A DNA stretch of 48,201 nt from Imperialibacter sp. EC-SDR9 (GTDB lineage Bacteria > Bacteroidota > Bacteroidia > Cytophagales > Cyclobacteriaceae), in assembly GCF_902498805.1 (NCBI RefSeq), contig NZ_LR701612.1, positions 1-48,201 on the forward strand. Reading direction: 5' to 3'. Within the stretch, counting starts at the first letter, position 1. Every line of letters starts with the position of its first letter. The translations under genes were made by a program, and so were the position numbers. Shown one piece after another: positions 1 through 48,201 of the stretch. Below the pieces are notes generated by a model. The model was given only the letters and a program-made list of their open reading frames with translations, searched no databases and had not been told where the DNA came from.

Positions 1-111
1 TGTCAGATAGAACCATGTGCTTTGCTTGTATATCTTTGAATGTCAGATACTTAAATATAAACAAGCGCACTGGTTTTATCTATTTTTCCTCCCCAATATT
101 TCAACGTTTTA

Positions 112-561
112 TTAATCGAACTCAGGTTCATAGATAAAGTGGCTCACCATGCCATCCATACGAACATCGTCCATTTCATAACGGAATAGCTCATCGACGA
201 TAAACTTGTAAATAACACGGTCATCATAGCCATCCATGTAGTCGAGGCAAACGCCATGCTCGCCCATGTACTCAAGGAGCTCGTTGAGTTTTTTGGTAAT
301 TGAGGCATCGTCAAGATTCGCTTCGGCTTCGAAAGTCGGCTCACCAATGAGTTTGTAGACAGAAATTTTTTTAGCGTTTTTGTGCAACTCCTCGAAGTTT
401 TGAATGTAGTTAAGCCATTCATTTTCTATCGTGGGGCTCAGCTCTGTCTCTGAACCTTCAAAAAATTTGGCTCCTTGTTCTGCCATCATCTTTAACTTGA
501 GAAGGTCGTTTTCCTTCCGAATTTTTTCTTCGGGGGTTAGCTCGTTTTTATCTTCCTCCAT
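112..561 (-). CDS. hypothetical acidic cytoplasmic protein
   Basis: I do not recognise a named family. The product is about 149 residues, has no signal peptide or membrane segment, and is rich in Glu, Asp and Lys. The N-terminal third (MEEDKNELTPEEKIRKEND...) looks like a charged helix, and the rest alternates short helices and strands with many aromatic residues, ending YEPEFD. An in-frame ATG lies seven codons upstream at 582. I prefer the ATG at 561 because the protein then begins with the charged MEEDKN segment and a purine stretch GAGGAAA precedes it. It reads away from the sigma-factor gene and shares a short upstream region of about 80 bases with it. It is a real gene by length and ordinary codon use, but its function is unknown. 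Confidence 0.7.
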   Translation of the reverse strand: MEEDKNELTPEEKIRKENDLLKLKMMAEQGAKFFEGSETELSPTIENEWLNYIQNFEELHKNAKKISVYKLIGEPTFEAEANLDDASITKKLNELLEYMGEHGVCLDYMDGYDDRVIYKFIVDELFRYEMDDVRMDGMVSHFIYEPEFD

Positions 562-631
562 TAGATAGTATTGTTTCCTCATTTAAGCTAAGAAAAATTT
601 TTGGAAGGAAAAGTAGAAATAAGAATTGCAC

Positions 632-639
632 TAACTTTG
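632..639 (+). promoter_or_regulatory. Bacteroidota -7 box (TAACTTTG), possibly leaderless
   Basis: TAACTTTG matches the Bacteroidota -7 consensus TAnnTTTG and ends five bases before the ATG at 645, so the transcript would start at or next to the start codon. No clear -33 TTG sits at the usual 17-23 base spacing. Confidence 0.4.
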
Positions 640-644
640 TCGAC

Positions 645-1553
645 ATGGCAAGTCCCCGTTTTAACCAGAGGCCTTACGTTAGCCGGTTTGAGGGAGGTGA
701 GGACAGCAGTACAATTTTTGCGCAGCTTAAACCCTACCTCTTTTCAGTGGCATACAACATCCTCGGCGAAATACCGGAAGCTGAGGACATTGTTCAGGAT
801 GCTTTTGAATCTTTTTTGAAAAAGCGGGAACTTGATGTTCACAATACGAAATCATACCTCACCAGAGTGGTGGCCAATAAAGCTATTGACCGTTTGAAGG
901 CTTTACAAAAGGCCCGGGAGAGCTATTTCGGCACCTGGCTGCCTGAACCTGTTGTAGATTTTTCTTTCCCCACAGTTACGGATGAAGGTGTGATGAGTTA
1001 TGAGGCTATGGTTGCGCTCGAAAAGCTTACGCCGGTAGAACGTGGCGTGTTTGTGTTGCGGGAAGCTTTCGAATATTCCTTTGCTGATTTGAGTCAACTG
1101 TTTGGCCTGAGTGAGGAAAACGTCAGGCAGGTGCTTCATCGGGGAAGTAAGAAAGCCAACCAAAAGGGCATGAACAGCCAAAAGAGACCAGGAGGTAATG
1201 CAGCCCGACAATTGGTAGAAAGTTTTTTGAAGGCATGTACTGAGGGAGATACAAAGCAGCTTGAAACACTTCTGAAGGATGACGTTGCCCTCTATTCCGA
1301 CGGAGGAGGTAAAGTCAAAGCCGCAGTCAATTCGCTTCACGGGCCTGAAACAGTGGCGAAGTTTTTACTGGGCATTTTTAGAAAGAGCTTGCCTTTCAAC
1401 GTAGAATTAAGGCAGGCAACCGTCAATGGTGCCCCAGCTTTTGTCACCTTTGCCGGCGGTGAGCCGTATTCTGTTTCATATCTTTCGATGACAGGCGATA
1501 GCGTAGAAAATATCTACATAATAAGAAACCCGGATAAAATTCAGCTAAAATAA
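645..1553 (+). CDS. ECF41-type RNA polymerase sigma factor (SigJ-like) with SnoaL-like C-terminal domain
   Basis: The product is a 302-residue alternative sigma factor. Residues ~26-90 are a sigma-70 region 2 (EDIVQDAFESFLKK) and ~116-170 a region 4 helix-turn-helix (LTPVERGVFVLREAFEYSF). Residues ~187-302 form a SnoaL/NTF2-like extension. Three motifs known for the ECF41 group are visible: WLPEP (98-102) in the linker, DGGGK (219-223) and NPDKI (295-299). In ECF41 proteins the extension controls activity in place of an anti-sigma factor, and none is encoded here. The next two genes are carboxymuconolactone decarboxylase-like, the typical ECF41 neighbours and targets. The ATG at 645 is the only sensible start. 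The input signal is unknown. Confidence 0.92.
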   Translation: MASPRFNQRPYVSRFEGGEDSSTIFAQLKPYLFSVAYNILGEIPEAEDIVQDAFESFLKKRELDVHNTKSYLTRVVANKAIDRLKALQKARESYFGTWLPEPVVDFSFPTVTDEGVMSYEAMVALEKLTPVERGVFVLREAFEYSFADLSQLFGLSEENVRQVLHRGSKKANQKGMNSQKRPGGNAARQLVESFLKACTEGDTKQLETLLKDDVALYSDGGGKVKAAVNSLHGPETVAKFLLGIFRKSLPFNVELRQATVNGAPAFVTFAGGEPYSVSYLSMTGDSVENIYIIRNPDKIQLK

Positions 1554-1554
1554 T

Positions 1555-1561
1555 TGTCACA
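1555..1561 (+). promoter_or_regulatory. candidate ECF41 -35 element (TGTCACA)
   Basis: TGTCACA lies just after the sigma-factor stop codon and 36 bases before the first decarboxylase-like gene. It equals the -35 motif reported for ECF41 promoters. The expected -10 CGTC about 16 bases later is not clear; AGACA is found there instead. This would let the sigma factor drive the two downstream genes. Confidence 0.5.
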
Positions 1562-1596
1562 AATCGGGGGTGCTTCAGACATAAGGAAAAAAGCTT

Positions 1597-2166
1597 ATGT
1601 CAGAAAGATTAACACCCATCGAAAAGCCTGGAGGGCTGATGCTCAGAATCGCCTTCTGGTACTCCAAAAGAACCTTTGGGAAAGTGATTACTCCCCTGAA
1701 GAAGATTTACTCACGCATGCCAATTGCTTTTGGCACCTGGAGCGGAAAAATCTCCAGCCTTGAGAACAAGCTACCAATTCCCCTGGAGCTGAGGATAGTC
1801 CTGAGGATTCATGTAGCTCAACTAAACGGTTGTCATTTCTGCATCGACATCGGACAGGCACATGCCATGCAGCGGTTTAAAGACCAGGAGAAATTTTTTA
1901 CCGTAAATGACTTCGAAGGGTCACCTCTGTTTTCAGACAAGGAGCGGGTAGCGCTCAGGTTTGCCACGGAAATGACTCTGCATAAAAGGGTTGACGATGA
2001 CACCTACAATAATTGCAGAAGCCACTATTCTGATGAACAAATGCTTGCCATCGCCTGGATGGTGACCAGCGAGCATGTGTACAATCTGATGAACCTCACC
2101 TTTGAAGTTGAGTCCGACGGGCTTTGTCAGCTTCAATCGAACAAATCTCTAGCAATAAATAACTGA
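1597..2166 (+). CDS. carboxymuconolactone decarboxylase/AhpD-like protein
   Basis: The 189-residue product has an all-helical CMD/AhpD-type core at ~55-175. The redox motif C79-H-F-C82 is followed by H89, and upstream E64 could belong to the proton relay. The Cys-to-His spacing (+7) differs from classic AhpD (+4), so the exact chemistry is uncertain; either peroxide/alkylhydroperoxide reduction or a related thiol reaction is possible. An N-terminal extension of about 50 residues (FWYSKRTFGKVITPLKK) is basic and amphipathic and may touch the membrane. The gene follows the ECF41 sigma factor and lies 4 bases before a second CMD gene, so both are probably one sigma-controlled operon. Confidence 0.85.
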   Translation: MSERLTPIEKPGGLMLRIAFWYSKRTFGKVITPLKKIYSRMPIAFGTWSGKISSLENKLPIPLELRIVLRIHVAQLNGCHFCIDIGQAHAMQRFKDQEKFFTVNDFEGSPLFSDKERVALRFATEMTLHKRVDDDTYNNCRSHYSDEQMLAIAWMVTSEHVYNLMNLTFEVESDGLCQLQSNKSLAINN

Positions 2167-2170
2167 ACAA

Positions 2171-2614
2171 ATGAAACAACGAATTAGTATCAAAGACCTT
2201 GAGCCGGGCTTTTATCAGGCGATGTTCGGGCTGGGAAAATACGAAGCCTCGACAGGCATCGCTGCCGGGCTTAAAGAACTTATCAAAATAAGAGTATCGC
2301 AGATCAACGGGTGTGCCTACTGCCTGCAAATTCATACTGTGGATGCAAGAAAGGGTGGGGAAAGCGAATACCGAATTTATGCACTGAGTGCCTGGTGGGA
2401 GTCACCTTTATTTTCCGATGCAGAAAAGGCTGCCCTGGCGGTCACTGATGAAGTTACACTTATTGCTGACAAGGGATTGTCTGAGGCTACGTACCAGGAA
2501 GCTTCCAGGCACTTCAATGACCATGAAATAGCACAGCTAATTGCCCATATTATTGCCATCAACGCATGGAACAGAATCGCTGTATCAACGCATATGTTTC
2601 ATGCTGCACCTTGA
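2171..2614 (+). CDS. AhpD-like carboxymuconolactone decarboxylase family protein
   Basis: The product is a 147-residue single CMD domain, the common length for small AhpD-like proteins. E36, the CxxC pair C48-A-Y-C51 and H55 reproduce the AhpD pattern Glu...CxxC-x3-His, which supports a thiol-dependent peroxidase or related redox role in the cytoplasm. The C-terminal helix ends in AINAWNRIAVSTHMFH, typical of the family. It starts 4 bases after the first CMD gene and ends before a bidirectional hairpin. It is the more canonical of the two paralogues, and the two may form a mixed complex, since the family is oligomeric. Confidence 0.88.
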   Translation: MKQRISIKDLEPGFYQAMFGLGKYEASTGIAAGLKELIKIRVSQINGCAYCLQIHTVDARKGGESEYRIYALSAWWESPLFSDAEKAALAVTDEVTLIADKGLSEATYQEASRHFNDHEIAQLIAHIIAINAWNRIAVSTHMFHAAP

Positions 2615-2630
2615 ATAAGCCCATCAGCTC

Positions 2631-2667
2631 ACTTCCCTCCGGTTGAATCCCTGAGGGAAGTTATTTT
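2631..2667. terminator. hairpin terminator between convergent genes
   Basis: ACTTCCCTC (2631-2639) pairs with GAGGGAAGT (2653-2661), a 9-bp stem with a 13-base loop followed on the plus strand by TATTTT. It lies between the stop of the second CMD gene and the stop of the convergent porin gene. Confidence 0.65.
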
Positions 2668-3895
2668 AAAAATAACTTGACACACCAAGCTGGATGCCGC
2701 TAATAAGCGTTGGGGGGTTGCCCAGCAAGTCTGTCTGTTGCATGTACCGGTAGTTGGCTCTTATCACAGTTTGTGCAGTAGGCCGGAAGCTCAAAGCCGG
2801 CACAATAGCCCAAAGATGCTCTGAGATATTGCCTCCCGTCTCCTGAAACTTTCCCGTATTCCAATCGACGTACTCCAGCCGACAGGCAATATTTAGTACC
2901 GCATTGCTGAATCCCAGCATTGGCTGACTTAGCACGGGCTGCACTACGTCAATAAAGCCACCTCTCTGCTTGTTGCCGTAAGTTTGACTATAGGTTTCGG
3001 GCACATCTATCATCACCCAGGCCCACTCTCCCACAATAAACGTTTTGCTAAATGGCAGCGTAGTGTTGACGTCGACGGCCAACACGTCAAGGAGCCTTTT
3101 GTCGTCGAGAATAAGGCCATCCTCCTGAAACTTGTTAAAAATACCACCCATGTATGACAAGCCGATTTCTCCTACCATATTGTGTCTTATTGCAAACTTG
3201 CCGGTAACCAAAGGCTGCCCATTGCTGCTTTCGTCAAACCTTTTTTTACTTGCCTTTGAAGCAGGCAGGAAAGTTTTGTTTTCAGTATTGCTAATAATGG
3301 AATCGTCGAAGCCGTTGGTTACATAAGTTTCGTAGCCAAATGCCCAGTCATTCACATACTGTTTGCCATAAATTCCAAAGCCGACATTACTCCAGGTAGC
3401 CGGCAGCATTTGGGTCATGGCAATCGGCCGATCCGCAAACTCCCATTTTGGGCCGTCGTGATTTTGATTGAAGGCACCAATCGGATTCATTACCACGCCT
3501 CCACGTAGATTTACAAGAGGATGAAAACTAAAATCCATGGCTGCAAATTCTATGGAAATTTCTTTGCCACCTTCCTCCAACTCTAGCTCCGATAGAAACT
3601 TAATCTTTCTATGAATAGTGGATGCAACAAATAATGTCATTCTTGGTATGCGGAACGTGTGCCCGTCAGTCACACCGTCTTCACCCATGTACTGGTAGTC
3701 GGCTTCGACATACCCACCAAGAGAAACGGGCATTTTCCCCATCTGAAGAAACGGCCTGTTGTAAACGGCGTCCATGTTCATTCCTTTGGCCATTGTGGTA
3801 TCAACCGTTGACCGCCGCAATAAAGTGCTGTCTATTTGGGCTTGTACAGCTAAACTTAGGTTGAAAAATATCAGGGTAATGAAAATTGATTTCAT
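2666..3895 (-). CDS. putative outer-membrane porin
   Basis: The product is 409 residues with a signal peptide (MKSIFITLIFFNLSLAVQAQ). It is predicted to be an outer-membrane beta barrel: alternating strands such as GGYVEADYQY, LNIACRLEYVDW and VIRANYRYMQQ, and a terminal aromatic (GVSSYF). The overall pattern resembles phosphate-selective porin O/P-type proteins of Bacteroidota, but substrate cannot be read. It is the last gene of a three-gene operon. Its start overlaps the end of the Rieske gene by four bases, which suggests coupled expression. Given the DtxR/MntR-like site ahead of the operon, a metal-linked transport role is a reasonable guess, not a demonstrated one. Confidence 0.8.
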   Translation of the reverse strand: MKSIFITLIFFNLSLAVQAQIDSTLLRRSTVDTTMAKGMNMDAVYNRPFLQMGKMPVSLGGYVEADYQYMGEDGVTDGHTFRIPRMTLFVASTIHRKIKFLSELELEEGGKEISIEFAAMDFSFHPLVNLRGGVVMNPIGAFNQNHDGPKWEFADRPIAMTQMLPATWSNVGFGIYGKQYVNDWAFGYETYVTNGFDDSIISNTENKTFLPASKASKKRFDESSNGQPLVTGKFAIRHNMVGEIGLSYMGGIFNKFQEDGLILDDKRLLDVLAVDVNTTLPFSKTFIVGEWAWVMIDVPETYSQTYGNKQRGGFIDVVQPVLSQPMLGFSNAVLNIACRLEYVDWNTGKFQETGGNISEHLWAIVPALSFRPTAQTVIRANYRYMQQTDLLGNPPTLISGIQLGVSSYF

Positions 3896-4332
3896 GAGAG
3901 GTCAATTTTTAGCATGTCATTCTCCTTGTCAATGAGGAATCTTCTCAGGTTTTTGTCTGCCGGGCCGTTTTGTACAGCTCCGGTACTGGAGAATTCGCTC
4001 CCGTGGGCGGGGCACTGGAGCCTGTCACCAAACACTTGCAATTCTGTTCCCTGATGTGTGCATCGCATGAGTACGGCACTGAAGTCGGTATCCGAGAACC
4101 TGTAAACACAGATCGGATATTCCAGCTTTTCATTTTGCACCACCACATACCCTCTGAATGCCTTCTCTCCCTTTTTCTCTTCTTCAAAAGAGGAGAGGGG
4201 AACCAGCAAAGATGACCCTGTTATCTGTCCGGTAACGTATTTTGTTCCGGCGCAGCTTTGCAGAAGGCTTAGGCCTCCAAGCATACCCATACAGCCAATG
4301 CCACATGTTTTGATGAATTTTTTTCTATCCAT
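3892..4332 (-). CDS. Rieske [2Fe-2S] lipoprotein
   Basis: The product has 146 residues. The N-terminus (MDRKKFIKTCGIGCMGMLGGLSLLQSCAG) looks like a lipoprotein signal with LQSC as lipobox. Residues ~50-146 are a Rieske domain with both cluster motifs: C91-T-H93-Q-G and C107-P-A-H110-G, giving the Cys-His/Cys-His ligands of a 2Fe-2S cluster. No oxygenase catalytic domain follows, so this is probably a small periplasmic electron carrier anchored to a membrane. It sits between a di-heme cytochrome-like lipoprotein (gap of 2 bases) and a porin (4-base overlap), and is the obvious electron-transfer partner of the former. Confidence 0.9.
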   Translation of the reverse strand: MDRKKFIKTCGIGCMGMLGGLSLLQSCAGTKYVTGQITGSSLLVPLSSFEEEKKGEKAFRGYVVVQNEKLEYPICVYRFSDTDFSAVLMRCTHQGTELQVFGDRLQCPAHGSEFSSTGAVQNGPADKNLRRFLIDKENDMLKIDLS

Positions 4333-4334
4333 GG

Positions 4335-5531
4335 CTACAGTGATTTAAGAAATTTGAGGATAGCCTCTTTGTCTTCTTTGACCAGCAACTCAAACTGCGT
4401 TTTACTGAATTGCCCCTCACCGCCATGTAGCAGGATAGCCTCTTCGATGCTTTTTGCCCTACCGTCGTGAAGCAGAAAATAGTTACCGCCCTGGGAATTG
4501 GGTGAAAGCCCCAATCCCCAAAGAGGCGGTGTACGCCATTCGTAGGTTTCAGCGGAGCCTTCTGTGTAACCATCATCAAGCCCGGGTCCCATGTCGTGCA
4601 GGAGCAGGTCCGTGTAAGGGTAGAATTTCTTGTTGGAAAGCGCTTTGATATTTGTTTCCGGGGTTGTCCACTCTTGAATATGGCAACTGGCACATCCAAT
4701 TGACGAAAACAGCGCTTTGCCTTTCACCACGTCAGCATCAGAGCTCGCCCGGGGTATGGGCTCCTTGAGCGTTTGAAGATAGAACACCAAATCGTGAACG
4801 ACCTGATCAGACACTTCCGGATCGGTAGGCAGGTGCGTGTGTGGGTCAACTGGCTCGAAGGTAGTAGTAACGCCGATGTCCTGGTTATAAGCGTTTACGG
4901 TTTGATGAAGAAGGTCAATGGCTGCGGCCTTTTTCCCGAACCTGCCAATGTACTTGCCGTCAACAGCTGCATGCGTTGCGCCAGGCTGAAAGTAGGGCGG
5001 AGGAGCGATGTAGTTGGGCACGCCCGAAATTCCGTCTCCGTCGCTATCGTCGGGGTCAGCATTGGCAAGAATTTGCGCATCTGTCAAAGCTTCAAGGAAT
5101 CCGAGGCCAGTATTGGCGGGTGGAGTAAATCTGGAGAATGCGACTCCATCAGGAAGCTGCTCTGGCTCATACCCTGGCACGGCCCTGTTTTGCAACTGTG
5201 GCCCGCCTTTTCCAATGAACGGGTTGACGCCCGGTGCTGATTGACCAAAGCGAGTAAGGGTTGTAAAGGGGTGCCCTTTGCCATCTCCGGCGTGACAGCT
5301 CCCGCAAGATGTGGCGACAAATAAGGGGCCAAGCCCGTTAGCAGACGAGAATACTTCTGCGTTAAAGGCAAAATCACCGTTAAGGAATCTTTTTCGCTCA
5401 GAATTGGAAAGGCCTTCTACAGGCCCATCAAGCAGTGTGTTTTCTTCGGGTGCTTCAGGAATGATCCCCTGGCAGCCATTTAGGACAAGGCAAAACAAAC
5501 ATAAAAAGCATAACGACCTAGTTAATTGCAT
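4335..5531 (-). CDS. di-heme oxidoreductase family lipoprotein (DUF1111/COG3488)
   Basis: The product is about 398 residues from the ATG at 5531; a TTG three codons upstream is less likely. It has a lipoprotein signal with lipobox LNGC (C20). Two c-type heme sites, CGSCH (76-80) and CASCH (280-284), and an Asp-rich, possibly calcium-binding loop DDSDGDGISG (161-170) fit the DUF1111 'thiol oxidoreductase' family, related in layout to MauG/CcpA di-heme peroxidases. Late motifs EWRTPPLWGLG and FLLHDGRA are family hallmarks. Such genes often lie near iron-acquisition genes such as imelysin. Here it leads an operon with a Rieske protein and a porin. The true substrate is unknown. Confidence 0.9.
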   Translation of the reverse strand: MQLTRSLCFLCLFCLVLNGCQGIIPEAPEENTLLDGPVEGLSNSERKRFLNGDFAFNAEVFSSANGLGPLFVATSCGSCHAGDGKGHPFTTLTRFGQSAPGVNPFIGKGGPQLQNRAVPGYEPEQLPDGVAFSRFTPPANTGLGFLEALTDAQILANADPDDSDGDGISGVPNYIAPPPYFQPGATHAAVDGKYIGRFGKKAAAIDLLHQTVNAYNQDIGVTTTFEPVDPHTHLPTDPEVSDQVVHDLVFYLQTLKEPIPRASSDADVVKGKALFSSIGCASCHIQEWTTPETNIKALSNKKFYPYTDLLLHDMGPGLDDGYTEGSAETYEWRTPPLWGLGLSPNSQGGNYFLLHDGRAKSIEEAILLHGGEGQFSKTQFELLVKEDKEAILKFLKSL

Positions 5532-5558
5532 TTCGACCAACCTTTATTAATTATTAGA

Positions 5559-5588
5559 CAAATATACTCGTTAAATTTTCAAATACAA
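5559..5588 (-). promoter_or_regulatory. promoter of the di-heme/Rieske/porin operon
   Basis: On the minus strand a TTG (5588-5586), a 19-base spacer and TATATTTG (5566-5559) match the Bacteroidota TTG / TAnnTTTG promoter. It would start transcription about 20-25 bases before the ATG at 5531. Confidence 0.6.
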
Positions 5589-5597
5589 TAAAATTAA

Positions 5598-5613
5598 TTT
5601 AGGCTAATCTAAA
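5598..5613. promoter_or_regulatory. DtxR/MntR-like operator palindrome
   Basis: TTTAGGCTAATCTAAA is an imperfect palindrome (12 of 16 positions symmetric) that closely resembles the TTAGG..TAA..CCTAA-type boxes of the DtxR/IdeR metal-dependent repressors. It lies about 10 bases upstream of the -33 element of the di-heme operon. Iron- or manganese-responsive control is inferred; no regulator gene is in the window. Confidence 0.5.
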
Positions 5614-5653
5614 AATATAAAAAGCAAAACTACCTTTTAGAGAACCGATCAGC

Positions 5654-8600
5654 TTATTTTTTGATGAGTCGCTGTTGCCAGCTTTGCGAAGGAGTTGACA
5701 GACGGATGGTGTAAACACCTTTTGGCAGCAAACTGATTGCTATTTCAACAGACTGTTCCGGGCTGGTATCCAAGGAGCGACTAAGAACCTCCTGCCCAGC
5801 CATATTGATGATGGATATAACAGCGTCATTTTGCTGCTTGAGAAGTTTAATAGCTATGGTCTCACTTGCCGGATTTGGGAATAAATTGAAGATGTCCGCT
5901 GCAGTTTCAACCCCAGTTACTTCCAATACCTGGTAGGCCATCGACACAGAATCCGCACAGCCTTCTTCATTGTGGGCTATCAGCATCACGTCATAAATCC
6001 CAGCGGAATCGAATGCTAGCAGGGGCTGCTGGGAAATGTCTATCAGGCTTCCGTTGATCACCCATTCCCACGAAGTAGCGCCTGGCGACAGGCTTGTAAA
6101 AGTGGCAGTTCTTTGTTTTTTCAGGATGAGGACTTCCGGCTCAATAAGGAAGTCGGCAGAGAAGTCGTAAGGGTAAATTGAAACTTCAACAGGGTCACTT
6201 TCTATAATAGAGTCGATCCCTTTTACAATTAGCTTCACAGTGTCCGTCACGTTCAAAACATCGAATCTGCTTCCCTTGTGCAGTGGCTCCCCGGTGTTTG
6301 CTGAGGTAAAAAGAAAGTTGCTCCCGTTTTCCGGCACCAGGGTGAAGTTTTCGCCGGGGCAAACCGGGCTATCGGACACCAACGGCAGCTCCGACTTGGT
6401 GAAGCTCAGTAGTTTTGAAATTGATGAAGTACATCCCTGTTCGTTGCTGGCCACCAGCCTGACGGTAATTTCGGTTTGCTCTGCCAAAATCAACTGGCTA
6501 TTCATCGTGTCTCCTATGAGGCTATCCGCTAAATACCATTGGTAGCCAACGGCATTGGAGCTTTGATTGACCAGAAGGATCGCCGATTCGAGCTGAGTAG
6601 TATCAGGGAGATAGGTGAAGTCAACCATGGGTTGATTCAGCTGTACAGAGACCAGTACCTTGCGGCTTTCAAAAAGGCTGTCTGCATTAGCCACGTAGAA
6701 CGAAGTGTCTTTATCAAGCAGACCGGAGGTGAAAAAGGCACCTTCGAAGACTGCGGCCTTGCTAGTCGAATCGGTATAGACTTTTATTTTTGTGGCATTT
6801 GCAGCCTGAATAGTTGCGGAGGCATTTGCGCAAATTACTATAGCATCGATGACCGGCTGTGGAGCTCTGTTAGCCACCAAAACAGCTTTAGTGGAGTTGG
6901 AAACACACCCTGCTTTGCTGCTCGTTGTTAGTGTTATGTCATAGGTGCCAGGCTGGTTGTATTTTGCCTGAGCATTTTCTAAAGTGCTTTGGGAACCATT
7001 GCCAAAGTCCCAGGCCCAGCTCACTGCTTTTTCGCTTTGGCTGGCGAGGCTGATGGTGGGGTTAACACCTGGCTCAAGCAGAACAGTGTCTGAGCTAACG
7101 CTGAAATTGGCGTCGAGGCCGTCCATATTAACTTGCACAGAAAACAAGTCGCCAGTGTAGTTGTTGTCAGCGTTTCGCACGAAGAAGGTGGCGGGTGATT
7201 TGATGGTATCTGTCAGGTAGTTATTTCCGTGAATCAGCAGCGTGTCTGTGGCTCCGGCGTCGGCAAAGAAATCAAATGAAGTACCACCGGACAGGCTGAT
7301 GGTAACCGGAGAATCCTTGCAGGCCAAAACTGTCGCAATGGTTCTCGGTTTGTTTTGGAATTCACCATACCTGAGGCGGGCTCGCTGCACGGCAGTAATG
7401 AGCCCATTTTTTGACTCGGCAGTAATCCATGCAAAAGCTACTTTTTCACTCTTAAAGGCGCCAAGGTTCCCGATCTTCACACCATTCATTTGAGCAGTGT
7501 TATTGCCTGCTCCACTTTGGCCGGCAGTTGTTTTGACCATTTCTGCACTCAGCCAGGCAAACTTGAGCGAATCCGAAAGCAGCGAGTCGGTTACGGCTAT
7601 GTTTTCGTTCAGGTTATCGATGTCGGCTGCATAAAAAGTTGGAGTATTGTTTGTGAGCAGGGCTATCCCGCCATAGATATTGTCTTCGTCAATGTAGGTA
7701 ACTCCAAGTCTTAGAGAGTCGACCCATTCAGTGCGGTTATTGTCGCCGACGCCGATGTTCCAGTTGGCGAAGAGTCCGGCATGAAGGTTCTCGATGGCAT
7801 CAGAGGAGGTGTTTGTGATCCGATATTCAGTGATTAGGAAATTTCGGTCATCAGCAGAATCCCAAGACAGCGTTTTCTGCTCTACGAGAGTTGATAGAAC
7901 TTCAGTCAGGCTTGCTGTAAAGCTGTTTTCGTAGTAATTGTCGGCAACTGTTCCGCCGAATAACTTGAGGTGCTTGTTAACGGAGAAATCATTGTTCCTC
8001 GTTCCGTATATGAGGTTATTGGCAACGTTGTCAGCTAATGTTGTATCACTATTACCGAGGAGAAACCCAGCATGGCTTGCCACACTAATATTTTGAAACT
8101 TCACCCCATTGCCTGCTTTTAGAGAGTCCATTGTGTAGCCAAGGTCTCCTTTCGAGTTAATGGTAAGTGATAGATTGGAAGACGAGGTAGTGGTCGAATC
8201 AGGGTGCGTGGTGAACTCAAAATATTGGGTGTCGTTGTAACCAGAAGCTTTGACTTTGGCTTTGAAAATGACCCTGGAACCAGGAGGAGTATTTTCATCC
8301 AGAATAGCAGAAAAAGCGTAGGTGGTAGTATCAAATGTGGCCAGGTAGGGGGTAGTCCAGGCGTTGCTGCTTAATGTCACTAAATTACTCAATGGTTCTA
8401 GTGTAATCTCCAGACCAGAGGCAGGCTTGAGCCAGTTTATAGCTTCCAGCTCATAGTGTACCGTGTCGCCAAAAAAGACCTTCTGCCCGGCCTGGGTGTA
8501 TAAAGAATCTTTCGCCAAACGCACGGAAGGGGAAAGCGTATCAGTCAGGGCGCTGTACATGTTGAGCATGCCCCGGCCTAGTAGACCTTTGTACAGTGCA

Positions 8601-9916
8601 TTGCCTGCCAACCCGTCTACAGATGTGCCGGTGATACGCAACTGCTCCATTATTTGGGGGGCAGAGTATTTCGGGAAATACGATCTGAGTAAAGCAGCTG
8701 CACCTGCCACCTGAGGAGAAGAGAACGATGAACCATCTGCGGTGCCATAGGTACTGTTGTTTCTGGTTGAATAGGCGGCTGTACCGGGAGCTACCAGGTC
8801 GACATAGTAGCTATAGGTAGCGAAGGAAGACTTGGTGCCGTCATTGGTGGAAGCAGCTACAGACAATACGTTGTCATAACTGGCCGGGTAAAAGGTAAGC
8901 TCGGCATTGGTGTTGCCGGCGGCAGCCACTACCACCACATCCCTTTCGAGCACAGTATAGTTAATAATGTCTTGCGCCGCCTGGCTATAATTCCCCGCCG
9001 AACCCCAGCTAAGATTGACAACGTCCATGCCCTGGTTAGCCGCATAGATAATAGCTTCGTAAGTACCGAATGAAGTATTGTCTTCCGTTTTAAAGGCCTT
9101 CAATGGCACAAACTTAGACTTGAAGCCCGTTCCGGCCATTCCTTTGGCATTGTTGGTTCTGGCTGACGATAAACCGGAAACGTGTGTGCCGTGGTCTCCA
9201 AAATCTGATTTGGGGTCACTATCTCTGTTGGCGAAGTCCCAGCCACGGTAGTCGTCTACGTAACCGTTCCCGTCGTTGTCGACACCGTCGATAGGGTCAT
9301 TTGTGTTCAGGTAGATATTTTTGTTTAAGTCCTCGTGGGTATAGTCTGCTCCGGTGTCAATAATGCCAATGACAATGGTAGAGTCGCCAGTCGTAATCCC
9401 CCAGGCATCATAGGCTTTGATAGACGAGAGATAGGGCTGCTTGGGGCTTGCTGTGGCGGCGTCCGGGTCGTTGGGTATCAGAAAGAGCTGCTCTTTGAAA
9501 ACCGGCTCGGCATAAAGCACATTGTCATACCGAAGTAATTCGTTGATCGTTTCCAGCACATTGCCCTCTGCCAACTCAACTTTGTACATGTTAGCCAGGT
9601 ATTTGCTTGGCCGCTGGAGCGTCCTTGCGTTTGAATTGGATGCAGGATCGAGTGCCTTCAGCTCCTTTATCGGTATCTTCTGGCCAATATTGGATGGGGC
9701 AATATCGGGAGCGGCTTGTAACGTCCTGCCGCCTGTTGAATAGCTGCCGTCTTTGAATTTAATGATGAGCTGATCAGACTGGATGTCAGCCGCTGATTTA
9801 CCCGACGGTAGTTGGTATTTTCTGCTGGGTTGGGCACTGCTCGCCAATGGCCATAAGACCATGAGCAGCAAAAAGCTGCCCGGTAACAACACTTTACACC
9901 AATGGCTTACCCTCAT
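5654..9916 (-). CDS. secreted S8 subtilisin-like serine protease with PKD domains and T9SS sorting domain
   Basis: The product is 1420 residues. A signal peptide (~1-29) is followed by a propeptide (~45-150) and a subtilase domain (~170-465). The triad is D187 (IIDTGA), H242 (GDHGTHVSG) and S397 in GSSFSSP, with oxyanion N335 (AAAGNTN). GSSFSSP departs from the usual GTSMA(S/T)P, but the nucleophile is kept. A calcium-type loop DGVDNDGNGYVDD lies near 210. The middle region has no clear domain; PKD-like repeats follow (AWDFGNGSQSTLENAQ and later copies). The C-terminus (LFPNPASETIAIKL...GVYTIRL...RLIKK) is a T9SS type A sorting domain. It should be exported, cleaved and released or surface-bound. 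It follows the SDR gene by 11 bases. Confidence 0.93.
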   Translation of the reverse strand: MRVSHWCKVLLPGSFLLLMVLWPLASSAQPSRKYQLPSGKSAADIQSDQLIIKFKDGSYSTGGRTLQAAPDIAPSNIGQKIPIKELKALDPASNSNARTLQRPSKYLANMYKVELAEGNVLETINELLRYDNVLYAEPVFKEQLFLIPNDPDAATASPKQPYLSSIKAYDAWGITTGDSTIVIGIIDTGADYTHEDLNKNIYLNTNDPIDGVDNDGNGYVDDYRGWDFANRDSDPKSDFGDHGTHVSGLSSARTNNAKGMAGTGFKSKFVPLKAFKTEDNTSFGTYEAIIYAANQGMDVVNLSWGSAGNYSQAAQDIINYTVLERDVVVVAAAGNTNAELTFYPASYDNVLSVAASTNDGTKSSFATYSYYVDLVAPGTAAYSTRNNSTYGTADGSSFSSPQVAGAAALLRSYFPKYSAPQIMEQLRITGTSVDGLAGNALYKGLLGRGMLNMYSALTDTLSPSVRLAKDSLYTQAGQKVFFGDTVHYELEAINWLKPASGLEITLEPLSNLVTLSSNAWTTPYLATFDTTTYAFSAILDENTPPGSRVIFKAKVKASGYNDTQYFEFTTHPDSTTTSSSNLSLTINSKGDLGYTMDSLKAGNGVKFQNISVASHAGFLLGNSDTTLADNVANNLIYGTRNNDFSVNKHLKLFGGTVADNYYENSFTASLTEVLSTLVEQKTLSWDSADDRNFLITEYRITNTSSDAIENLHAGLFANWNIGVGDNNRTEWVDSLRLGVTYIDEDNIYGGIALLTNNTPTFYAADIDNLNENIAVTDSLLSDSLKFAWLSAEMVKTTAGQSGAGNNTAQMNGVKIGNLGAFKSEKVAFAWITAESKNGLITAVQRARLRYGEFQNKPRTIATVLACKDSPVTISLSGGTSFDFFADAGATDTLLIHGNNYLTDTIKSPATFFVRNADNNYTGDLFSVQVNMDGLDANFSVSSDTVLLEPGVNPTISLASQSEKAVSWAWDFGNGSQSTLENAQAKYNQPGTYDITLTTSSKAGCVSNSTKAVLVANRAPQPVIDAIVICANASATIQAANATKIKVYTDSTSKAAVFEGAFFTSGLLDKDTSFYVANADSLFESRKVLVSVQLNQPMVDFTYLPDTTQLESAILLVNQSSNAVGYQWYLADSLIGDTMNSQLILAEQTEITVRLVASNEQGCTSSISKLLSFTKSELPLVSDSPVCPGENFTLVPENGSNFLFTSANTGEPLHKGSRFDVLNVTDTVKLIVKGIDSIIESDPVEVSIYPYDFSADFLIEPEVLILKKQRTATFTSLSPGATSWEWVINGSLIDISQQPLLAFDSAGIYDVMLIAHNEEGCADSVSMAYQVLEVTGVETAADIFNLFPNPASETIAIKLLKQQNDAVISIINMAGQEVLSRSLDTSPEQSVEIAISLLPKGVYTIRLSTPSQSWQQRLIKK

Positions 9917-9927
9917 TTCTTAAGCTG

Positions 9928-10743
9928 CTAACGCACCTTTACTTTTCGCACTATCTGTGAGAAGAGAGAAGGGAAAAACCGCTTCACATAAATACCTCCC
10001 ACTTCTTTGACTCCTCCTATGTACACCTCTTCCTTTTCTTTTTCCACTGCTTTCACAATCGTCCTTGCCGCCGCTTCGGGCGCAATGCCATTTGCCTGAG
10101 CGTCGTCCATCTCATTGAATTTCCCGCCGTCGCCGGTAACAGAATTGACGGAAATCTGCGTCCGGATGAACCCAGGACAGATGATGGTCACTTTAATGCC
10201 ATCGTCGTGCAGTTCTGCCCGGAGCCCGTCGTAGAAGCCATGCAAGGCATGTTTGCTGGCCGCATACCCTGTTCGATAAGGCGAGCTGATGATACCCACA
10301 GCACTGGAGATCACTACATGGTGCCCGTTTTTTCTGCTGATCATGCCGGGTAGCAGCGCCTTTGAAAGGGCAATGGCTCCAAAATAATTGACCTCCATTA
10401 CCTTGCGATCAACATCCAATTGGGTGTCTTTGGCCAGTGAGCGCTGACTGATGCCGCCGTTGTTTACAAGCACGTCGACCACACCAAACATAGCTTCCGC
10501 TTCTTTAGCTTTGGCTTCAAGACTTGCTGCATTGGCCAGGTCGACTGTCAGTATTTTAACATTTTCCTCAGCCAGGCCTTGCACAGTTGCTACACAAGCA
10601 GCTTTCACCCTTTCCAGTTCTTCCTGGCGGCGAGCCGACAGAATAAGTTTCGCTCCCCTTCTGGCCATTTCATAGGTAATCGCCTCCCCAATTCCTGAAG
10701 ATGCACCTGTGATCCACACTACTTTGCCTTTTACCTCAGCCAT
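9928..10743 (-). CDS. short-chain dehydrogenase/reductase (SDR) family oxidoreductase
   Basis: The product has 271 residues, a classical SDR length. It shows the nucleotide-binding motif TGASSGIGEA near residue 14, the NNGG structural motif (VLVNNGGISQRS), and the catalytic Ser...Tyr-x3-Lys (ISSAVGIISSPYRTGYAASK). The C-terminal part (GIAPEAAARTIVKAVEKEKEEVYIGG) resembles membrane-lipid or ketone-reducing SDRs of the DHRS7-like group, but the substrate cannot be told. It sits 3 bases after folA and 11 bases before the subtilase, so it is in the same transcription unit. NADP(H) versus NAD(H) preference is not evident. Confidence 0.9.
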   Translation of the reverse strand: MAEVKGKVVWITGASSGIGEAITYEMARRGAKLILSARRQEELERVKAACVATVQGLAEENVKILTVDLANAASLEAKAKEAEAMFGVVDVLVNNGGISQRSLAKDTQLDVDRKVMEVNYFGAIALSKALLPGMISRKNGHHVVISSAVGIISSPYRTGYAASKHALHGFYDGLRAELHDDGIKVTIICPGFIRTQISVNSVTGDGGKFNEMDDAQANGIAPEAAARTIVKAVEKEKEEVYIGGVKEVGGIYVKRFFPSLFSQIVRKVKVR

Positions 10744-10746
10744 ACG

Positions 10747-11241
10747 CTACTTTCTTTTTTTCCACTGGGTGAATGAATAATTATAAGGATTTTTTTCGTC
10801 AGAGGACATGTCTTTTCGACTAACTTCTTTCCAAATGTGTGTGTCAGGAAGAGGATATTTCACATTTCCCTCCACAATTACATCAATTTCTGTGATATAA
10901 AGGATGTCGGAAATAGGCTGTGTTTGCTTGTAGACTTCCCCCCCGCCAATGATATAAAGCTCTTCTTCTCCGGCTGCTTTGGCTAACGCTATGCCTTTTT
11001 CTATAGAATCAACAACATGGGCGCCCTCCAGGCTGAAGTTTTTGTCTCTTGTTACAATAATAAACGTTCTGCCAGGGAGAATTTTACCAAGCGACTCGAA
11101 GGTTTTCCTCCCCATGAGCACATGATGACCCATGGTTTGGTCCTTGAAGTACCTGAAGTCCTTGGGCATATGCCACAGCATTTTATAGTCATTGCCGATG
11201 ACACCATTCCGGGAGACTGCTACTATTTGGGATATGATCAT
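10747..11241 (-). CDS. folA: dihydrofolate reductase
   Basis: The product is 164 residues, the normal length of bacterial DHFR, which reduces dihydrofolate to tetrahydrofolate with NADPH. Family hallmarks are IVAVSRNGVIGND at the N-terminus, LWHMPKDFRYFK with W23 and the proton-donating acid D28 (equivalent to E. coli D27), MGRKTFES for cofactor binding, and IIGGGEVY near residue 100. Its start overlaps the end of fmt by four bases, which links tetrahydrofolate supply to formyl-transfer in one operon. Nothing in the active site looks unusual. Confidence 0.96.
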   Translation of the reverse strand: MIISQIVAVSRNGVIGNDYKMLWHMPKDFRYFKDQTMGHHVLMGRKTFESLGKILPGRTFIIVTRDKNFSLEGAHVVDSIEKGIALAKAAGEEELYIIGGGEVYKQTQPISDILYITEIDVIVEGNVKYPLPDTHIWKEVSRKDMSSDEKNPYNYSFTQWKKRK

Positions 11242-12149
11242 ATTCTATTGCCTCTGAGAAATTCTTCAATGTCCATTCTTTTCTTGCCTTCCATCTGCAA
11301 ATCCTCGATGGAGATATACCCATCTGCGGTTTTTAGATAGAGGTACGTCTTGCTGTCACTCAGCATTTCTTTTTCGCCCTTTTGGTTGATTTTTCGTGCT
11401 TTGTAAACTTTCACAGTTTTGCCCATTAGGGTTGTCCAGGCGGTGGGGTAGGGCGATAGGCCTCTGATGAAGTTAACCACCTGCTCCGTCGGTTGTTCAA
11501 AATTGATCTCACAGGTTTCTCTGAATATTTTTGGTGCCGTAGGCGTGTCTTCGAAAACTTCCTGCGGCTTTTCCTTGTAGTTGCCTTCTGCAATGGCTTC
11601 GACTGTTTTTAACACCAGTGCGGCTCCCTTATTCATGAGTCTTTCATACACTGTGCCAACGTTGTCCTCATCGCTTATCGGTTCTTTTTCCTGAAAAAGG
11701 ATATCGCCAGTATCAATTTCGTGTTTCAGAAAAAAAGTAGTGACACCCGTTTCTTTCTCGCCGTTGATAATAGCCCAGTTGATGGGTGCTGCGCCACGGT
11801 ATTTGGGCAAAAGCGATCCATGCAGGTTGAAAGTGCCTAAAGCCGGCATTTGCCATACTATTTCGGGCAGCATGCGGAAGGCAACTACTATTTGCAGGTT
11901 GGCATCCAATGCCTTCAACTCCGCAATGAATTCTGGCGACTTAAGGTTGGTTGGTTGCAGGATATTGAGTCCCTTTTCTTCAGCATAGGCCTTAACAGCC
12001 GACACACCCAACTTTTTACCCCTCCCTTGAGGCTTGTCAGGTGCTGTAATCACCCCAACAATATTCCACCCATTGGCTACTAAAATATCAAGACTTGGTA
12101 CGGCGAATTCTGGCGTACCCATAAATACTATTCGAAGATCCTTTGTCAT
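11238..12149 (-). CDS. fmt: methionyl-tRNA formyltransferase
   Basis: The product is 303 residues, close to the typical 310-315. It formylates initiator methionyl-tRNA using 10-formyltetrahydrofolate. The formyltransferase core shows N108-L-H110-GSLLPKYRGAAPINWAI and the catalytic Asp in HEIDTGDIL (D146). The C-terminal tRNA-binding OB-like domain follows (FIRGLSPYPTAWTTLMGKTVKVY). The gene is nine bases after namZ and overlaps folA by four bases. The coupling of fmt and folA makes metabolic sense because both depend on folate cofactors. Confidence 0.96.
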   Translation of the reverse strand: MTKDLRIVFMGTPEFAVPSLDILVANGWNIVGVITAPDKPQGRGKKLGVSAVKAYAEEKGLNILQPTNLKSPEFIAELKALDANLQIVVAFRMLPEIVWQMPALGTFNLHGSLLPKYRGAAPINWAIINGEKETGVTTFFLKHEIDTGDILFQEKEPISDEDNVGTVYERLMNKGAALVLKTVEAIAEGNYKEKPQEVFEDTPTAPKIFRETCEINFEQPTEQVVNFIRGLSPYPTAWTTLMGKTVKVYKARKINQKGEKEMLSDSKTYLYLKTADGYISIEDLQMEGKKRMDIEEFLRGNRI

Positions 12150-12158
12150 GAAGGCTGT

Positions 12159-13373
12159 TTATTCTAAATCATCATACAACAGATGTTTCTTTCTTATCTG
12201 CTTGTATGCATTAAGCTTTTCCTGCCAGGTGGCTTTGATCTCAGCCTCACTCATTCCTTGCTCAATTTGTTTACGAAGGTCAGGAGTTCCCGCCAGAAGG
12301 GCGAAGTAGTTGTTGAAAAAACTGGAGTCGGCTGGCGTTTTCTTGTAAAATGAAATGAGATAGGAAAGATCCACGGCATTGGGTACGGGAGCTTGCCTCA
12401 TGTCGATACCATAGCAAAGTTTGTCCTGATGTTTTGGATCCATCGACATGCCCGGAATTGGAACGGGAGTAAATTGAAAGTCGCCAAACTCAGGCGAAGG
12501 GTAGCCCAATACTTCAAAGGGAAAATGAGTACCTCTGCCCAGGCTCATCATCGTGCCCTCAAAAAGGCAGATAGACGGATACCAGGCGATGGAATGATCG
12601 GTTGGTAGATTGGGCGACGGGCTTACAGGCAGATTATAAGAGCTGCTATGTGTCCAATTCGCCAGCCTGATCACTTGCAAGTCGGCTTTAACGCTATTTT
12701 CCAGCCACCCCTCGTTGTTGATCATGGTGGCTAGCTCGCCCATGGTAAGGCCATAGGCAATAGGAATGGGGTGGAGGCCCACAAATGACTTTTGGGCTTC
12801 TTCCAAAACCGGTCCGTCAATTACATTGCCCAGTGGGTTGGGCCTGTCAAGCACTATAAATGGCAAACCGTTTTCTGCGCAGGCTTCCATGGCATAACTC
12901 ATGGTGCTGGTATAGGTGTAGAACCTGGCCCCTACGTCCTGAATGTCAAAAATCACTACATCAAGGCCTGAAAGATCTTCCTTTGTAGGTTTGTTGTGGC
13001 TGCCATAGAGGGAGAGGATGGGGATTCCTGTTTTCGAGTCGACTTCATTTCCCACCTTGTCCCCGGCGGGGGTGTCGCCTCTAAAACCATGCTCTGGCGC
13101 AAATATCTTTTTGATAGCAATCCCTCTGCTTAGCAGCGAGTCAACCAGGTGCGTTTCCCCTAGCATAGTGGTGTGATTCACTACCATACCCACGTTTTTA
13201 TTTTGCAGAAGTGGCAAGTATTCTTCCATCTGCGCTGCGCCAACTTTTATCTGAGAATCAGCTACCTCTTCCACTACGGCCTTCTTATCTTCTTGTTTTG
13301 CCGCATCAGAGCCGCAGGCAGTCAGCATAATGGTAAAAAATGCAATCCTAATCATAGTGTAAATGTGAGGCAT
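12159..13373 (-). CDS. NamZ-like exo-beta-N-acetylmuramidase lipoprotein (DUF1343, GH171)
   Basis: Counted from the ATG at 13373 the product is about 404 residues. This start is chosen because a lipoprotein signal with lipobox LTAC follows (IAFFTIMLTACGSDA) and because a -7 box lies upstream of it; a start at 13424 would precede the promoter. The rest is a full DUF1343 domain: MVVNHTTMLGETHLVDSL, FAPEHGFRGDTPAG, FDIQDVGARFYTYTSTM and VLDRPNPLGN. Characterised members (NamZ of Bacillus subtilis and Tannerella forsythia) remove terminal MurNAc from peptidoglycan fragments, so a periplasmic wall-recycling role is likely. It begins the fmt-folA-SDR-subtilase run. Confidence 0.88.
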   Translation of the reverse strand: MPHIYTMIRIAFFTIMLTACGSDAAKQEDKKAVVEEVADSQIKVGAAQMEEYLPLLQNKNVGMVVNHTTMLGETHLVDSLLSRGIAIKKIFAPEHGFRGDTPAGDKVGNEVDSKTGIPILSLYGSHNKPTKEDLSGLDVVIFDIQDVGARFYTYTSTMSYAMEACAENGLPFIVLDRPNPLGNVIDGPVLEEAQKSFVGLHPIPIAYGLTMGELATMINNEGWLENSVKADLQVIRLANWTHSSSYNLPVSPSPNLPTDHSIAWYPSICLFEGTMMSLGRGTHFPFEVLGYPSPEFGDFQFTPVPIPGMSMDPKHQDKLCYGIDMRQAPVPNAVDLSYLISFYKKTPADSSFFNNYFALLAGTPDLRKQIEQGMSEAEIKATWQEKLNAYKQIRKKHLLYDDLE

Positions 13374-13411
13374 GTCTTTATTTTTGTGAGGGTCGAAACT
13401 AATTCCGCTGG

Positions 13412-13419
13412 CAAAATTA
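13412..13419 (-). promoter_or_regulatory. -7 box ahead of namZ operon (TAATTTTG)
   Basis: The minus-strand sequence TAATTTTG fits TAnnTTTG and lies about 39 bases before the namZ ATG at 13373. No good -33 TTG was found. It supports the downstream choice of start codon. Confidence 0.4.
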
Positions 13420-13426
13420 ATCATTT

Positions 13427-14647
13427 TTGAATCTTTCCTACTTTATATCGAAGCGAATAAACAAAGACCATGAAGGGTCATTTTCGGCCTCTATTGGCAG
13501 GATCGCTATAGCGAGCATTGCTGTAGGCCTGGCCAGCGCTTTAGTGGCTTTTTTGATCCTGAGGGGCTTTCAGACTACGATCGTTGACAAGATATATGGT
13601 TTTGCGGGGCACATGCAGATTTCAAGGTACACCTTGAAATCCAACAATTTTGACGAGCCCCCAATAAGCCTTACGTCTGACTTTTACACTCACTGGAAGG
13701 AATATGACTTTGTTTCTCACGTGCAGCCTATTGGCTACAAGATGGGGATTCTTAAAACTGAGGAAGCCGTTTTGGGTGTGGTGTTCAAGGGAGTGACGAA
13801 AGATTTTGATTCAACCAGGTTTACACCAAGCCTTGTAAAAGGTCATTTTCCGCATTTTTCTGACAGTAGTTACTCTCTTGAAGTGCTATTGAGCCAAAGA
13901 ATAGCAGACAAGTTGGAGAAGGATATTGGTGATGAAGTGATCATGTATGTGGTGCAAAATCCTCCCAGGTTCAGAAGGTTGTCGATTGCAGGCATTTATG
14001 AAACAGGCCTCGAAGACTTCGACGACAGGATGATTTTAGGGGATTTGGGCCTGGTACAACGCCTCAACAACTGGCCCGACTCTTTAGTAGGTGGCTATGA
14101 GGTGTTTTTGCGTGACCCTTCCGACATGGAAGCCGCTGAAAATGAAATGTACGATGTGCTGGACTCGGATTTGTATGCTGATACAGCTGATAATAAGTAC
14201 TTTCAAATATTTGAATGGCTGCAGATGCTGGACAGGAATGTGGCCATTTTTCTGGTGCTCATCCTTTTTGTTGCCAGCTTCAACATGGTGTCTTTTCTTC
14301 TCATCCTCATTATGGAGCGCACAAACATGATTGGGGTGCTGAAAGGCCTCGGGGCCACCGACCTGACGGTAAGGCGAATTTTTTCGTGGAATGGCATGCG
14401 GCTCATTGCCAGGGGGATGCTATGGGGCAATGTAATTGCCGGTGGGTTGGGGCTGCTTCAAAGTCAATTTCACATCATACCACTTGATGCTGCCAGCTAC
14501 TACATGCACTACGTGCCTATCTATTGGGACTGGTGGGCGATTGTGTTGGTAAATATCCTCACTTTTGTGGTAGTGAACCTCACGTTGTTTATTCCGACAA
14601 CAGTCATTATCAACATCAGACCTATTGCTGCTATTAAGTTTGACTAA
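13427..14647 (+). CDS. FtsX/LolE-type ABC transporter permease
   Basis: The product is 406 residues. It has an N-terminal membrane helix (~22-45, IAIASIAVGLASALVAFLILRGF), a large periplasmic MacB-like core (~46-265) and three C-terminal helices (e.g. VAIFLVLILFVASFNMVSFLLILIM). This is the LolC/E layout of lipoprotein-releasing or MacB-like permeases. The only early in-frame start is TTG at 13427, nine bases after an in-frame TAA, and starting there gives the expected NLSYFISKRINKD beginning. No ATPase gene is adjacent, so the partner must be elsewhere. Its end overlaps the convergent glycosyltransferase gene by four bases. Confidence 0.9.
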   Translation: MNLSYFISKRINKDHEGSFSASIGRIAIASIAVGLASALVAFLILRGFQTTIVDKIYGFAGHMQISRYTLKSNNFDEPPISLTSDFYTHWKEYDFVSHVQPIGYKMGILKTEEAVLGVVFKGVTKDFDSTRFTPSLVKGHFPHFSDSSYSLEVLLSQRIADKLEKDIGDEVIMYVVQNPPRFRRLSIAGIYETGLEDFDDRMILGDLGLVQRLNNWPDSLVGGYEVFLRDPSDMEAAENEMYDVLDSDLYADTADNKYFQIFEWLQMLDRNVAIFLVLILFVASFNMVSFLLILIMERTNMIGVLKGLGATDLTVRRIFSWNGMRLIARGMLWGNVIAGGLGLLQSQFHIIPLDAASYYMHYVPIYWDWWAIVLVNILTFVVVNLTLFIPTTVIINIRPIAAIKFD

Positions 14648-15387
14648 GCTTCTACCCGCAGGTATTTCCTGAAAAGGCTATAAATCCTCATTTGCAGCAC
14701 GCCCAGAACAGCTTCCTGAAAAATGCCCCGGGTCATTTTGGATTCTCCACGGCTTCGGTCGGTGAAAATGATCGGAATCTCCTTAATTTTGAAGCCATAT
14801 TTCCAGGCAGTGAACTTCATTTCGATCTGGAAAGCGTAACCAACGAACTTGATTTTATTGAAGGGAATAGTCTCCAGCACATGCCGGCGGTAGCATTTGA
14901 AGCCCGCAGTAGTGTCTGACACAGGTATACCGGTAATGAAACGAACATATAAACTGGCGAAAATAGACATCATTACCCGGCTTATCGGCCAGTTGACCAC
15001 ATTCACCAGCCCATCTACATACCTTGAGCCAATGGCAACATCAAAGCCATCCTTGTCGCAGGCGTTAAAAAGCTTCGCAAGGTCTTTAGGGTCATGAGAG
15101 AAATCGCAGTCCATTTCAAACATGTATTCGTAGCCCTTATCCAACCCATATTGAAATCCGGCTATATAGGCGGTGCCAAGCCCGTGCTTGCCCTCTCTTT
15201 CCAGAATATGAAGTCTGTCCGGCCAAATACTCTGCATGTGCTTAACGATGGCTGCGGTGCCATCCGGAGAGCCGTCATCCACGATAAGCAGGTCAAACTG
15301 CATGGGTAAATCAAACACCGCTTCGATCATAAGAGCGACGTTCTCTTTTTCGTTGTAAGTTGGGATAATGACTAAGCCTTTATTCAC
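14644..15387 (-). CDS. polyprenol monophosphomannose synthase-like glycosyltransferase (GT2, DPM1-like)
   Basis: The product is 247 residues, a single GT-A domain with no C-terminal membrane anchor, as in DPM1/Ppm1-type enzymes that move mannose or glucose from a nucleotide sugar to polyprenyl phosphate at the membrane. Motifs are IPTYNEKENV, VDDGSPDGT (D37, D38), the metal-binding MDCDFSHDP (D93, D95), GSRYVDG, and the late FTDRSRGESKMTRGIF, which is characteristic of this subgroup. It lies alone between convergent and divergent neighbours. The sugar and acceptor are not determined by the sequence. Confidence 0.92.
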   Translation of the reverse strand: MNKGLVIIPTYNEKENVALMIEAVFDLPMQFDLLIVDDGSPDGTAAIVKHMQSIWPDRLHILEREGKHGLGTAYIAGFQYGLDKGYEYMFEMDCDFSHDPKDLAKLFNACDKDGFDVAIGSRYVDGLVNVVNWPISRVMMSIFASLYVRFITGIPVSDTTAGFKCYRRHVLETIPFNKIKFVGYAFQIEMKFTAWKYGFKIKEIPIIFTDRSRGESKMTRGIFQEAVLGVLQMRIYSLFRKYLRVEA

Positions 15388-15406
15388 AGTTTTTGCTAGT
15401 GAACGC

Positions 15407-15414
15407 CAAACATA
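15407..15414 (-). promoter_or_regulatory. -7 box of the glycosyltransferase gene (TATGTTTG)
   Basis: Minus-strand TATGTTTG matches TAnnTTTG and lies 20 bases before the ATG at 15387. A clear -33 TTG was not seen. Confidence 0.4.
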
Positions 15415-15489
15415 TTAAAACCATTTCGTTTCTTGAATATATAAAGTGAATTTGCCGCTTTTTTAACGATTAAATACCAGAGTCAGTTT

Positions 15490-15999
15490 ATGAACAAAGC
15501 CATATTTCTAGATAGGGATGGAGTAATTAACGTCGAAAGGGGCAAGTATACCTTTAAGCCTGAGGACTTTACCATCGAGGCGGGAGTGAAAGAGGCTTTA
15601 GAAATTTTAAAAAAGAACGGTTACGTAACTGTTGTTATCACCAACCAGGCTGGAATTGCCAAAGGCATCTACACAAAAGAGGACGTAGAGGCATGCCATG
15701 CAAAGATGCATAAGGAATTGCCCGGTCTTATCGATGATGTTTTTTATGCACCCCACTACCCTCCGATCTCAGAATCGCTTGGCAGGAAGCCTGACTCCCT
15801 GCTTTTTGAAAGGGCACTTGCTTTGTATAACGTTGACCCGCAGCAATCATGGATGGTGGGCGACAACGACCGGGACCTGGTGCCCGCCAGAAAGCTGGGA
15901 ATGCACACTGTTGGCATTGGGGCAGTAGAAAGGTTTCATTCTGCTGACGCCTGTGTAAGCAGCCTTTTGGAAGCGGTAACTAGTATTATTCTGAAATAG
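15490..15999 (+). CDS. HAD-IIIA family phosphatase (GmhB/HisB-like)
   Basis: The product is 169 residues. It has the HAD motifs D8-R-D10 in FLDRDGVIN, T51 in VITNQAG, K100 in GRKPD, and the acidic motif GDNDRDL (from D125). Overall it resembles D,D-heptose 1,7-bisphosphate 7-phosphatase (GmhB) and histidinol-phosphatase domains. The zinc loop of GmhB, with its four Cys/His ligands, is shortened here to YAPHYPPISESLGRKP and has lost all cysteines. A sugar-phosphate or nucleotide-sugar precursor phosphatase is plausible, but the substrate is unsure. The ATG at 15490 gives the standard N-terminus. Confidence 0.85.
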   Translation: MNKAIFLDRDGVINVERGKYTFKPEDFTIEAGVKEALEILKKNGYVTVVITNQAGIAKGIYTKEDVEACHAKMHKELPGLIDDVFYAPHYPPISESLGRKPDSLLFERALALYNVDPQQSWMVGDNDRDLVPARKLGMHTVGIGAVERFHSADACVSSLLEAVTSIILK

Positions 16000-16024
16000 A
16001 ACGCCGTGGAAGGAACTCAGTTAC

Positions 16025-17422
16025 TTACTTGTAGCCAAGTATTTTCAGCATGCTGTCGCTTTCCTGCTCTTCTCTGAAAAGTTTGGTTGTTACTGTTCCT
16101 CTCTGGTCTCTGTCGATGATGATGTGTTTGGGAGCGGGAATCAGACAATGCTGAATGCCCCCGTATCCACCCAGGGCCTCCTGGTAGGCTCCCGTGTGGA
16201 AGAACCCGAAGAAAAGCGTTTCGTCGTCTTCAATCACAGGCAGGAACACCTCCGAAGTGTGCGCCTCTGAGTTGTAGTAGTCCATGCTGTCGCAGGTAAG
16301 GCCGCCGAGGTTTACTTTGTGGAAGTTGTTGTCCCAGTTGTTGATGGGCAGCATGATGTATTTTTGGTTCAATCCCCACACATCAGGCAGGTGAGTAATG
16401 AATGAGCCGTCCATCATGTACCAAAGCTCCTTGTCGTTTTGTAGCTTTTGGTCAAGCACTGAGTAGATCGTGGCACCGCTTTCGCCTACGGTAAACGAGC
16501 CATATTCAGTGAAGATATCGGGTACCGGCACATTGTTCTTATTGCAAATCCACTGAATGTTTTCAACGATCTGCTCGGCCATGTAGGGGTAGTCGAATTC
16601 AAACGCCAACGAGCTTTTTATAGGGAAACCGCCGCCTATGTCGATAGTGTCGAGTTCGGGGCAGGTCTTTTTTAGCTCGCAGTACATGTAAATGAACCTG
16701 CTGAGCTCCGACCAGTAGTAAGCAGTGTCTTTTATGCCGGTATTAATGAAGAAGTGAAGCATTTTGAGCTTCGCCTTCGACTTACCGTCCTTGATCCTGT
16801 TTTTGTAAAAGTCGATGATGTTGTTGTACCTGATGCCAAGGCGGGAGGTGTAGAACGCAAAGTTCGGCTCCTCATCAGCAGCCACCCGGATGCCGATTTG
16901 AAACTCATCAACTGTCACGCCCGATTCGTATTTATCAAGCTCTCCCAGGTTGTCAAGAATGGGCACACAGTTTTTGAAACCGTCGTTGATCAGGTCGGTA
17001 ACATACTCAGTGTAAAGCGGCCTTTTGAAGCCATTGCAAACCACAAAGGTGTCTTTAGAAATCTTGCCTTTCTCAAACAGGTTCCTAACGATAGGAATGT
17101 CATAAGCAGACGACGTTTCGATGTGAATGTCGTTTTTAAGGGCTTCCTCCAACACAAATGAAAAGTGCGAGGACTTGGTGCAATAGCAATAAGTATACTT
17201 GCCTCCGTACTTGTGTTTAGCTATGGCGTTATTGAAAATTTCTTTGGCGTACTGTATTCGTTCACTGATTTTCGGGAGATAAGTGAGCTTGAGAGGCGTG
17301 CCATATTGTTCTATGACATCCATCAGGTTCACTTCGTTAAACAACAATTGATTGTTTTCTACTCTAAATTCTTCAGTCGGGAATTCAAAGGTCTGATCAA
17401 TCAGATCGAAGTAGCTTTTCAT
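16025..17422 (-). CDS. arginine decarboxylase (PLP-dependent, fold III)
   Basis: The product is 465 residues, of the alanine-racemase/ornithine decarboxylase fold. The PLP lysine is probably K83 in YCYCTKSSHFSF. The phosphate-binding GGGFP (DTIDIGGGFPIKSS) and the C-terminal GAYQEALGG segment fit the meso-DAP/Orn/Arg decarboxylase group. It is best read as the arginine decarboxylase common in Bacteroidota, making agmatine for polyamine synthesis. It is shorter than the ~630-residue E. coli SpeA and lacks its large insert domain. A divergent arginase gene is next, which supports an arginine-metabolism locus. Another decarboxylase specificity cannot be excluded. Confidence 0.85.
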   Translation of the reverse strand: MKSYFDLIDQTFEFPTEEFRVENNQLLFNEVNLMDVIEQYGTPLKLTYLPKISERIQYAKEIFNNAIAKHKYGGKYTYCYCTKSSHFSFVLEEALKNDIHIETSSAYDIPIVRNLFEKGKISKDTFVVCNGFKRPLYTEYVTDLINDGFKNCVPILDNLGELDKYESGVTVDEFQIGIRVAADEEPNFAFYTSRLGIRYNNIIDFYKNRIKDGKSKAKLKMLHFFINTGIKDTAYYWSELSRFIYMYCELKKTCPELDTIDIGGGFPIKSSLAFEFDYPYMAEQIVENIQWICNKNNVPVPDIFTEYGSFTVGESGATIYSVLDQKLQNDKELWYMMDGSFITHLPDVWGLNQKYIMLPINNWDNNFHKVNLGGLTCDSMDYYNSEAHTSEVFLPVIEDDETLFFGFFHTGAYQEALGGYGGIQHCLIPAPKHIIIDRDQRGTVTTKLFREEQESDSMLKILGYK

Positions 17423-17489
17423 CTAAATCAGTGCGGTTCTTGATTACATTTAATATACCAGGTGCCGTGCTATAAAGGGCACAGAAAAG

Positions 17490-17521
17490 CAAATATAAAG
17501 GTATAGGTCTGCCATTAACAA
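17490..17521 (-). promoter_or_regulatory. promoter of the arginine decarboxylase gene
   Basis: On the minus strand TTG (17521-17519), a 21-base spacer and TATATTTG (17497-17490) match the Bacteroidota promoter. The predicted 5' leader before the ATG at 17422 is about 60 bases. Confidence 0.6.
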
Positions 17522-17992
17522 CAGTATTGCCAAATGATCTGGGCTAGCAGCTATTTTTTTATATAATCGCTTATTTTTCAGGCAATTAGTGCAAATGAAG
17601 AAAACATTAACATTTCAGATGCGCTTTGAGGGTTTTCAAGGTATGGGTTGAGTTTTGGTGACATGCGCAATTTTCCTACGTGTTTTTGCGAATATTTAAT
17701 AATTGATGTGATTTCGATGGTGAAAATATCTTAAATTGCACCGTGGATGAATAATATTGACATCCTTACCCTAATTTTATGTCTTGTTACATAGGTAAAC
17801 AACTGGAACCCAACCAGGCGCTCAGAGTCAGAGCGTTGCCGTGCAGAATATACCTGCCCTATTATCATTTTTCGTATAACTAGCCCTGCCTGATTCTGGA
17901 ACGCCAAGCAGGTCTGCTTTTTTTGACATCGTAAAGCAACAGGCGTTCGTTAACTGGTTTTCAAAGCTTAAACAACATAATCCCATTATATA
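17522..17992. other. long gene-free region upstream of arginase, possible leader RNA
   Basis: No convincing coding frame lies in this stretch. It contains a short hairpin CGCTC...GAGCG (about 17819-17836) and AAGCA-GGTC-TGCTT directly followed by seven T (about 17907-17926), which looks like a weak intrinsic terminator 65 bases before the arginase ATG. This could be the end of a small RNA or an attenuator for arginase. No clear TAnnTTTG promoter on the plus strand was found. Not matched to any known RNA family by eye. Confidence 0.3.
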
Positions 17993-18961
17993 ATGAAAGA
18001 GATTTTGCTCATCGAAGTTAAGTCAGAACTCGGTGCAGGCACAAGAGGTGCCAGTTTGGGCATCGATGCGGTTAAAATTGCCAGCATCGATCTTCAGTCA
18101 GATTTTTTTGCCAGGTACGATTCAGTGAATGTTCGTACCGACAACAGCCCATTGTTCACCGGCTTCATTTCACCTTCGGCTAAGTATGTGAACGCTATTA
18201 TTGGTGTGGAAAAAAGAGTGTGCAATGCTGTGTGTGAGGCGCTGGAGTTTGGTCAGCTGCCCATGGTGCTGGCTGGTGATCACAGCACGGCGTTTGGCAC
18301 TATCGCAGGCGTGAAAAAGGCATTTCCGGACAAGAGACTCGGCGTGATTTGGGTGGATGCCCATGCCGACCTTCATACACCCTATACTACGCCTTCGGGC
18401 AATGTGCATGGCATGCCGTTGGCCATGGCACTGGGCACCGACAACCGGGACGTGCAAACCAACGAACCGCCGGCCGAGGTGGCCCACATCTGGGAGGAGA
18501 TCAAAAAAATCGGCGTAGAGGGGCCTAAGCTGCACCCTTCTGATGTGGTGTTTATTTCAAAACGTGACACTGAAGCGCCTGAAGACTATCTGGCTGAAAA
18601 ACATGGTATGCGTAACTATACTACTGAGGAAGTAAGAAAATATGGCCCGAAGAAAGTAGCAGCCATGGCGCTTGAGCAACTGCGGGAGTGCGACATGATT
18701 TATGTGTCATTTGACGTCGACAGCCTTGATCCTTCTGTGTCGGTGGGTACTGGCACCCCCGTGCCTGGTGGATTGACGGTAGAGGAAGCAAAAGTGATCA
18801 ATACTGAGCTGGTGAAAAGCCCAAAGGTGCTGTGCTGGGAAATGGTGGAAATCAACCCAACGCTGGATTCAGAAAACAAGATGGCCGAAGTAGCTTTTGA
18901 AATAATGGAGGCGACCGCCAGATCATTCGAAGACTCGAGGATGAAGCCGGTGTTGGTTTAG
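17993..18961 (+). CDS. arginase (ureohydrolase family)
   Basis: The product is 322 residues. The six metal ligands of the two-manganese site are visible: H97 (GDHS), D122, H124 and D126 (DAHADLHTP), and D241 and D243 (SFDVDSLDP). The loop GNVHGMPLAMALG follows the metal-binding histidine, which is the arginase form rather than agmatinase, so conversion of arginine to ornithine and urea is most likely. It is divergent from arginine decarboxylase across about 570 bases. A strong terminator follows 28 bases after the stop. No ornithine-processing gene is adjacent. Confidence 0.9.
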   Translation: MKEILLIEVKSELGAGTRGASLGIDAVKIASIDLQSDFFARYDSVNVRTDNSPLFTGFISPSAKYVNAIIGVEKRVCNAVCEALEFGQLPMVLAGDHSTAFGTIAGVKKAFPDKRLGVIWVDAHADLHTPYTTPSGNVHGMPLAMALGTDNRDVQTNEPPAEVAHIWEEIKKIGVEGPKLHPSDVVFISKRDTEAPEDYLAEKHGMRNYTTEEVRKYGPKKVAAMALEQLRECDMIYVSFDVDSLDPSVSVGTGTPVPGGLTVEEAKVINTELVKSPKVLCWEMVEINPTLDSENKMAEVAFEIMEATARSFEDSRMKPVLV

Positions 18962-18988
18962 TTGAAGCTTAATTGAAATTGGTTTATC

Positions 18989-19022
18989 AAAAGGATGTGG
19001 CATCAACCACATCCTTTTTTTA
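18989..19022 (+). terminator. intrinsic terminator after arginase
   Basis: AAAAGGATGTGG and CCACATCCTTTT form a 12-bp stem around the loop CATCAA, followed by a run of T. It is a strong rho-independent terminator for the arginase gene. Confidence 0.9.
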
Positions 19023-19030
19023 TAGCGTTG

Positions 19031-19195
19031 CTAGATGCCCCGCAAGAGTCGGAATAACAATGAAATAACCAATAGTACGACGAAAATGTAAAACACAATT
19101 TGTGCTATACCTGCTGCGGCTCCGGCTATCCCGCCAAAGCCCAAAACTGCTGCAATCAATGCGATAATCAGCAGTCCAATAATCAATCTTAACAT
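19031..19195 (-). CDS. DUF1328 small membrane protein
   Basis: From the ATG at 19195 the product is 54 residues, the usual size of DUF1328 (YtjA-like) proteins. It consists of two hydrophobic helices with a glycine-rich turn ([22 protein letters not shown]) and ends in FRLLRGI. The upstream in-frame start at 19234 would add 13 residues not seen in the family and is rejected. Such proteins are often stress-induced, but their function is unknown. It stands alone, with the arginase terminator just beyond its end. Confidence 0.88.
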
Positions 19196-19400
19196 AGCTT
19201 TTAATTTTGGTTGAAAATAAAATGATCTCCCCAATGCTAACGGCTCAAAACAGCCTGGGTTGGGAGTAAAAGAGTTATGTTGTTGATTATCAGGTAAATA
19301 AAATTTTATAGAATAGAAATATAGAAAGAAAATATTGAATATTTTCTTGTTGATGCATTCTCTAAAATGGCTTCGATTCTACGGTAAAAGTCTGGTTCTT

Positions 19401-20429
19401 CTACTCTTTCAACCAACCCATACGAGCTGCCCAATCCCGCAGGTAAGCCTGTCTGAATTTGTTCACTGTTTTTGCTCCGGCTCTATTGATTTCGATAAGC
19501 GAATCGGCAGGATTATCCGTCCAGTAGTGTGGGCCATGGTCAGTTTTAATAAATGAGCCTCCCCAGCTTTCTCCTTCCGGGTTGTCTATGTCGCCATTGA
19601 GAAAATAGAGCACCGATGGTGTGTCGCCCATTTTGATGTCCTTTTTCTTTTCCCAAAAAAATTCCCCTAATGCTCCATGGCCTTTCAAATGACTTTCAAC
19701 AAAGGTGAGATTGCCCATACTATTGGTGGTGTCGCCGCCCATGTACATGCCCCTGAAGGTGGTATTATTTTCAATCCACCACAGGTCCGAGTGGTTATTA
19801 AAAAGGTAATCTCTCGATTTTGGATCCTGCACTGTGTTCCACGATCCAATAGAGTACACTCTTATGTTGCTTTTTATAGAAGGGGCGTGGTGCACTGCCT
19901 GGGCTACATCGGTTATTGATCCCCACACGAGGATGTACAGCGGCTGGCCAGCGTTTTCTTTGGCCTTGTCTATTATCCATGAGGCGCCGTCACTTAATTC
20001 TGTGGGAACTTCAGTTTTAAGTGAATCGGTGGCTCCTTGTTTGGTGATGCTGAGTAGGTATTCAGGAGTTGGAAAAAGTACTGAGTGCTCTTTGAGCTTT
20101 TCAAAATCCACTGCATAGGCAGCAATAGATTCCTCAATGTGTTCCTTTCTCCCGGCATCAGGGGGCGAGCTAATCAAGCCGAGGAGGTTGAAGCGGTCGG
20201 CGTAGAGAAACAAATGAACAAGAGACTGGTAGTCGTCGGGGTCGCTGCCGCCGATATCTGTAGAAACAATAATATTTGGGGCTTCGTAGTCTGCATTCGT
20301 ATCATTACAATCCGACAAAAAAGCAATGCTGATGATAAGCACCAAAAAAAGTAATTTTGAGGCGGGGATTTTTAAAAAATCTCGTGATGGCATTTTAGCT
20401 TTCATTGAGTTGTCATAATAGGTTCTCAT
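19401..20429 (-). CDS. DUF1593 / nucleoside hydrolase-like secreted protein
   Basis: The product is 342 residues. A hydrophobic segment (~24-41, KLLFLVLIISIAFLSDCND) is a signal peptide or a non-standard lipoprotein signal (Asp at -1 of the Cys). The following sequence VSTDIGGSDPDDYQSLVHLFLYAD is the Asp-rich N-terminal motif of nucleoside-hydrolase-like folds as used in DUF1593. Later parts GQPLYILVWGSITDVAQAVHHAP and IRVYSIGSWNTVQDPKSRDYL also fit this family. DUF1593 proteins often occur with polysaccharide-degradation genes, so a periplasmic glycoside role is possible. It lies alone and is divergent from the large surface operon. Confidence 0.8.
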   Translation of the reverse strand: MRTYYDNSMKAKMPSRDFLKIPASKLLFLVLIISIAFLSDCNDTNADYEAPNIIVSTDIGGSDPDDYQSLVHLFLYADRFNLLGLISSPPDAGRKEHIEESIAAYAVDFEKLKEHSVLFPTPEYLLSITKQGATDSLKTEVPTELSDGASWIIDKAKENAGQPLYILVWGSITDVAQAVHHAPSIKSNIRVYSIGSWNTVQDPKSRDYLFNNHSDLWWIENNTTFRGMYMGGDTTNSMGNLTFVESHLKGHGALGEFFWEKKKDIKMGDTPSVLYFLNGDIDNPEGESWGGSFIKTDHGPHYWTDNPADSLIEINRAGAKTVNKFRQAYLRDWAARMGWLKE

Positions 20430-20627
20430 ATCAAAGCATTATGAAAGATATTAATGCGTTAAATATAATTTATACAAGAATTATTTGAGTTATTTTAATA
20501 TAAGTGGTAACTTTACCGATTCGCCACCTTTTTTTGGATACATTATACCGCTTTTGGCTGTGGCAAACAGGTGTATGAACTTTTGAAGTGTTTGTCTCTA
20601 AGCTAAATTATTAAAGTTTTACTCATT

Positions 20628-23051
20628 ATGGCTGTTCGACCTAACCTAAAAGCAGCAGTGGGGCTGATACTACTATTGCTATCAGGCACTGTTTCTGCAC
20701 AGAATTTTTCTGCCGGTGTAAATACCGAAAACCCCAACCCAAGGGCAGTGCTCCACCTCGTTTCCCCCAACGGCGACCAGGGGCTCCTCATTCCTCAACT
20801 TACCACAGCGCAAAGAACAAGTATGGCGGGCGGGCTCAATGCCCAGTCCAATGGTTTGCTTGTGTACGACAATGAACAGGGGCTTTTCTACTTCTGGCTG
20901 AATAGCGGATGGATTGCCCTGTCAGTTACTGACAATCAAACCCTTGCTGTGTCGGGTACCAACCTTACCATTCAAAACGGCAACTCGGTGGACTTGGCAG
21001 CCACAGGCTTTCTTTTGGCTGAAACTGACCCAACAGTGCCTGATGCCATCAAAGACGGCATCGACTGGACTGAGCTAACCAATATACCGGCTGGCTTTGC
21101 AGATGGTGTGGATGAAGTGGGGAGCTCCGCAGGCGACGGAACGACCATTTTGGGAGATGGAAACACAACACCTTTTTCAGTAGGCGTGATAGACATAGCG
21201 CAAGTAACTGGCCTGGCGACTATCGCTGCGAGCGGATCGTTCAACGACCTGGCTGATGTGCCGGCCAATTTGGATGTGGACAATACCGATGACCTTTCTA
21301 CTTCTGCTGTTCCGGCCCCTGGCGATGTTTCGGGAAGCTTTGCGCTGGGACTGGTGGTGGATCAGGTGGGGGGTGAGGCGGCTGCTGATGTTGGCGCTGC
21401 AACTTTTTTTGTGATCAACAACCCTTCAATTGATCCTGATTTCAGCGATGATCTTACTTTGTCTGATACGCCTTCCGGCGGCGATGTGAGCGGGGATTTT
21501 GGAACTGGGTTGGTTGTTGACTTTGTGGGGGGTGAGGCGGCTGCTGATGTTGGTGCAGCCACTTTTTTCGTGATCAACAACCCCTTTATCGACCCTGATT
21601 TCAGCGACGATCTTACTTTGTCTGATACGCCTTCCGGCGGCGATGTGAGTGGAGATTTTGGAACTGGCTTGGTGGTTGATTTTGTAGGAAGTGAAACTGC
21701 CTCTGATGTGGCAACCGCAACAGCACTTGTGATTGCCAATCCGACTCTTGACCTTGATGCTTCGGATGATTTTGATGGGGCTTATGGCAGCTTAACAGGC
21801 GTTAGTGTGGTGAATGCTGATGTAAATGCGGCGGCGGCAATAGCAGGAACTAAGATCAACCCCAACTTTGGCACTCAGGCAATCACAACCACAGGTGCAG
21901 TAACAGGCGCAAGCTTTTCGGGTGATGGCAGCGGATTAACCAACGTAACAGCTACCAACTTTACAGGTGGACTTGCAGGCGATGTTACGGGGACTCAGGG
22001 AGCGACTGTTATTGCCAATGATGCAGTAAACAGTACAAAAATACTCGATGGAACTATCGCAAATATTGACGTAAGTGGTACAGCTGCGATAGCCGGAACC
22101 AAGATCGCTCCCAACTTTGGCACTCAGGCAATCACAACCACAGGTGCAGTAACAGGCGCAAGCTTTTCGGGTGATGGCAGCGGATTAACCAACGTAACAG
22201 CTACCAACTTTACAGGTGGACTTGCAGGCGATGTTACGGGGACTCAGGGAGCGACTGTTATTGCCAATGATGCAGTAAACAGTACAAAAATACTCGATGG
22301 AACTATCGCAAATATTGACGTAAGTGGTACAGCTGCGATAGCCGGAACCAAGATCGCTCCCAACTTTGGCAATCAGGCAATTACAACCACAGGCGCAGTA
22401 ACAGGCGCAAGCTTTTCAGGTGATGGCAGCGGATTAACCAACGTAACAGCTACCAACTTTACAGGTGCACTTGCAGGCGATGTTACGGGGACTCAGGGGG
22501 CGACTGTTATTGCCAATGATGCAGTAAACAGCACAAAAATACTCGATGGAACTATCGCAAATATTGACGTAAGTGGTACAGCTGCGATAGCCGGCACCAA
22601 GATCGCTCCCAACTTTGGCACTCAAGCAATTACAACCACAGGCGCAGTAACAGGCGCAAGCTTTTCAGGTGATGGCAGCGGATTAACCAACGTAACAGCT
22701 ACCAACTTTACAGGTGCACTTGCAGGTGATGTTACAGGGAGTCAGGGAGCGACTGTCGTGAGCAATGTAAGCCCTGGCGCTATAGCTGCCGGTGGAGCTG
22801 CTGCTGGCGACATTCTAGAATTTGACGGAGCCAACTGGGTTCCTGTGCTCCAAAGCACGGCGACTCTCAGTGACGGTACCAGCATAACAGGTAATGGCAC
22901 ATCGGGCAGTGAGTTAACGGTTGCCGCCGTGGCTCCTGGCCTGATCACCGCTGGTGGAGCTGCTGCTGGCGACATTCTAGAGAATTTGACGGAGCCAACT
23001 GGGTTCCTGTGCTCCAAAGCACGGCGACTCTCAGTGACGGTACCAGCATAA
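20628..23051 (+). CDS. repetitive surface adhesin/tail-fibre-like protein, 5' part of a frameshifted gene
   Basis: This frame encodes 807 residues. It begins with a signal peptide (ending SGTVSAQ) and a head (FSAGVNTENPNPRAVLHLVSP, then GLLIPQLTTAQR) typical of large Bacteroidota surface proteins resembling phage tail fibres. It then holds a 53-residue repeat three times and an 83-residue repeat about four times (SGDGSGLTNVTATNFTG). The frame breaks at 22981, where two extra bases sit at the junction of an exact tandem duplication. The last 22 residues (NLTEPTGFLCSKARR...) are out of frame. With the two bases removed, the gene runs to 25351 and encodes 1573 residues. Confidence 0.8.
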   Translation: MAVRPNLKAAVGLILLLLSGTVSAQNFSAGVNTENPNPRAVLHLVSPNGDQGLLIPQLTTAQRTSMAGGLNAQSNGLLVYDNEQGLFYFWLNSGWIALSVTDNQTLAVSGTNLTIQNGNSVDLAATGFLLAETDPTVPDAIKDGIDWTELTNIPAGFADGVDEVGSSAGDGTTILGDGNTTPFSVGVIDIAQVTGLATIAASGSFNDLADVPANLDVDNTDDLSTSAVPAPGDVSGSFALGLVVDQVGGEAAADVGAATFFVINNPSIDPDFSDDLTLSDTPSGGDVSGDFGTGLVVDFVGGEAAADVGAATFFVINNPFIDPDFSDDLTLSDTPSGGDVSGDFGTGLVVDFVGSETASDVATATALVIANPTLDLDASDDFDGAYGSLTGVSVVNADVNAAAAIAGTKINPNFGTQAITTTGAVTGASFSGDGSGLTNVTATNFTGGLAGDVTGTQGATVIANDAVNSTKILDGTIANIDVSGTAAIAGTKIAPNFGTQAITTTGAVTGASFSGDGSGLTNVTATNFTGGLAGDVTGTQGATVIANDAVNSTKILDGTIANIDVSGTAAIAGTKIAPNFGNQAITTTGAVTGASFSGDGSGLTNVTATNFTGALAGDVTGTQGATVIANDAVNSTKILDGTIANIDVSGTAAIAGTKIAPNFGTQAITTTGAVTGASFSGDGSGLTNVTATNFTGALAGDVTGSQGATVVSNVSPGAIAAGGAAAGDILEFDGANWVPVLQSTATLSDGTSITGNGTSGSELTVAAVAPGLITAGGAAAGDILENLTEPTGFLCSKARRLSVTVPA
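21288..21764 (+). repeat. three tandem 159-bp coding repeats
   Basis: Units begin at 21288, 21447 and 21606, each 159 bp (53 residues). The core is SDTPSGGDVSGDFGTGLVVD followed by GGEAAADVGAATFFVINNP. The first and last units are more diverged than the middle one. Confidence 0.85.
21829..22759 (+). repeat. tandem 249-bp coding repeats (three full and one partial)
   Basis: The marker GC(A)CTCAGGC/GCAATCAGGC recurs at 21871, 22120, 22369 and 22618, exactly 249 bp (83 residues) apart. Copies are nearly identical at DNA level, so recent expansion or ongoing recombination is likely. The last unit stops after GDVTGSQGATV. Confidence 0.92.
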
Positions 23052-23144
23052 CAGGTAATGGCACATCGGGCAGTGAGTTAACGGTTGCCGCCGTGGCTCC
23101 TGGCCTGATCACCGCTGGTGGAGCTGCTGCTGGCGACATTCTTG
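22819..23144 (+). repeat. exact 162-bp tandem duplication with a 2-base insertion at the junction
   Basis: Bases 22819-22980 recur identically from 22983, separated by AG at 22981-22982 (CTAGAATTTG in the first copy, CTAGAGAATTTG in the second). The odd two bases shift the reading frame. Confidence 0.9.
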
Positions 23145-25351
23145 AATTTGATGGAGCCAACTGGGTTCCAGCTACCAATACTGCAGGGTCCTTAAATGAC
23201 GCCTTTATTTTTGTTGGTAACGGATCTAACGTACCAGTCGGTGTTGCTGTATCTGGTGATTTGACGCTTTCAAATACTGGCGTGGCCACAATTGCAGCTA
23301 ATGCCGTTGACAATACGAAAATTGCGGCAACAACTATTACCAACAACGAAATTAGTGGCACAGCAGCCATAGCAGGCACCAAAATCACTCCCGATTTCGG
23401 CACACAGAATATCATCACGTCAGGTAATATACAGCTAACCACCAGCCCCACAGCCGGATACGTGCTTACCTCCGATGCTACTGGAATTGGAACCTGGCAG
23501 CCAGGCAGCTTTGCCCTGCCGTACACCAATTCTGTTGCTGATATCAACGCCCTATTCGATCTTGACAACGTCGGTACTGGCCCGGCTGCAAGGTTTGCGA
23601 ATACAACCACTAATGGTACAGCATTGCAAATGGCTGGAAACATTGCTTTCGAAGAAAATTTAACGAGAAAGATTGCGATTCGAGACAATTTGACTGCTGC
23701 GGGAGATGATTTAGAGGTTGCTGCAGGAAACACGCAATTCGCAGCTGCCAATGGCGGAGTTTTAACATTAAGAGGTGGAAATGCTTTAACAGGAAATGGG
23801 GGCAATGTGCGAATCGAGCCAGGCACTGGAACAGGAAGTGGCGGTATTGATATGCGTGGGGTTACCAGATTTGGACAAACAGGGTTAGCCCCAGGACGCA
23901 TTGAGCTGGAAGACGACACTGGATTAAATGCGGTTTCAATCATTGCTCCTTCTGGTGTCACCAGCTACACACTAACTATGCCAACCGGAACAGGTACCGG
24001 CGCTTTAACTAATGACGGATCCGGAACTTTGACATGGAATCCGGCAGGTGCTGGCAATTATATTATTGACGCTAACGAAAACCAGAAAGGTGGTGCAAGT
24101 GCAGCTGCTGCAATCACCACTGGTGTTCAAAATGTTGTGCTTGGAAACTTATCAGGGAGTGGGTTGACCGTTGGAAATGGAAATGTCGTTGCAGGCCATT
24201 CCGGAGGTCTGAGTTTAGTAGGTGGGTCTGATAACCTGGTGGTTGGCCGCCTTGCAGACGTCTCTGGTGATGGGAGTAATAATGTGGTGCTGGGTGATAA
24301 CGCAGATGCGGCAGGAAGCAGTTCTGTTGCGATTGGTGCTAGTGCCATCGCCTCAGGCAACCGAGCCATTGCCATAGGAGAGAATGCGCAGGCAAATGCC
24401 ATTCGGAGCATCGCCATCGGTGCAGGCACCGTTGCTACAACAACCCAAACGGCTATCATTGGTGATGGTGTTTCCAACAACACAACTTTCGACGTGGGAA
24501 TTGGCACCGCAGCGCCGGGAGGCAGATTGGAGGTTTCAACTAAGACAGGAGAGACTGGGCAAAATGGCATAATTATCAATCACCAGGCTGACTCAGGTTT
24601 TGGCTTGCTGCTTACCCAAGGCAACTCCGGCAATATAAACGATGCCATGCAAGTCACCAATTCAGGAGGAGCCGGTGTTTCAACTCGTGCGGGATGGTTT
24701 AGAAACATTGAAGCAACAAATGCAGGCCCAGCCCTGGCTGCACAAAGTGCAGGCACTGGCCCTTCTATGCAGGTAGACAAGGCAGTAGACGGTGATGCCC
24801 TGGTGGTCAATCACACTTCTTCACTTGGCAATGGCATTTTTGTGAACATGAACCCGGTAGGTACAAACCCTGCCGTTCAGATTTCCAACTCTGGAATCGG
24901 AGGTTCCATTACAGCGGACGGAAATATAACGACTTCGGGCAATCTCACCGGTACTGATATTGCGGCCGCCAACAATATCTCAGCAGGAGTCAATGTGACC
25001 GCTACAGGAGCATTGTCTGGCGGAACCCTTTCTGTAACTGGCCAGGCAGTAGTTAACGGCCGGTTTATCACCCCGCCACCTGGAACAAATCAGACGGTTA
25101 TTTCTGCACTCCCGGCACCAGCATCACGTATTGTCAGGTTGGTCGGAGGAGGAACTATCAATTCAATTGGGGCTGGACAAAATGGCCAAGAGCTGATATT
25201 GATTAATGCCGGACCTCAAGTAGATGTTATCAACGGAACTATTCTGCTCAATAACTTGAGCGATCATACCATGAATAATGGAGCTACTTTGCATTTGATT
25301 TATGACACTGGTTTGGCTGCCTGGATTGAAATTTCAAGGACTGTTCGTTAA
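23009..25351 (+). CDS. repetitive surface adhesin/tail-fibre-like protein, 3' part of the frameshifted gene
   Basis: This frame is the natural continuation of the 20628 gene: it repeats TATLSDGTSITGNGTSGSEL and continues DILEFDGANWVPATNTAG. The GTG at 23009 is merely the first start-like codon after the shift, and no signal peptide is present. Residues ~430-480 contain YadA/Hia-like head repeats (SSVAIGASAIASGNRAIAIG). The end (GTILLNNLSDHTMNNGATLHLIYD) resembles tail-fibre tips. No T9SS sorting domain is seen at the end. The following gene begins 4 bases later, so the operon remains intact apart from the shift. Confidence 0.75.
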   Translation: MLQSTATLSDGTSITGNGTSGSELTVAAVAPGLITAGGAAAGDILEFDGANWVPATNTAGSLNDAFIFVGNGSNVPVGVAVSGDLTLSNTGVATIAANAVDNTKIAATTITNNEISGTAAIAGTKITPDFGTQNIITSGNIQLTTSPTAGYVLTSDATGIGTWQPGSFALPYTNSVADINALFDLDNVGTGPAARFANTTTNGTALQMAGNIAFEENLTRKIAIRDNLTAAGDDLEVAAGNTQFAAANGGVLTLRGGNALTGNGGNVRIEPGTGTGSGGIDMRGVTRFGQTGLAPGRIELEDDTGLNAVSIIAPSGVTSYTLTMPTGTGTGALTNDGSGTLTWNPAGAGNYIIDANENQKGGASAAAAITTGVQNVVLGNLSGSGLTVGNGNVVAGHSGGLSLVGGSDNLVVGRLADVSGDGSNNVVLGDNADAAGSSSVAIGASAIASGNRAIAIGENAQANAIRSIAIGAGTVATTTQTAIIGDGVSNNTTFDVGIGTAAPGGRLEVSTKTGETGQNGIIINHQADSGFGLLLTQGNSGNINDAMQVTNSGGAGVSTRAGWFRNIEATNAGPALAAQSAGTGPSMQVDKAVDGDALVVNHTSSLGNGIFVNMNPVGTNPAVQISNSGIGGSITADGNITTSGNLTGTDIAAANNISAGVNVTATGALSGGTLSVTGQAVVNGRFITPPPGTNQTVISALPAPASRIVRLVGGGTINSIGAGQNGQELILINAGPQVDVINGTILLNNLSDHTMNNGATLHLIYDTGLAAWIEISRTVR

Positions 25352-25355
25352 TAGC

Positions 25356-26561
25356 ATGAGATACGTTTTCGTCTTGCTTTTGCTTCTGCCATTTGCGGCA
25401 CTTTCACAATCCTTCAACCTCGGAGGAGATGCCGACCTGTTCGTTGGCAGCGATGCCAGCTTTTACTTCGGGGGCAACACAACCCTGAATGGGAACCTGA
25501 ACAACCAGGGGCAGGTAACGAGCTTCAGTGATATCAACTTCGTTTCAAACACGGATGTCGGTAGCATCAAATTTATAGGCACCGCTGATCAGGAACTTGT
25601 GGGTGAGGGCCTGATTTTCTTTGACTTTACGGTGGATAAAGACGGGCAGCTAAGGTTGAATCCAAGAAAAATTACTATCAACGGCGCACTGAGCATGGCC
25701 AGGGGAGTGATCAAAACCGATGCCGACCAGCAGGTGATTATCAAAGGCAACACAACGGCCGGTGGCACGGGATACATTGAAGGGCGAGCTTTCGGGGTGT
25801 TGTCTGATGGACAGCTCACCTTTCCTACCGGCATCAATGGCTTTACTAACTACATTACTTTCAGCGGATTCGATCCTGATATCACCTTCGAGGTGCAAAT
25901 ATTGCAACCCGACCCTGCCACGCTGACCCCGGATGAGGACATCGTGGGCATTGCTGACCAGGTAGAGTGGCAGGTGGTATCTCCCGAAGTGCCGGCAAGC
26001 GCATTTGTTAGTGTGGATTTTTCAGGTATAGACCTGGAGAGTTTTCAAAATGGGGAACCGATACGGTCGGAGAAATACGAAGCGGCGTTGGTTATGTACA
26101 CTGCCGACGATACCCTATACCATAGCGTTCCCGGCGTCTTTGTGGATGGCTCTGATCCGCAGTCATCGTCGTTTGGCAGGTTTGAGTCGACAGAGCGCAT
26201 CGCCATCTCAAGCGAAGTCACCCGGTTAAATATTGCGCTTATACCAGTGATCATCAGACCGCACTTCTTTGTCCCCAACTCCTTCGCACCCAATGGTGAA
26301 CTGGACGAGAATCATTTGTTCCGGCCATTTTACTCAGGTGATAAGGTAACAAGCATTTACATGAGGGTGTTCGACTCGTTCAACAAAGAGGTATACCTCT
26401 TTAGTCAGGCGGGAGACGATGTCGACCTTTCGATGATGGGCTGGGATGGCACCATGCCATCGGGAGTGGGAGCGCCCAATGGCGTTTATTACTACACCAT
26501 TCAGTTGCAGGGCGAAACAGAGAATCATAATCAATCGGGCGCAGTACTTTTGGTAAAATAA
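25356..26561 (+). CDS. secreted protein with gliding-motility-type C-terminal domain (CHU_C, T9SS)
   Basis: From the ATG at 25356 the product is 401 residues with signal peptide MRYVFVLLLLLPFAALSQ. The front half is beta-rich (FNLGGDADLFVGSDASFYFGG-type and GGTGYIEGRAFGVLS). The end (FFVPNSFAPNGELDENHLF, then a VFDSFNKEVYLF strand and GWDGT...GVYYYTIQL) is the CHU_C/type B T9SS C-terminal domain, which keeps the protein on the surface. It sits between the adhesin (gap 4) and PorP/SprF (gap 1), as in SprB-SprF-like loci. An upstream start at 25302 would lie inside the preceding gene and is rejected. Confidence 0.88.
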   Translation: MRYVFVLLLLLPFAALSQSFNLGGDADLFVGSDASFYFGGNTTLNGNLNNQGQVTSFSDINFVSNTDVGSIKFIGTADQELVGEGLIFFDFTVDKDGQLRLNPRKITINGALSMARGVIKTDADQQVIIKGNTTAGGTGYIEGRAFGVLSDGQLTFPTGINGFTNYITFSGFDPDITFEVQILQPDPATLTPDEDIVGIADQVEWQVVSPEVPASAFVSVDFSGIDLESFQNGEPIRSEKYEAALVMYTADDTLYHSVPGVFVDGSDPQSSSFGRFESTERIAISSEVTRLNIALIPVIIRPHFFVPNSFAPNGELDENHLFRPFYSGDKVTSIYMRVFDSFNKEVYLFSQAGDDVDLSMMGWDGTMPSGVGAPNGVYYYTIQLQGETENHNQSGAVLLVK

Positions 26562-26562
26562 T

Positions 26563-27600
26563 ATGAGAAAAACTTTTACTGCAGCGATACTTTTCATTTC
26601 ACTCAATACCCTGGCTCAGGAGGGGCAGTTTTCGCAATACTTTGCCAGTTCGTCTTTCATGAGCCCGGCCTTTACAGGGGCTATTCCTAACCTCTCCCTC
26701 AACTCCAATTACAAGAGAGGGGGCAGTCCCAATTCAGAAAACTTCTTTGAGATGGTGCAAACCACCTTCACCTACCCGTTTCAAAAGCACACGAGCAAGT
26801 CGGTGCAGGTAGGTGGCGCAGGGATCAGCTTTTTTCAGGAGCGCCGGGGCTACCAGGGGCTTTACAGTGCCAGAAAGGTGCTGTTGAACGGCGCCTACAA
26901 TATCAAGCTTGATCAGTTTTCAAACCGTTACTTTATTTTTGGCCTACAGGGGGGCGCTGTGCAGCAGCGAATCAACGGCAATCAGCTGCAGTGGGGCTCG
27001 CAATTCAATAAGTATTTTGGCTATGACGACACCAGGCCAGGGGAGGGCATTCCCGTTTCTTCTGTTTTCTACCCGGTCTTTAATTTTGGGGTCATGTACA
27101 CAGCTTTCGACAACCAGAACCTTTATATCAGAGACAGAAGCTTCACGTTCGGTGCCAGCATCGATAACCTTAACCGGCCGGTGATCGACTACCAATCGGT
27201 TGAGCCAAGTCACCTCAATTTTCTTTACAAAGCATTTGGCTCAGTGAAGCTGCCACTCGCACCTCGCTGGCACATATTCCCGTCTTTCTATGCGCTGTAT
27301 TCCCATGGCAATACTCAGGTAAACGCTGGTACTTACCTGTCCACCTTTCTTAGCTCTGTGCGCTCCCGCACTGCGTTTCTTATGCAGTTTGGAGCGTGGT
27401 ACAGAGTGGGAGATTCGGTCATTGTGCTCACTGGCTTCCAGGTAGAAAATATAAGGCTTGGGTTCAGCGTGGACCTGAATGCACAAACTTACAACCTGGG
27501 CACGGAGCTAAGCAATGACCTGCCAACGTATGAAATCTCGCTCACTTATAATTTGAATTTGTCTCGGCCGCTGCGTAATATGACCAGCCCCATTTTCTAG
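26563..27600 (+). CDS. PorP/SprF family type IX secretion outer-membrane protein
   Basis: The product is 345 residues with signal peptide MRKTFTAAILFISLNTLAQ. The start EGQFSQYFASSSFMSPAFTG and the phrase LNSNYKRGG are hallmarks of PorP/SprF. The rest is a beta barrel with a C-terminal aromatic strand. PorP/SprF proteins work with the T9SS by retaining CHU_C-type substrates at the cell surface, so the partner is probably the protein encoded one base upstream, or the repetitive adhesin. It is followed after 3 bases by the OmpA-family gene in the same operon. Confidence 0.93.
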   Translation: MRKTFTAAILFISLNTLAQEGQFSQYFASSSFMSPAFTGAIPNLSLNSNYKRGGSPNSENFFEMVQTTFTYPFQKHTSKSVQVGGAGISFFQERRGYQGLYSARKVLLNGAYNIKLDQFSNRYFIFGLQGGAVQQRINGNQLQWGSQFNKYFGYDDTRPGEGIPVSSVFYPVFNFGVMYTAFDNQNLYIRDRSFTFGASIDNLNRPVIDYQSVEPSHLNFLYKAFGSVKLPLAPRWHIFPSFYALYSHGNTQVNAGTYLSTFLSSVRSRTAFLMQFGAWYRVGDSVIVLTGFQVENIRLGFSVDLNAQTYNLGTELSNDLPTYEISLTYNLNLSRPLRNMTSPIF

Positions 27601-27603
27601 CCA

Positions 27604-29847
27604 ATGAGAAAAGTAATACTTATCGCTTTTATTTTATCAGCCCACATCGGCTTCTCGCAGTCGGTGCCTAAGCTGGTGGAGTTTGCGGAGGCACACTTTG
27701 AGGCACATCAGTACCTGGAGGCCATTGAGTACTATGAAAAGATTGTTAGTATCGATAAGCAAAACATTGAGTCGAGGTACAAGCTGGCCATTTGTTATCA
27801 ACAGACACTTCAGTACGATAAAGCGGAGGTAGCATTTGTTGCGCTGGGCAACCGACCCGACCATCCTTTTCGGGCAAGGTCACTTTACTATTATGCCACT
27901 TTGCGCATGCATGACAGTGCCTATGAGGAGGCGGACTCTGTTTACAATGTGTTGATCTCCATGCCTGATGCGAGTCCCGAGTTGATTGACTTATCCAGAA
28001 ACCATAAGGAGGGGTGTTTGCTGGCCATCAGGCAAAAGAAAATCGATCGGGGATTTAAGGTGGATGTGTTAGAAGGTATAAACTCAAAATTTCATGATTT
28101 TGGAGCAGTTGTAAATCCAGGCAATCTCCATTTGGTATTTGCCACTACCCGCAACCTGCCAGGCGAGCAGTTTGAGGGCAGTCAGTACGATGGGCTACTG
28201 CCTGACCTGGCTGCCTATGAGCACCGCCGCAACAACCGCTGGGTATATGCTGGAGGAGATCAAAATTTTGAAAATATTAATACACATTGGGCGGAGGGAT
28301 CCGGCTCCTTTACCGCCGATGGAAAGAAGTTCTATTTCTCATCCTGCCTGGGAGAGGCTGCTTCAGACTGTTCGATCTATGTTAGCTATCTGGAGAAAGA
28401 CAAATGGACAAAGCCCGTGGTGCTGAATGAGTACGTCAACGAGCCTGGGTCGGAAAACAAACATCCCTATATCACCAGCTCAGGGGACACGCTGTTTTTC
28501 AGCTCAGATCGGCCTGGCGGAGCCGGGGGAGCCGATATATGGATGAGTTTGACAGGGGCGTATGCCGAATCATGGTCGCCAGCCATTAATTTGGGTAAAG
28601 TAATTAACTCCTCGGAGAACGAAATAACACCTTACTACTCTGAGGTGTTCAGTTGCCTGGTGTTTGCCAGCGACGGACATGTCGGCTATGGCGGTTACGA
28701 CCTCTATGCAGCAAAAGGGCAGTCCTTTTTTGAGCCCCATGTCTACAATCTGGGCGCTCCGTTTAACTCCACCTGGGACGATACTTACTTTAATATTTCC
28801 GACTCCGTTGGCTTCCTCACCACCAACCGACTTGATGGGAAAATACTGGATCTTTTTTCCTTTCAGGTCAGCGATGAAAAGTTGTTTTTATCTCTTCTCA
28901 TTTCCGGAGAATCGCTGATAGATGCCCGTATTATGTCGAACCTGAGAGATACCAGATCGATTGATATTGTGACGCTCAGGGTAGAGGACTATCAGGGATA
29001 TGAGCTCTATGAAGCGGTCAACTTTGAGAAGCCAAAACCCGACCTTATAGTTGAAAAGCAAATGGGTGCCCGACCCAAAAAGGTATACAACCCGGAGGCA
29101 ATTGCGGACGGAACTGGCACGCAGAATGGAACGCAGGGAGCTGGATCACGGCGAACTGGTGGCGGATCATATTTACCATCAGGCGCTGGAGGCAGGGCTA
29201 GCCTGGGCTTTTCCGGTGGCAGGTCGGAGCCTTCCAGGGATCAGTCTTTTGAGAAGATTCTATTCGATTTCGGCATGGCGGTGTTACGACCACAAGCGAA
29301 AGCAGCTTTGAATAGCATGGTGGAGCAAGTGAGCATCGATGACATCAGCAAGATCAGCCTGTTTGGTTTTGCTGACAATCTTGGTGGCGAAGAGTACAAT
29401 ATGGAACTCTGTAAGAAAAGGGGAGAGGCTGTAAAGACCTATCTTACGACTCTTGGTGTGCCAGCCGAAAAGGTGTTTGTTTACCCACGGGGTGAATTAA
29501 CGCCTGAGGGTGACAGTGATCACTGGTTCAAAAGGATTTTGCGGAGAAGGGTGGAGGTGCAAATTGAGACGAACACTCCCGTTAGCCTGCTTTCGGCAAG
29601 CACCTACATCCTGAGAAAGCCTAATGACCTTATAGAGATCGCCAGGCAGCTTGGGTACGAATCGGATGCTTTGATCGCCTGGAATGGTCACCCAAAAAAG
29701 CCGTTACAAAAAGGCAGCACTATTCGGGTGTATGAACCAGCCCCGAACCCGCCAAATATGGCCAATTTTATCACTGAGGAGAATTTATTCGAATTTCTTC
29801 ACAAGGTGGAACTCAATGCTCCCCCTCTAGAAGTTTTTAGAGACTAG
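27604..29847 (+). CDS. TPR-PD40-OmpA-LysM protein (PorE-like)
   Basis: The product is 747 residues with signal peptide MRKVILIAFILSAHIGFSQ. Order of parts: TPR (~20-120, AIEYYEKIVSIDKQNIESRYKLA), PD40/WD40-like propeller strands (~160-400, FYFSSCLGE..., LFFSSDRPGGAGGADIW), a Gly/Ser-rich linker (~500-545), an OmpA-like peptidoglycan-binding domain (~550-650, ILFDFGMAVLRPQAKAAL and ADNLGGEEYNMELCKKRGEA) and a LysM-like module (~655-705, TYILRKPNDLIEIARQLGY). This combination is close to PorE and PorP-linked accessory proteins that tie the T9SS to the cell wall. It is the last gene of the surface operon and overlaps the convergent CHAT gene by 21 bases. Confidence 0.88.
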   Translation: MRKVILIAFILSAHIGFSQSVPKLVEFAEAHFEAHQYLEAIEYYEKIVSIDKQNIESRYKLAICYQQTLQYDKAEVAFVALGNRPDHPFRARSLYYYATLRMHDSAYEEADSVYNVLISMPDASPELIDLSRNHKEGCLLAIRQKKIDRGFKVDVLEGINSKFHDFGAVVNPGNLHLVFATTRNLPGEQFEGSQYDGLLPDLAAYEHRRNNRWVYAGGDQNFENINTHWAEGSGSFTADGKKFYFSSCLGEAASDCSIYVSYLEKDKWTKPVVLNEYVNEPGSENKHPYITSSGDTLFFSSDRPGGAGGADIWMSLTGAYAESWSPAINLGKVINSSENEITPYYSEVFSCLVFASDGHVGYGGYDLYAAKGQSFFEPHVYNLGAPFNSTWDDTYFNISDSVGFLTTNRLDGKILDLFSFQVSDEKLFLSLLISGESLIDARIMSNLRDTRSIDIVTLRVEDYQGYELYEAVNFEKPKPDLIVEKQMGARPKKVYNPEAIADGTGTQNGTQGAGSRRTGGGSYLPSGAGGRASLGFSGGRSEPSRDQSFEKILFDFGMAVLRPQAKAALNSMVEQVSIDDISKISLFGFADNLGGEEYNMELCKKRGEAVKTYLTTLGVPAEKVFVYPRGELTPEGDSDHWFKRILRRRVEVQIETNTPVSLLSASTYILRKPNDLIEIARQLGYESDALIAWNGHPKKPLQKGSTIRVYEPAPNPPNMANFITEENLFEFLHKVELNAPPLEVFRD

Positions 29848-32730
29848 AATATAAGCGCCCCAGTCGTAAGGGTTGTCATACTCCTTTCTAAACAGCCGTC
29901 TTGCGCTGAAGAAAGCGTCCTGTGGGTCCTCAAGTGACAACAATTCCTGATAGTAGATATTCATAAACCGACGAGCGGCATTGTCGTTGATTTTGACGAG
30001 GCTGAGTAAAATATTCTTGGCGCCTGCTACCAAAAAAGCACGCTGAAGACCGAATACCCCTTCTCCATTTTTTACCGTGCCCAGGCCGGTCTCGCAAGCG
30101 GCCAGTACGATGAGGCTGGTTTGATCCAGCACAAGGTTCATGGCTTCGTAGGCAGAAAGCAGCCCATCGTTATCGTCGGTCTCTTCTTCTCTGGAAAGAT
30201 AAATGCCACTGCTGTGAAGCGGGTCAACATGGTTAGGGTCGTCGTTGAAGTAGCCGTGGGTGGCGATGTGGATCAGCCCCGGATTCGACAGCCGTTTCAT
30301 TTGGCCCTCGGTGGCGTCGTTGAAATAATAGGTGTCCGACTTCCACTTCCTCACATCAAGGATGCCGGTGATGTCGTTGGCTTCACGCTCGGCCCCAGGG
30401 AGCTGAAGCAGTTTGTGTGTTTCGCCCAGCCGGCCAAAGTTAGGGTTGCCGAAGATCTTAGCATCTCTTACGAACTTGGTGTCTTCTGAGTACAGCAGGT
30501 CTTTTCCGCTAGTGATATGAATCAAGTCGTATTCATCGGCAATGTACATATCACGTTCATTGTCGAAAAAGATGACAGGGTTCAACTTATGAAAAAGGCC
30601 ATCAGGTGAAAAGTAAATGGTTTTCACGTCTTTCAAATGCGCTCCAATCGGTTTCCAAAACACGTTGTAGCTATTCACATCCTGCACGCCAAATTGCAGG
30701 GCGTTTTTGTACAGCGAAAAAGCCTTGGCAAAGTCTGTTTGCTTGGACCAGGTAACTGTTTCCAGCACATTGCCCGGCTTGATAACAAAGGCGGCATAGC
30801 GCTCCCTTTCTTCGAAACCCTGCTTCAGCTTTTTGTCACTTACCTCCACAGAATAATTCCTGAATTGAATGATATCCACCATGGCTGCGCCTTCCTTCAT
30901 TACTTCGCTCAACTCGTTCCAGGTGTGGTACGACGACTTCTCCTGATCGGAGAAGATTTTGAACGATAGAGAAAGCTCTTTTTCAAGCTGAGCCGATTCT
31001 GCCTCCAGCAGACTTATCGAAATATTTTGTCTTATCCTTTCTTCTTCCGTTAAAAGATACGCCTGGGCTAGCCTGTATTTTTTGTCCCGCCAGTCGTTGT
31101 ACATACTAACCACCTTTTCATCACCACTTCCCTGGATGAGTTTCTTCATTTTTTCGGAGGCATAGAAGAGAACCCCCTTGGTATTCAAGAAGTGGTTGAG
31201 CGCATCTTCGGCATATTGGCCACTGAAAAAGCTTTCAGAAAAAGCAAGCGAACAGAATCTTTCGATATTGTACCTGGTCTCATCAAAATAGAGCTTTCGC
31301 TGCCGGTCTGTTAACACAGGGAACACATCCTGCATGTGCTTTATTTCAGAATCGAGCGCTTCGTTAAATACGTCCATGGCTGCCACCGAATCTTCCATTA
31401 GCAAGTGATAAATGCCGAGGTCGTTGAGGCTTTTGATATACAGCGGATGGTATCTGCCCAGCGCTTTCTCCCGGATTTGCTTTGACTGCATCAGCAGCTT
31501 GCCGGACAGAGAATAGTTGCCCAGCTGCATGTAGAGCAGGGCTACGTTGTTCAGCGAAGTGGCGTAGTTTGGATGATTAACGCCCGACAGCACCTTGTCC
31601 ATGTCGAGCACCCTGGTGTACAGGTTGAGAGATTCGCCCAGCTCTCCTTTTTCTTTCAAAATGCCAGCCAGGTTGTTCAGGCTGCTGGCGTAATCAGGGT
31701 TCATGGTGCCGTAGAGGCTTTTGAAACCTTCAGAGCTTTCGGTGAAGCACTCCTCAGCTTTTTCCAGGTCACCTTTTTTCATGTAAATGGCACCGAGGTT
31801 GTTGAGCATATAGGGCCGGATATTCCGCAGGTCTTTGCCGGTTTCCAGCGCCTGATCCATGTACGATTCGGCAGATTCGAGGTCATTCAGCCGGTAATAC
31901 AGATAGCCCAGCTCATTCAATGTTTCCAGCATTTCATCGGGCTGGTCTCCATAAATCTCTCTCTTTCGTTCGAGGTTGTGCAGCAGGTAGTTTTCCGAGT
32001 CGGAATAGTCGCCTTGCTCGATTTTCAACGATGACAGCCTGTCAATCGCTTGAAAATACAGCCACTCATGGTTTCCCTGGGCAAGTTCTACTGCGCTTAT
32101 CAGTTCTTCTTCTCCGTGTTCAAGGTCGCCGAAATGCCTGTAAGTAGTGCCCAGCTCGATCTGGAGGGTAATTCTAATTGAATCATTCTTTTCGCCAATA
32201 AAACTAACAGCTTCATTAAGTGCGGCCAGGCTTTTTTCGAAATCGCCGGTTTCACGGTAGTAAATGCCTTTGTTCAGCAGGAATCGTGTTTGCGCTTCAT
32301 GATTGTTGAGGTACCATTTATTTACTACCCGCTCTGCGAGGTTCAAGTACCTGCCCGACGTTTCAAAATCTCCTGTCTCCTGATTGATAGTGGAAAGGTT
32401 ATAGTAAAGCCCGAGGAGATCTTTGTGGATAGAGTCTTTATTGACCAACTCGTGCTTAAGACCGGCTAACAGGCTGTTAACGCTTCGCTTTCTGTCGTTA
32501 AGGTCCCAAAAGAGCAGGCCTATATTGTTGTAGAGAGCCGCCAGGCCAATTTCTTCTACACACCTGCCCGAATCAAGGTCGACCAGCAGTGCGTTGGCAT
32601 AAAACTTTGCCTTCTCAGGATAGCTGTGCTTGTACCGCTCTACGCTGTCGTACTTCTGGATGCAGGTTTGCCCGGCAGCCGACAGGGCAGGCAGCATTAG
32701 TACAAGTACAAAGCTAAAAAGTTTCGTCAT
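29827..32730 (-). CDS. secreted TPR-CHAT domain protein, putative caspase-like peptidase
   Basis: From the ATG at 32730 the product is 967 residues with a signal peptide (MTKLFSFVLVLMLPALSAAGQ). Residues ~30-480 are tetratricopeptide repeats of the kinesin-light-chain style (YASSLNNLAGILKEKGELGESLNLY). Residues ~610-967 are a CHAT domain with the His-Cys dyad H825 (IHIATHGYF) and C879 (LAACETGLG). CHAT proteins are caspase/separase relatives, and an export signal places this one in the periplasm or at the surface. It is convergent to the T9SS-linked operon, with 3' ends overlapping. Substrate and activator are unknown. A GTG two codons upstream is an alternative start. Confidence 0.9.
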   Translation of the reverse strand: MTKLFSFVLVLMLPALSAAGQTCIQKYDSVERYKHSYPEKAKFYANALLVDLDSGRCVEEIGLAALYNNIGLLFWDLNDRKRSVNSLLAGLKHELVNKDSIHKDLLGLYYNLSTINQETGDFETSGRYLNLAERVVNKWYLNNHEAQTRFLLNKGIYYRETGDFEKSLAALNEAVSFIGEKNDSIRITLQIELGTTYRHFGDLEHGEEELISAVELAQGNHEWLYFQAIDRLSSLKIEQGDYSDSENYLLHNLERKREIYGDQPDEMLETLNELGYLYYRLNDLESAESYMDQALETGKDLRNIRPYMLNNLGAIYMKKGDLEKAEECFTESSEGFKSLYGTMNPDYASSLNNLAGILKEKGELGESLNLYTRVLDMDKVLSGVNHPNYATSLNNVALLYMQLGNYSLSGKLLMQSKQIREKALGRYHPLYIKSLNDLGIYHLLMEDSVAAMDVFNEALDSEIKHMQDVFPVLTDRQRKLYFDETRYNIERFCSLAFSESFFSGQYAEDALNHFLNTKGVLFYASEKMKKLIQGSGDEKVVSMYNDWRDKKYRLAQAYLLTEEERIRQNISISLLEAESAQLEKELSLSFKIFSDQEKSSYHTWNELSEVMKEGAAMVDIIQFRNYSVEVSDKKLKQGFEERERYAAFVIKPGNVLETVTWSKQTDFAKAFSLYKNALQFGVQDVNSYNVFWKPIGAHLKDVKTIYFSPDGLFHKLNPVIFFDNERDMYIADEYDLIHITSGKDLLYSEDTKFVRDAKIFGNPNFGRLGETHKLLQLPGAEREANDITGILDVRKWKSDTYYFNDATEGQMKRLSNPGLIHIATHGYFNDDPNHVDPLHSSGIYLSREEETDDNDGLLSAYEAMNLVLDQTSLIVLAACETGLGTVKNGEGVFGLQRAFLVAGAKNILLSLVKINDNAARRFMNIYYQELLSLEDPQDAFFSARRLFRKEYDNPYDWGAYILVSKNF

Positions 32731-33040
32731 TAGCACGTCTCAGGTCAATAGGCTCTAATCCATTAGCCGACAGTAAGTTGCTGTTTGGCCAGTAAAGAAC
32801 CCGTAAGTTAACATTATTTGATACTTCAATTGTGTAAAGAGTGCAAAAGAGCTACTCATTTGTCTGATTTAAGGAGGTGGAGCATTTCAATGCAGCAGCA
32901 GGCATCAGTGAAGTGGTTGAGTTAATATTTGATTACTATTGGTGTCCGGCTTTTTTCAGGCTATCATATACCGTACATTTGCGCCCCGACTCCCTTTTTA
33001 TCTTTTCTTAACCGTTTCATTTTCTAAATATCTTCGTTGC
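32731..33040. other. intergenic region with Shine-Dalgarno-led mini-ORF
   Basis: This 310-base divergent spacer has no standard gene. It contains AAGGAGGTGG at 32871-32880, an excellent Shine-Dalgarno, followed by ATG at 32890 and an 11-codon frame (MQQQASVKWLS, ending 32925). Just before the transglutaminase ATG is TATCTTCG (33028-33035), one mismatch from TAnnTTTG. The mini-ORF could be a leader peptide or chance. Confidence 0.25.
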
Positions 33041-33835
33041 ATGTGGTTGCGAACCAGTTGCGAATTGACCTTCAGTATAGCTGAACCGACTCCTTTTATT
33101 CTCATGCTCAGGCCAAGGAGCGGCGGACAGCAATGGGTTGCCAGAGAAGAATATGCAATCCTGCCGTATGTGCCGGTGTTTGAATACACCGACGACTATA
33201 AGAATCTTTGCCAGCGACTGGTGGCACCGGTGGGCGATTTTGTGGTGCGAACGTCGGCCAATGTAAAAACCATAGATATGGTGGACACAGCGCCTGGTGC
33301 TCCCTTTGTTGAAATCCAGCACCTGCCCAACGAGGTGCTGAGCTATCTGCTACCAAGCCGCTATTGCGAGTCGGACAGGTTTGGAGAAATGGCTACGTCC
33401 ATAACTAGTGGGAGCCTTCCTGGCTACGATCAGGTGGCCGCTATCGAAGACTGGCTGCGCAGCAACATCCGTTATTTTTCCGGGAATAGCGGTCGTCCGA
33501 TTTCAGCTACTGAAGTCAATCAGCAACAGTCAGGCGTTTGCAGAGACTTTGCCCATCTTGGGATAGCTTTGTGCCGCAGCCTCAGCATTCCGGCCCGCAT
33601 GGTGGTGGGGTACCTTTATGGCCTCGAACCAATGGACTTGCACGCCTGGTTTGAAGCCTACGTGGGCGGCAACTGGTACACCTTCGATGCGGTACAAAAA
33701 GGCACTAAGGGAGGCTACGTGGCCGTGGGCTATGGCCGTGATGCCGCCGACGTAGCTATCTACAACCAGTTTGGCCCTGCTGTTTTTCCGATTACGCAAA
33801 TTGTGGCTGTAGAGCAGATTCAGAGCCCGGACTAG
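33041..33835 (+). CDS. transglutaminase-like cysteine protease family protein
   Basis: From the ATG at 33041 the product is 264 residues; the longer frame from 32939 would add 34 residues with no homology look. It has the N-terminal beta domain of bacterial transglutaminase-like proteins ([23 protein letters not shown]) and a core with the triad C157 ([10 protein letters not shown]), H191 ([10 protein letters not shown]) and D206 (WYTFDAVQ). No signal peptide is present, so it is probably cytoplasmic. Members may act as peptidases or amidases on peptides, peptidoglycan or polyglutamate; the substrate is not visible. It has no operon partners. Confidence 0.9.
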
Positions 33836-34011
33836 CGGTTTTAATATTTTGAATAATGAAGCGCTGTAATTCGGTGGGTAAATTGGTAAGTAACAGGTAT
33901 TTGAAACCTCCTCTTATTCTCACATGGCCGCAGCATTTCGGTATTAATAACGGGCTGCTCTGGTTAAGCGCATAACTGGAAACGGTATTGAAATGAGGGT
34001 GCAATTGACCG

Positions 34012-34932
34012 TCATTTCTCTTTCTGTTCCACCGTCCATTCTATTCCCCAGCGTTTCACATAGTCCTGAATAGGCCCGAGACCGACTTCCTCTCGCCGCT
34101 GGTTAACGTACTCAGGTTCTTTTACGTCATACACTATTTGCTTACCGGTTTCGCTGTCACTCGTTATTTGAGATCCATAGGTTTGGGGCTTCCCATTCCG
34201 CATAAGAATCCTGTCTTCCAATAGCGCCAGGTGGCTGCCACTCGACTCTCCTTTTAGTACCGATGCTTTCAGCAAAGGCAGGTACTTCTCCTGAGTTTCG
34301 AGCGGAGCGTGCTGGATCACAAGCCACAAGGCGATATTGGCTTGCCCACCCACCAGCGGTATGCCCGCCCAGCCTCTTTCTTCGATGATTTTCACTACTT
34401 CCGCCTCGTTTAAGCTGTCTTGCTCGGCAACCAATTGCCAGAAATACTTCATTTCATCGGAGCCCTTCCCGAATTTCTCTTCTGCATCCACAAAGAGCTG
34501 CCTCAACGTCTGATCTCTGACGTATATTTTCTCCAGCTGCTCCTTAAGGGGTTTGTCGAAATACTTTTCGTACTCATCCAGATTGGCCTGCATCTTCGCT
34601 AAAATTCCTTCCCAGTTTTGATCGGCATGCAGGGAGGTCAGGTCTTTGTCCCGCTGAACATGCTTCACGTTTTTCCAGCCTTTGTCCGCCGCCAGGTCCA
34701 GGTATTTTGTTGCCTGTGCTGCATTCTCGGCCAACGCCCAGGCACATGCTGCATTGTAGTATTGACTGGCCGTGCCCTCGTTTAACGCAAATGCCTGGTC
34801 GTATGCCGCTCCTGATTCAGCGTATTGCTTTTCATCGTAGTGTTTGGCTCCATTGCCAATCAACTCGTCGAACGTTTGAGCCTGGAGAGGTAAGACAATA
34901 GTGCAAATAATCAGCGTCAATAATAATCTCAT
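34012..34932 (-). CDS. secreted TPR protein with DUF6624 domain
   Basis: The product is 306 residues with signal peptide MRLLLTLIICTIVLPLQAQ. A short TPR-like region (~20-110, AKHYDEKQYAESGAAYDQAFAL) is followed by a C-terminal domain with LALLEDRILMRNGKPQTYGSQ and the closing YVKRWGIEWTVEQKEK, which I recognise as the DUF6624 pattern. The function of that family is unknown. It sits alone between convergent and tandem neighbours; its upstream gap is about 160 bases to the next minus-strand gene. A periplasmic location is likely. Confidence 0.78.
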   Translation of the reverse strand: MRLLLTLIICTIVLPLQAQTFDELIGNGAKHYDEKQYAESGAAYDQAFALNEGTASQYYNAACAWALAENAAQATKYLDLAADKGWKNVKHVQRDKDLTSLHADQNWEGILAKMQANLDEYEKYFDKPLKEQLEKIYVRDQTLRQLFVDAEEKFGKGSDEMKYFWQLVAEQDSLNEAEVVKIIEERGWAGIPLVGGQANIALWLVIQHAPLETQEKYLPLLKASVLKGESSGSHLALLEDRILMRNGKPQTYGSQITSDSETGKQIVYDVKEPEYVNQRREEVGLGPIQDYVKRWGIEWTVEQKEK

Positions 34933-35095
34933 ATATGGAGTTCTTGTGATGATGAAATGCTAAGGTAGACTTACCAACTAACTTTTTAGTTTTATTCTTT
35001 TTATTTTTTTGCCAATAAGTTCTGGCGAGTGTCTTCACATGTCGACATCCGAAGGTCGTGTGTCCCGGAAAGTGAAGACGCATGCCGTGGCCTGT

Positions 35096-35500
35096 TTATT
35101 CTAATTTGATCTTTTCTTCGACTTCAAGTTGATCAGCTTTTTGTCTGGTAGTTACATCAATCGTCAGTTTGCCATGCATATGTTTTTTTTCTGCTGCATG
35201 GTCAATTGGCCAATTCAATGTTGTTAACCACAGGTCATATTTTATCATCTTCTTCACGATAACTGTTGTTTTGGACTGGTTGTTCGCCCACAAATAAGGA
35301 AGCTTCTGGTATTCAGAATATTTGTTTTTCCATATATCGTTAAAAGTGAAATCCTTTCCATTAACCGTTACAATGTATTCTTTGATGTAGTGCTTTCCAT
35401 TGTTAAAAATTCGAACATCCACCGAATCATAGGTTGTTTGCTGTTGTCCGAAGCAGTTCAGAGAGACTAGAAACGAAAAAGCAATAAGAATTTTTTTCAT
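35096..35500 (-). CDS. small secreted hypothetical protein
   Basis: From the ATG at 35500 the product is 134 residues. This start is chosen because it opens with a good signal peptide (MKKILIAFSFLVSLNCFGQ); the upstream frame to 35572 is probably noncoding. The mature part is rich in Lys and aromatic residues and looks beta-stranded (VDVRIFNNGKHYIKEYIVTVNGKDF). I do not recognise a family. AT content is already somewhat raised here compared with the genes to its left, so it may lie at the edge of the adjacent AT-rich island. Confidence 0.65.
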   Translation of the reverse strand: MKKILIAFSFLVSLNCFGQQQTTYDSVDVRIFNNGKHYIKEYIVTVNGKDFTFNDIWKNKYSEYQKLPYLWANNQSKTTVIVKKMIKYDLWLTTLNWPIDHAAEKKHMHGKLTIDVTTRQKADQLEVEEKIKLE

Positions 35501-35662
35501 GATGATTCTGCGTATTGGAATGAGTAGCAATATGAGTGGCGGCGTATTACTCACTTCTGCATCCATTGGCAATTAGCCCTGCAGATGAATAAAATTATAC
35601 TTTGTGGCGAACATTCCAGCCAACTTGTCCCGATTGCAAAGGTGATTTTCATCTTGTCGAAT

Positions 35663-36643
35663 TCAACTGCCTATTATGGATAGTATTTTTTCTGTCAGAG
35701 CTTTAAAATCTGAGTAGGAGTTACGAACCGCACCTAGATGTGCTCCAATAGCACCTTCAGAAGGTTTTAATAGAAATATTGGTTTTCGAGCTTCCATAGC
35801 CATAGGGATCAAGCTATGATAGTGTTTTAGAAGCGCTATACAGTATTCGTCATTTTCAACGGCAATGTTTGAGTGCACATTGTCTTTCAAAACAAACTGC
35901 CTAAAAACTTGTGGTATTCTGTTTGCCCATTTCAGGTATGATTTTACTGGACGGCTCTCTTTGATGCCATGTTGCATTATTACATAGCCTAAAGGTTTCA
36001 TATCTCCCTTAGGTAATGCAAGTGTTGGCTCTGGGTTGCGTGACACCCGGTCCTCCCATTGAGTATGCCAGTCTTCTAACCTATTGCCTAGATTCTTCAA
36101 GCCCTGTAAAGAAAATAAATCAGCCGCCATAGGCACAATGACATAATCCGCAGCTATTAATGTAGCTCTATTTATTGCGCCAAAATTTGGTCCAATATCA
36201 ATTATGTTAAAATCAGCGCCAAATCTATGATTCGCTTCGGCTATGACCCTATAGAAGGAAGAAACTATCCGAAAAGCAGCCTCATCTCTATTTAGGCAAT
36301 TTCCCCAGCTACTGCTTAACTTATCTTCAAATAGAGATAACTCCAAGTCGCCAGCTAGCAACCCAATTTTATCGTTGATATTTTCAATATGCGCTATTTG
36401 TATATCACTGGTTCCTCTATTTAGCGGTCTGATGCTTTCAAGGATTGTCGGTCTTGACAACTCATTGTCGTATATCTCCTGTAGCCTCGAATCACTCAAA
36501 AACATCGAGGTTAGATTAGCTTGCGGGTCTAGGTCAATCGCTAAACTTTTGTATCCGAGCTCAGCGAGCATATAGGTAAAATGATATACTAGAGTGGTTT
36601 TCCCTACTTCCCCCTTGTTGTTGAAAAAAACAATTGTCTTCAT
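35663..36643 (-). CDS. ParA/Soj-like P-loop ATPase with altered Walker A
   Basis: The product is 326 residues. It has the deviant Walker A of the ParA/MinD class with signature lysine K10 (NNKGEVGKTTL), in which Glu replaces the usual second Gly of KGGVGKT. Walker A' is LAIDLDPQANLTSMF, and the switch region NIIDIGPNFGAINRATLIAADYVIVPM fits ParA proteins. No ParB gene or parS-like array is nearby, so plasmid-type partition is unlikely. It overlaps the upstream AlbA_2/ATPase gene by four bases, so the two are co-translated and probably function together. Sampled GC is clearly lower than in flanking genes. Confidence 0.88.
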   Translation of the reverse strand: MKTIVFFNNKGEVGKTTLVYHFTYMLAELGYKSLAIDLDPQANLTSMFLSDSRLQEIYDNELSRPTILESIRPLNRGTSDIQIAHIENINDKIGLLAGDLELSLFEDKLSSSWGNCLNRDEAAFRIVSSFYRVIAEANHRFGADFNIIDIGPNFGAINRATLIAADYVIVPMAADLFSLQGLKNLGNRLEDWHTQWEDRVSRNPEPTLALPKGDMKPLGYVIMQHGIKESRPVKSYLKWANRIPQVFRQFVLKDNVHSNIAVENDEYCIALLKHYHSLIPMAMEARKPIFLLKPSEGAIGAHLGAVRNSYSDFKALTEKILSIIGS

Positions 36644-37824
36644 CCTAGTTTTTTGAAAATAATGACACCAAAGCTTGTTGCCTGATCAAGAATAAACTCT
36701 GGCGCTGGATTCCCATTTTTTGCTAATGCTGCTCTTGCTCTTTTTACTCCAACATTAAAGCTGTTGATGAAACCCAGGTTTTTTGATGCTTCTGCTAAAG
36801 TAGGATTTCTATAGTCATTTTTATTCGGAAAGTTTTCCGGTCTGGCATCGCCAAAAAGCCCTCCTGGGTTTGAGATTTCGATGCGATTTGAGAATTCATA
36901 GAACTTAGTAGGAGCGTTGGATTGATAGTCTCTGTGAATAACTGCATTGTATAGAAGCTCCTGCACGGCAGAGCTGGGATAGGCAAACTCATATTCTTCC
37001 CCAAGCTTGTGCTGCACTCTCTTGGCAATTTGTGATTTGATAAAATCATCCATCACTTTCAATTGTGTTGTCAAATCTCCATCAAATCGATACTCAAAAT
37101 CGAAATCGCTAACTTCATCGTCACCCACAAAGCGCACATACTGCACATACGCACCTGGCATATAAAACCTTGGGTTCTTGCCAAATAAAAGCACACCAGC
37201 GTTTGTTGGACAATTTTCTTTAAGGTCATAGAATTTCAGGGAGGCCAATTGCTCAATTGTGTCTCGCCCGTTTTCCTCCAATGTGGCTTGATCGATGGCG
37301 GTCGGCAGGTAAGAATTTTTAAAAATATCGACGCTGATGTCGTCTATTGTGGTTCCAAAACATGGCTGAGTATCAAAAGTACGTGCAAATGTTGACCTTT
37401 TTTCACTCAAAATCCTTTCTTCAGCTTCATTAGCAACCCCTTTTCTGGGGCCGATCCTAATACAGACCTTTCCTTTGTAGCGAACAGGTGGGACAGAAGA
37501 TGGCTGTACTTCCACCACAGCAACATCACCGTCCGGATAGGTGAATTTGGTGACAGTCATAGCTGGAGGTGGAACAATTCTGCCATCCGTTCTAAAGCTC
37601 AATAGGGTTTGTAAAAGCTGTTCGTCGACGATTGTTCCATTTAGAGTTCCGTCGTCATTGACACCGACCAGCAAAAAGCCTGGCTTTCCGTTTCCAGGCA
37701 TATCGTTGCAAAATGAGCATATTGCCTCTCCAAATTTGTCAGCGTCAGTTCTTGAAATCGTTTTTTCTACACGGTCGGCTTCTAATTCCTTCAGCATTGC
37801 CGTTAGCTGGTCTTGCGTAATCAT
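36640..37824 (-). CDS. AlbA_2 (Schlafen-like) and GHKL-ATPase domain protein
   Basis: From the ATG at 37824 the product is 394 residues; a TTG two codons upstream is less likely. Residues ~15-140 are an AlbA_2/Schlafen-type nucleic-acid-binding domain (ADKFGEAICSFCNDM, GFLLVGVNDDGTLNGT and CIRIGPRKGVANEAEE). Residues ~280-345 carry a HATPase_c_4 module with the N-box ELLYNAVIHRDYQ and the G1-like IEISNPGGLFG, as in COG2865 'ATP-binding transcriptional regulators'. The C-terminus resembles a winged-helix part (NPTLAEASKNLGFINSFNVGVKRA). It starts a two-gene operon with a ParA-like ATPase. Such proteins recur in defence or accessory islands, but the function is unproven. Confidence 0.88.
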   Translation of the reverse strand: MITQDQLTAMLKELEADRVEKTISRTDADKFGEAICSFCNDMPGNGKPGFLLVGVNDDGTLNGTIVDEQLLQTLLSFRTDGRIVPPPAMTVTKFTYPDGDVAVVEVQPSSVPPVRYKGKVCIRIGPRKGVANEAEERILSEKRSTFARTFDTQPCFGTTIDDISVDIFKNSYLPTAIDQATLEENGRDTIEQLASLKFYDLKENCPTNAGVLLFGKNPRFYMPGAYVQYVRFVGDDEVSDFDFEYRFDGDLTTQLKVMDDFIKSQIAKRVQHKLGEEYEFAYPSSAVQELLYNAVIHRDYQSNAPTKFYEFSNRIEISNPGGLFGDARPENFPNKNDYRNPTLAEASKNLGFINSFNVGVKRARAALAKNGNPAPEFILDQATSFGVIIFKKLG

Positions 37825-37827
37825 TCC

Positions 37828-37835
37828 CAAATTTA
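37828..37835 (-). promoter_or_regulatory. -7 box of the AlbA_2/ParA operon (TAAATTTG)
   Basis: Minus-strand TAAATTTG fits TAnnTTTG and ends three bases before the ATG at 37824, implying a leaderless transcript. A TTG exists 24 bases further upstream (37862-37860), slightly beyond the usual spacing. Confidence 0.4.
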
Positions 37836-37921
37836 CAATAATATTCTATCTATAATCTTCAAGCATCATTGGTATATTTGATCATTTACTACCTTAAAAT
37901 GATAGCTTTACTAAACATCCA

Positions 37922-37952
37922 TTGTATCATTATCCCACTACCTGTACCTTTG
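37922..37952 (+). promoter_or_regulatory. promoter of argS
   Basis: TTG (37922-37924), a 20-base spacer and TACCTTTG (37945-37952) match the Bacteroidota consensus. Inverted repeat halves AATGATA (37898-37904) and TATCATT (37925-37931) overlap it and may be an operator. Confidence 0.65.
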
Positions 37953-37984
37953 CACAGCATTTTTAAAATGGGTTGCAAAGCCCA

Positions 37985-39790
37985 ATGTCCGAACGATCAT
38001 CGATGAATTTAGAGGAGCAGTTGAAGGAAGGCATTTCACAGGCCTTCAAGGAAGTATTTAACCACGAGCTAGCGGCACAGGATGTTGCTTTTCAGCCTAC
38101 CAGGAAGGAATTTGAGGGTTCACACACCTTTGTCACTTTTCCCTACCTGAAAGTAACGGGCAAGAACCCGGAAGAAACTGGCAAGCTGCTGGGCGACTTT
38201 CTGGTAGCGCATGTTGGCGTGGTGTCCGCCTACAATGTGGTGAAAGGCTTCCTCAATATCACGATGAGTGATACGCTCTGGGGCAAAACGCTGTCGGAAG
38301 TATATGCCAACCCATCTTTCGGCATCACGGCGCCTCACGGTGGCAAGGTGATGGTAGAGTTTTCCTCACCCAACACCAACAAGCCGCTTCACCTCGGCCA
38401 CCTGCGCAACAACTTCCTCGGCGATTCTACCTCACGGATTCTGCAAGCCCATGGCTACGAGGTGTTCAAGGTAAACCTTGTGAACGATAGGGGCATTCAT
38501 ATCTGCAAGTCGATGCTGGCCTATAGCAAATGGGGGAATGGTGAAACACCTGAGTCAGCAGGGCTGAAAGGCGATCACCTGATTGGTAAGTACTATGTAA
38601 TTTTCGATAAGGAGTACAAAAAAGAAATTGAAACGCTGAAGGCGCAGGGCATAGAGGAAGAAACTGCGAAGAAAAAGGCACCGCTGATTCTGGAGGCACA
38701 AACGGTGCTGAAGAAGTGGGAGGAGAATGATGCCGACACTGTTGCGCTCTGGAAGCTGATGAACGGCTGGGTGTACGAGGGTTTCGACGCCACCTACAAG
38801 GCTATGGGAGTGAGCTTCGACAAGATGTACCAGGAGTCGAACACTTACCTGCTGGGTAAAGATATCGTGGATGAAGGCCTTGCCAAAGGTGTGTTTTACA
38901 AAAAAGAGGACGGCTCGGTGTGGGCCGATCTCACCGAAGAAGGACTGGATCACAAGCTGGTGCTGCGCTCCGATGGCACGTCGGTGTACATGACCCAGGA
39001 CCTGGGTACCGCCGACATGAAGTACGCCGACTATCCGTTCAATAAGTCGATTTACGTGGTGGGCAACGAGCAGGACTACCACTTCAAAGTGCTGTTTAGT
39101 ATTTTGAAAAGGCTGGGTCGCAGCTATGCTGATGGGCTTTATCACCTGTCGTATGGCATGGTCGATTTGCCTTCTGGCAAAATGAAAAGCCGGGAAGGGA
39201 CCGTGGTGGATGCCGATGAGCTGATCCAGGAAATGCTGGATACCGCAGAGAAACACACCACTGAGTTGGGCAAAATAGAAGGCTTTACTGAGGCAGAAGC
39301 CAAAGAGCTTTACAATACCCTGGCGCTTGGTGCGCTCAAATACTACCTGCTAAAGGTAGATCCCAAGAAAAGGATGCTGTTCAACCCACAGGAGTCTGTG
39401 GAATTTCATGGACATACTGGCCCCTTTGTGCAGTATACCCACGCCCGTATCACGGCCATTTTAAGAAAGGCAGAGCAGCTGAGTATTGATCTGAAGGGCT
39501 TCGACCCGTCGGCATTGGAGCTTGAGACACTAGAGGCTGAAGTGATCCGTGTGATAGCCGACTTCCCTGACAAAGTGAGAGTGGCGGCGGAAGAGCTGAA
39601 CCCAGCCGTGGTGGCTAATTATGTGTTTGACCTGGCAAAGGAATACAACCGGTTCTATACAGAGCATTCCATTTTTAATGAGGACAACCAGGAAAAAGTG
39701 AAGCTGCGGGTGATGCTTTCGTTGGTAGTCGCCAGAACAATTAAAACGGGAATGGGGTTATTGGGAATAGACGTTCCTGATAGGATGTAA
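37985..39790 (+). CDS. argS: arginyl-tRNA synthetase
   Basis: From the ATG at 37985 the product is 601 residues, the usual length. It charges tRNA-Arg with arginine and is essential. It has the N-terminal additional domain (LKEGISQAFKEVF), the class I HIGH motif as LHLGHLRN, the ArgRS-specific VNDRGIHICKSMLAY, and the KMSKS-like KMKSREGT. The C-terminal helical anticodon-binding domain is complete and ends GIDVPDRM. A second ATG at 38003 (MNLEEQL) is an equally reasonable start, and a TTG at 37973 is unlikely. A very stable hairpin follows the stop. Confidence 0.97.
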   Translation: MSERSSMNLEEQLKEGISQAFKEVFNHELAAQDVAFQPTRKEFEGSHTFVTFPYLKVTGKNPEETGKLLGDFLVAHVGVVSAYNVVKGFLNITMSDTLWGKTLSEVYANPSFGITAPHGGKVMVEFSSPNTNKPLHLGHLRNNFLGDSTSRILQAHGYEVFKVNLVNDRGIHICKSMLAYSKWGNGETPESAGLKGDHLIGKYYVIFDKEYKKEIETLKAQGIEEETAKKKAPLILEAQTVLKKWEENDADTVALWKLMNGWVYEGFDATYKAMGVSFDKMYQESNTYLLGKDIVDEGLAKGVFYKKEDGSVWADLTEEGLDHKLVLRSDGTSVYMTQDLGTADMKYADYPFNKSIYVVGNEQDYHFKVLFSILKRLGRSYADGLYHLSYGMVDLPSGKMKSREGTVVDADELIQEMLDTAEKHTTELGKIEGFTEAEAKELYNTLALGALKYYLLKVDPKKRMLFNPQESVEFHGHTGPFVQYTHARITAILRKAEQLSIDLKGFDPSALELETLEAEVIRVIADFPDKVRVAAEELNPAVVANYVFDLAKEYNRFYTEHSIFNEDNQEKVKLRVMLSLVVARTIKTGMGLLGIDVPDRM

Positions 39791-39795
39791 AACGA

Positions 39796-39843
39796 ATTAA
39801 AGAGGTTACTCTGTGCGCCTCCGCACAGAGTAACCTCTTTAAT
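39796..39843. terminator. perfect 22-bp hairpin after argS
   Basis: Bases 39796-39817 pair without mismatch with 39822-39843, around the loop CCTC. The outer part is ATTAAAGAGG...CCTCTTTAAT. It sits between the argS stop and the start of the glutathione peroxidase gene. Its A-rich and T-rich flanks fit a bidirectional terminator, but the perfect, long stem is unusual. Confidence 0.8.
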
Positions 39844-39856
39844 CAAACGAAATACC

Positions 39857-40363
39857 ATGAAAAAACTACTCTACCTTCTCATTCTTCTTTCTTCCACAGC
39901 TATGGCACAAGGCTCCTTCTACGACTTCAAAATGGCCTCTATTGACGGCGAGACCATCGACTTCTCAAAATACAAAGGCCAGAAGGTGCTCATCGTGAAT
40001 ACCGCCTCGGAATGCGGCTACACACCACAGTACGAAGACTTGCAGGCACTGCATGAACAATTCGGTGGCAAAGTGACCGTGCTGGGCTTTCCGGCCAACA
40101 ACTTTGGCGGACAGGAGCCAGGCTCCAACCTGCAAATCGCTCAGTTCTGCAAAAAGAACTACGGCGTAAGCTTCCAGCTCTTCGAAAAGATTGACGTAGT
40201 GGGCAAGAACACAGCTCCTTTATATACCTGGCTGGAAAAGCAAACTGGCAAAGCGCCTACCTGGAATTTCTGCAAGTACCTTATTGATGAAAATGGCAAG
40301 GTCGTTCAGTTTTTCCCGTCTGCTGTCAACCCGATGGACGAGCAGGTGACTGGGTTATTGTAG
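39857..40363 (+). CDS. exported glutathione peroxidase-family protein
   Basis: The product is 168 residues with a signal peptide (MKKLLYLLILLSSTAMAQ). The peroxidatic cysteine is in NTASECGYTPQY (Cys at ~54). The catalytic partners are the Gln in FPANNFGGQEPGS and the Trp-Asn in TWNFCKYL. It carries Cys, not selenocysteine, and such bacterial enzymes mostly use thioredoxin-like donors to reduce hydroperoxides. An exported form is less common than the cytoplasmic BtuE/BsaA type and suggests periplasmic peroxide defence. The ATG at 39857 lies only 13 bases after the argS hairpin, so its own promoter may overlap the stem. Confidence 0.92.
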   Translation: MKKLLYLLILLSSTAMAQGSFYDFKMASIDGETIDFSKYKGQKVLIVNTASECGYTPQYEDLQALHEQFGGKVTVLGFPANNFGGQEPGSNLQIAQFCKKNYGVSFQLFEKIDVVGKNTAPLYTWLEKQTGKAPTWNFCKYLIDENGKVVQFFPSAVNPMDEQVTGLL

Positions 40364-40803
40364 GTGTCGGCACGGTAGCGCTGGCTTGTGTGGTGGCAAC
40401 CGTCAGCCACCAGGTCTTGTCAATCAGGGCATCCTGAACCCGCAACGCTCCCTGACTGTAATAGATCCGCCGGTTGGCGGAGAAGCAATCTGTCAATTAG
40501 AATACGGTTCCGTCATAGACAGATTGCGGATCAAGTAACATTTCTGGGAGATTGATTTTCTTGACAAGGGTATTTTGTCTTTACATAAAGAAGCAAAACT
40601 GGTTCAATGCGTCCCGCCCGGCCGGGTTAGGCTTGGACCTTTTGCTTCTTTGTGATCTCCAATCGCTGAATAGAATAACTCTATTTTTGAGCTTTACTCC
40701 CCAGATTGCCTCAGTCGCTCGCTGAATATCGACATAAATGACCACAATAGGGCTCCATCGCAAAGACGGTCAAGCGGGGTTTTAAGCAACAAGGCCCTCG
40801 AAA
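40364..40803. other. gene-free region dense in inverted repeats, possible structured RNA or repeat element
   Basis: No convincing reading frame lies here. Stems seen are TGGTGGC/GCCACCA (40391-40412), TCAGGG/CCCTGA (40424-40455), CCGCC/GGCGG (40467-40480), GCAATCTGTC/GACAGATTGC (40485-40527) enclosed by GATCC/GGATC (40464-40532), and AAAGAAGCAAAA/TTTTGCTTCTTT (40587-40651). They group in two blocks. It may be a folded RNA, an interspersed palindromic repeat, or a remnant mobile element; only one copy is in the window. Confidence 0.45.
40587..40651. repeat. 65-bp imperfect palindromic element
   Basis: The outer 12-bp arms AAAGAAGCAAAA and TTTTGCTTCTTT are perfect. The inner part continues with GGTTCAA/TTGGACC (one mismatch) and a GC-rich core CCCGGCCGGG. 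This looks like a REP-like or miniature repeat unit. Confidence 0.55.
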
Positions 40804-41751
40804 TCACCGAAGATTTCCGGCCAACTGCTCCTCTTCAAAATACCCGCTCTTCTCTACAAACCTCTCAAAATTCCGAATAGTCAGTATTTCCTTCACAGCT
40901 TTTTTCTCTTCTTCCGACTTGTCATAATACGCCTTCACAATCTGGTAGCCCATCCAATAACCCAGGTCATCGGGCCTGCCGTCTTTGGCTCCGCCATACA
41001 TCCAGCCATTCCAGCCCTCTTTCCATTTCCTGTTCATGATCTGCTGAAACTCTGCCTTCAGTTCGCCCTCATGAGCGTTTCCATACTGATAAATTTCTTT
41101 GTAAGGGCGAGTGCCAGTCACCAACTCGCAAACGAAATCAGCGCTACCTTCTTTGATCGATTGCTCCAAAAGGGTGAATGACTTCAGCTTGAAATAGTAT
41201 CTCTGCTGGTAGTGGATCAACTCATGAACAACTACTTCCGGGATCATGTCGGAGTCCTCATACATCTCTACGCCAATCAGTAGCCCTTTGGCCGATATGG
41301 TACCGCCGGAATTGTTTCTTCCTATCAGAAAATACACATCAGGAAAAATGGTTTTTGGGTACAGTGAGCCCAACTTGCTGAAGTAGCTTCTTATTTCATC
41401 TTCCTTCGATGCAAGTGCCTGGCTGCCCGTTCTTATGTTCTCATATTGCTCCCTGTTCTCATAAATAGCCTTGGTAAGGTTGTTGGCATTCCCTATCCGT
41501 AACTTGATGAAGCTTTTTAGCCCGGCGCTGGCTTTGCTCAAATATTCACTCTCGTAAGTCATTGCCTGGTTTTTCCCATTGTCTTTGTCGAAGGCACTCC
41601 AGAAATGCTCAATGTCAGAGGTGACCATCTGAGCTGCTTCTGGTTTCTTGCTGGCATGCATCTTTTTCGATACACCGCAGCCAACGCTGAGGGCGCCCAG
41701 AAGCAAGGTGACAAAAGTGTTGATGCTTAGGTTGAAAAGTAGCTTTCTCAT
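40804..41751 (-). CDS. putative zinc metalloprotease lipoprotein (DUF2268-like)
   Basis: From the ATG at 41751 the product is 315 residues. It has a lipoprotein signal with a cysteine after LLGALSVG. The HExxH motif occurs in PEVVVHELIHYQQRY, and the downstream Glu in SIKEGSADFVCELVTG could be the third zinc ligand, as in the predicted Zn-dependent proteases of the DUF2268 type. The front part is helical (LKSFIKLRIGNANNLTKAIYE). The long upstream extension to 41805 would use TTG and lacks support. Its partners are not evident, and the substrate is unknown. Confidence 0.82.
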   Translation of the reverse strand: MRKLLFNLSINTFVTLLLGALSVGCGVSKKMHASKKPEAAQMVTSDIEHFWSAFDKDNGKNQAMTYESEYLSKASAGLKSFIKLRIGNANNLTKAIYENREQYENIRTGSQALASKEDEIRSYFSKLGSLYPKTIFPDVYFLIGRNNSGGTISAKGLLIGVEMYEDSDMIPEVVVHELIHYQQRYYFKLKSFTLLEQSIKEGSADFVCELVTGTRPYKEIYQYGNAHEGELKAEFQQIMNRKWKEGWNGWMYGGAKDGRPDDLGYWMGYQIVKAYYDKSEEEKKAVKEILTIRNFERFVEKSGYFEEEQLAGNLR

Positions 41752-41982
41752 GTAAAAAATAACGATTGTTAAGTGTTGCAATGAAAAGACATCTCTTTTT
41801 GCCAATAGTTTCTTTGCCCTTCAAAAACAGCCTCTTCTTTCCCTTCAGCCTTGCTAATGTCCGATAAGCGCTCCGGTACTTTTTTCTTACTTATTTTCTA
41901 ACTATATAGATAAGGGATAACGGTTTCATTGATGCCGACATGCCACATTTCCTTTTTGCGTTTACAATAAACACCTACTTAA

Positions 41983-43350
41983 ATGAATACTTTTAACATC
42001 AATCGCCGGCATTTTCTTAAAGGGGCCTCGGCAACCCTGGCATTGTCCACCTTTGGGTTCCGGGGCATCGATCTCATCAATCCACAAAGGCCTTTTAGGG
42101 TTGCACTAATCGGAACAGGTTGGTACGGAAAGAGCGACCTTTTTAGGTTGATACAGGTAGCCCCTGTGGAAGTGGTTGCCCTCTGCGATGTAGACAAAAA
42201 CATGCTGAACGCTGCTGCTGACCTGGTTAGCAAGCGTCAGAAGTCGGGCAAGAAGCCTAAGCTGTATGGCGACTACCGCAAGCTGCTTTCAGAAAACGAG
42301 CTTGACATTGTGCTGATTGGCACGCCCGATCACTGGCATGCCTTGCAGATGATTGACGCTGTAAAAGCAGGCGCCCATGTGTACGTGCAGAAGCCCATCA
42401 GCGTCGATGTGCTGGAAGGTGAAGCCATGGTAGCGGCCGCCAGAAAATACAACAAGGTGGTGCAGGTGGGCACCCAGCGCAAGAGCACGCCGCACCTGAT
42501 TGATGCCAAGAAAAATATTGTCGATGCCGGGCTGCTTGGCACTATTCGCCACGTGGAAATGTGCTGCTATTTTGCCATGCGCAACAATTCGAACCCACCG
42601 CTAGAGCCAGTGCCTGATTTTCTTGATTACGAAATGTGGACTGGCCCTGCGCCCCTTCGTCCTTATGATGGCATTCCTCATATCCGGTGGTGGAGAGCGT
42701 TTATGGAGTACGGCAACGGCGTAACTGGCGACATGTGCGTGCATATGCTCGACACTGTACGCTGGATGCTGAAGCTGGGCTGGCCAACAAAAATTAGTGC
42801 CAATGGAGGCATTTTTGTCCAGAAAGATGCAAAGTCGAATATAGCAGACACACAGGTGGCCAATTTCGAATATCCAGAGTTGAACTGCGTGTGGACGCAC
42901 CGCACCTGGGGTACACCGGCTGACCCGCAATACCCATGGTCATTCAAACTATATGGCGACAAAGGCACGCTTTCTGCCAGCACGATGCAGTATGATTTTG
43001 TGCCTGTGGGTGACGGAGAAAAGATTCACAAAGATGTGGTGTACGAAAGAGAAAAGTACCCAGAGGATTTGACTGAAGAACGCATTGAATTGAATGCCGC
43101 ACCTGCCACCAGATTGCATATGCTTGACTTCCTGAATGCAATTGATAAGAAAAGCAGACCCGTGGCCGACATTGAGGAGGGGCATATCTCTACGGCAAGC
43201 TGTATCCTGGCCAATATTTCGATGGAGTTGGGAAGGTCGTTGTCGTACGATCCCAAAACAATGACCGTACCTGGCGATGCTGAAGCCACTCAGAAGTTAC
43301 AAAGGGCCTACAGAAGCCCATGGGTGCATCCTGATCCTAAGAAGGTTTAA
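41983..43350 (+). CDS. Tat-exported Gfo/Idh/MocA family oxidoreductase
   Basis: The product is 455 residues. The N-terminus NINRRHFLKGASATLALSTFG is a Tat-type twin-arginine signal (RRHFLK). A Rossmann fold with VALIGTGWYGKS follows (~38-50). The conserved EKP catalytic triplet is QKP here (HVYVQKPISVDV), a variation common in exported members of this family. The C-terminal domain includes GVTGDMCVHMLDTVRWMLKLGWP. Cofactor is probably NAD(P); the sugar or cyclitol substrate is unknown. The neighbouring GH26 mannanase, convergent with it, suggests a carbohydrate-use context. A good terminator follows. Confidence 0.92.
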   Translation: MNTFNINRRHFLKGASATLALSTFGFRGIDLINPQRPFRVALIGTGWYGKSDLFRLIQVAPVEVVALCDVDKNMLNAAADLVSKRQKSGKKPKLYGDYRKLLSENELDIVLIGTPDHWHALQMIDAVKAGAHVYVQKPISVDVLEGEAMVAAARKYNKVVQVGTQRKSTPHLIDAKKNIVDAGLLGTIRHVEMCCYFAMRNNSNPPLEPVPDFLDYEMWTGPAPLRPYDGIPHIRWWRAFMEYGNGVTGDMCVHMLDTVRWMLKLGWPTKISANGGIFVQKDAKSNIADTQVANFEYPELNCVWTHRTWGTPADPQYPWSFKLYGDKGTLSASTMQYDFVPVGDGEKIHKDVVYEREKYPEDLTEERIELNAAPATRLHMLDFLNAIDKKSRPVADIEEGHISTASCILANISMELGRSLSYDPKTMTVPGDAEATQKLQRAYRSPWVHPDPKKV

Positions 43351-43363
43351 CATTGAAATGAAG

Positions 43364-43388
43364 AGGGGCGACGAGCCCCTTTTTATTT
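43364..43388 (+). terminator. intrinsic terminator after the Gfo/Idh/MocA gene
   Basis: AGGGGC and GCCCCT pair around GACGA and are followed by TTTTATTT. It is a short but typical rho-independent terminator. Confidence 0.8.
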
Positions 43389-43402
43389 GTAAATCCTCCA
43401 GG

Positions 43403-43424
43403 ATAAAAACCCCTTGGAGGGTTT
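43403..43424 (-). terminator. intrinsic terminator after the GH26 gene
   Basis: On the minus strand AAACCC (43424-43419) and GGGTTT (43412-43407) pair around a six-base loop, with further T after the stem. It follows the GH26 stop codon closely. Confidence 0.55.
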
Positions 43425-43431
43425 AGTGTGA

Positions 43432-44808
43432 TTAATTCACCACCACTTTTTTGCTCACCGTCTTTCTTGAGTCGGTAGCACTTAGTAAATAGACACCTGT
43501 TGATAACAGGCCTTCTGTGTGAACAGTCATTTCATTTCCTTCCGTAGTCAGCTCATGCACCAGCTGTCCTCGCAGGTCATATATTTTCACCATAGACTGG
43601 CTTTCAAATCCTGACAGCCGGATAGTAAGCTCGCTGGTGACAGGCATGGGAAAAAGCTGGACGTCTTCATTTGATCTATTGTCTGCTACGGCAGTCACAT
43701 CATAGAACCTGTACATGTCGGGCATTTCATTGCCAAAAATAGCCGCTGATGAACTTTGGAAGGCTATGAAACTCGCTTTGGCAGCGTCGCTGCTATTGGC
43801 GTAGGGCACGTAAGGAAACGACCAAGCCGCATTGATCCAGGTAAGCACCCAGGCGATGTTTTGGGATCGGCCGGTTGGGTCTCCTGTGATGGCAGGCAAT
43901 ATTGTATCCAGCCAGTATCGGGCTGCATCATCTCCGTTGGAAGCCCCTCCGTTGGTTCGGTTGCCAGTTTCTGTGAACACGGCCACTTTGCCGCTGGCGA
44001 ATGAGTAGTCGACAATAGGCGCCAGAATGTTGCGCAAGCCCGAAACAGACACCTCATAGGCATCTACGCCAACAATGTCGACATAATCGTCGCCCGGGTA
44101 GTAATTGAAATCGACTGGATTGTTCGGCGACCAGGCAAAGAGCACCGTGTTCGTTCGTTCTTCTATGTACTGTTGTGTGAGCCGGTAAAGGGTTTTGTAA
44201 GTTTGCGGAGTAGTGGCTTTGCTTCCCCACCAAAACCAACCGCCATTCATTTCGTGCAAGGGTCGGAAAACAATGGGGATGTTTTCCCCGTCGACCACCA
44301 GCTCGTTATTGATGATGTCGATTACTTTGTCCAGCTCTCCGAGGTACCAGTCTCTGTCGCCATTCAGGTCATCCACAATATTGCTCACAAGGTCTTTCAC
44401 ATCATCCTTATATTCATAGCTGCTAGTGCCCCTGGCACTGAGGTGCCAATCGTAAGTGATGACATAGCCTTGCTGGTAAGCCCATTTCACAGCCTCTGTG
44501 TGGTAGCGTCTTTCTCCTTCCGATTTCTCCAAATAGTAGTGAAAATCGGACCCTAATACAGCAGGGTGTGTCCCTGTCACGTCTTTACTGTCCGATGATT
44601 CCTTGTCTCCGTCGGCTGAACCAGAAGCGTAACTGAAGCTGTTGAAAAACTCCTGACCGAAAAGAAACTGGTTGCTGGCTTGTACCCTTCTTAGGTTGTC
44701 GTAGAGATAGAAGGTTTTGTCAGAAGCATCCGGATCGACCTGACACAATGCCCGGGAACAATAAATGGATAAGCCGAGACAAAGAAGGGCTAATGGAATC
44801 AGTTTCAT
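43432..44808 (-). CDS. GH26 endo-beta-mannanase with T9SS sorting domain
   Basis: The product is 458 residues with a signal peptide (ends ~ residue 22). The GH26 barrel (~35-370) carries the acid/base E186 in FRPLHEMNGGWFWWG and the nucleophile E280 in VFTETGNR, the two hallmarks of family 26. Endo-1,4-beta-mannanase activity is the most common in this family, though other mannan specificities exist. The C-terminus (LFPMPVTSELTIRL...GVYLLSATDSRKTVSKKVVVN) is a T9SS type A domain, so it should be secreted to the surface. It is convergent with the Gfo/Idh/MocA gene, without other polysaccharide-locus genes (no SusC/D). Confidence 0.93.
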   Translation of the reverse strand: MKLIPLALLCLGLSIYCSRALCQVDPDASDKTFYLYDNLRRVQASNQFLFGQEFFNSFSYASGSADGDKESSDSKDVTGTHPAVLGSDFHYYLEKSEGERRYHTEAVKWAYQQGYVITYDWHLSARGTSSYEYKDDVKDLVSNIVDDLNGDRDWYLGELDKVIDIINNELVVDGENIPIVFRPLHEMNGGWFWWGSKATTPQTYKTLYRLTQQYIEERTNTVLFAWSPNNPVDFNYYPGDDYVDIVGVDAYEVSVSGLRNILAPIVDYSFASGKVAVFTETGNRTNGGASNGDDAARYWLDTILPAITGDPTGRSQNIAWVLTWINAAWSFPYVPYANSSDAAKASFIAFQSSSAAIFGNEMPDMYRFYDVTAVADNRSNEDVQLFPMPVTSELTIRLSGFESQSMVKIYDLRGQLVHELTTEGNEMTVHTEGLLSTGVYLLSATDSRKTVSKKVVVN

Positions 44809-44920
44809 AAACCAAAGTGTTAGGAGGTAAGTTACATATTGTTATGTGGAATCTAAAAACGGGAAATGACAGGATGACTCGAGTTTGCCTGGCAAGTCGA
44901 ACAATTTCCCAATTCCTCCT

Positions 44921-44928
44921 TACCTTTG
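44921..44928 (+). promoter_or_regulatory. -7 box of menA (TACCTTTG), possibly leaderless
   Basis: TACCTTTG matches TAnnTTTG and ends four bases before the ATG at 44933, which would place the transcription start at the start codon. No clear -33 element was found. Confidence 0.4.
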
Positions 44929-44932
44929 CCCC

Positions 44933-45829
44933 ATGCAAATCAAACCCTGGATTTCGGCCTTCAGGCTGCGCACTCTTCCTTTGGCGCTTTCGGTCATCGC
45001 TATGGGCTCGTTTCTGGCTGCTGCAAATGGCCAGTTTCGCTGGTCAGTATGGTGGCTGGCAGCTCTTACCACGTTATTGCTGCAAATTCTTTCTAACCTG
45101 GCCAATGACTACGGTGACTCTATACATGGAGCCGACAAAGGTGACCGCAAAGGCCCCAGCCGGGCTGTGCAGTCAGGGCAAATAACCCCAGCCACAATGA
45201 AAAGGGCGATGATCATCACAGCGCTTTTGTCGTTTGCGAGCGGCTTGGCATTGCTGTGGGTAGCCCTCGGGGCTGAGTTGAAACTGCTGCTTATTTTTCT
45301 GGGACTTGGCATATTGTGTATCCTGGCAGCAATAGGCTACACCAACGGAAAGCGACCGTATGGCTATGCCGGCCTGGGCGATATTTCTGTACTCATCTTC
45401 TTTGGCTTGGTGGGAGTGGGCGGCTCTTATTTTCTGCACACCCAAACCATTGACTGGGCAGTGGTACTACCCGCCTTGTCCGTTGGGTTTTTCTCTGTAG
45501 GTGTGCTCAATGTGAACAATATTCGTGACATCGAAAGCGATAAAGCGGCTGGAAAATATTCCATACCTGTGCGTATTGGTAGGTCAAAGGCTGTTATTTA
45601 CCATTGGATACTGCTAACGGCGGGTCTTTTTTGCGGTGCCATGTACGTTTTACAAAATGCCGGAGGCTACACCAGCTGGCTGTTTCTCGTCAGCTTGCCA
45701 CTCTTCTGGAAAGTGGGCAGGGGAGTGCAAACCATAGAAGATCCAATGCAGCTCGACCCATTTTTAAAAATGATGGCTTTGAGCACAATGCTTTTTGTCA
45801 TCACCTTCGGAATAGGCATTCTGATTTAA
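44933..45829 (+). CDS. menA: 1,4-dihydroxy-2-naphthoate polyprenyltransferase
   Basis: From the ATG at 44933 the product is 298 residues with several membrane helices, normal for the UbiA family. It attaches a prenyl chain to 1,4-dihydroxy-2-naphthoate in menaquinone synthesis, the usual respiratory quinone of Bacteroidota. The two prenyl-diphosphate motifs are NDYGDSIHGAD (first Asp-rich motif) and NIRDIESDKAAGK (second). The start MQIKPWISAFRLRTLPLAL is typical of MenA. The upstream alternative at 44885 precedes the -7 box and is rejected. No other men genes are in the window. Confidence 0.95.
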   Translation: MQIKPWISAFRLRTLPLALSVIAMGSFLAAANGQFRWSVWWLAALTTLLLQILSNLANDYGDSIHGADKGDRKGPSRAVQSGQITPATMKRAMIITALLSFASGLALLWVALGAELKLLLIFLGLGILCILAAIGYTNGKRPYGYAGLGDISVLIFFGLVGVGGSYFLHTQTIDWAVVLPALSVGFFSVGVLNVNNIRDIESDKAAGKYSIPVRIGRSKAVIYHWILLTAGLFCGAMYVLQNAGGYTSWLFLVSLPLFWKVGRGVQTIEDPMQLDPFLKMMALSTMLFVITFGIGILI

Positions 45830-45916
45830 ATCAGTTGCCAGTTTGTTTAAAAAGCTTAGTAAATGCTGAGGTATTTACTATTTTTAGGTTCATTCTAACA
45901 TTACAATTTTTACGAC

Positions 45917-46756
45917 ATGAAGAATATCCTTGTTCCAACCGACTTTTCAAAACAAGCCAAATATGCTTTAGACTTTGCAGCTGTTATTGCTAAAAAAGCT
46001 TCTGCCAAAATCAAACTCGTTCATGTGCTTGAAGTGCCCAGTAGTTCTGCTCTTCATGTAACCGGTGAAGTCGAAAGTGACGACCCAATGGAGAAAATAT
46101 TCACCATCAAGCTGATAGAAAGCTCCGAAAGAAGATTGGCTGAGCTTGCTGCGAGCGTGTCGGGAGTAACGGTGGAAACACATATTCATTCTGGCAACCC
46201 TTTCCAGGTTTTGACCCATGAAATCAACGACAGCAATGTTGATTTGCTGGTAATGGGAACTTCAGGCTCTTCCGGAATCGACGAGCTGACGGTTGGCTCC
46301 AACGCCGAGAAAATGGTTCGTCATGCTACCTGCCCGGTGATTACTTTAAAAAGACCTGTGACGATTGACATTAAAGACATTGTGTTTGCTTCCGATTTCA
46401 CTGAAGATCAACCTGCTTTGATTGAGCAGCTTAAACTGGTTCAAACATTTTTCGGTGCCAAACTTCATGTGGTAAAAGTGAACACCCCTCATGACTTCCA
46501 TCCATCTCACGACGATATTATCGCCATGGATGCTTTCATTAAGAAATACGGACTTGAAAACACCTCAAGAAGCATTTACAATGATTTGAATGCTGACGAA
46601 GGGATCATGCACTATGCTGGTGATATAAAGGCAGATATGATTGCCATGGGTACCAGTGGCCGGACCGGTATTGGTCGATTCTTCCTTGGAAGTATTGCAG
46701 AGGACGTAGTTAATCATGCTGAAAGACCAGTATGGACCTACCGCCTTCATAAATAA
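45917..46756 (+). CDS. universal stress protein with two UspA domains
   Basis: The product is 279 residues, two tandem Usp domains (~1-143 and ~147-279). Each ends with the nucleotide-binding pattern G-x2-G-x9-G-S: GTSGSSGIDELTVGS in the first and GTSGRTGIGRFFLGS in the second, so both halves probably bind ATP. The N-terminal MKNILVPTDFSKQAKYALDFA is typical. Role: cytoplasmic stress adaptation, with no defined reaction. It is followed after 17 bases by the SUI1-like gene and is likely cotranscribed with it. Confidence 0.94.
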   Translation: MKNILVPTDFSKQAKYALDFAAVIAKKASAKIKLVHVLEVPSSSALHVTGEVESDDPMEKIFTIKLIESSERRLAELAASVSGVTVETHIHSGNPFQVLTHEINDSNVDLLVMGTSGSSGIDELTVGSNAEKMVRHATCPVITLKRPVTIDIKDIVFASDFTEDQPALIEQLKLVQTFFGAKLHVVKVNTPHDFHPSHDDIIAMDAFIKKYGLENTSRSIYNDLNADEGIMHYAGDIKADMIAMGTSGRTGIGRFFLGSIAEDVVNHAERPVWTYRLHK

Positions 46757-46758
46757 TA

Positions 46759-46767
46759 AAGGAGGTT
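46759..46767 (+). promoter_or_regulatory. strong Shine-Dalgarno of the SUI1-like gene (AAGGAGGTT)
   Basis: AAAGGAGGT lies seven to eight bases before the ATG at 46774. Near-perfect Shine-Dalgarno sites are rare in Bacteroidota, where ribosomes normally hide the anti-Shine-Dalgarno. Its presence ahead of a translation factor may be regulatory. Confidence 0.8.
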
Positions 46768-46773
46768 TAGTTC

Positions 46774-47118
46774 ATGTCGAAAAAGAACAGCCATAAGGAT
46801 AGGGTGGGCATTGTGTACTCCACTGCGTCGGACTTTGATTATACCACGGATCAGGAGGAAGAGGCGGATACGCTGCCGGCCAATCAGCAGGTGCTGAAAA
46901 TCTTTTATGAGAACAAGGGCCGGGGAGGAAAGCAGGTAACGCTTGTGAAGAACTTCATTGGAACCAATGCTGACCTGGAGACACTTGGTAAAAAATTGAA
47001 AGCCTACTGTGGCACTGGCGGCAGTGTGAAAGATGGCGAGATTTTGATTCAGGGAGATTTAAGGCCCAAGGTTGCTGAGTTTCTCAGGAAGCAAGGCTAT
47101 CAGGTGAAAGGAGCTTAG
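46774..47118 (+). CDS. SUI1/YciH-like translation initiation factor
   Basis: The product is 114 residues. An N-terminal tail of about 35 charged residues is followed by an SUI1/eIF1 domain: KIFYENKGRGGKQVTLVKNF, LGKKLKAYCGTGGSVKDGEI and QGDLRPKVAEFLRKQGY. These are family signatures (GRGGK..T, CGTGG and IQGD). Bacterial YciH-like proteins are thought to bind the small ribosomal subunit and affect initiation fidelity. It follows the double Usp gene by 17 bases and has an unusually strong Shine-Dalgarno. A strong terminator closes the unit. Start at ATG 46774 is set by that ribosome site. Confidence 0.94.
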   Translation: MSKKNSHKDRVGIVYSTASDFDYTTDQEEEADTLPANQQVLKIFYENKGRGGKQVTLVKNFIGTNADLETLGKKLKAYCGTGGSVKDGEILIQGDLRPKVAEFLRKQGYQVKGA

Positions 47119-47149
47119 AGTTATTGCTTAAAATATGTTGTAAAACATA

Positions 47150-47178
47150 AAAACCCCGGCACACAATGCCGGGGTTTT
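47150..47178. terminator. bidirectional intrinsic terminator
   Basis: AAAACCCCGGCA and TGCCGGGGTTTT form a perfect 12-bp stem around CACAA. It ends the Usp-SUI1 unit on the plus strand and may also serve the minus-strand gene that ends at 47288. Confidence 0.92.
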
Positions 47179-47287
47179 ATTTTCCCCGAAGGGAATTTGA
47201 TCGCATAAACCAGTGAACCATCGACCAGATGGCCGGTTTACTGATGAAAGGGACTTATGCTGCCTCCCTTTCGTTGTCGTTGTGGAA

Positions 47288-48201
47288 TTACTCTTTGATG
47301 ATTCTGTAGGATTTTACTTTCCCTTCGGTTGAGACTTGCAGTACATACACCCCTCTGGTCAGGCCAGCCAAACTGATGGATTCTGTGTCATGCAGGCTTT
47401 GACTAACCAGGTTAATCACTGTCCCACTCATGTTTATTAAGCGCAGCTCGGTTCCAATAACTAAGCCCGTAATATGTACTTTATCGACTGCTGGGTTAGG
47501 ATAAACGCTGAGGTTTGCAAACACTTCGGGAATACCTGTTTTTGTGCCTTCTTTGACTGTTACCGTAGCCGTCCACTCTTGTGTGCTGCCATCCTCAGCC
47601 GTAACAGTGTAGGTCACTGGGGCGGAAAAGTCAACTGAAACACCACTGGCCGGATCAACGCTGGCATCCGGTGATACAGTGATAGCAGGAGAAAGACCAG
47701 TGATTGTGGTTCCAGCTTCCACTTCTATAACTATCGAATGAGTCGTCGCATCAATGATGGCACTTCCTGTCGCTTCCGCAAGTTCGAATGTCAGGATGTC
47801 TTTGGCACTGCTTAGGGGAGCCGGAGCTACAGTCACCGTTACCGTCCACTCCTGCGTACTACCGTCTTCGGCCGTCACCGTATACACCACAGCGCTTGTG
47901 AAATCCTGAGGGGCGCCACTTGCAGGACTGATAGAAGCAGCAGCTGAAATGGTAATGGTGGGAGTAAGGCTACTTACATTAGTTCCTGCAACTACTTCAA
48001 TAGCTACTGTATGTGCTGTAGCGTCAATTACTGCTGGCCCGGTTTCTTCGGGCAGCGAGAAGGTCAGGATGTCCCTGGCACTGCTCAACGGCGCAGGCTC
48101 AACTGTTACTGTGACTGCCCATTCCTCCGTGGCACCATTCCCGGCAGTTACCGTGTAGGTGACTGGAGCAGAAAAATCTTGTGCTGCACCACTCGCCGGA
48201 C
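47288..48201 (-). CDS. C-terminal part of a T9SS-secreted protein with tandem Ig-like repeats (cut by window edge)
   Basis: The frame is open to the right edge of the window, so the true start lies outside; the start-like codon at 48088 is an internal TTG. At least two full repeats of about 90 residues are visible, with a third entering from the edge. Each reads like DUF5018-type domains: ILTFELAEATGSAIIDATTH, then PASG..DF, and TVTAEDGSTQEWTVTVTV. The final ~75 residues (VYPNPAVDKVHITG...GVYVLQVSTEGKVKSYRIIKE) are a T9SS type A sorting domain. It is probably a cell-surface or released protein; the catalytic or binding part, if any, is missing. Confidence 0.85.
   Translation of the reverse strand, partial: PASGAAQDFSAPVTYTVTAGNGATEEWAVTVTVEPAPLSSARDILTFSLPEETGPAVIDATAHTVAIEVVAGTNVSSLTPTITISAAASISPASGAPQDFTSAVVYTVTAEDGSTQEWTVTVTVAPAPLSSAKDILTFELAEATGSAIIDATTHSIVIEVEAGTTITGLSPAITVSPDASVDPASGVSVDFSAPVTYTVTAEDGSTQEWTATVTVKEGTKTGIPEVFANLSVYPNPAVDKVHITGLVIGTELRLINMSGTVINLVSQSLHDTESISLAGLTRGVYVLQVSTEGKVKSYRIIKE

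What the first reader, a model, noticed from the sequence alone, without database searches (positions are those of the whole stretch)
35663..37824. AT-rich AlbA_2/GHKL-ATPase plus ParA-like two-gene module
Two minus-strand genes overlap by four bases and encode a Schlafen-type AlbA_2 plus GHKL-ATPase protein and a ParA-like ATPase with an altered Walker A (KGEVGKTT). No ParB, recombinase or plasmid genes are near. Composition differs from flanks: I counted 19 G/C of 60 at 36361-36420 versus 35 of 60 at 38761-38820 in argS. The pair sits between housekeeping genes with its own leaderless-type promoter. Co-translation, transfer signs and domain types suggest an undescribed accessory, perhaps anti-phage, system. 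The defence role is inference.
Basis: partly seen in the sequence, partly recalled or inferred. Interest (0 to 1): 0.72.

Follow-up and report, generated by a model that had tools for sequence, protein, structure and literature searches.

The report
Schlafen-ParA two-gene defence module
Two tightly joined bacterial genes, a likely RNA-cutting enzyme of the Schlafen type and a ParA-like ATP-driven switch, travel together across many bacterial phyla and in one relative sit among known virus-defence genes, so they are probably an uncharacterised anti-virus system; in this genome the switch carries an unusual and perhaps disabling change.

Summary
A Schlafen AlbA_2 + HATPase_c_4 gene (36640-37824, -) overlaps a ParA-like gene (35663-36643, -) by 4 bases, in a 2.8-kb AT-rich segment absent from a same-genus genome. 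The pairing is conserved: in 79 of 80 fetched ParA relatives, from some 15 phyla, AlbA_2 DNA lies directly upstream (the 80th is cut by its contig end); 66 of 73 full-length pairs overlap by exactly 4 bases. None of 20 genomes checked has a ParB gene near the pair. The altered Walker A (KGE) is private to this copy. Sister clades of the ParA are joined to SIR2, RelA_SpoT or HEPN proteins, or lack such a partner. In one relative the pair sits between BREX genes pglX and pglZ; a second ends in a pglZ remnant. Flanks in general showed no clear excess of defence genes over controls. Best reading: an accessory anti-phage module with a Schlafen RNase effector and a ParA switch. Six loci keep an AlbA_2 with both key acids while ParA is altered or lost, against ParA as indispensable antitoxin; one further locus (G019) fits the antitoxin model. 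New variant of a known kind; function untested.

The parts
36640..37824 (-). Gene 1: AlbA_2 (Schlafen core) + HATPase_c_4 (GHKL) protein, 394 aa, likely RNase effector; no HTH match by Pfam
   Evidence: aligned with 72 relatives
37441..37773 (-). SLFN_AlbA_2 domain, residues 18-128 by Pfam
   Evidence: E 7.5e-14
37765..37782 (-). E15-x4-E20: two acidic residues with the spacing of the Schlafen active-site pair (that spacing is recalled)
   Evidence: both present in 73 of 73 rows of A1; outside A1, E15 is G in G019
36658..36900 (-). HATPase_c_4 domain, residues 309-389
   Evidence: E 1.5e-15
35663..36643 (-). Gene 2: ParA-like deviant Walker A ATPase, 326 aa, likely switch/sensor
   Evidence: aligned with 77 relatives; model pLDDT 91.9; best PDB match 3pg5
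36596..36616 (-). Walker A, residues 10-16, KGEVGKT; most relatives read KGGVGKT
   Evidence: 75 of 78 rows have G at residue 12
36640..36643 (-). 4-base ATGA stop/start overlap of the two genes
   Evidence: same 4-base overlap in 66 of 73 full-length pairs of other genomes
35087..37920 (.). Segment absent from a same-genus genome, which carries 1,584 bp of unrelated DNA at the same place
   Evidence: 40.1% GC
37828..37835 (-). TAAATTTG, possible -7 promoter element 3 bases before the ATG of gene 1
   Evidence: read from the sequence; motif recalled; not tested
35096..35572 (-). 158-aa ORF inside the same segment, no Pfam, NCBIfam or PADLOC match at 0.01; relation to the pair unknown

Best explanation
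A horizontally moving two-gene anti-phage module. The AlbA_2-GHKL protein is the effector: a Schlafen-type endoribonuclease (probably cutting tRNA or other RNA) gated by its ATP-binding GHKL domain. The ParA-like protein is an ATP-dependent switch, probably dimerising on DNA, that turns the effector on during infection, stopping translation and phage growth. Shown here: the conserved pair, its tight overlap, the conserved acidic pair, accessory location, a copy nested among BREX genes, and partner exchange among sister ParAs. Inferred: RNase activity, DNA binding, the trigger, the abortive outcome, and activation rather than neutralisation by ParA. In this genome the Walker A change may leave the module inactive.
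For: Near-obligate neighbours: 79 of 80 loci; in a 395-genome sample 20 of 21 AlbA_2 matches have a ParA match beside them, and 20 of 21 ParA matches above 250 bits have AlbA_2, the 21st lying at a contig end (at least nine of these genomes are also among the 80 loci, so the two counts overlap). Distances of the two proteins correlate, r 0.86 over 72 pairs, 0 of 500 permutations as high. Schlafen acids in 73 of 73 rows; Foldseek places the AlbA_2 model next to 3lmm and then, weakly (E 4.5e-4 to 9e-4), human SLFN14, 12 and 11. Pair between pglX and pglZ, followed by brxL, in L168; pglZ remnant behind the pair in L019. Sister ParAs operonic with SIR2 (26), RelA_SpoT (20) and HEPN (7) proteins, in clades that follow the partner. 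Six loci with an open AlbA_2 holding both acids but altered or missing ParA: window, L049, L050, L055, L071, G333.
Against: No clear excess of defence genes in flanks over control regions. No PADLOC model covers the pair. BREX genes beside the pair in only 1 of the 80 genome loci (L019, a remnant) and one viral contig (L168). 32 of 109 tree rows are ParAs with none of the four partner types, without conserved neighbours. G019, where ParA has lost its Walker A region, has also lost the acid E15 of AlbA_2, as a toxin-antitoxin model or plain decay would predict. The third Schlafen acid is not invariant (D57 in 62 of 73). Natural lesions come partly from metagenome assemblies and could be errors. 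No activity was tested.
Confidence: 0.53

Rival explanations
1. Toxin-antitoxin pair: AlbA_2-GHKL is a constitutively toxic RNase and ParA is its antitoxin, as proposed in 2013 for the HEPN-ParA dyad.
For: Compact, probably translationally coupled dyad; 2013 postulate for HEPN-ParA (PMC3710099, passages); partner exchange resembles promiscuous antitoxins such as Panacea (PMC8832971, abstract and outline); in G019 the loss of the ParA Walker A region goes with loss of the AlbA_2 acid E15; four loci have AlbA_2 damaged beside an open ParA (L010, L039, L052, L074).
Against: Six loci keep an open AlbA_2 with both acids while ParA has a Walker A substitution (window, L049, L050, L055, L071) or is absent (G333). 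A nucleotide-independent antitoxin would still fit the five substitution cases, leaving G333 as the clean one. Effector-first gene order differs from the SIR2, HEPN and RelA_SpoT sisters, where ParA comes first.
Confidence: 0.25
2. A partition or DNA-positioning system, or remnant of one, with AlbA_2 as DNA-binding adaptor in place of ParB.
For: ParA fold; PHROGs names the family ParA-like partition protein; many sister ParAs occur on plasmids and viral contigs.
Against: A ParB_N profile search of 22 genomes (20 with the pair, the window's own and a same-genus one) gave 26 matches in 21 genomes, none within 100 kb of the pair on its contig; tblastn with two ParB proteins found none in the 80 loci, though each query recovered only itself, so that test is weak. 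The window's genome has a Soj-like gene beside its ParB elsewhere. The Vibrio ponticus plasmid carries an annotated ParA-ParB pair besides a ParA-SIR2 pair.
Confidence: 0.08
3. A housekeeping or stress regulator: AlbA_2-GHKL as nucleic-acid-binding regulator with an ATPase partner, not defence.
For: Flanks are mostly ordinary genes; distant AlbA_2 relatives on plasmids are annotated as RNA-binding domain-containing proteins or transcriptional regulators.
Against: Patchy distribution (20 of 395 genomes), presence/absence within a genus, spread over some 15 phyla at about 50-55% ParA identity outside Bacteroidota, a copy among BREX genes, kinship with ParAs joined to SIR2, HEPN and RelA_SpoT.
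Confidence: 0.12

Closest known systems
HEPN (MAE_18760 family)-ParA/Soj dyad predicted as toxin-antitoxin (Anantharaman et al. 2013, PMC3710099, passages seen)
   Same: A ParA/Soj-like ATPase gene in a dyad with a predicted RNase; our tree holds one clade of six ParAs joined to HEPN proteins
   Different: Here the effector is Schlafen AlbA_2 + GHKL, upstream of ParA; the ParA clade is distinct; six loci do not fit an indispensable antitoxin. Two of our HEPN partners matched Pfam HEPN_RiboL-PSP; identity with MAE_18760 was not tested
Schlafen RNase + minimal histidine kinase + wHTH proteins linked to BREX (PMC12839542, passages seen)
   Same: Schlafen core plus GHKL-type domain, found with BREX loci
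   Different: No HTH match in the window protein; 73 full-length partners are 387-403 aa, whereas L249, with HTH and no ParA gene found beside it, is 519 aa. Word searches of the paper's main text found no ParA, Soj, MinD or SIMIBI
Corynebacterium diphtheriae proteins 3pg5 (DIP2308) and 3lmm (DIP2311), solved structures listed without a function
   Same: 3pg5 is a full-length relative of the ParA clade (E 1.5e-75) and 3lmm the best structural match of the AlbA_2 protein; locus numbers three apart suggest neighbours
   Different: Their gene neighbourhood was not examined; 3lmm is longer (583 aa) and its significant sequence match covers only the GHKL part
ParABS / Soj partition
   Same: ParA fold and, in the family, the KGGxGK[ST] motif
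   Different: No ParB nearby, AlbA_2 partner, longer protein with its own conserved C-terminal part
Panacea (DUF4065) hyperpromiscuous antitoxin (PMC8832971, abstract and outline seen)
   Same: One partner domain joined to many different toxic domains
   Different: Unrelated protein (recalled); Panacea neutralises its toxins, which is untested here

Membership tests
Schlafen core (SLFN_AlbA_2) RNases | AlbA_2 domain by profile | tested here: met
   Pfam 7.5e-14, curated cut-off passed
Schlafen core (SLFN_AlbA_2) RNases | Two glutamates five apart plus a third acidic residue (positions recalled from animal Schlafens) | tested here: inconclusive
   E15 and E20 in 73 of 73; D57 in 62, D58 in 39 of 73
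Schlafen core (SLFN_AlbA_2) RNases | Structural match to solved Schlafen domains | tested here: inconclusive
   SLFN14/12/11 at Foldseek E 4.5e-4 to 9.1e-4, TM about 0.2 over the whole query, with a bacteriophytochrome at 5.1e-4 among them; model pTM 0.64
Schlafen core (SLFN_AlbA_2) RNases | Endoribonuclease activity | not testable with these tools
   -
GHKL ATPases (HATPase_c_4) | Domain by profile with N-box asparagine | tested here: met
   Pfam 1.5e-15; N293 in 72 of 73
ParABS partition | ParA-type ATPase fold | tested here: met
   AAA_31 2.9e-29; Foldseek matches to Soj and ParA
ParABS partition | Adjacent parB | tested here: not met
   No PF02195 match within 100 kb of the pair on its contig in 20 genomes, and none on the window's contig
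ParABS partition | parS sites | not tested
   -
HEPN-ParA toxin-antitoxin dyad (2013) | HEPN RNase partner | tested here: not met
   Partner matches AlbA_2/HATPase_c_4, no HEPN match
HEPN-ParA toxin-antitoxin dyad (2013) | ParA-like ATPase in a compact dyad | tested here: met
BREX | BREX core genes beside the pair | tested here: not met
   No significant PglZ or PglX match within about 500-600 bp of the window pair; pglX, pglZ and brxL beside the pair in relative L168 (brxA-C not looked for), pglZ remnant in L019
Known systems of PADLOC-DB 2.0 | Full-length match of both proteins to a system's models | tested here: not met
   Partial matches only: pAgo 6.8e-23 and two Aga_SIR2 models for AlbA_2, PDC-M28B 2.5e-4 over 38 residues for ParA

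The most novel reading that the evidence does not exclude
One clade of ParA-like ATPases is a general plug-in switch of bacterial immunity: each subclade drives a different cell-stopping enzyme (Schlafen RNase, SIR2 NADase, HEPN RNase, RelA/SpoT-type synthetase), and ATP-dependent ParA action on DNA activates rather than neutralises it, so that losing ParA silences the module. In the Schlafen branch ParA takes the place of the C-terminal DNA-binding wHTH of its BREX-linked cousins.
Probability: 0.26. Interest if true: 0.82.

Novelty: new variant of a known kind. Interest (0 to 1): 0.62.

Why it matters
ParA ATPases are commonly read as plasmid or chromosome partition proteins; PHROGs labels this family so. 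If this clade is an immune switch, many such annotations in phages, plasmids and chromosomes (504 relatives in viral contigs alone) need a second look, and a DNA-bound ATPase becomes a testable infection sensor with exchangeable effectors. A solved structure without assigned function (3pg5) is already available for the clade.

Tried and rejected
Altered Walker A as a family trait: rejected, private to this copy. Partition: no ParB near (the earlier tblastn test was weak, because each of its two queries recovered only itself). Known PADLOC system: no full match. Defence-island enrichment: 20 loci on long contigs against one 12-kb region from each same contig; no clear excess. Only summary counts were obtainable: 81 against 30 PADLOC models hit at 1e-20 (several models hit the same protein, so this is no count of proteins), and Pfam AbiEii in 3 of 139 flank ORFs while it is not among the 25 control families shown. 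Mobile-element ends: no tRNA in the window and no repeat pair at the segment's ends. BREX relics beside the window pair: none significant. Conserved neighbours of partnerless ParAs: none.

Rows dropped: A1 (72 loci + window) leaves out L010 (frame change near its C-terminus), L012, L042, L077 (cut by contig ends) and L039, L052, L053, L074 (damaged); A2 (77 loci + window) leaves out L051, L053 and L077. Flank ORFs under 150 or over 760 aa were dropped, leaving 139; of 154 control ORFs so filtered 15 were dropped by hand to match 139, which removed one of the 20 control regions (L267) entirely. Tree input was thinned from 128 to 109 rows at 88% identity. Of 40 plasmid places listed I looked at 12, chosen by hand. 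A first paper search was useless because 'para' matched word beginnings.
Full report
What is there. The window is contig 34 of a 6.8-Mb genome. A genome called same-family (G034) has its pair on a contig of the same length (162,126) as the Lunatibacter salilacus contig behind L015, so the family is probably Cyclobacteriaceae, Bacteroidota. On the minus strand lie an AlbA_2 + HATPase_c_4 gene (36640-37824, 394 aa) and, overlapping by ATGA, a ParA-like gene (35663-36643, 326 aa). argS starts about 150 bp away in the opposite direction.

Accessory segment. A same-genus genome (G001, argS 90% identical DNA) shares the flanks but not the pair: homology ends at 35086 and resumes at 37921, and G001 holds 1,584 bp of other DNA there with a 209-aa ORF of no Pfam match at 0.001. 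The segment is the AT-rich stretch: 40.1% GC against 47.7%; 795 overlapping windows of equal length outside it span 43.4-51.6%. No tRNA and no repeat pair at the ends were found, so how it came is unknown.

Conservation of the pair. One scan of 84,980 species genomes returned 132 ParA relatives, of which the best 80 were kept. In 79 of 80 AlbA_2 homology, intact or damaged, lies directly upstream in the same direction; L077 begins inside ParA at its contig end. Of 73 full-length pairs 66 overlap by exactly 4 bases. Record titles place the loci in Pseudomonadota 23, Bacteroidota 18, Chlorobiota 9, Verrucomicrobiota 8, Myxococcota 8, ten further phyla or candidate groups with one or two each, and 2 unplaced (titles of metagenome bins can be outdated). 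In an even sample of 395 genomes of the phylum as the tool groups it, ParA matched in 25 (E 1e-25) and AlbA_2 in 20 (E 1e-50). Of 21 AlbA_2 matches 20 have ParA beside them (G333 does not); of 21 ParA matches above 250 bits 20 have AlbA_2 (G082 is cut by its contig end). This is not independent of the 80 loci: by contig and position at least nine genomes recur (G198, G233, G268, G299, G303, G339, G366, G374, G409 are the sources of L073, L070, L050, L071, L058, L060, L069, L053, L067). Without these and the window's own, eleven genomes remain: nine paired, G333 with AlbA_2 only, G082 cut. The five weaker ParA loci (108-203 bits) have no AlbA_2; their neighbours are SIR2, HEPN and RelA_SpoT, and two have no such partner. 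Distances of the two proteins correlate at r 0.86 over 72 pairs. Both are under purifying selection: against L005 pN is 0.08 and 0.09, with synonymous sites saturated.

The proteins. E15 and E20 of AlbA_2 are present in 73 of 73 rows of A1, N293 of the GHKL N-box in 72. The AlbA_2 model (mean pLDDT 88.4, pTM 0.64) best matches 3lmm (DIP2311) and then, weakly, human Schlafens. The ParA model (pLDDT 91.9, pTM 0.90) best matches 3pg5 (DIP2308), which is also a full-length sequence relative (E 1.5e-75), far above Soj (2.7e-26). Both entries come from Corynebacterium diphtheriae and carry locus numbers three apart; the neighbourhood itself was not seen. Walker A: 75 of 78 ParA rows have G at residue 12; the window has E, L049 R, L055 C; L050 and L071 have K10R and K15T. 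Among 106 ParAs of the wider tree 95 read KGG[VIL][GS]KT, eight read KGGVGKS, and the other three are the window, L050 and L152.

No partition partner. ParB_N (PF02195) was sought in 22 genomes: the 20 behind long-contig loci, the window's own and G001. 21 of 22 genomes have it, 26 matches in all, and none lies within 100 kb of the pair on its contig. In the window's genome ParB is on contig 28 beside a Soj-like gene.

Natural lesions. Six loci keep an open AlbA_2 with E15 and E20 while ParA is changed or gone: the window, L049, L050, L055, L071 and G333, which has no ParA match. Four have the reverse, AlbA_2 damaged beside an open ParA: L010, L039, L052, L074. Four are damaged in both: L053 (the same contig as G374), G092, G325, and G019, where a ParA without its first 36 residues and its end runs on from AlbA_2 in one frame and AlbA_2 has G at position 15. 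A continuously needed antitoxin should not be lost while the toxin stays intact, so the six favour ParA as activator; G019 fits the antitoxin model or plain decay. Reservations: the substitutions were not shown to inactivate, an antitoxin need not use ATP, and several sources are metagenome assemblies.

Sister ParAs. Relatives at about 24-37% identity have other overlapping partners. In plasmids: SIR2 in Spirosoma, Vibrio ponticus and Salmonella, HEPN in Burkholderia glumae; others looked at had none annotated beside them. A viral-contig scan gave 504 relatives, best 80 kept. Neighbours of at least 150 aa within 60 bp, clustered by BLAST together with ten plasmid and genome partners, give SIR2 26 (19 of the 80 viral loci), RelA_SpoT 20 (19 viral) and HEPN 7 (5 viral); 2 viral loci have AlbA_2; the other 35 viral loci have no such partner, another neighbour, or end too soon. 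Pfam named ten of these partners directly (7 SIR2_2, 2 HEPN_RiboL-PSP, 1 RelA_SpoT); the others follow by similarity. In a tree of 109 rows all 26 AlbA_2-linked ParAs form one clade (SH-aLRT 100), the six HEPN ones another (97), the 22 SIR2 ones lie in one 25-row clade (97), and RelA_SpoT ones in two places (14 and 2). Thirty-two rows have none of these four partners, and no conserved neighbour was found for them. The quick tree method and long outgroup branches make the root unsure.

Link to known defence. In viral contig L168 (68% identical ParA) the pair stands between pglX (PADLOC 1,340 bits) and pglZ (934 bits, overlapping ParA by 4 bases), followed by brxL (848 bits), the gene set of a type I BREX operon; brxA-C were not looked for. 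In L019 the pair is followed by 68 codons like the start of pglZ and then nothing recognisable. Of 211 loci scanned only these two contigs showed it (L248 is the L168 contig again). Against this, PADLOC and Pfam scans of 139 flank ORFs from 20 loci and 139 control ORFs from the same contigs did not show a clear excess. So the defence link is specific but rare in this sample.

Literature. PMC3710099 (passages) predicts a HEPN-ParA/Soj dyad as toxin-antitoxin, with ParA as antitoxin. PMC12839542 (passages) reports Schlafen RNases with minimal histidine kinase and wHTH linked to BREX; word searches for ParA, Soj, MinD and SIMIBI in its main text found none. PMC8832971 (abstract and outline) describes the promiscuous antitoxin Panacea. 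PMC5379612 (passages), PMC7159879 (passages) and PMC2701414 (one passage) mention ParA in other settings. In the listings of ten searches and the passages read I saw no description of the AlbA_2-ParA pair or of ParA with SIR2 or RelA_SpoT; most listed papers were not opened, and subscription papers and preprints are largely outside that library.

Verdict. A real, conserved, horizontally spread two-gene module, most likely an accessory anti-phage system with a Schlafen RNase effector and a ParA ATPase switch; the copy in this window may be inactive. Function is inference throughout.

Noticed in passing
L170, L213, L227, L181-L184, L115, L117 and others: ParAs of the same clade in viral contigs and plasmids with none of the four partner types and no conserved neighbours; the two scanned with PHROGs from this list (L170, L213) and L182 match the family labelled ParA-like partition protein. 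Function open.
   Followed up: partly
L249:4001-5560: AlbA_2 relative (49% identical) on a viral contig with a C-terminal HTH_11 domain; the next ORF is not a ParA. ParA and HTH may be alternatives.
   Followed up: partly
L245:5062-5733: ORF overlapping a sister ParA by one base that looks like a nucleotide cyclase by eye; no Pfam match.
   Followed up: no
plasmid hits H42-H60 and others: Many more distant AlbA_2 relatives on plasmids have the match reaching into a gene annotated as TrlF family AAA-like ATPase: perhaps a second kind of ATPase partner for this effector type.
   Followed up: no
G462 contig 2 (L060): A Chlorobiaceae genome with two copies of the ParA about 18 kb apart; at the same coordinates of G339 both copies have AlbA_2 beside them.
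   Followed up: no
L126:6593-8380 (-): AlbA_2 and a truncated ParA in one open frame, 4.7 kb from argS, in another genus of the same family.
   Followed up: partly
window 29827-32736 (-): 969-aa protein with TPR repeats and a CHAT (caspase-like protease, recalled) domain, about 2.4 kb from the pair's segment; also present in the same-genus genome.
   Followed up: no
window 35087-37920 versus L125:9982-11565: The interval between the DUF6624 gene and argS holds unrelated DNA in two species of one genus and may be a variable site.
   Followed up: partly
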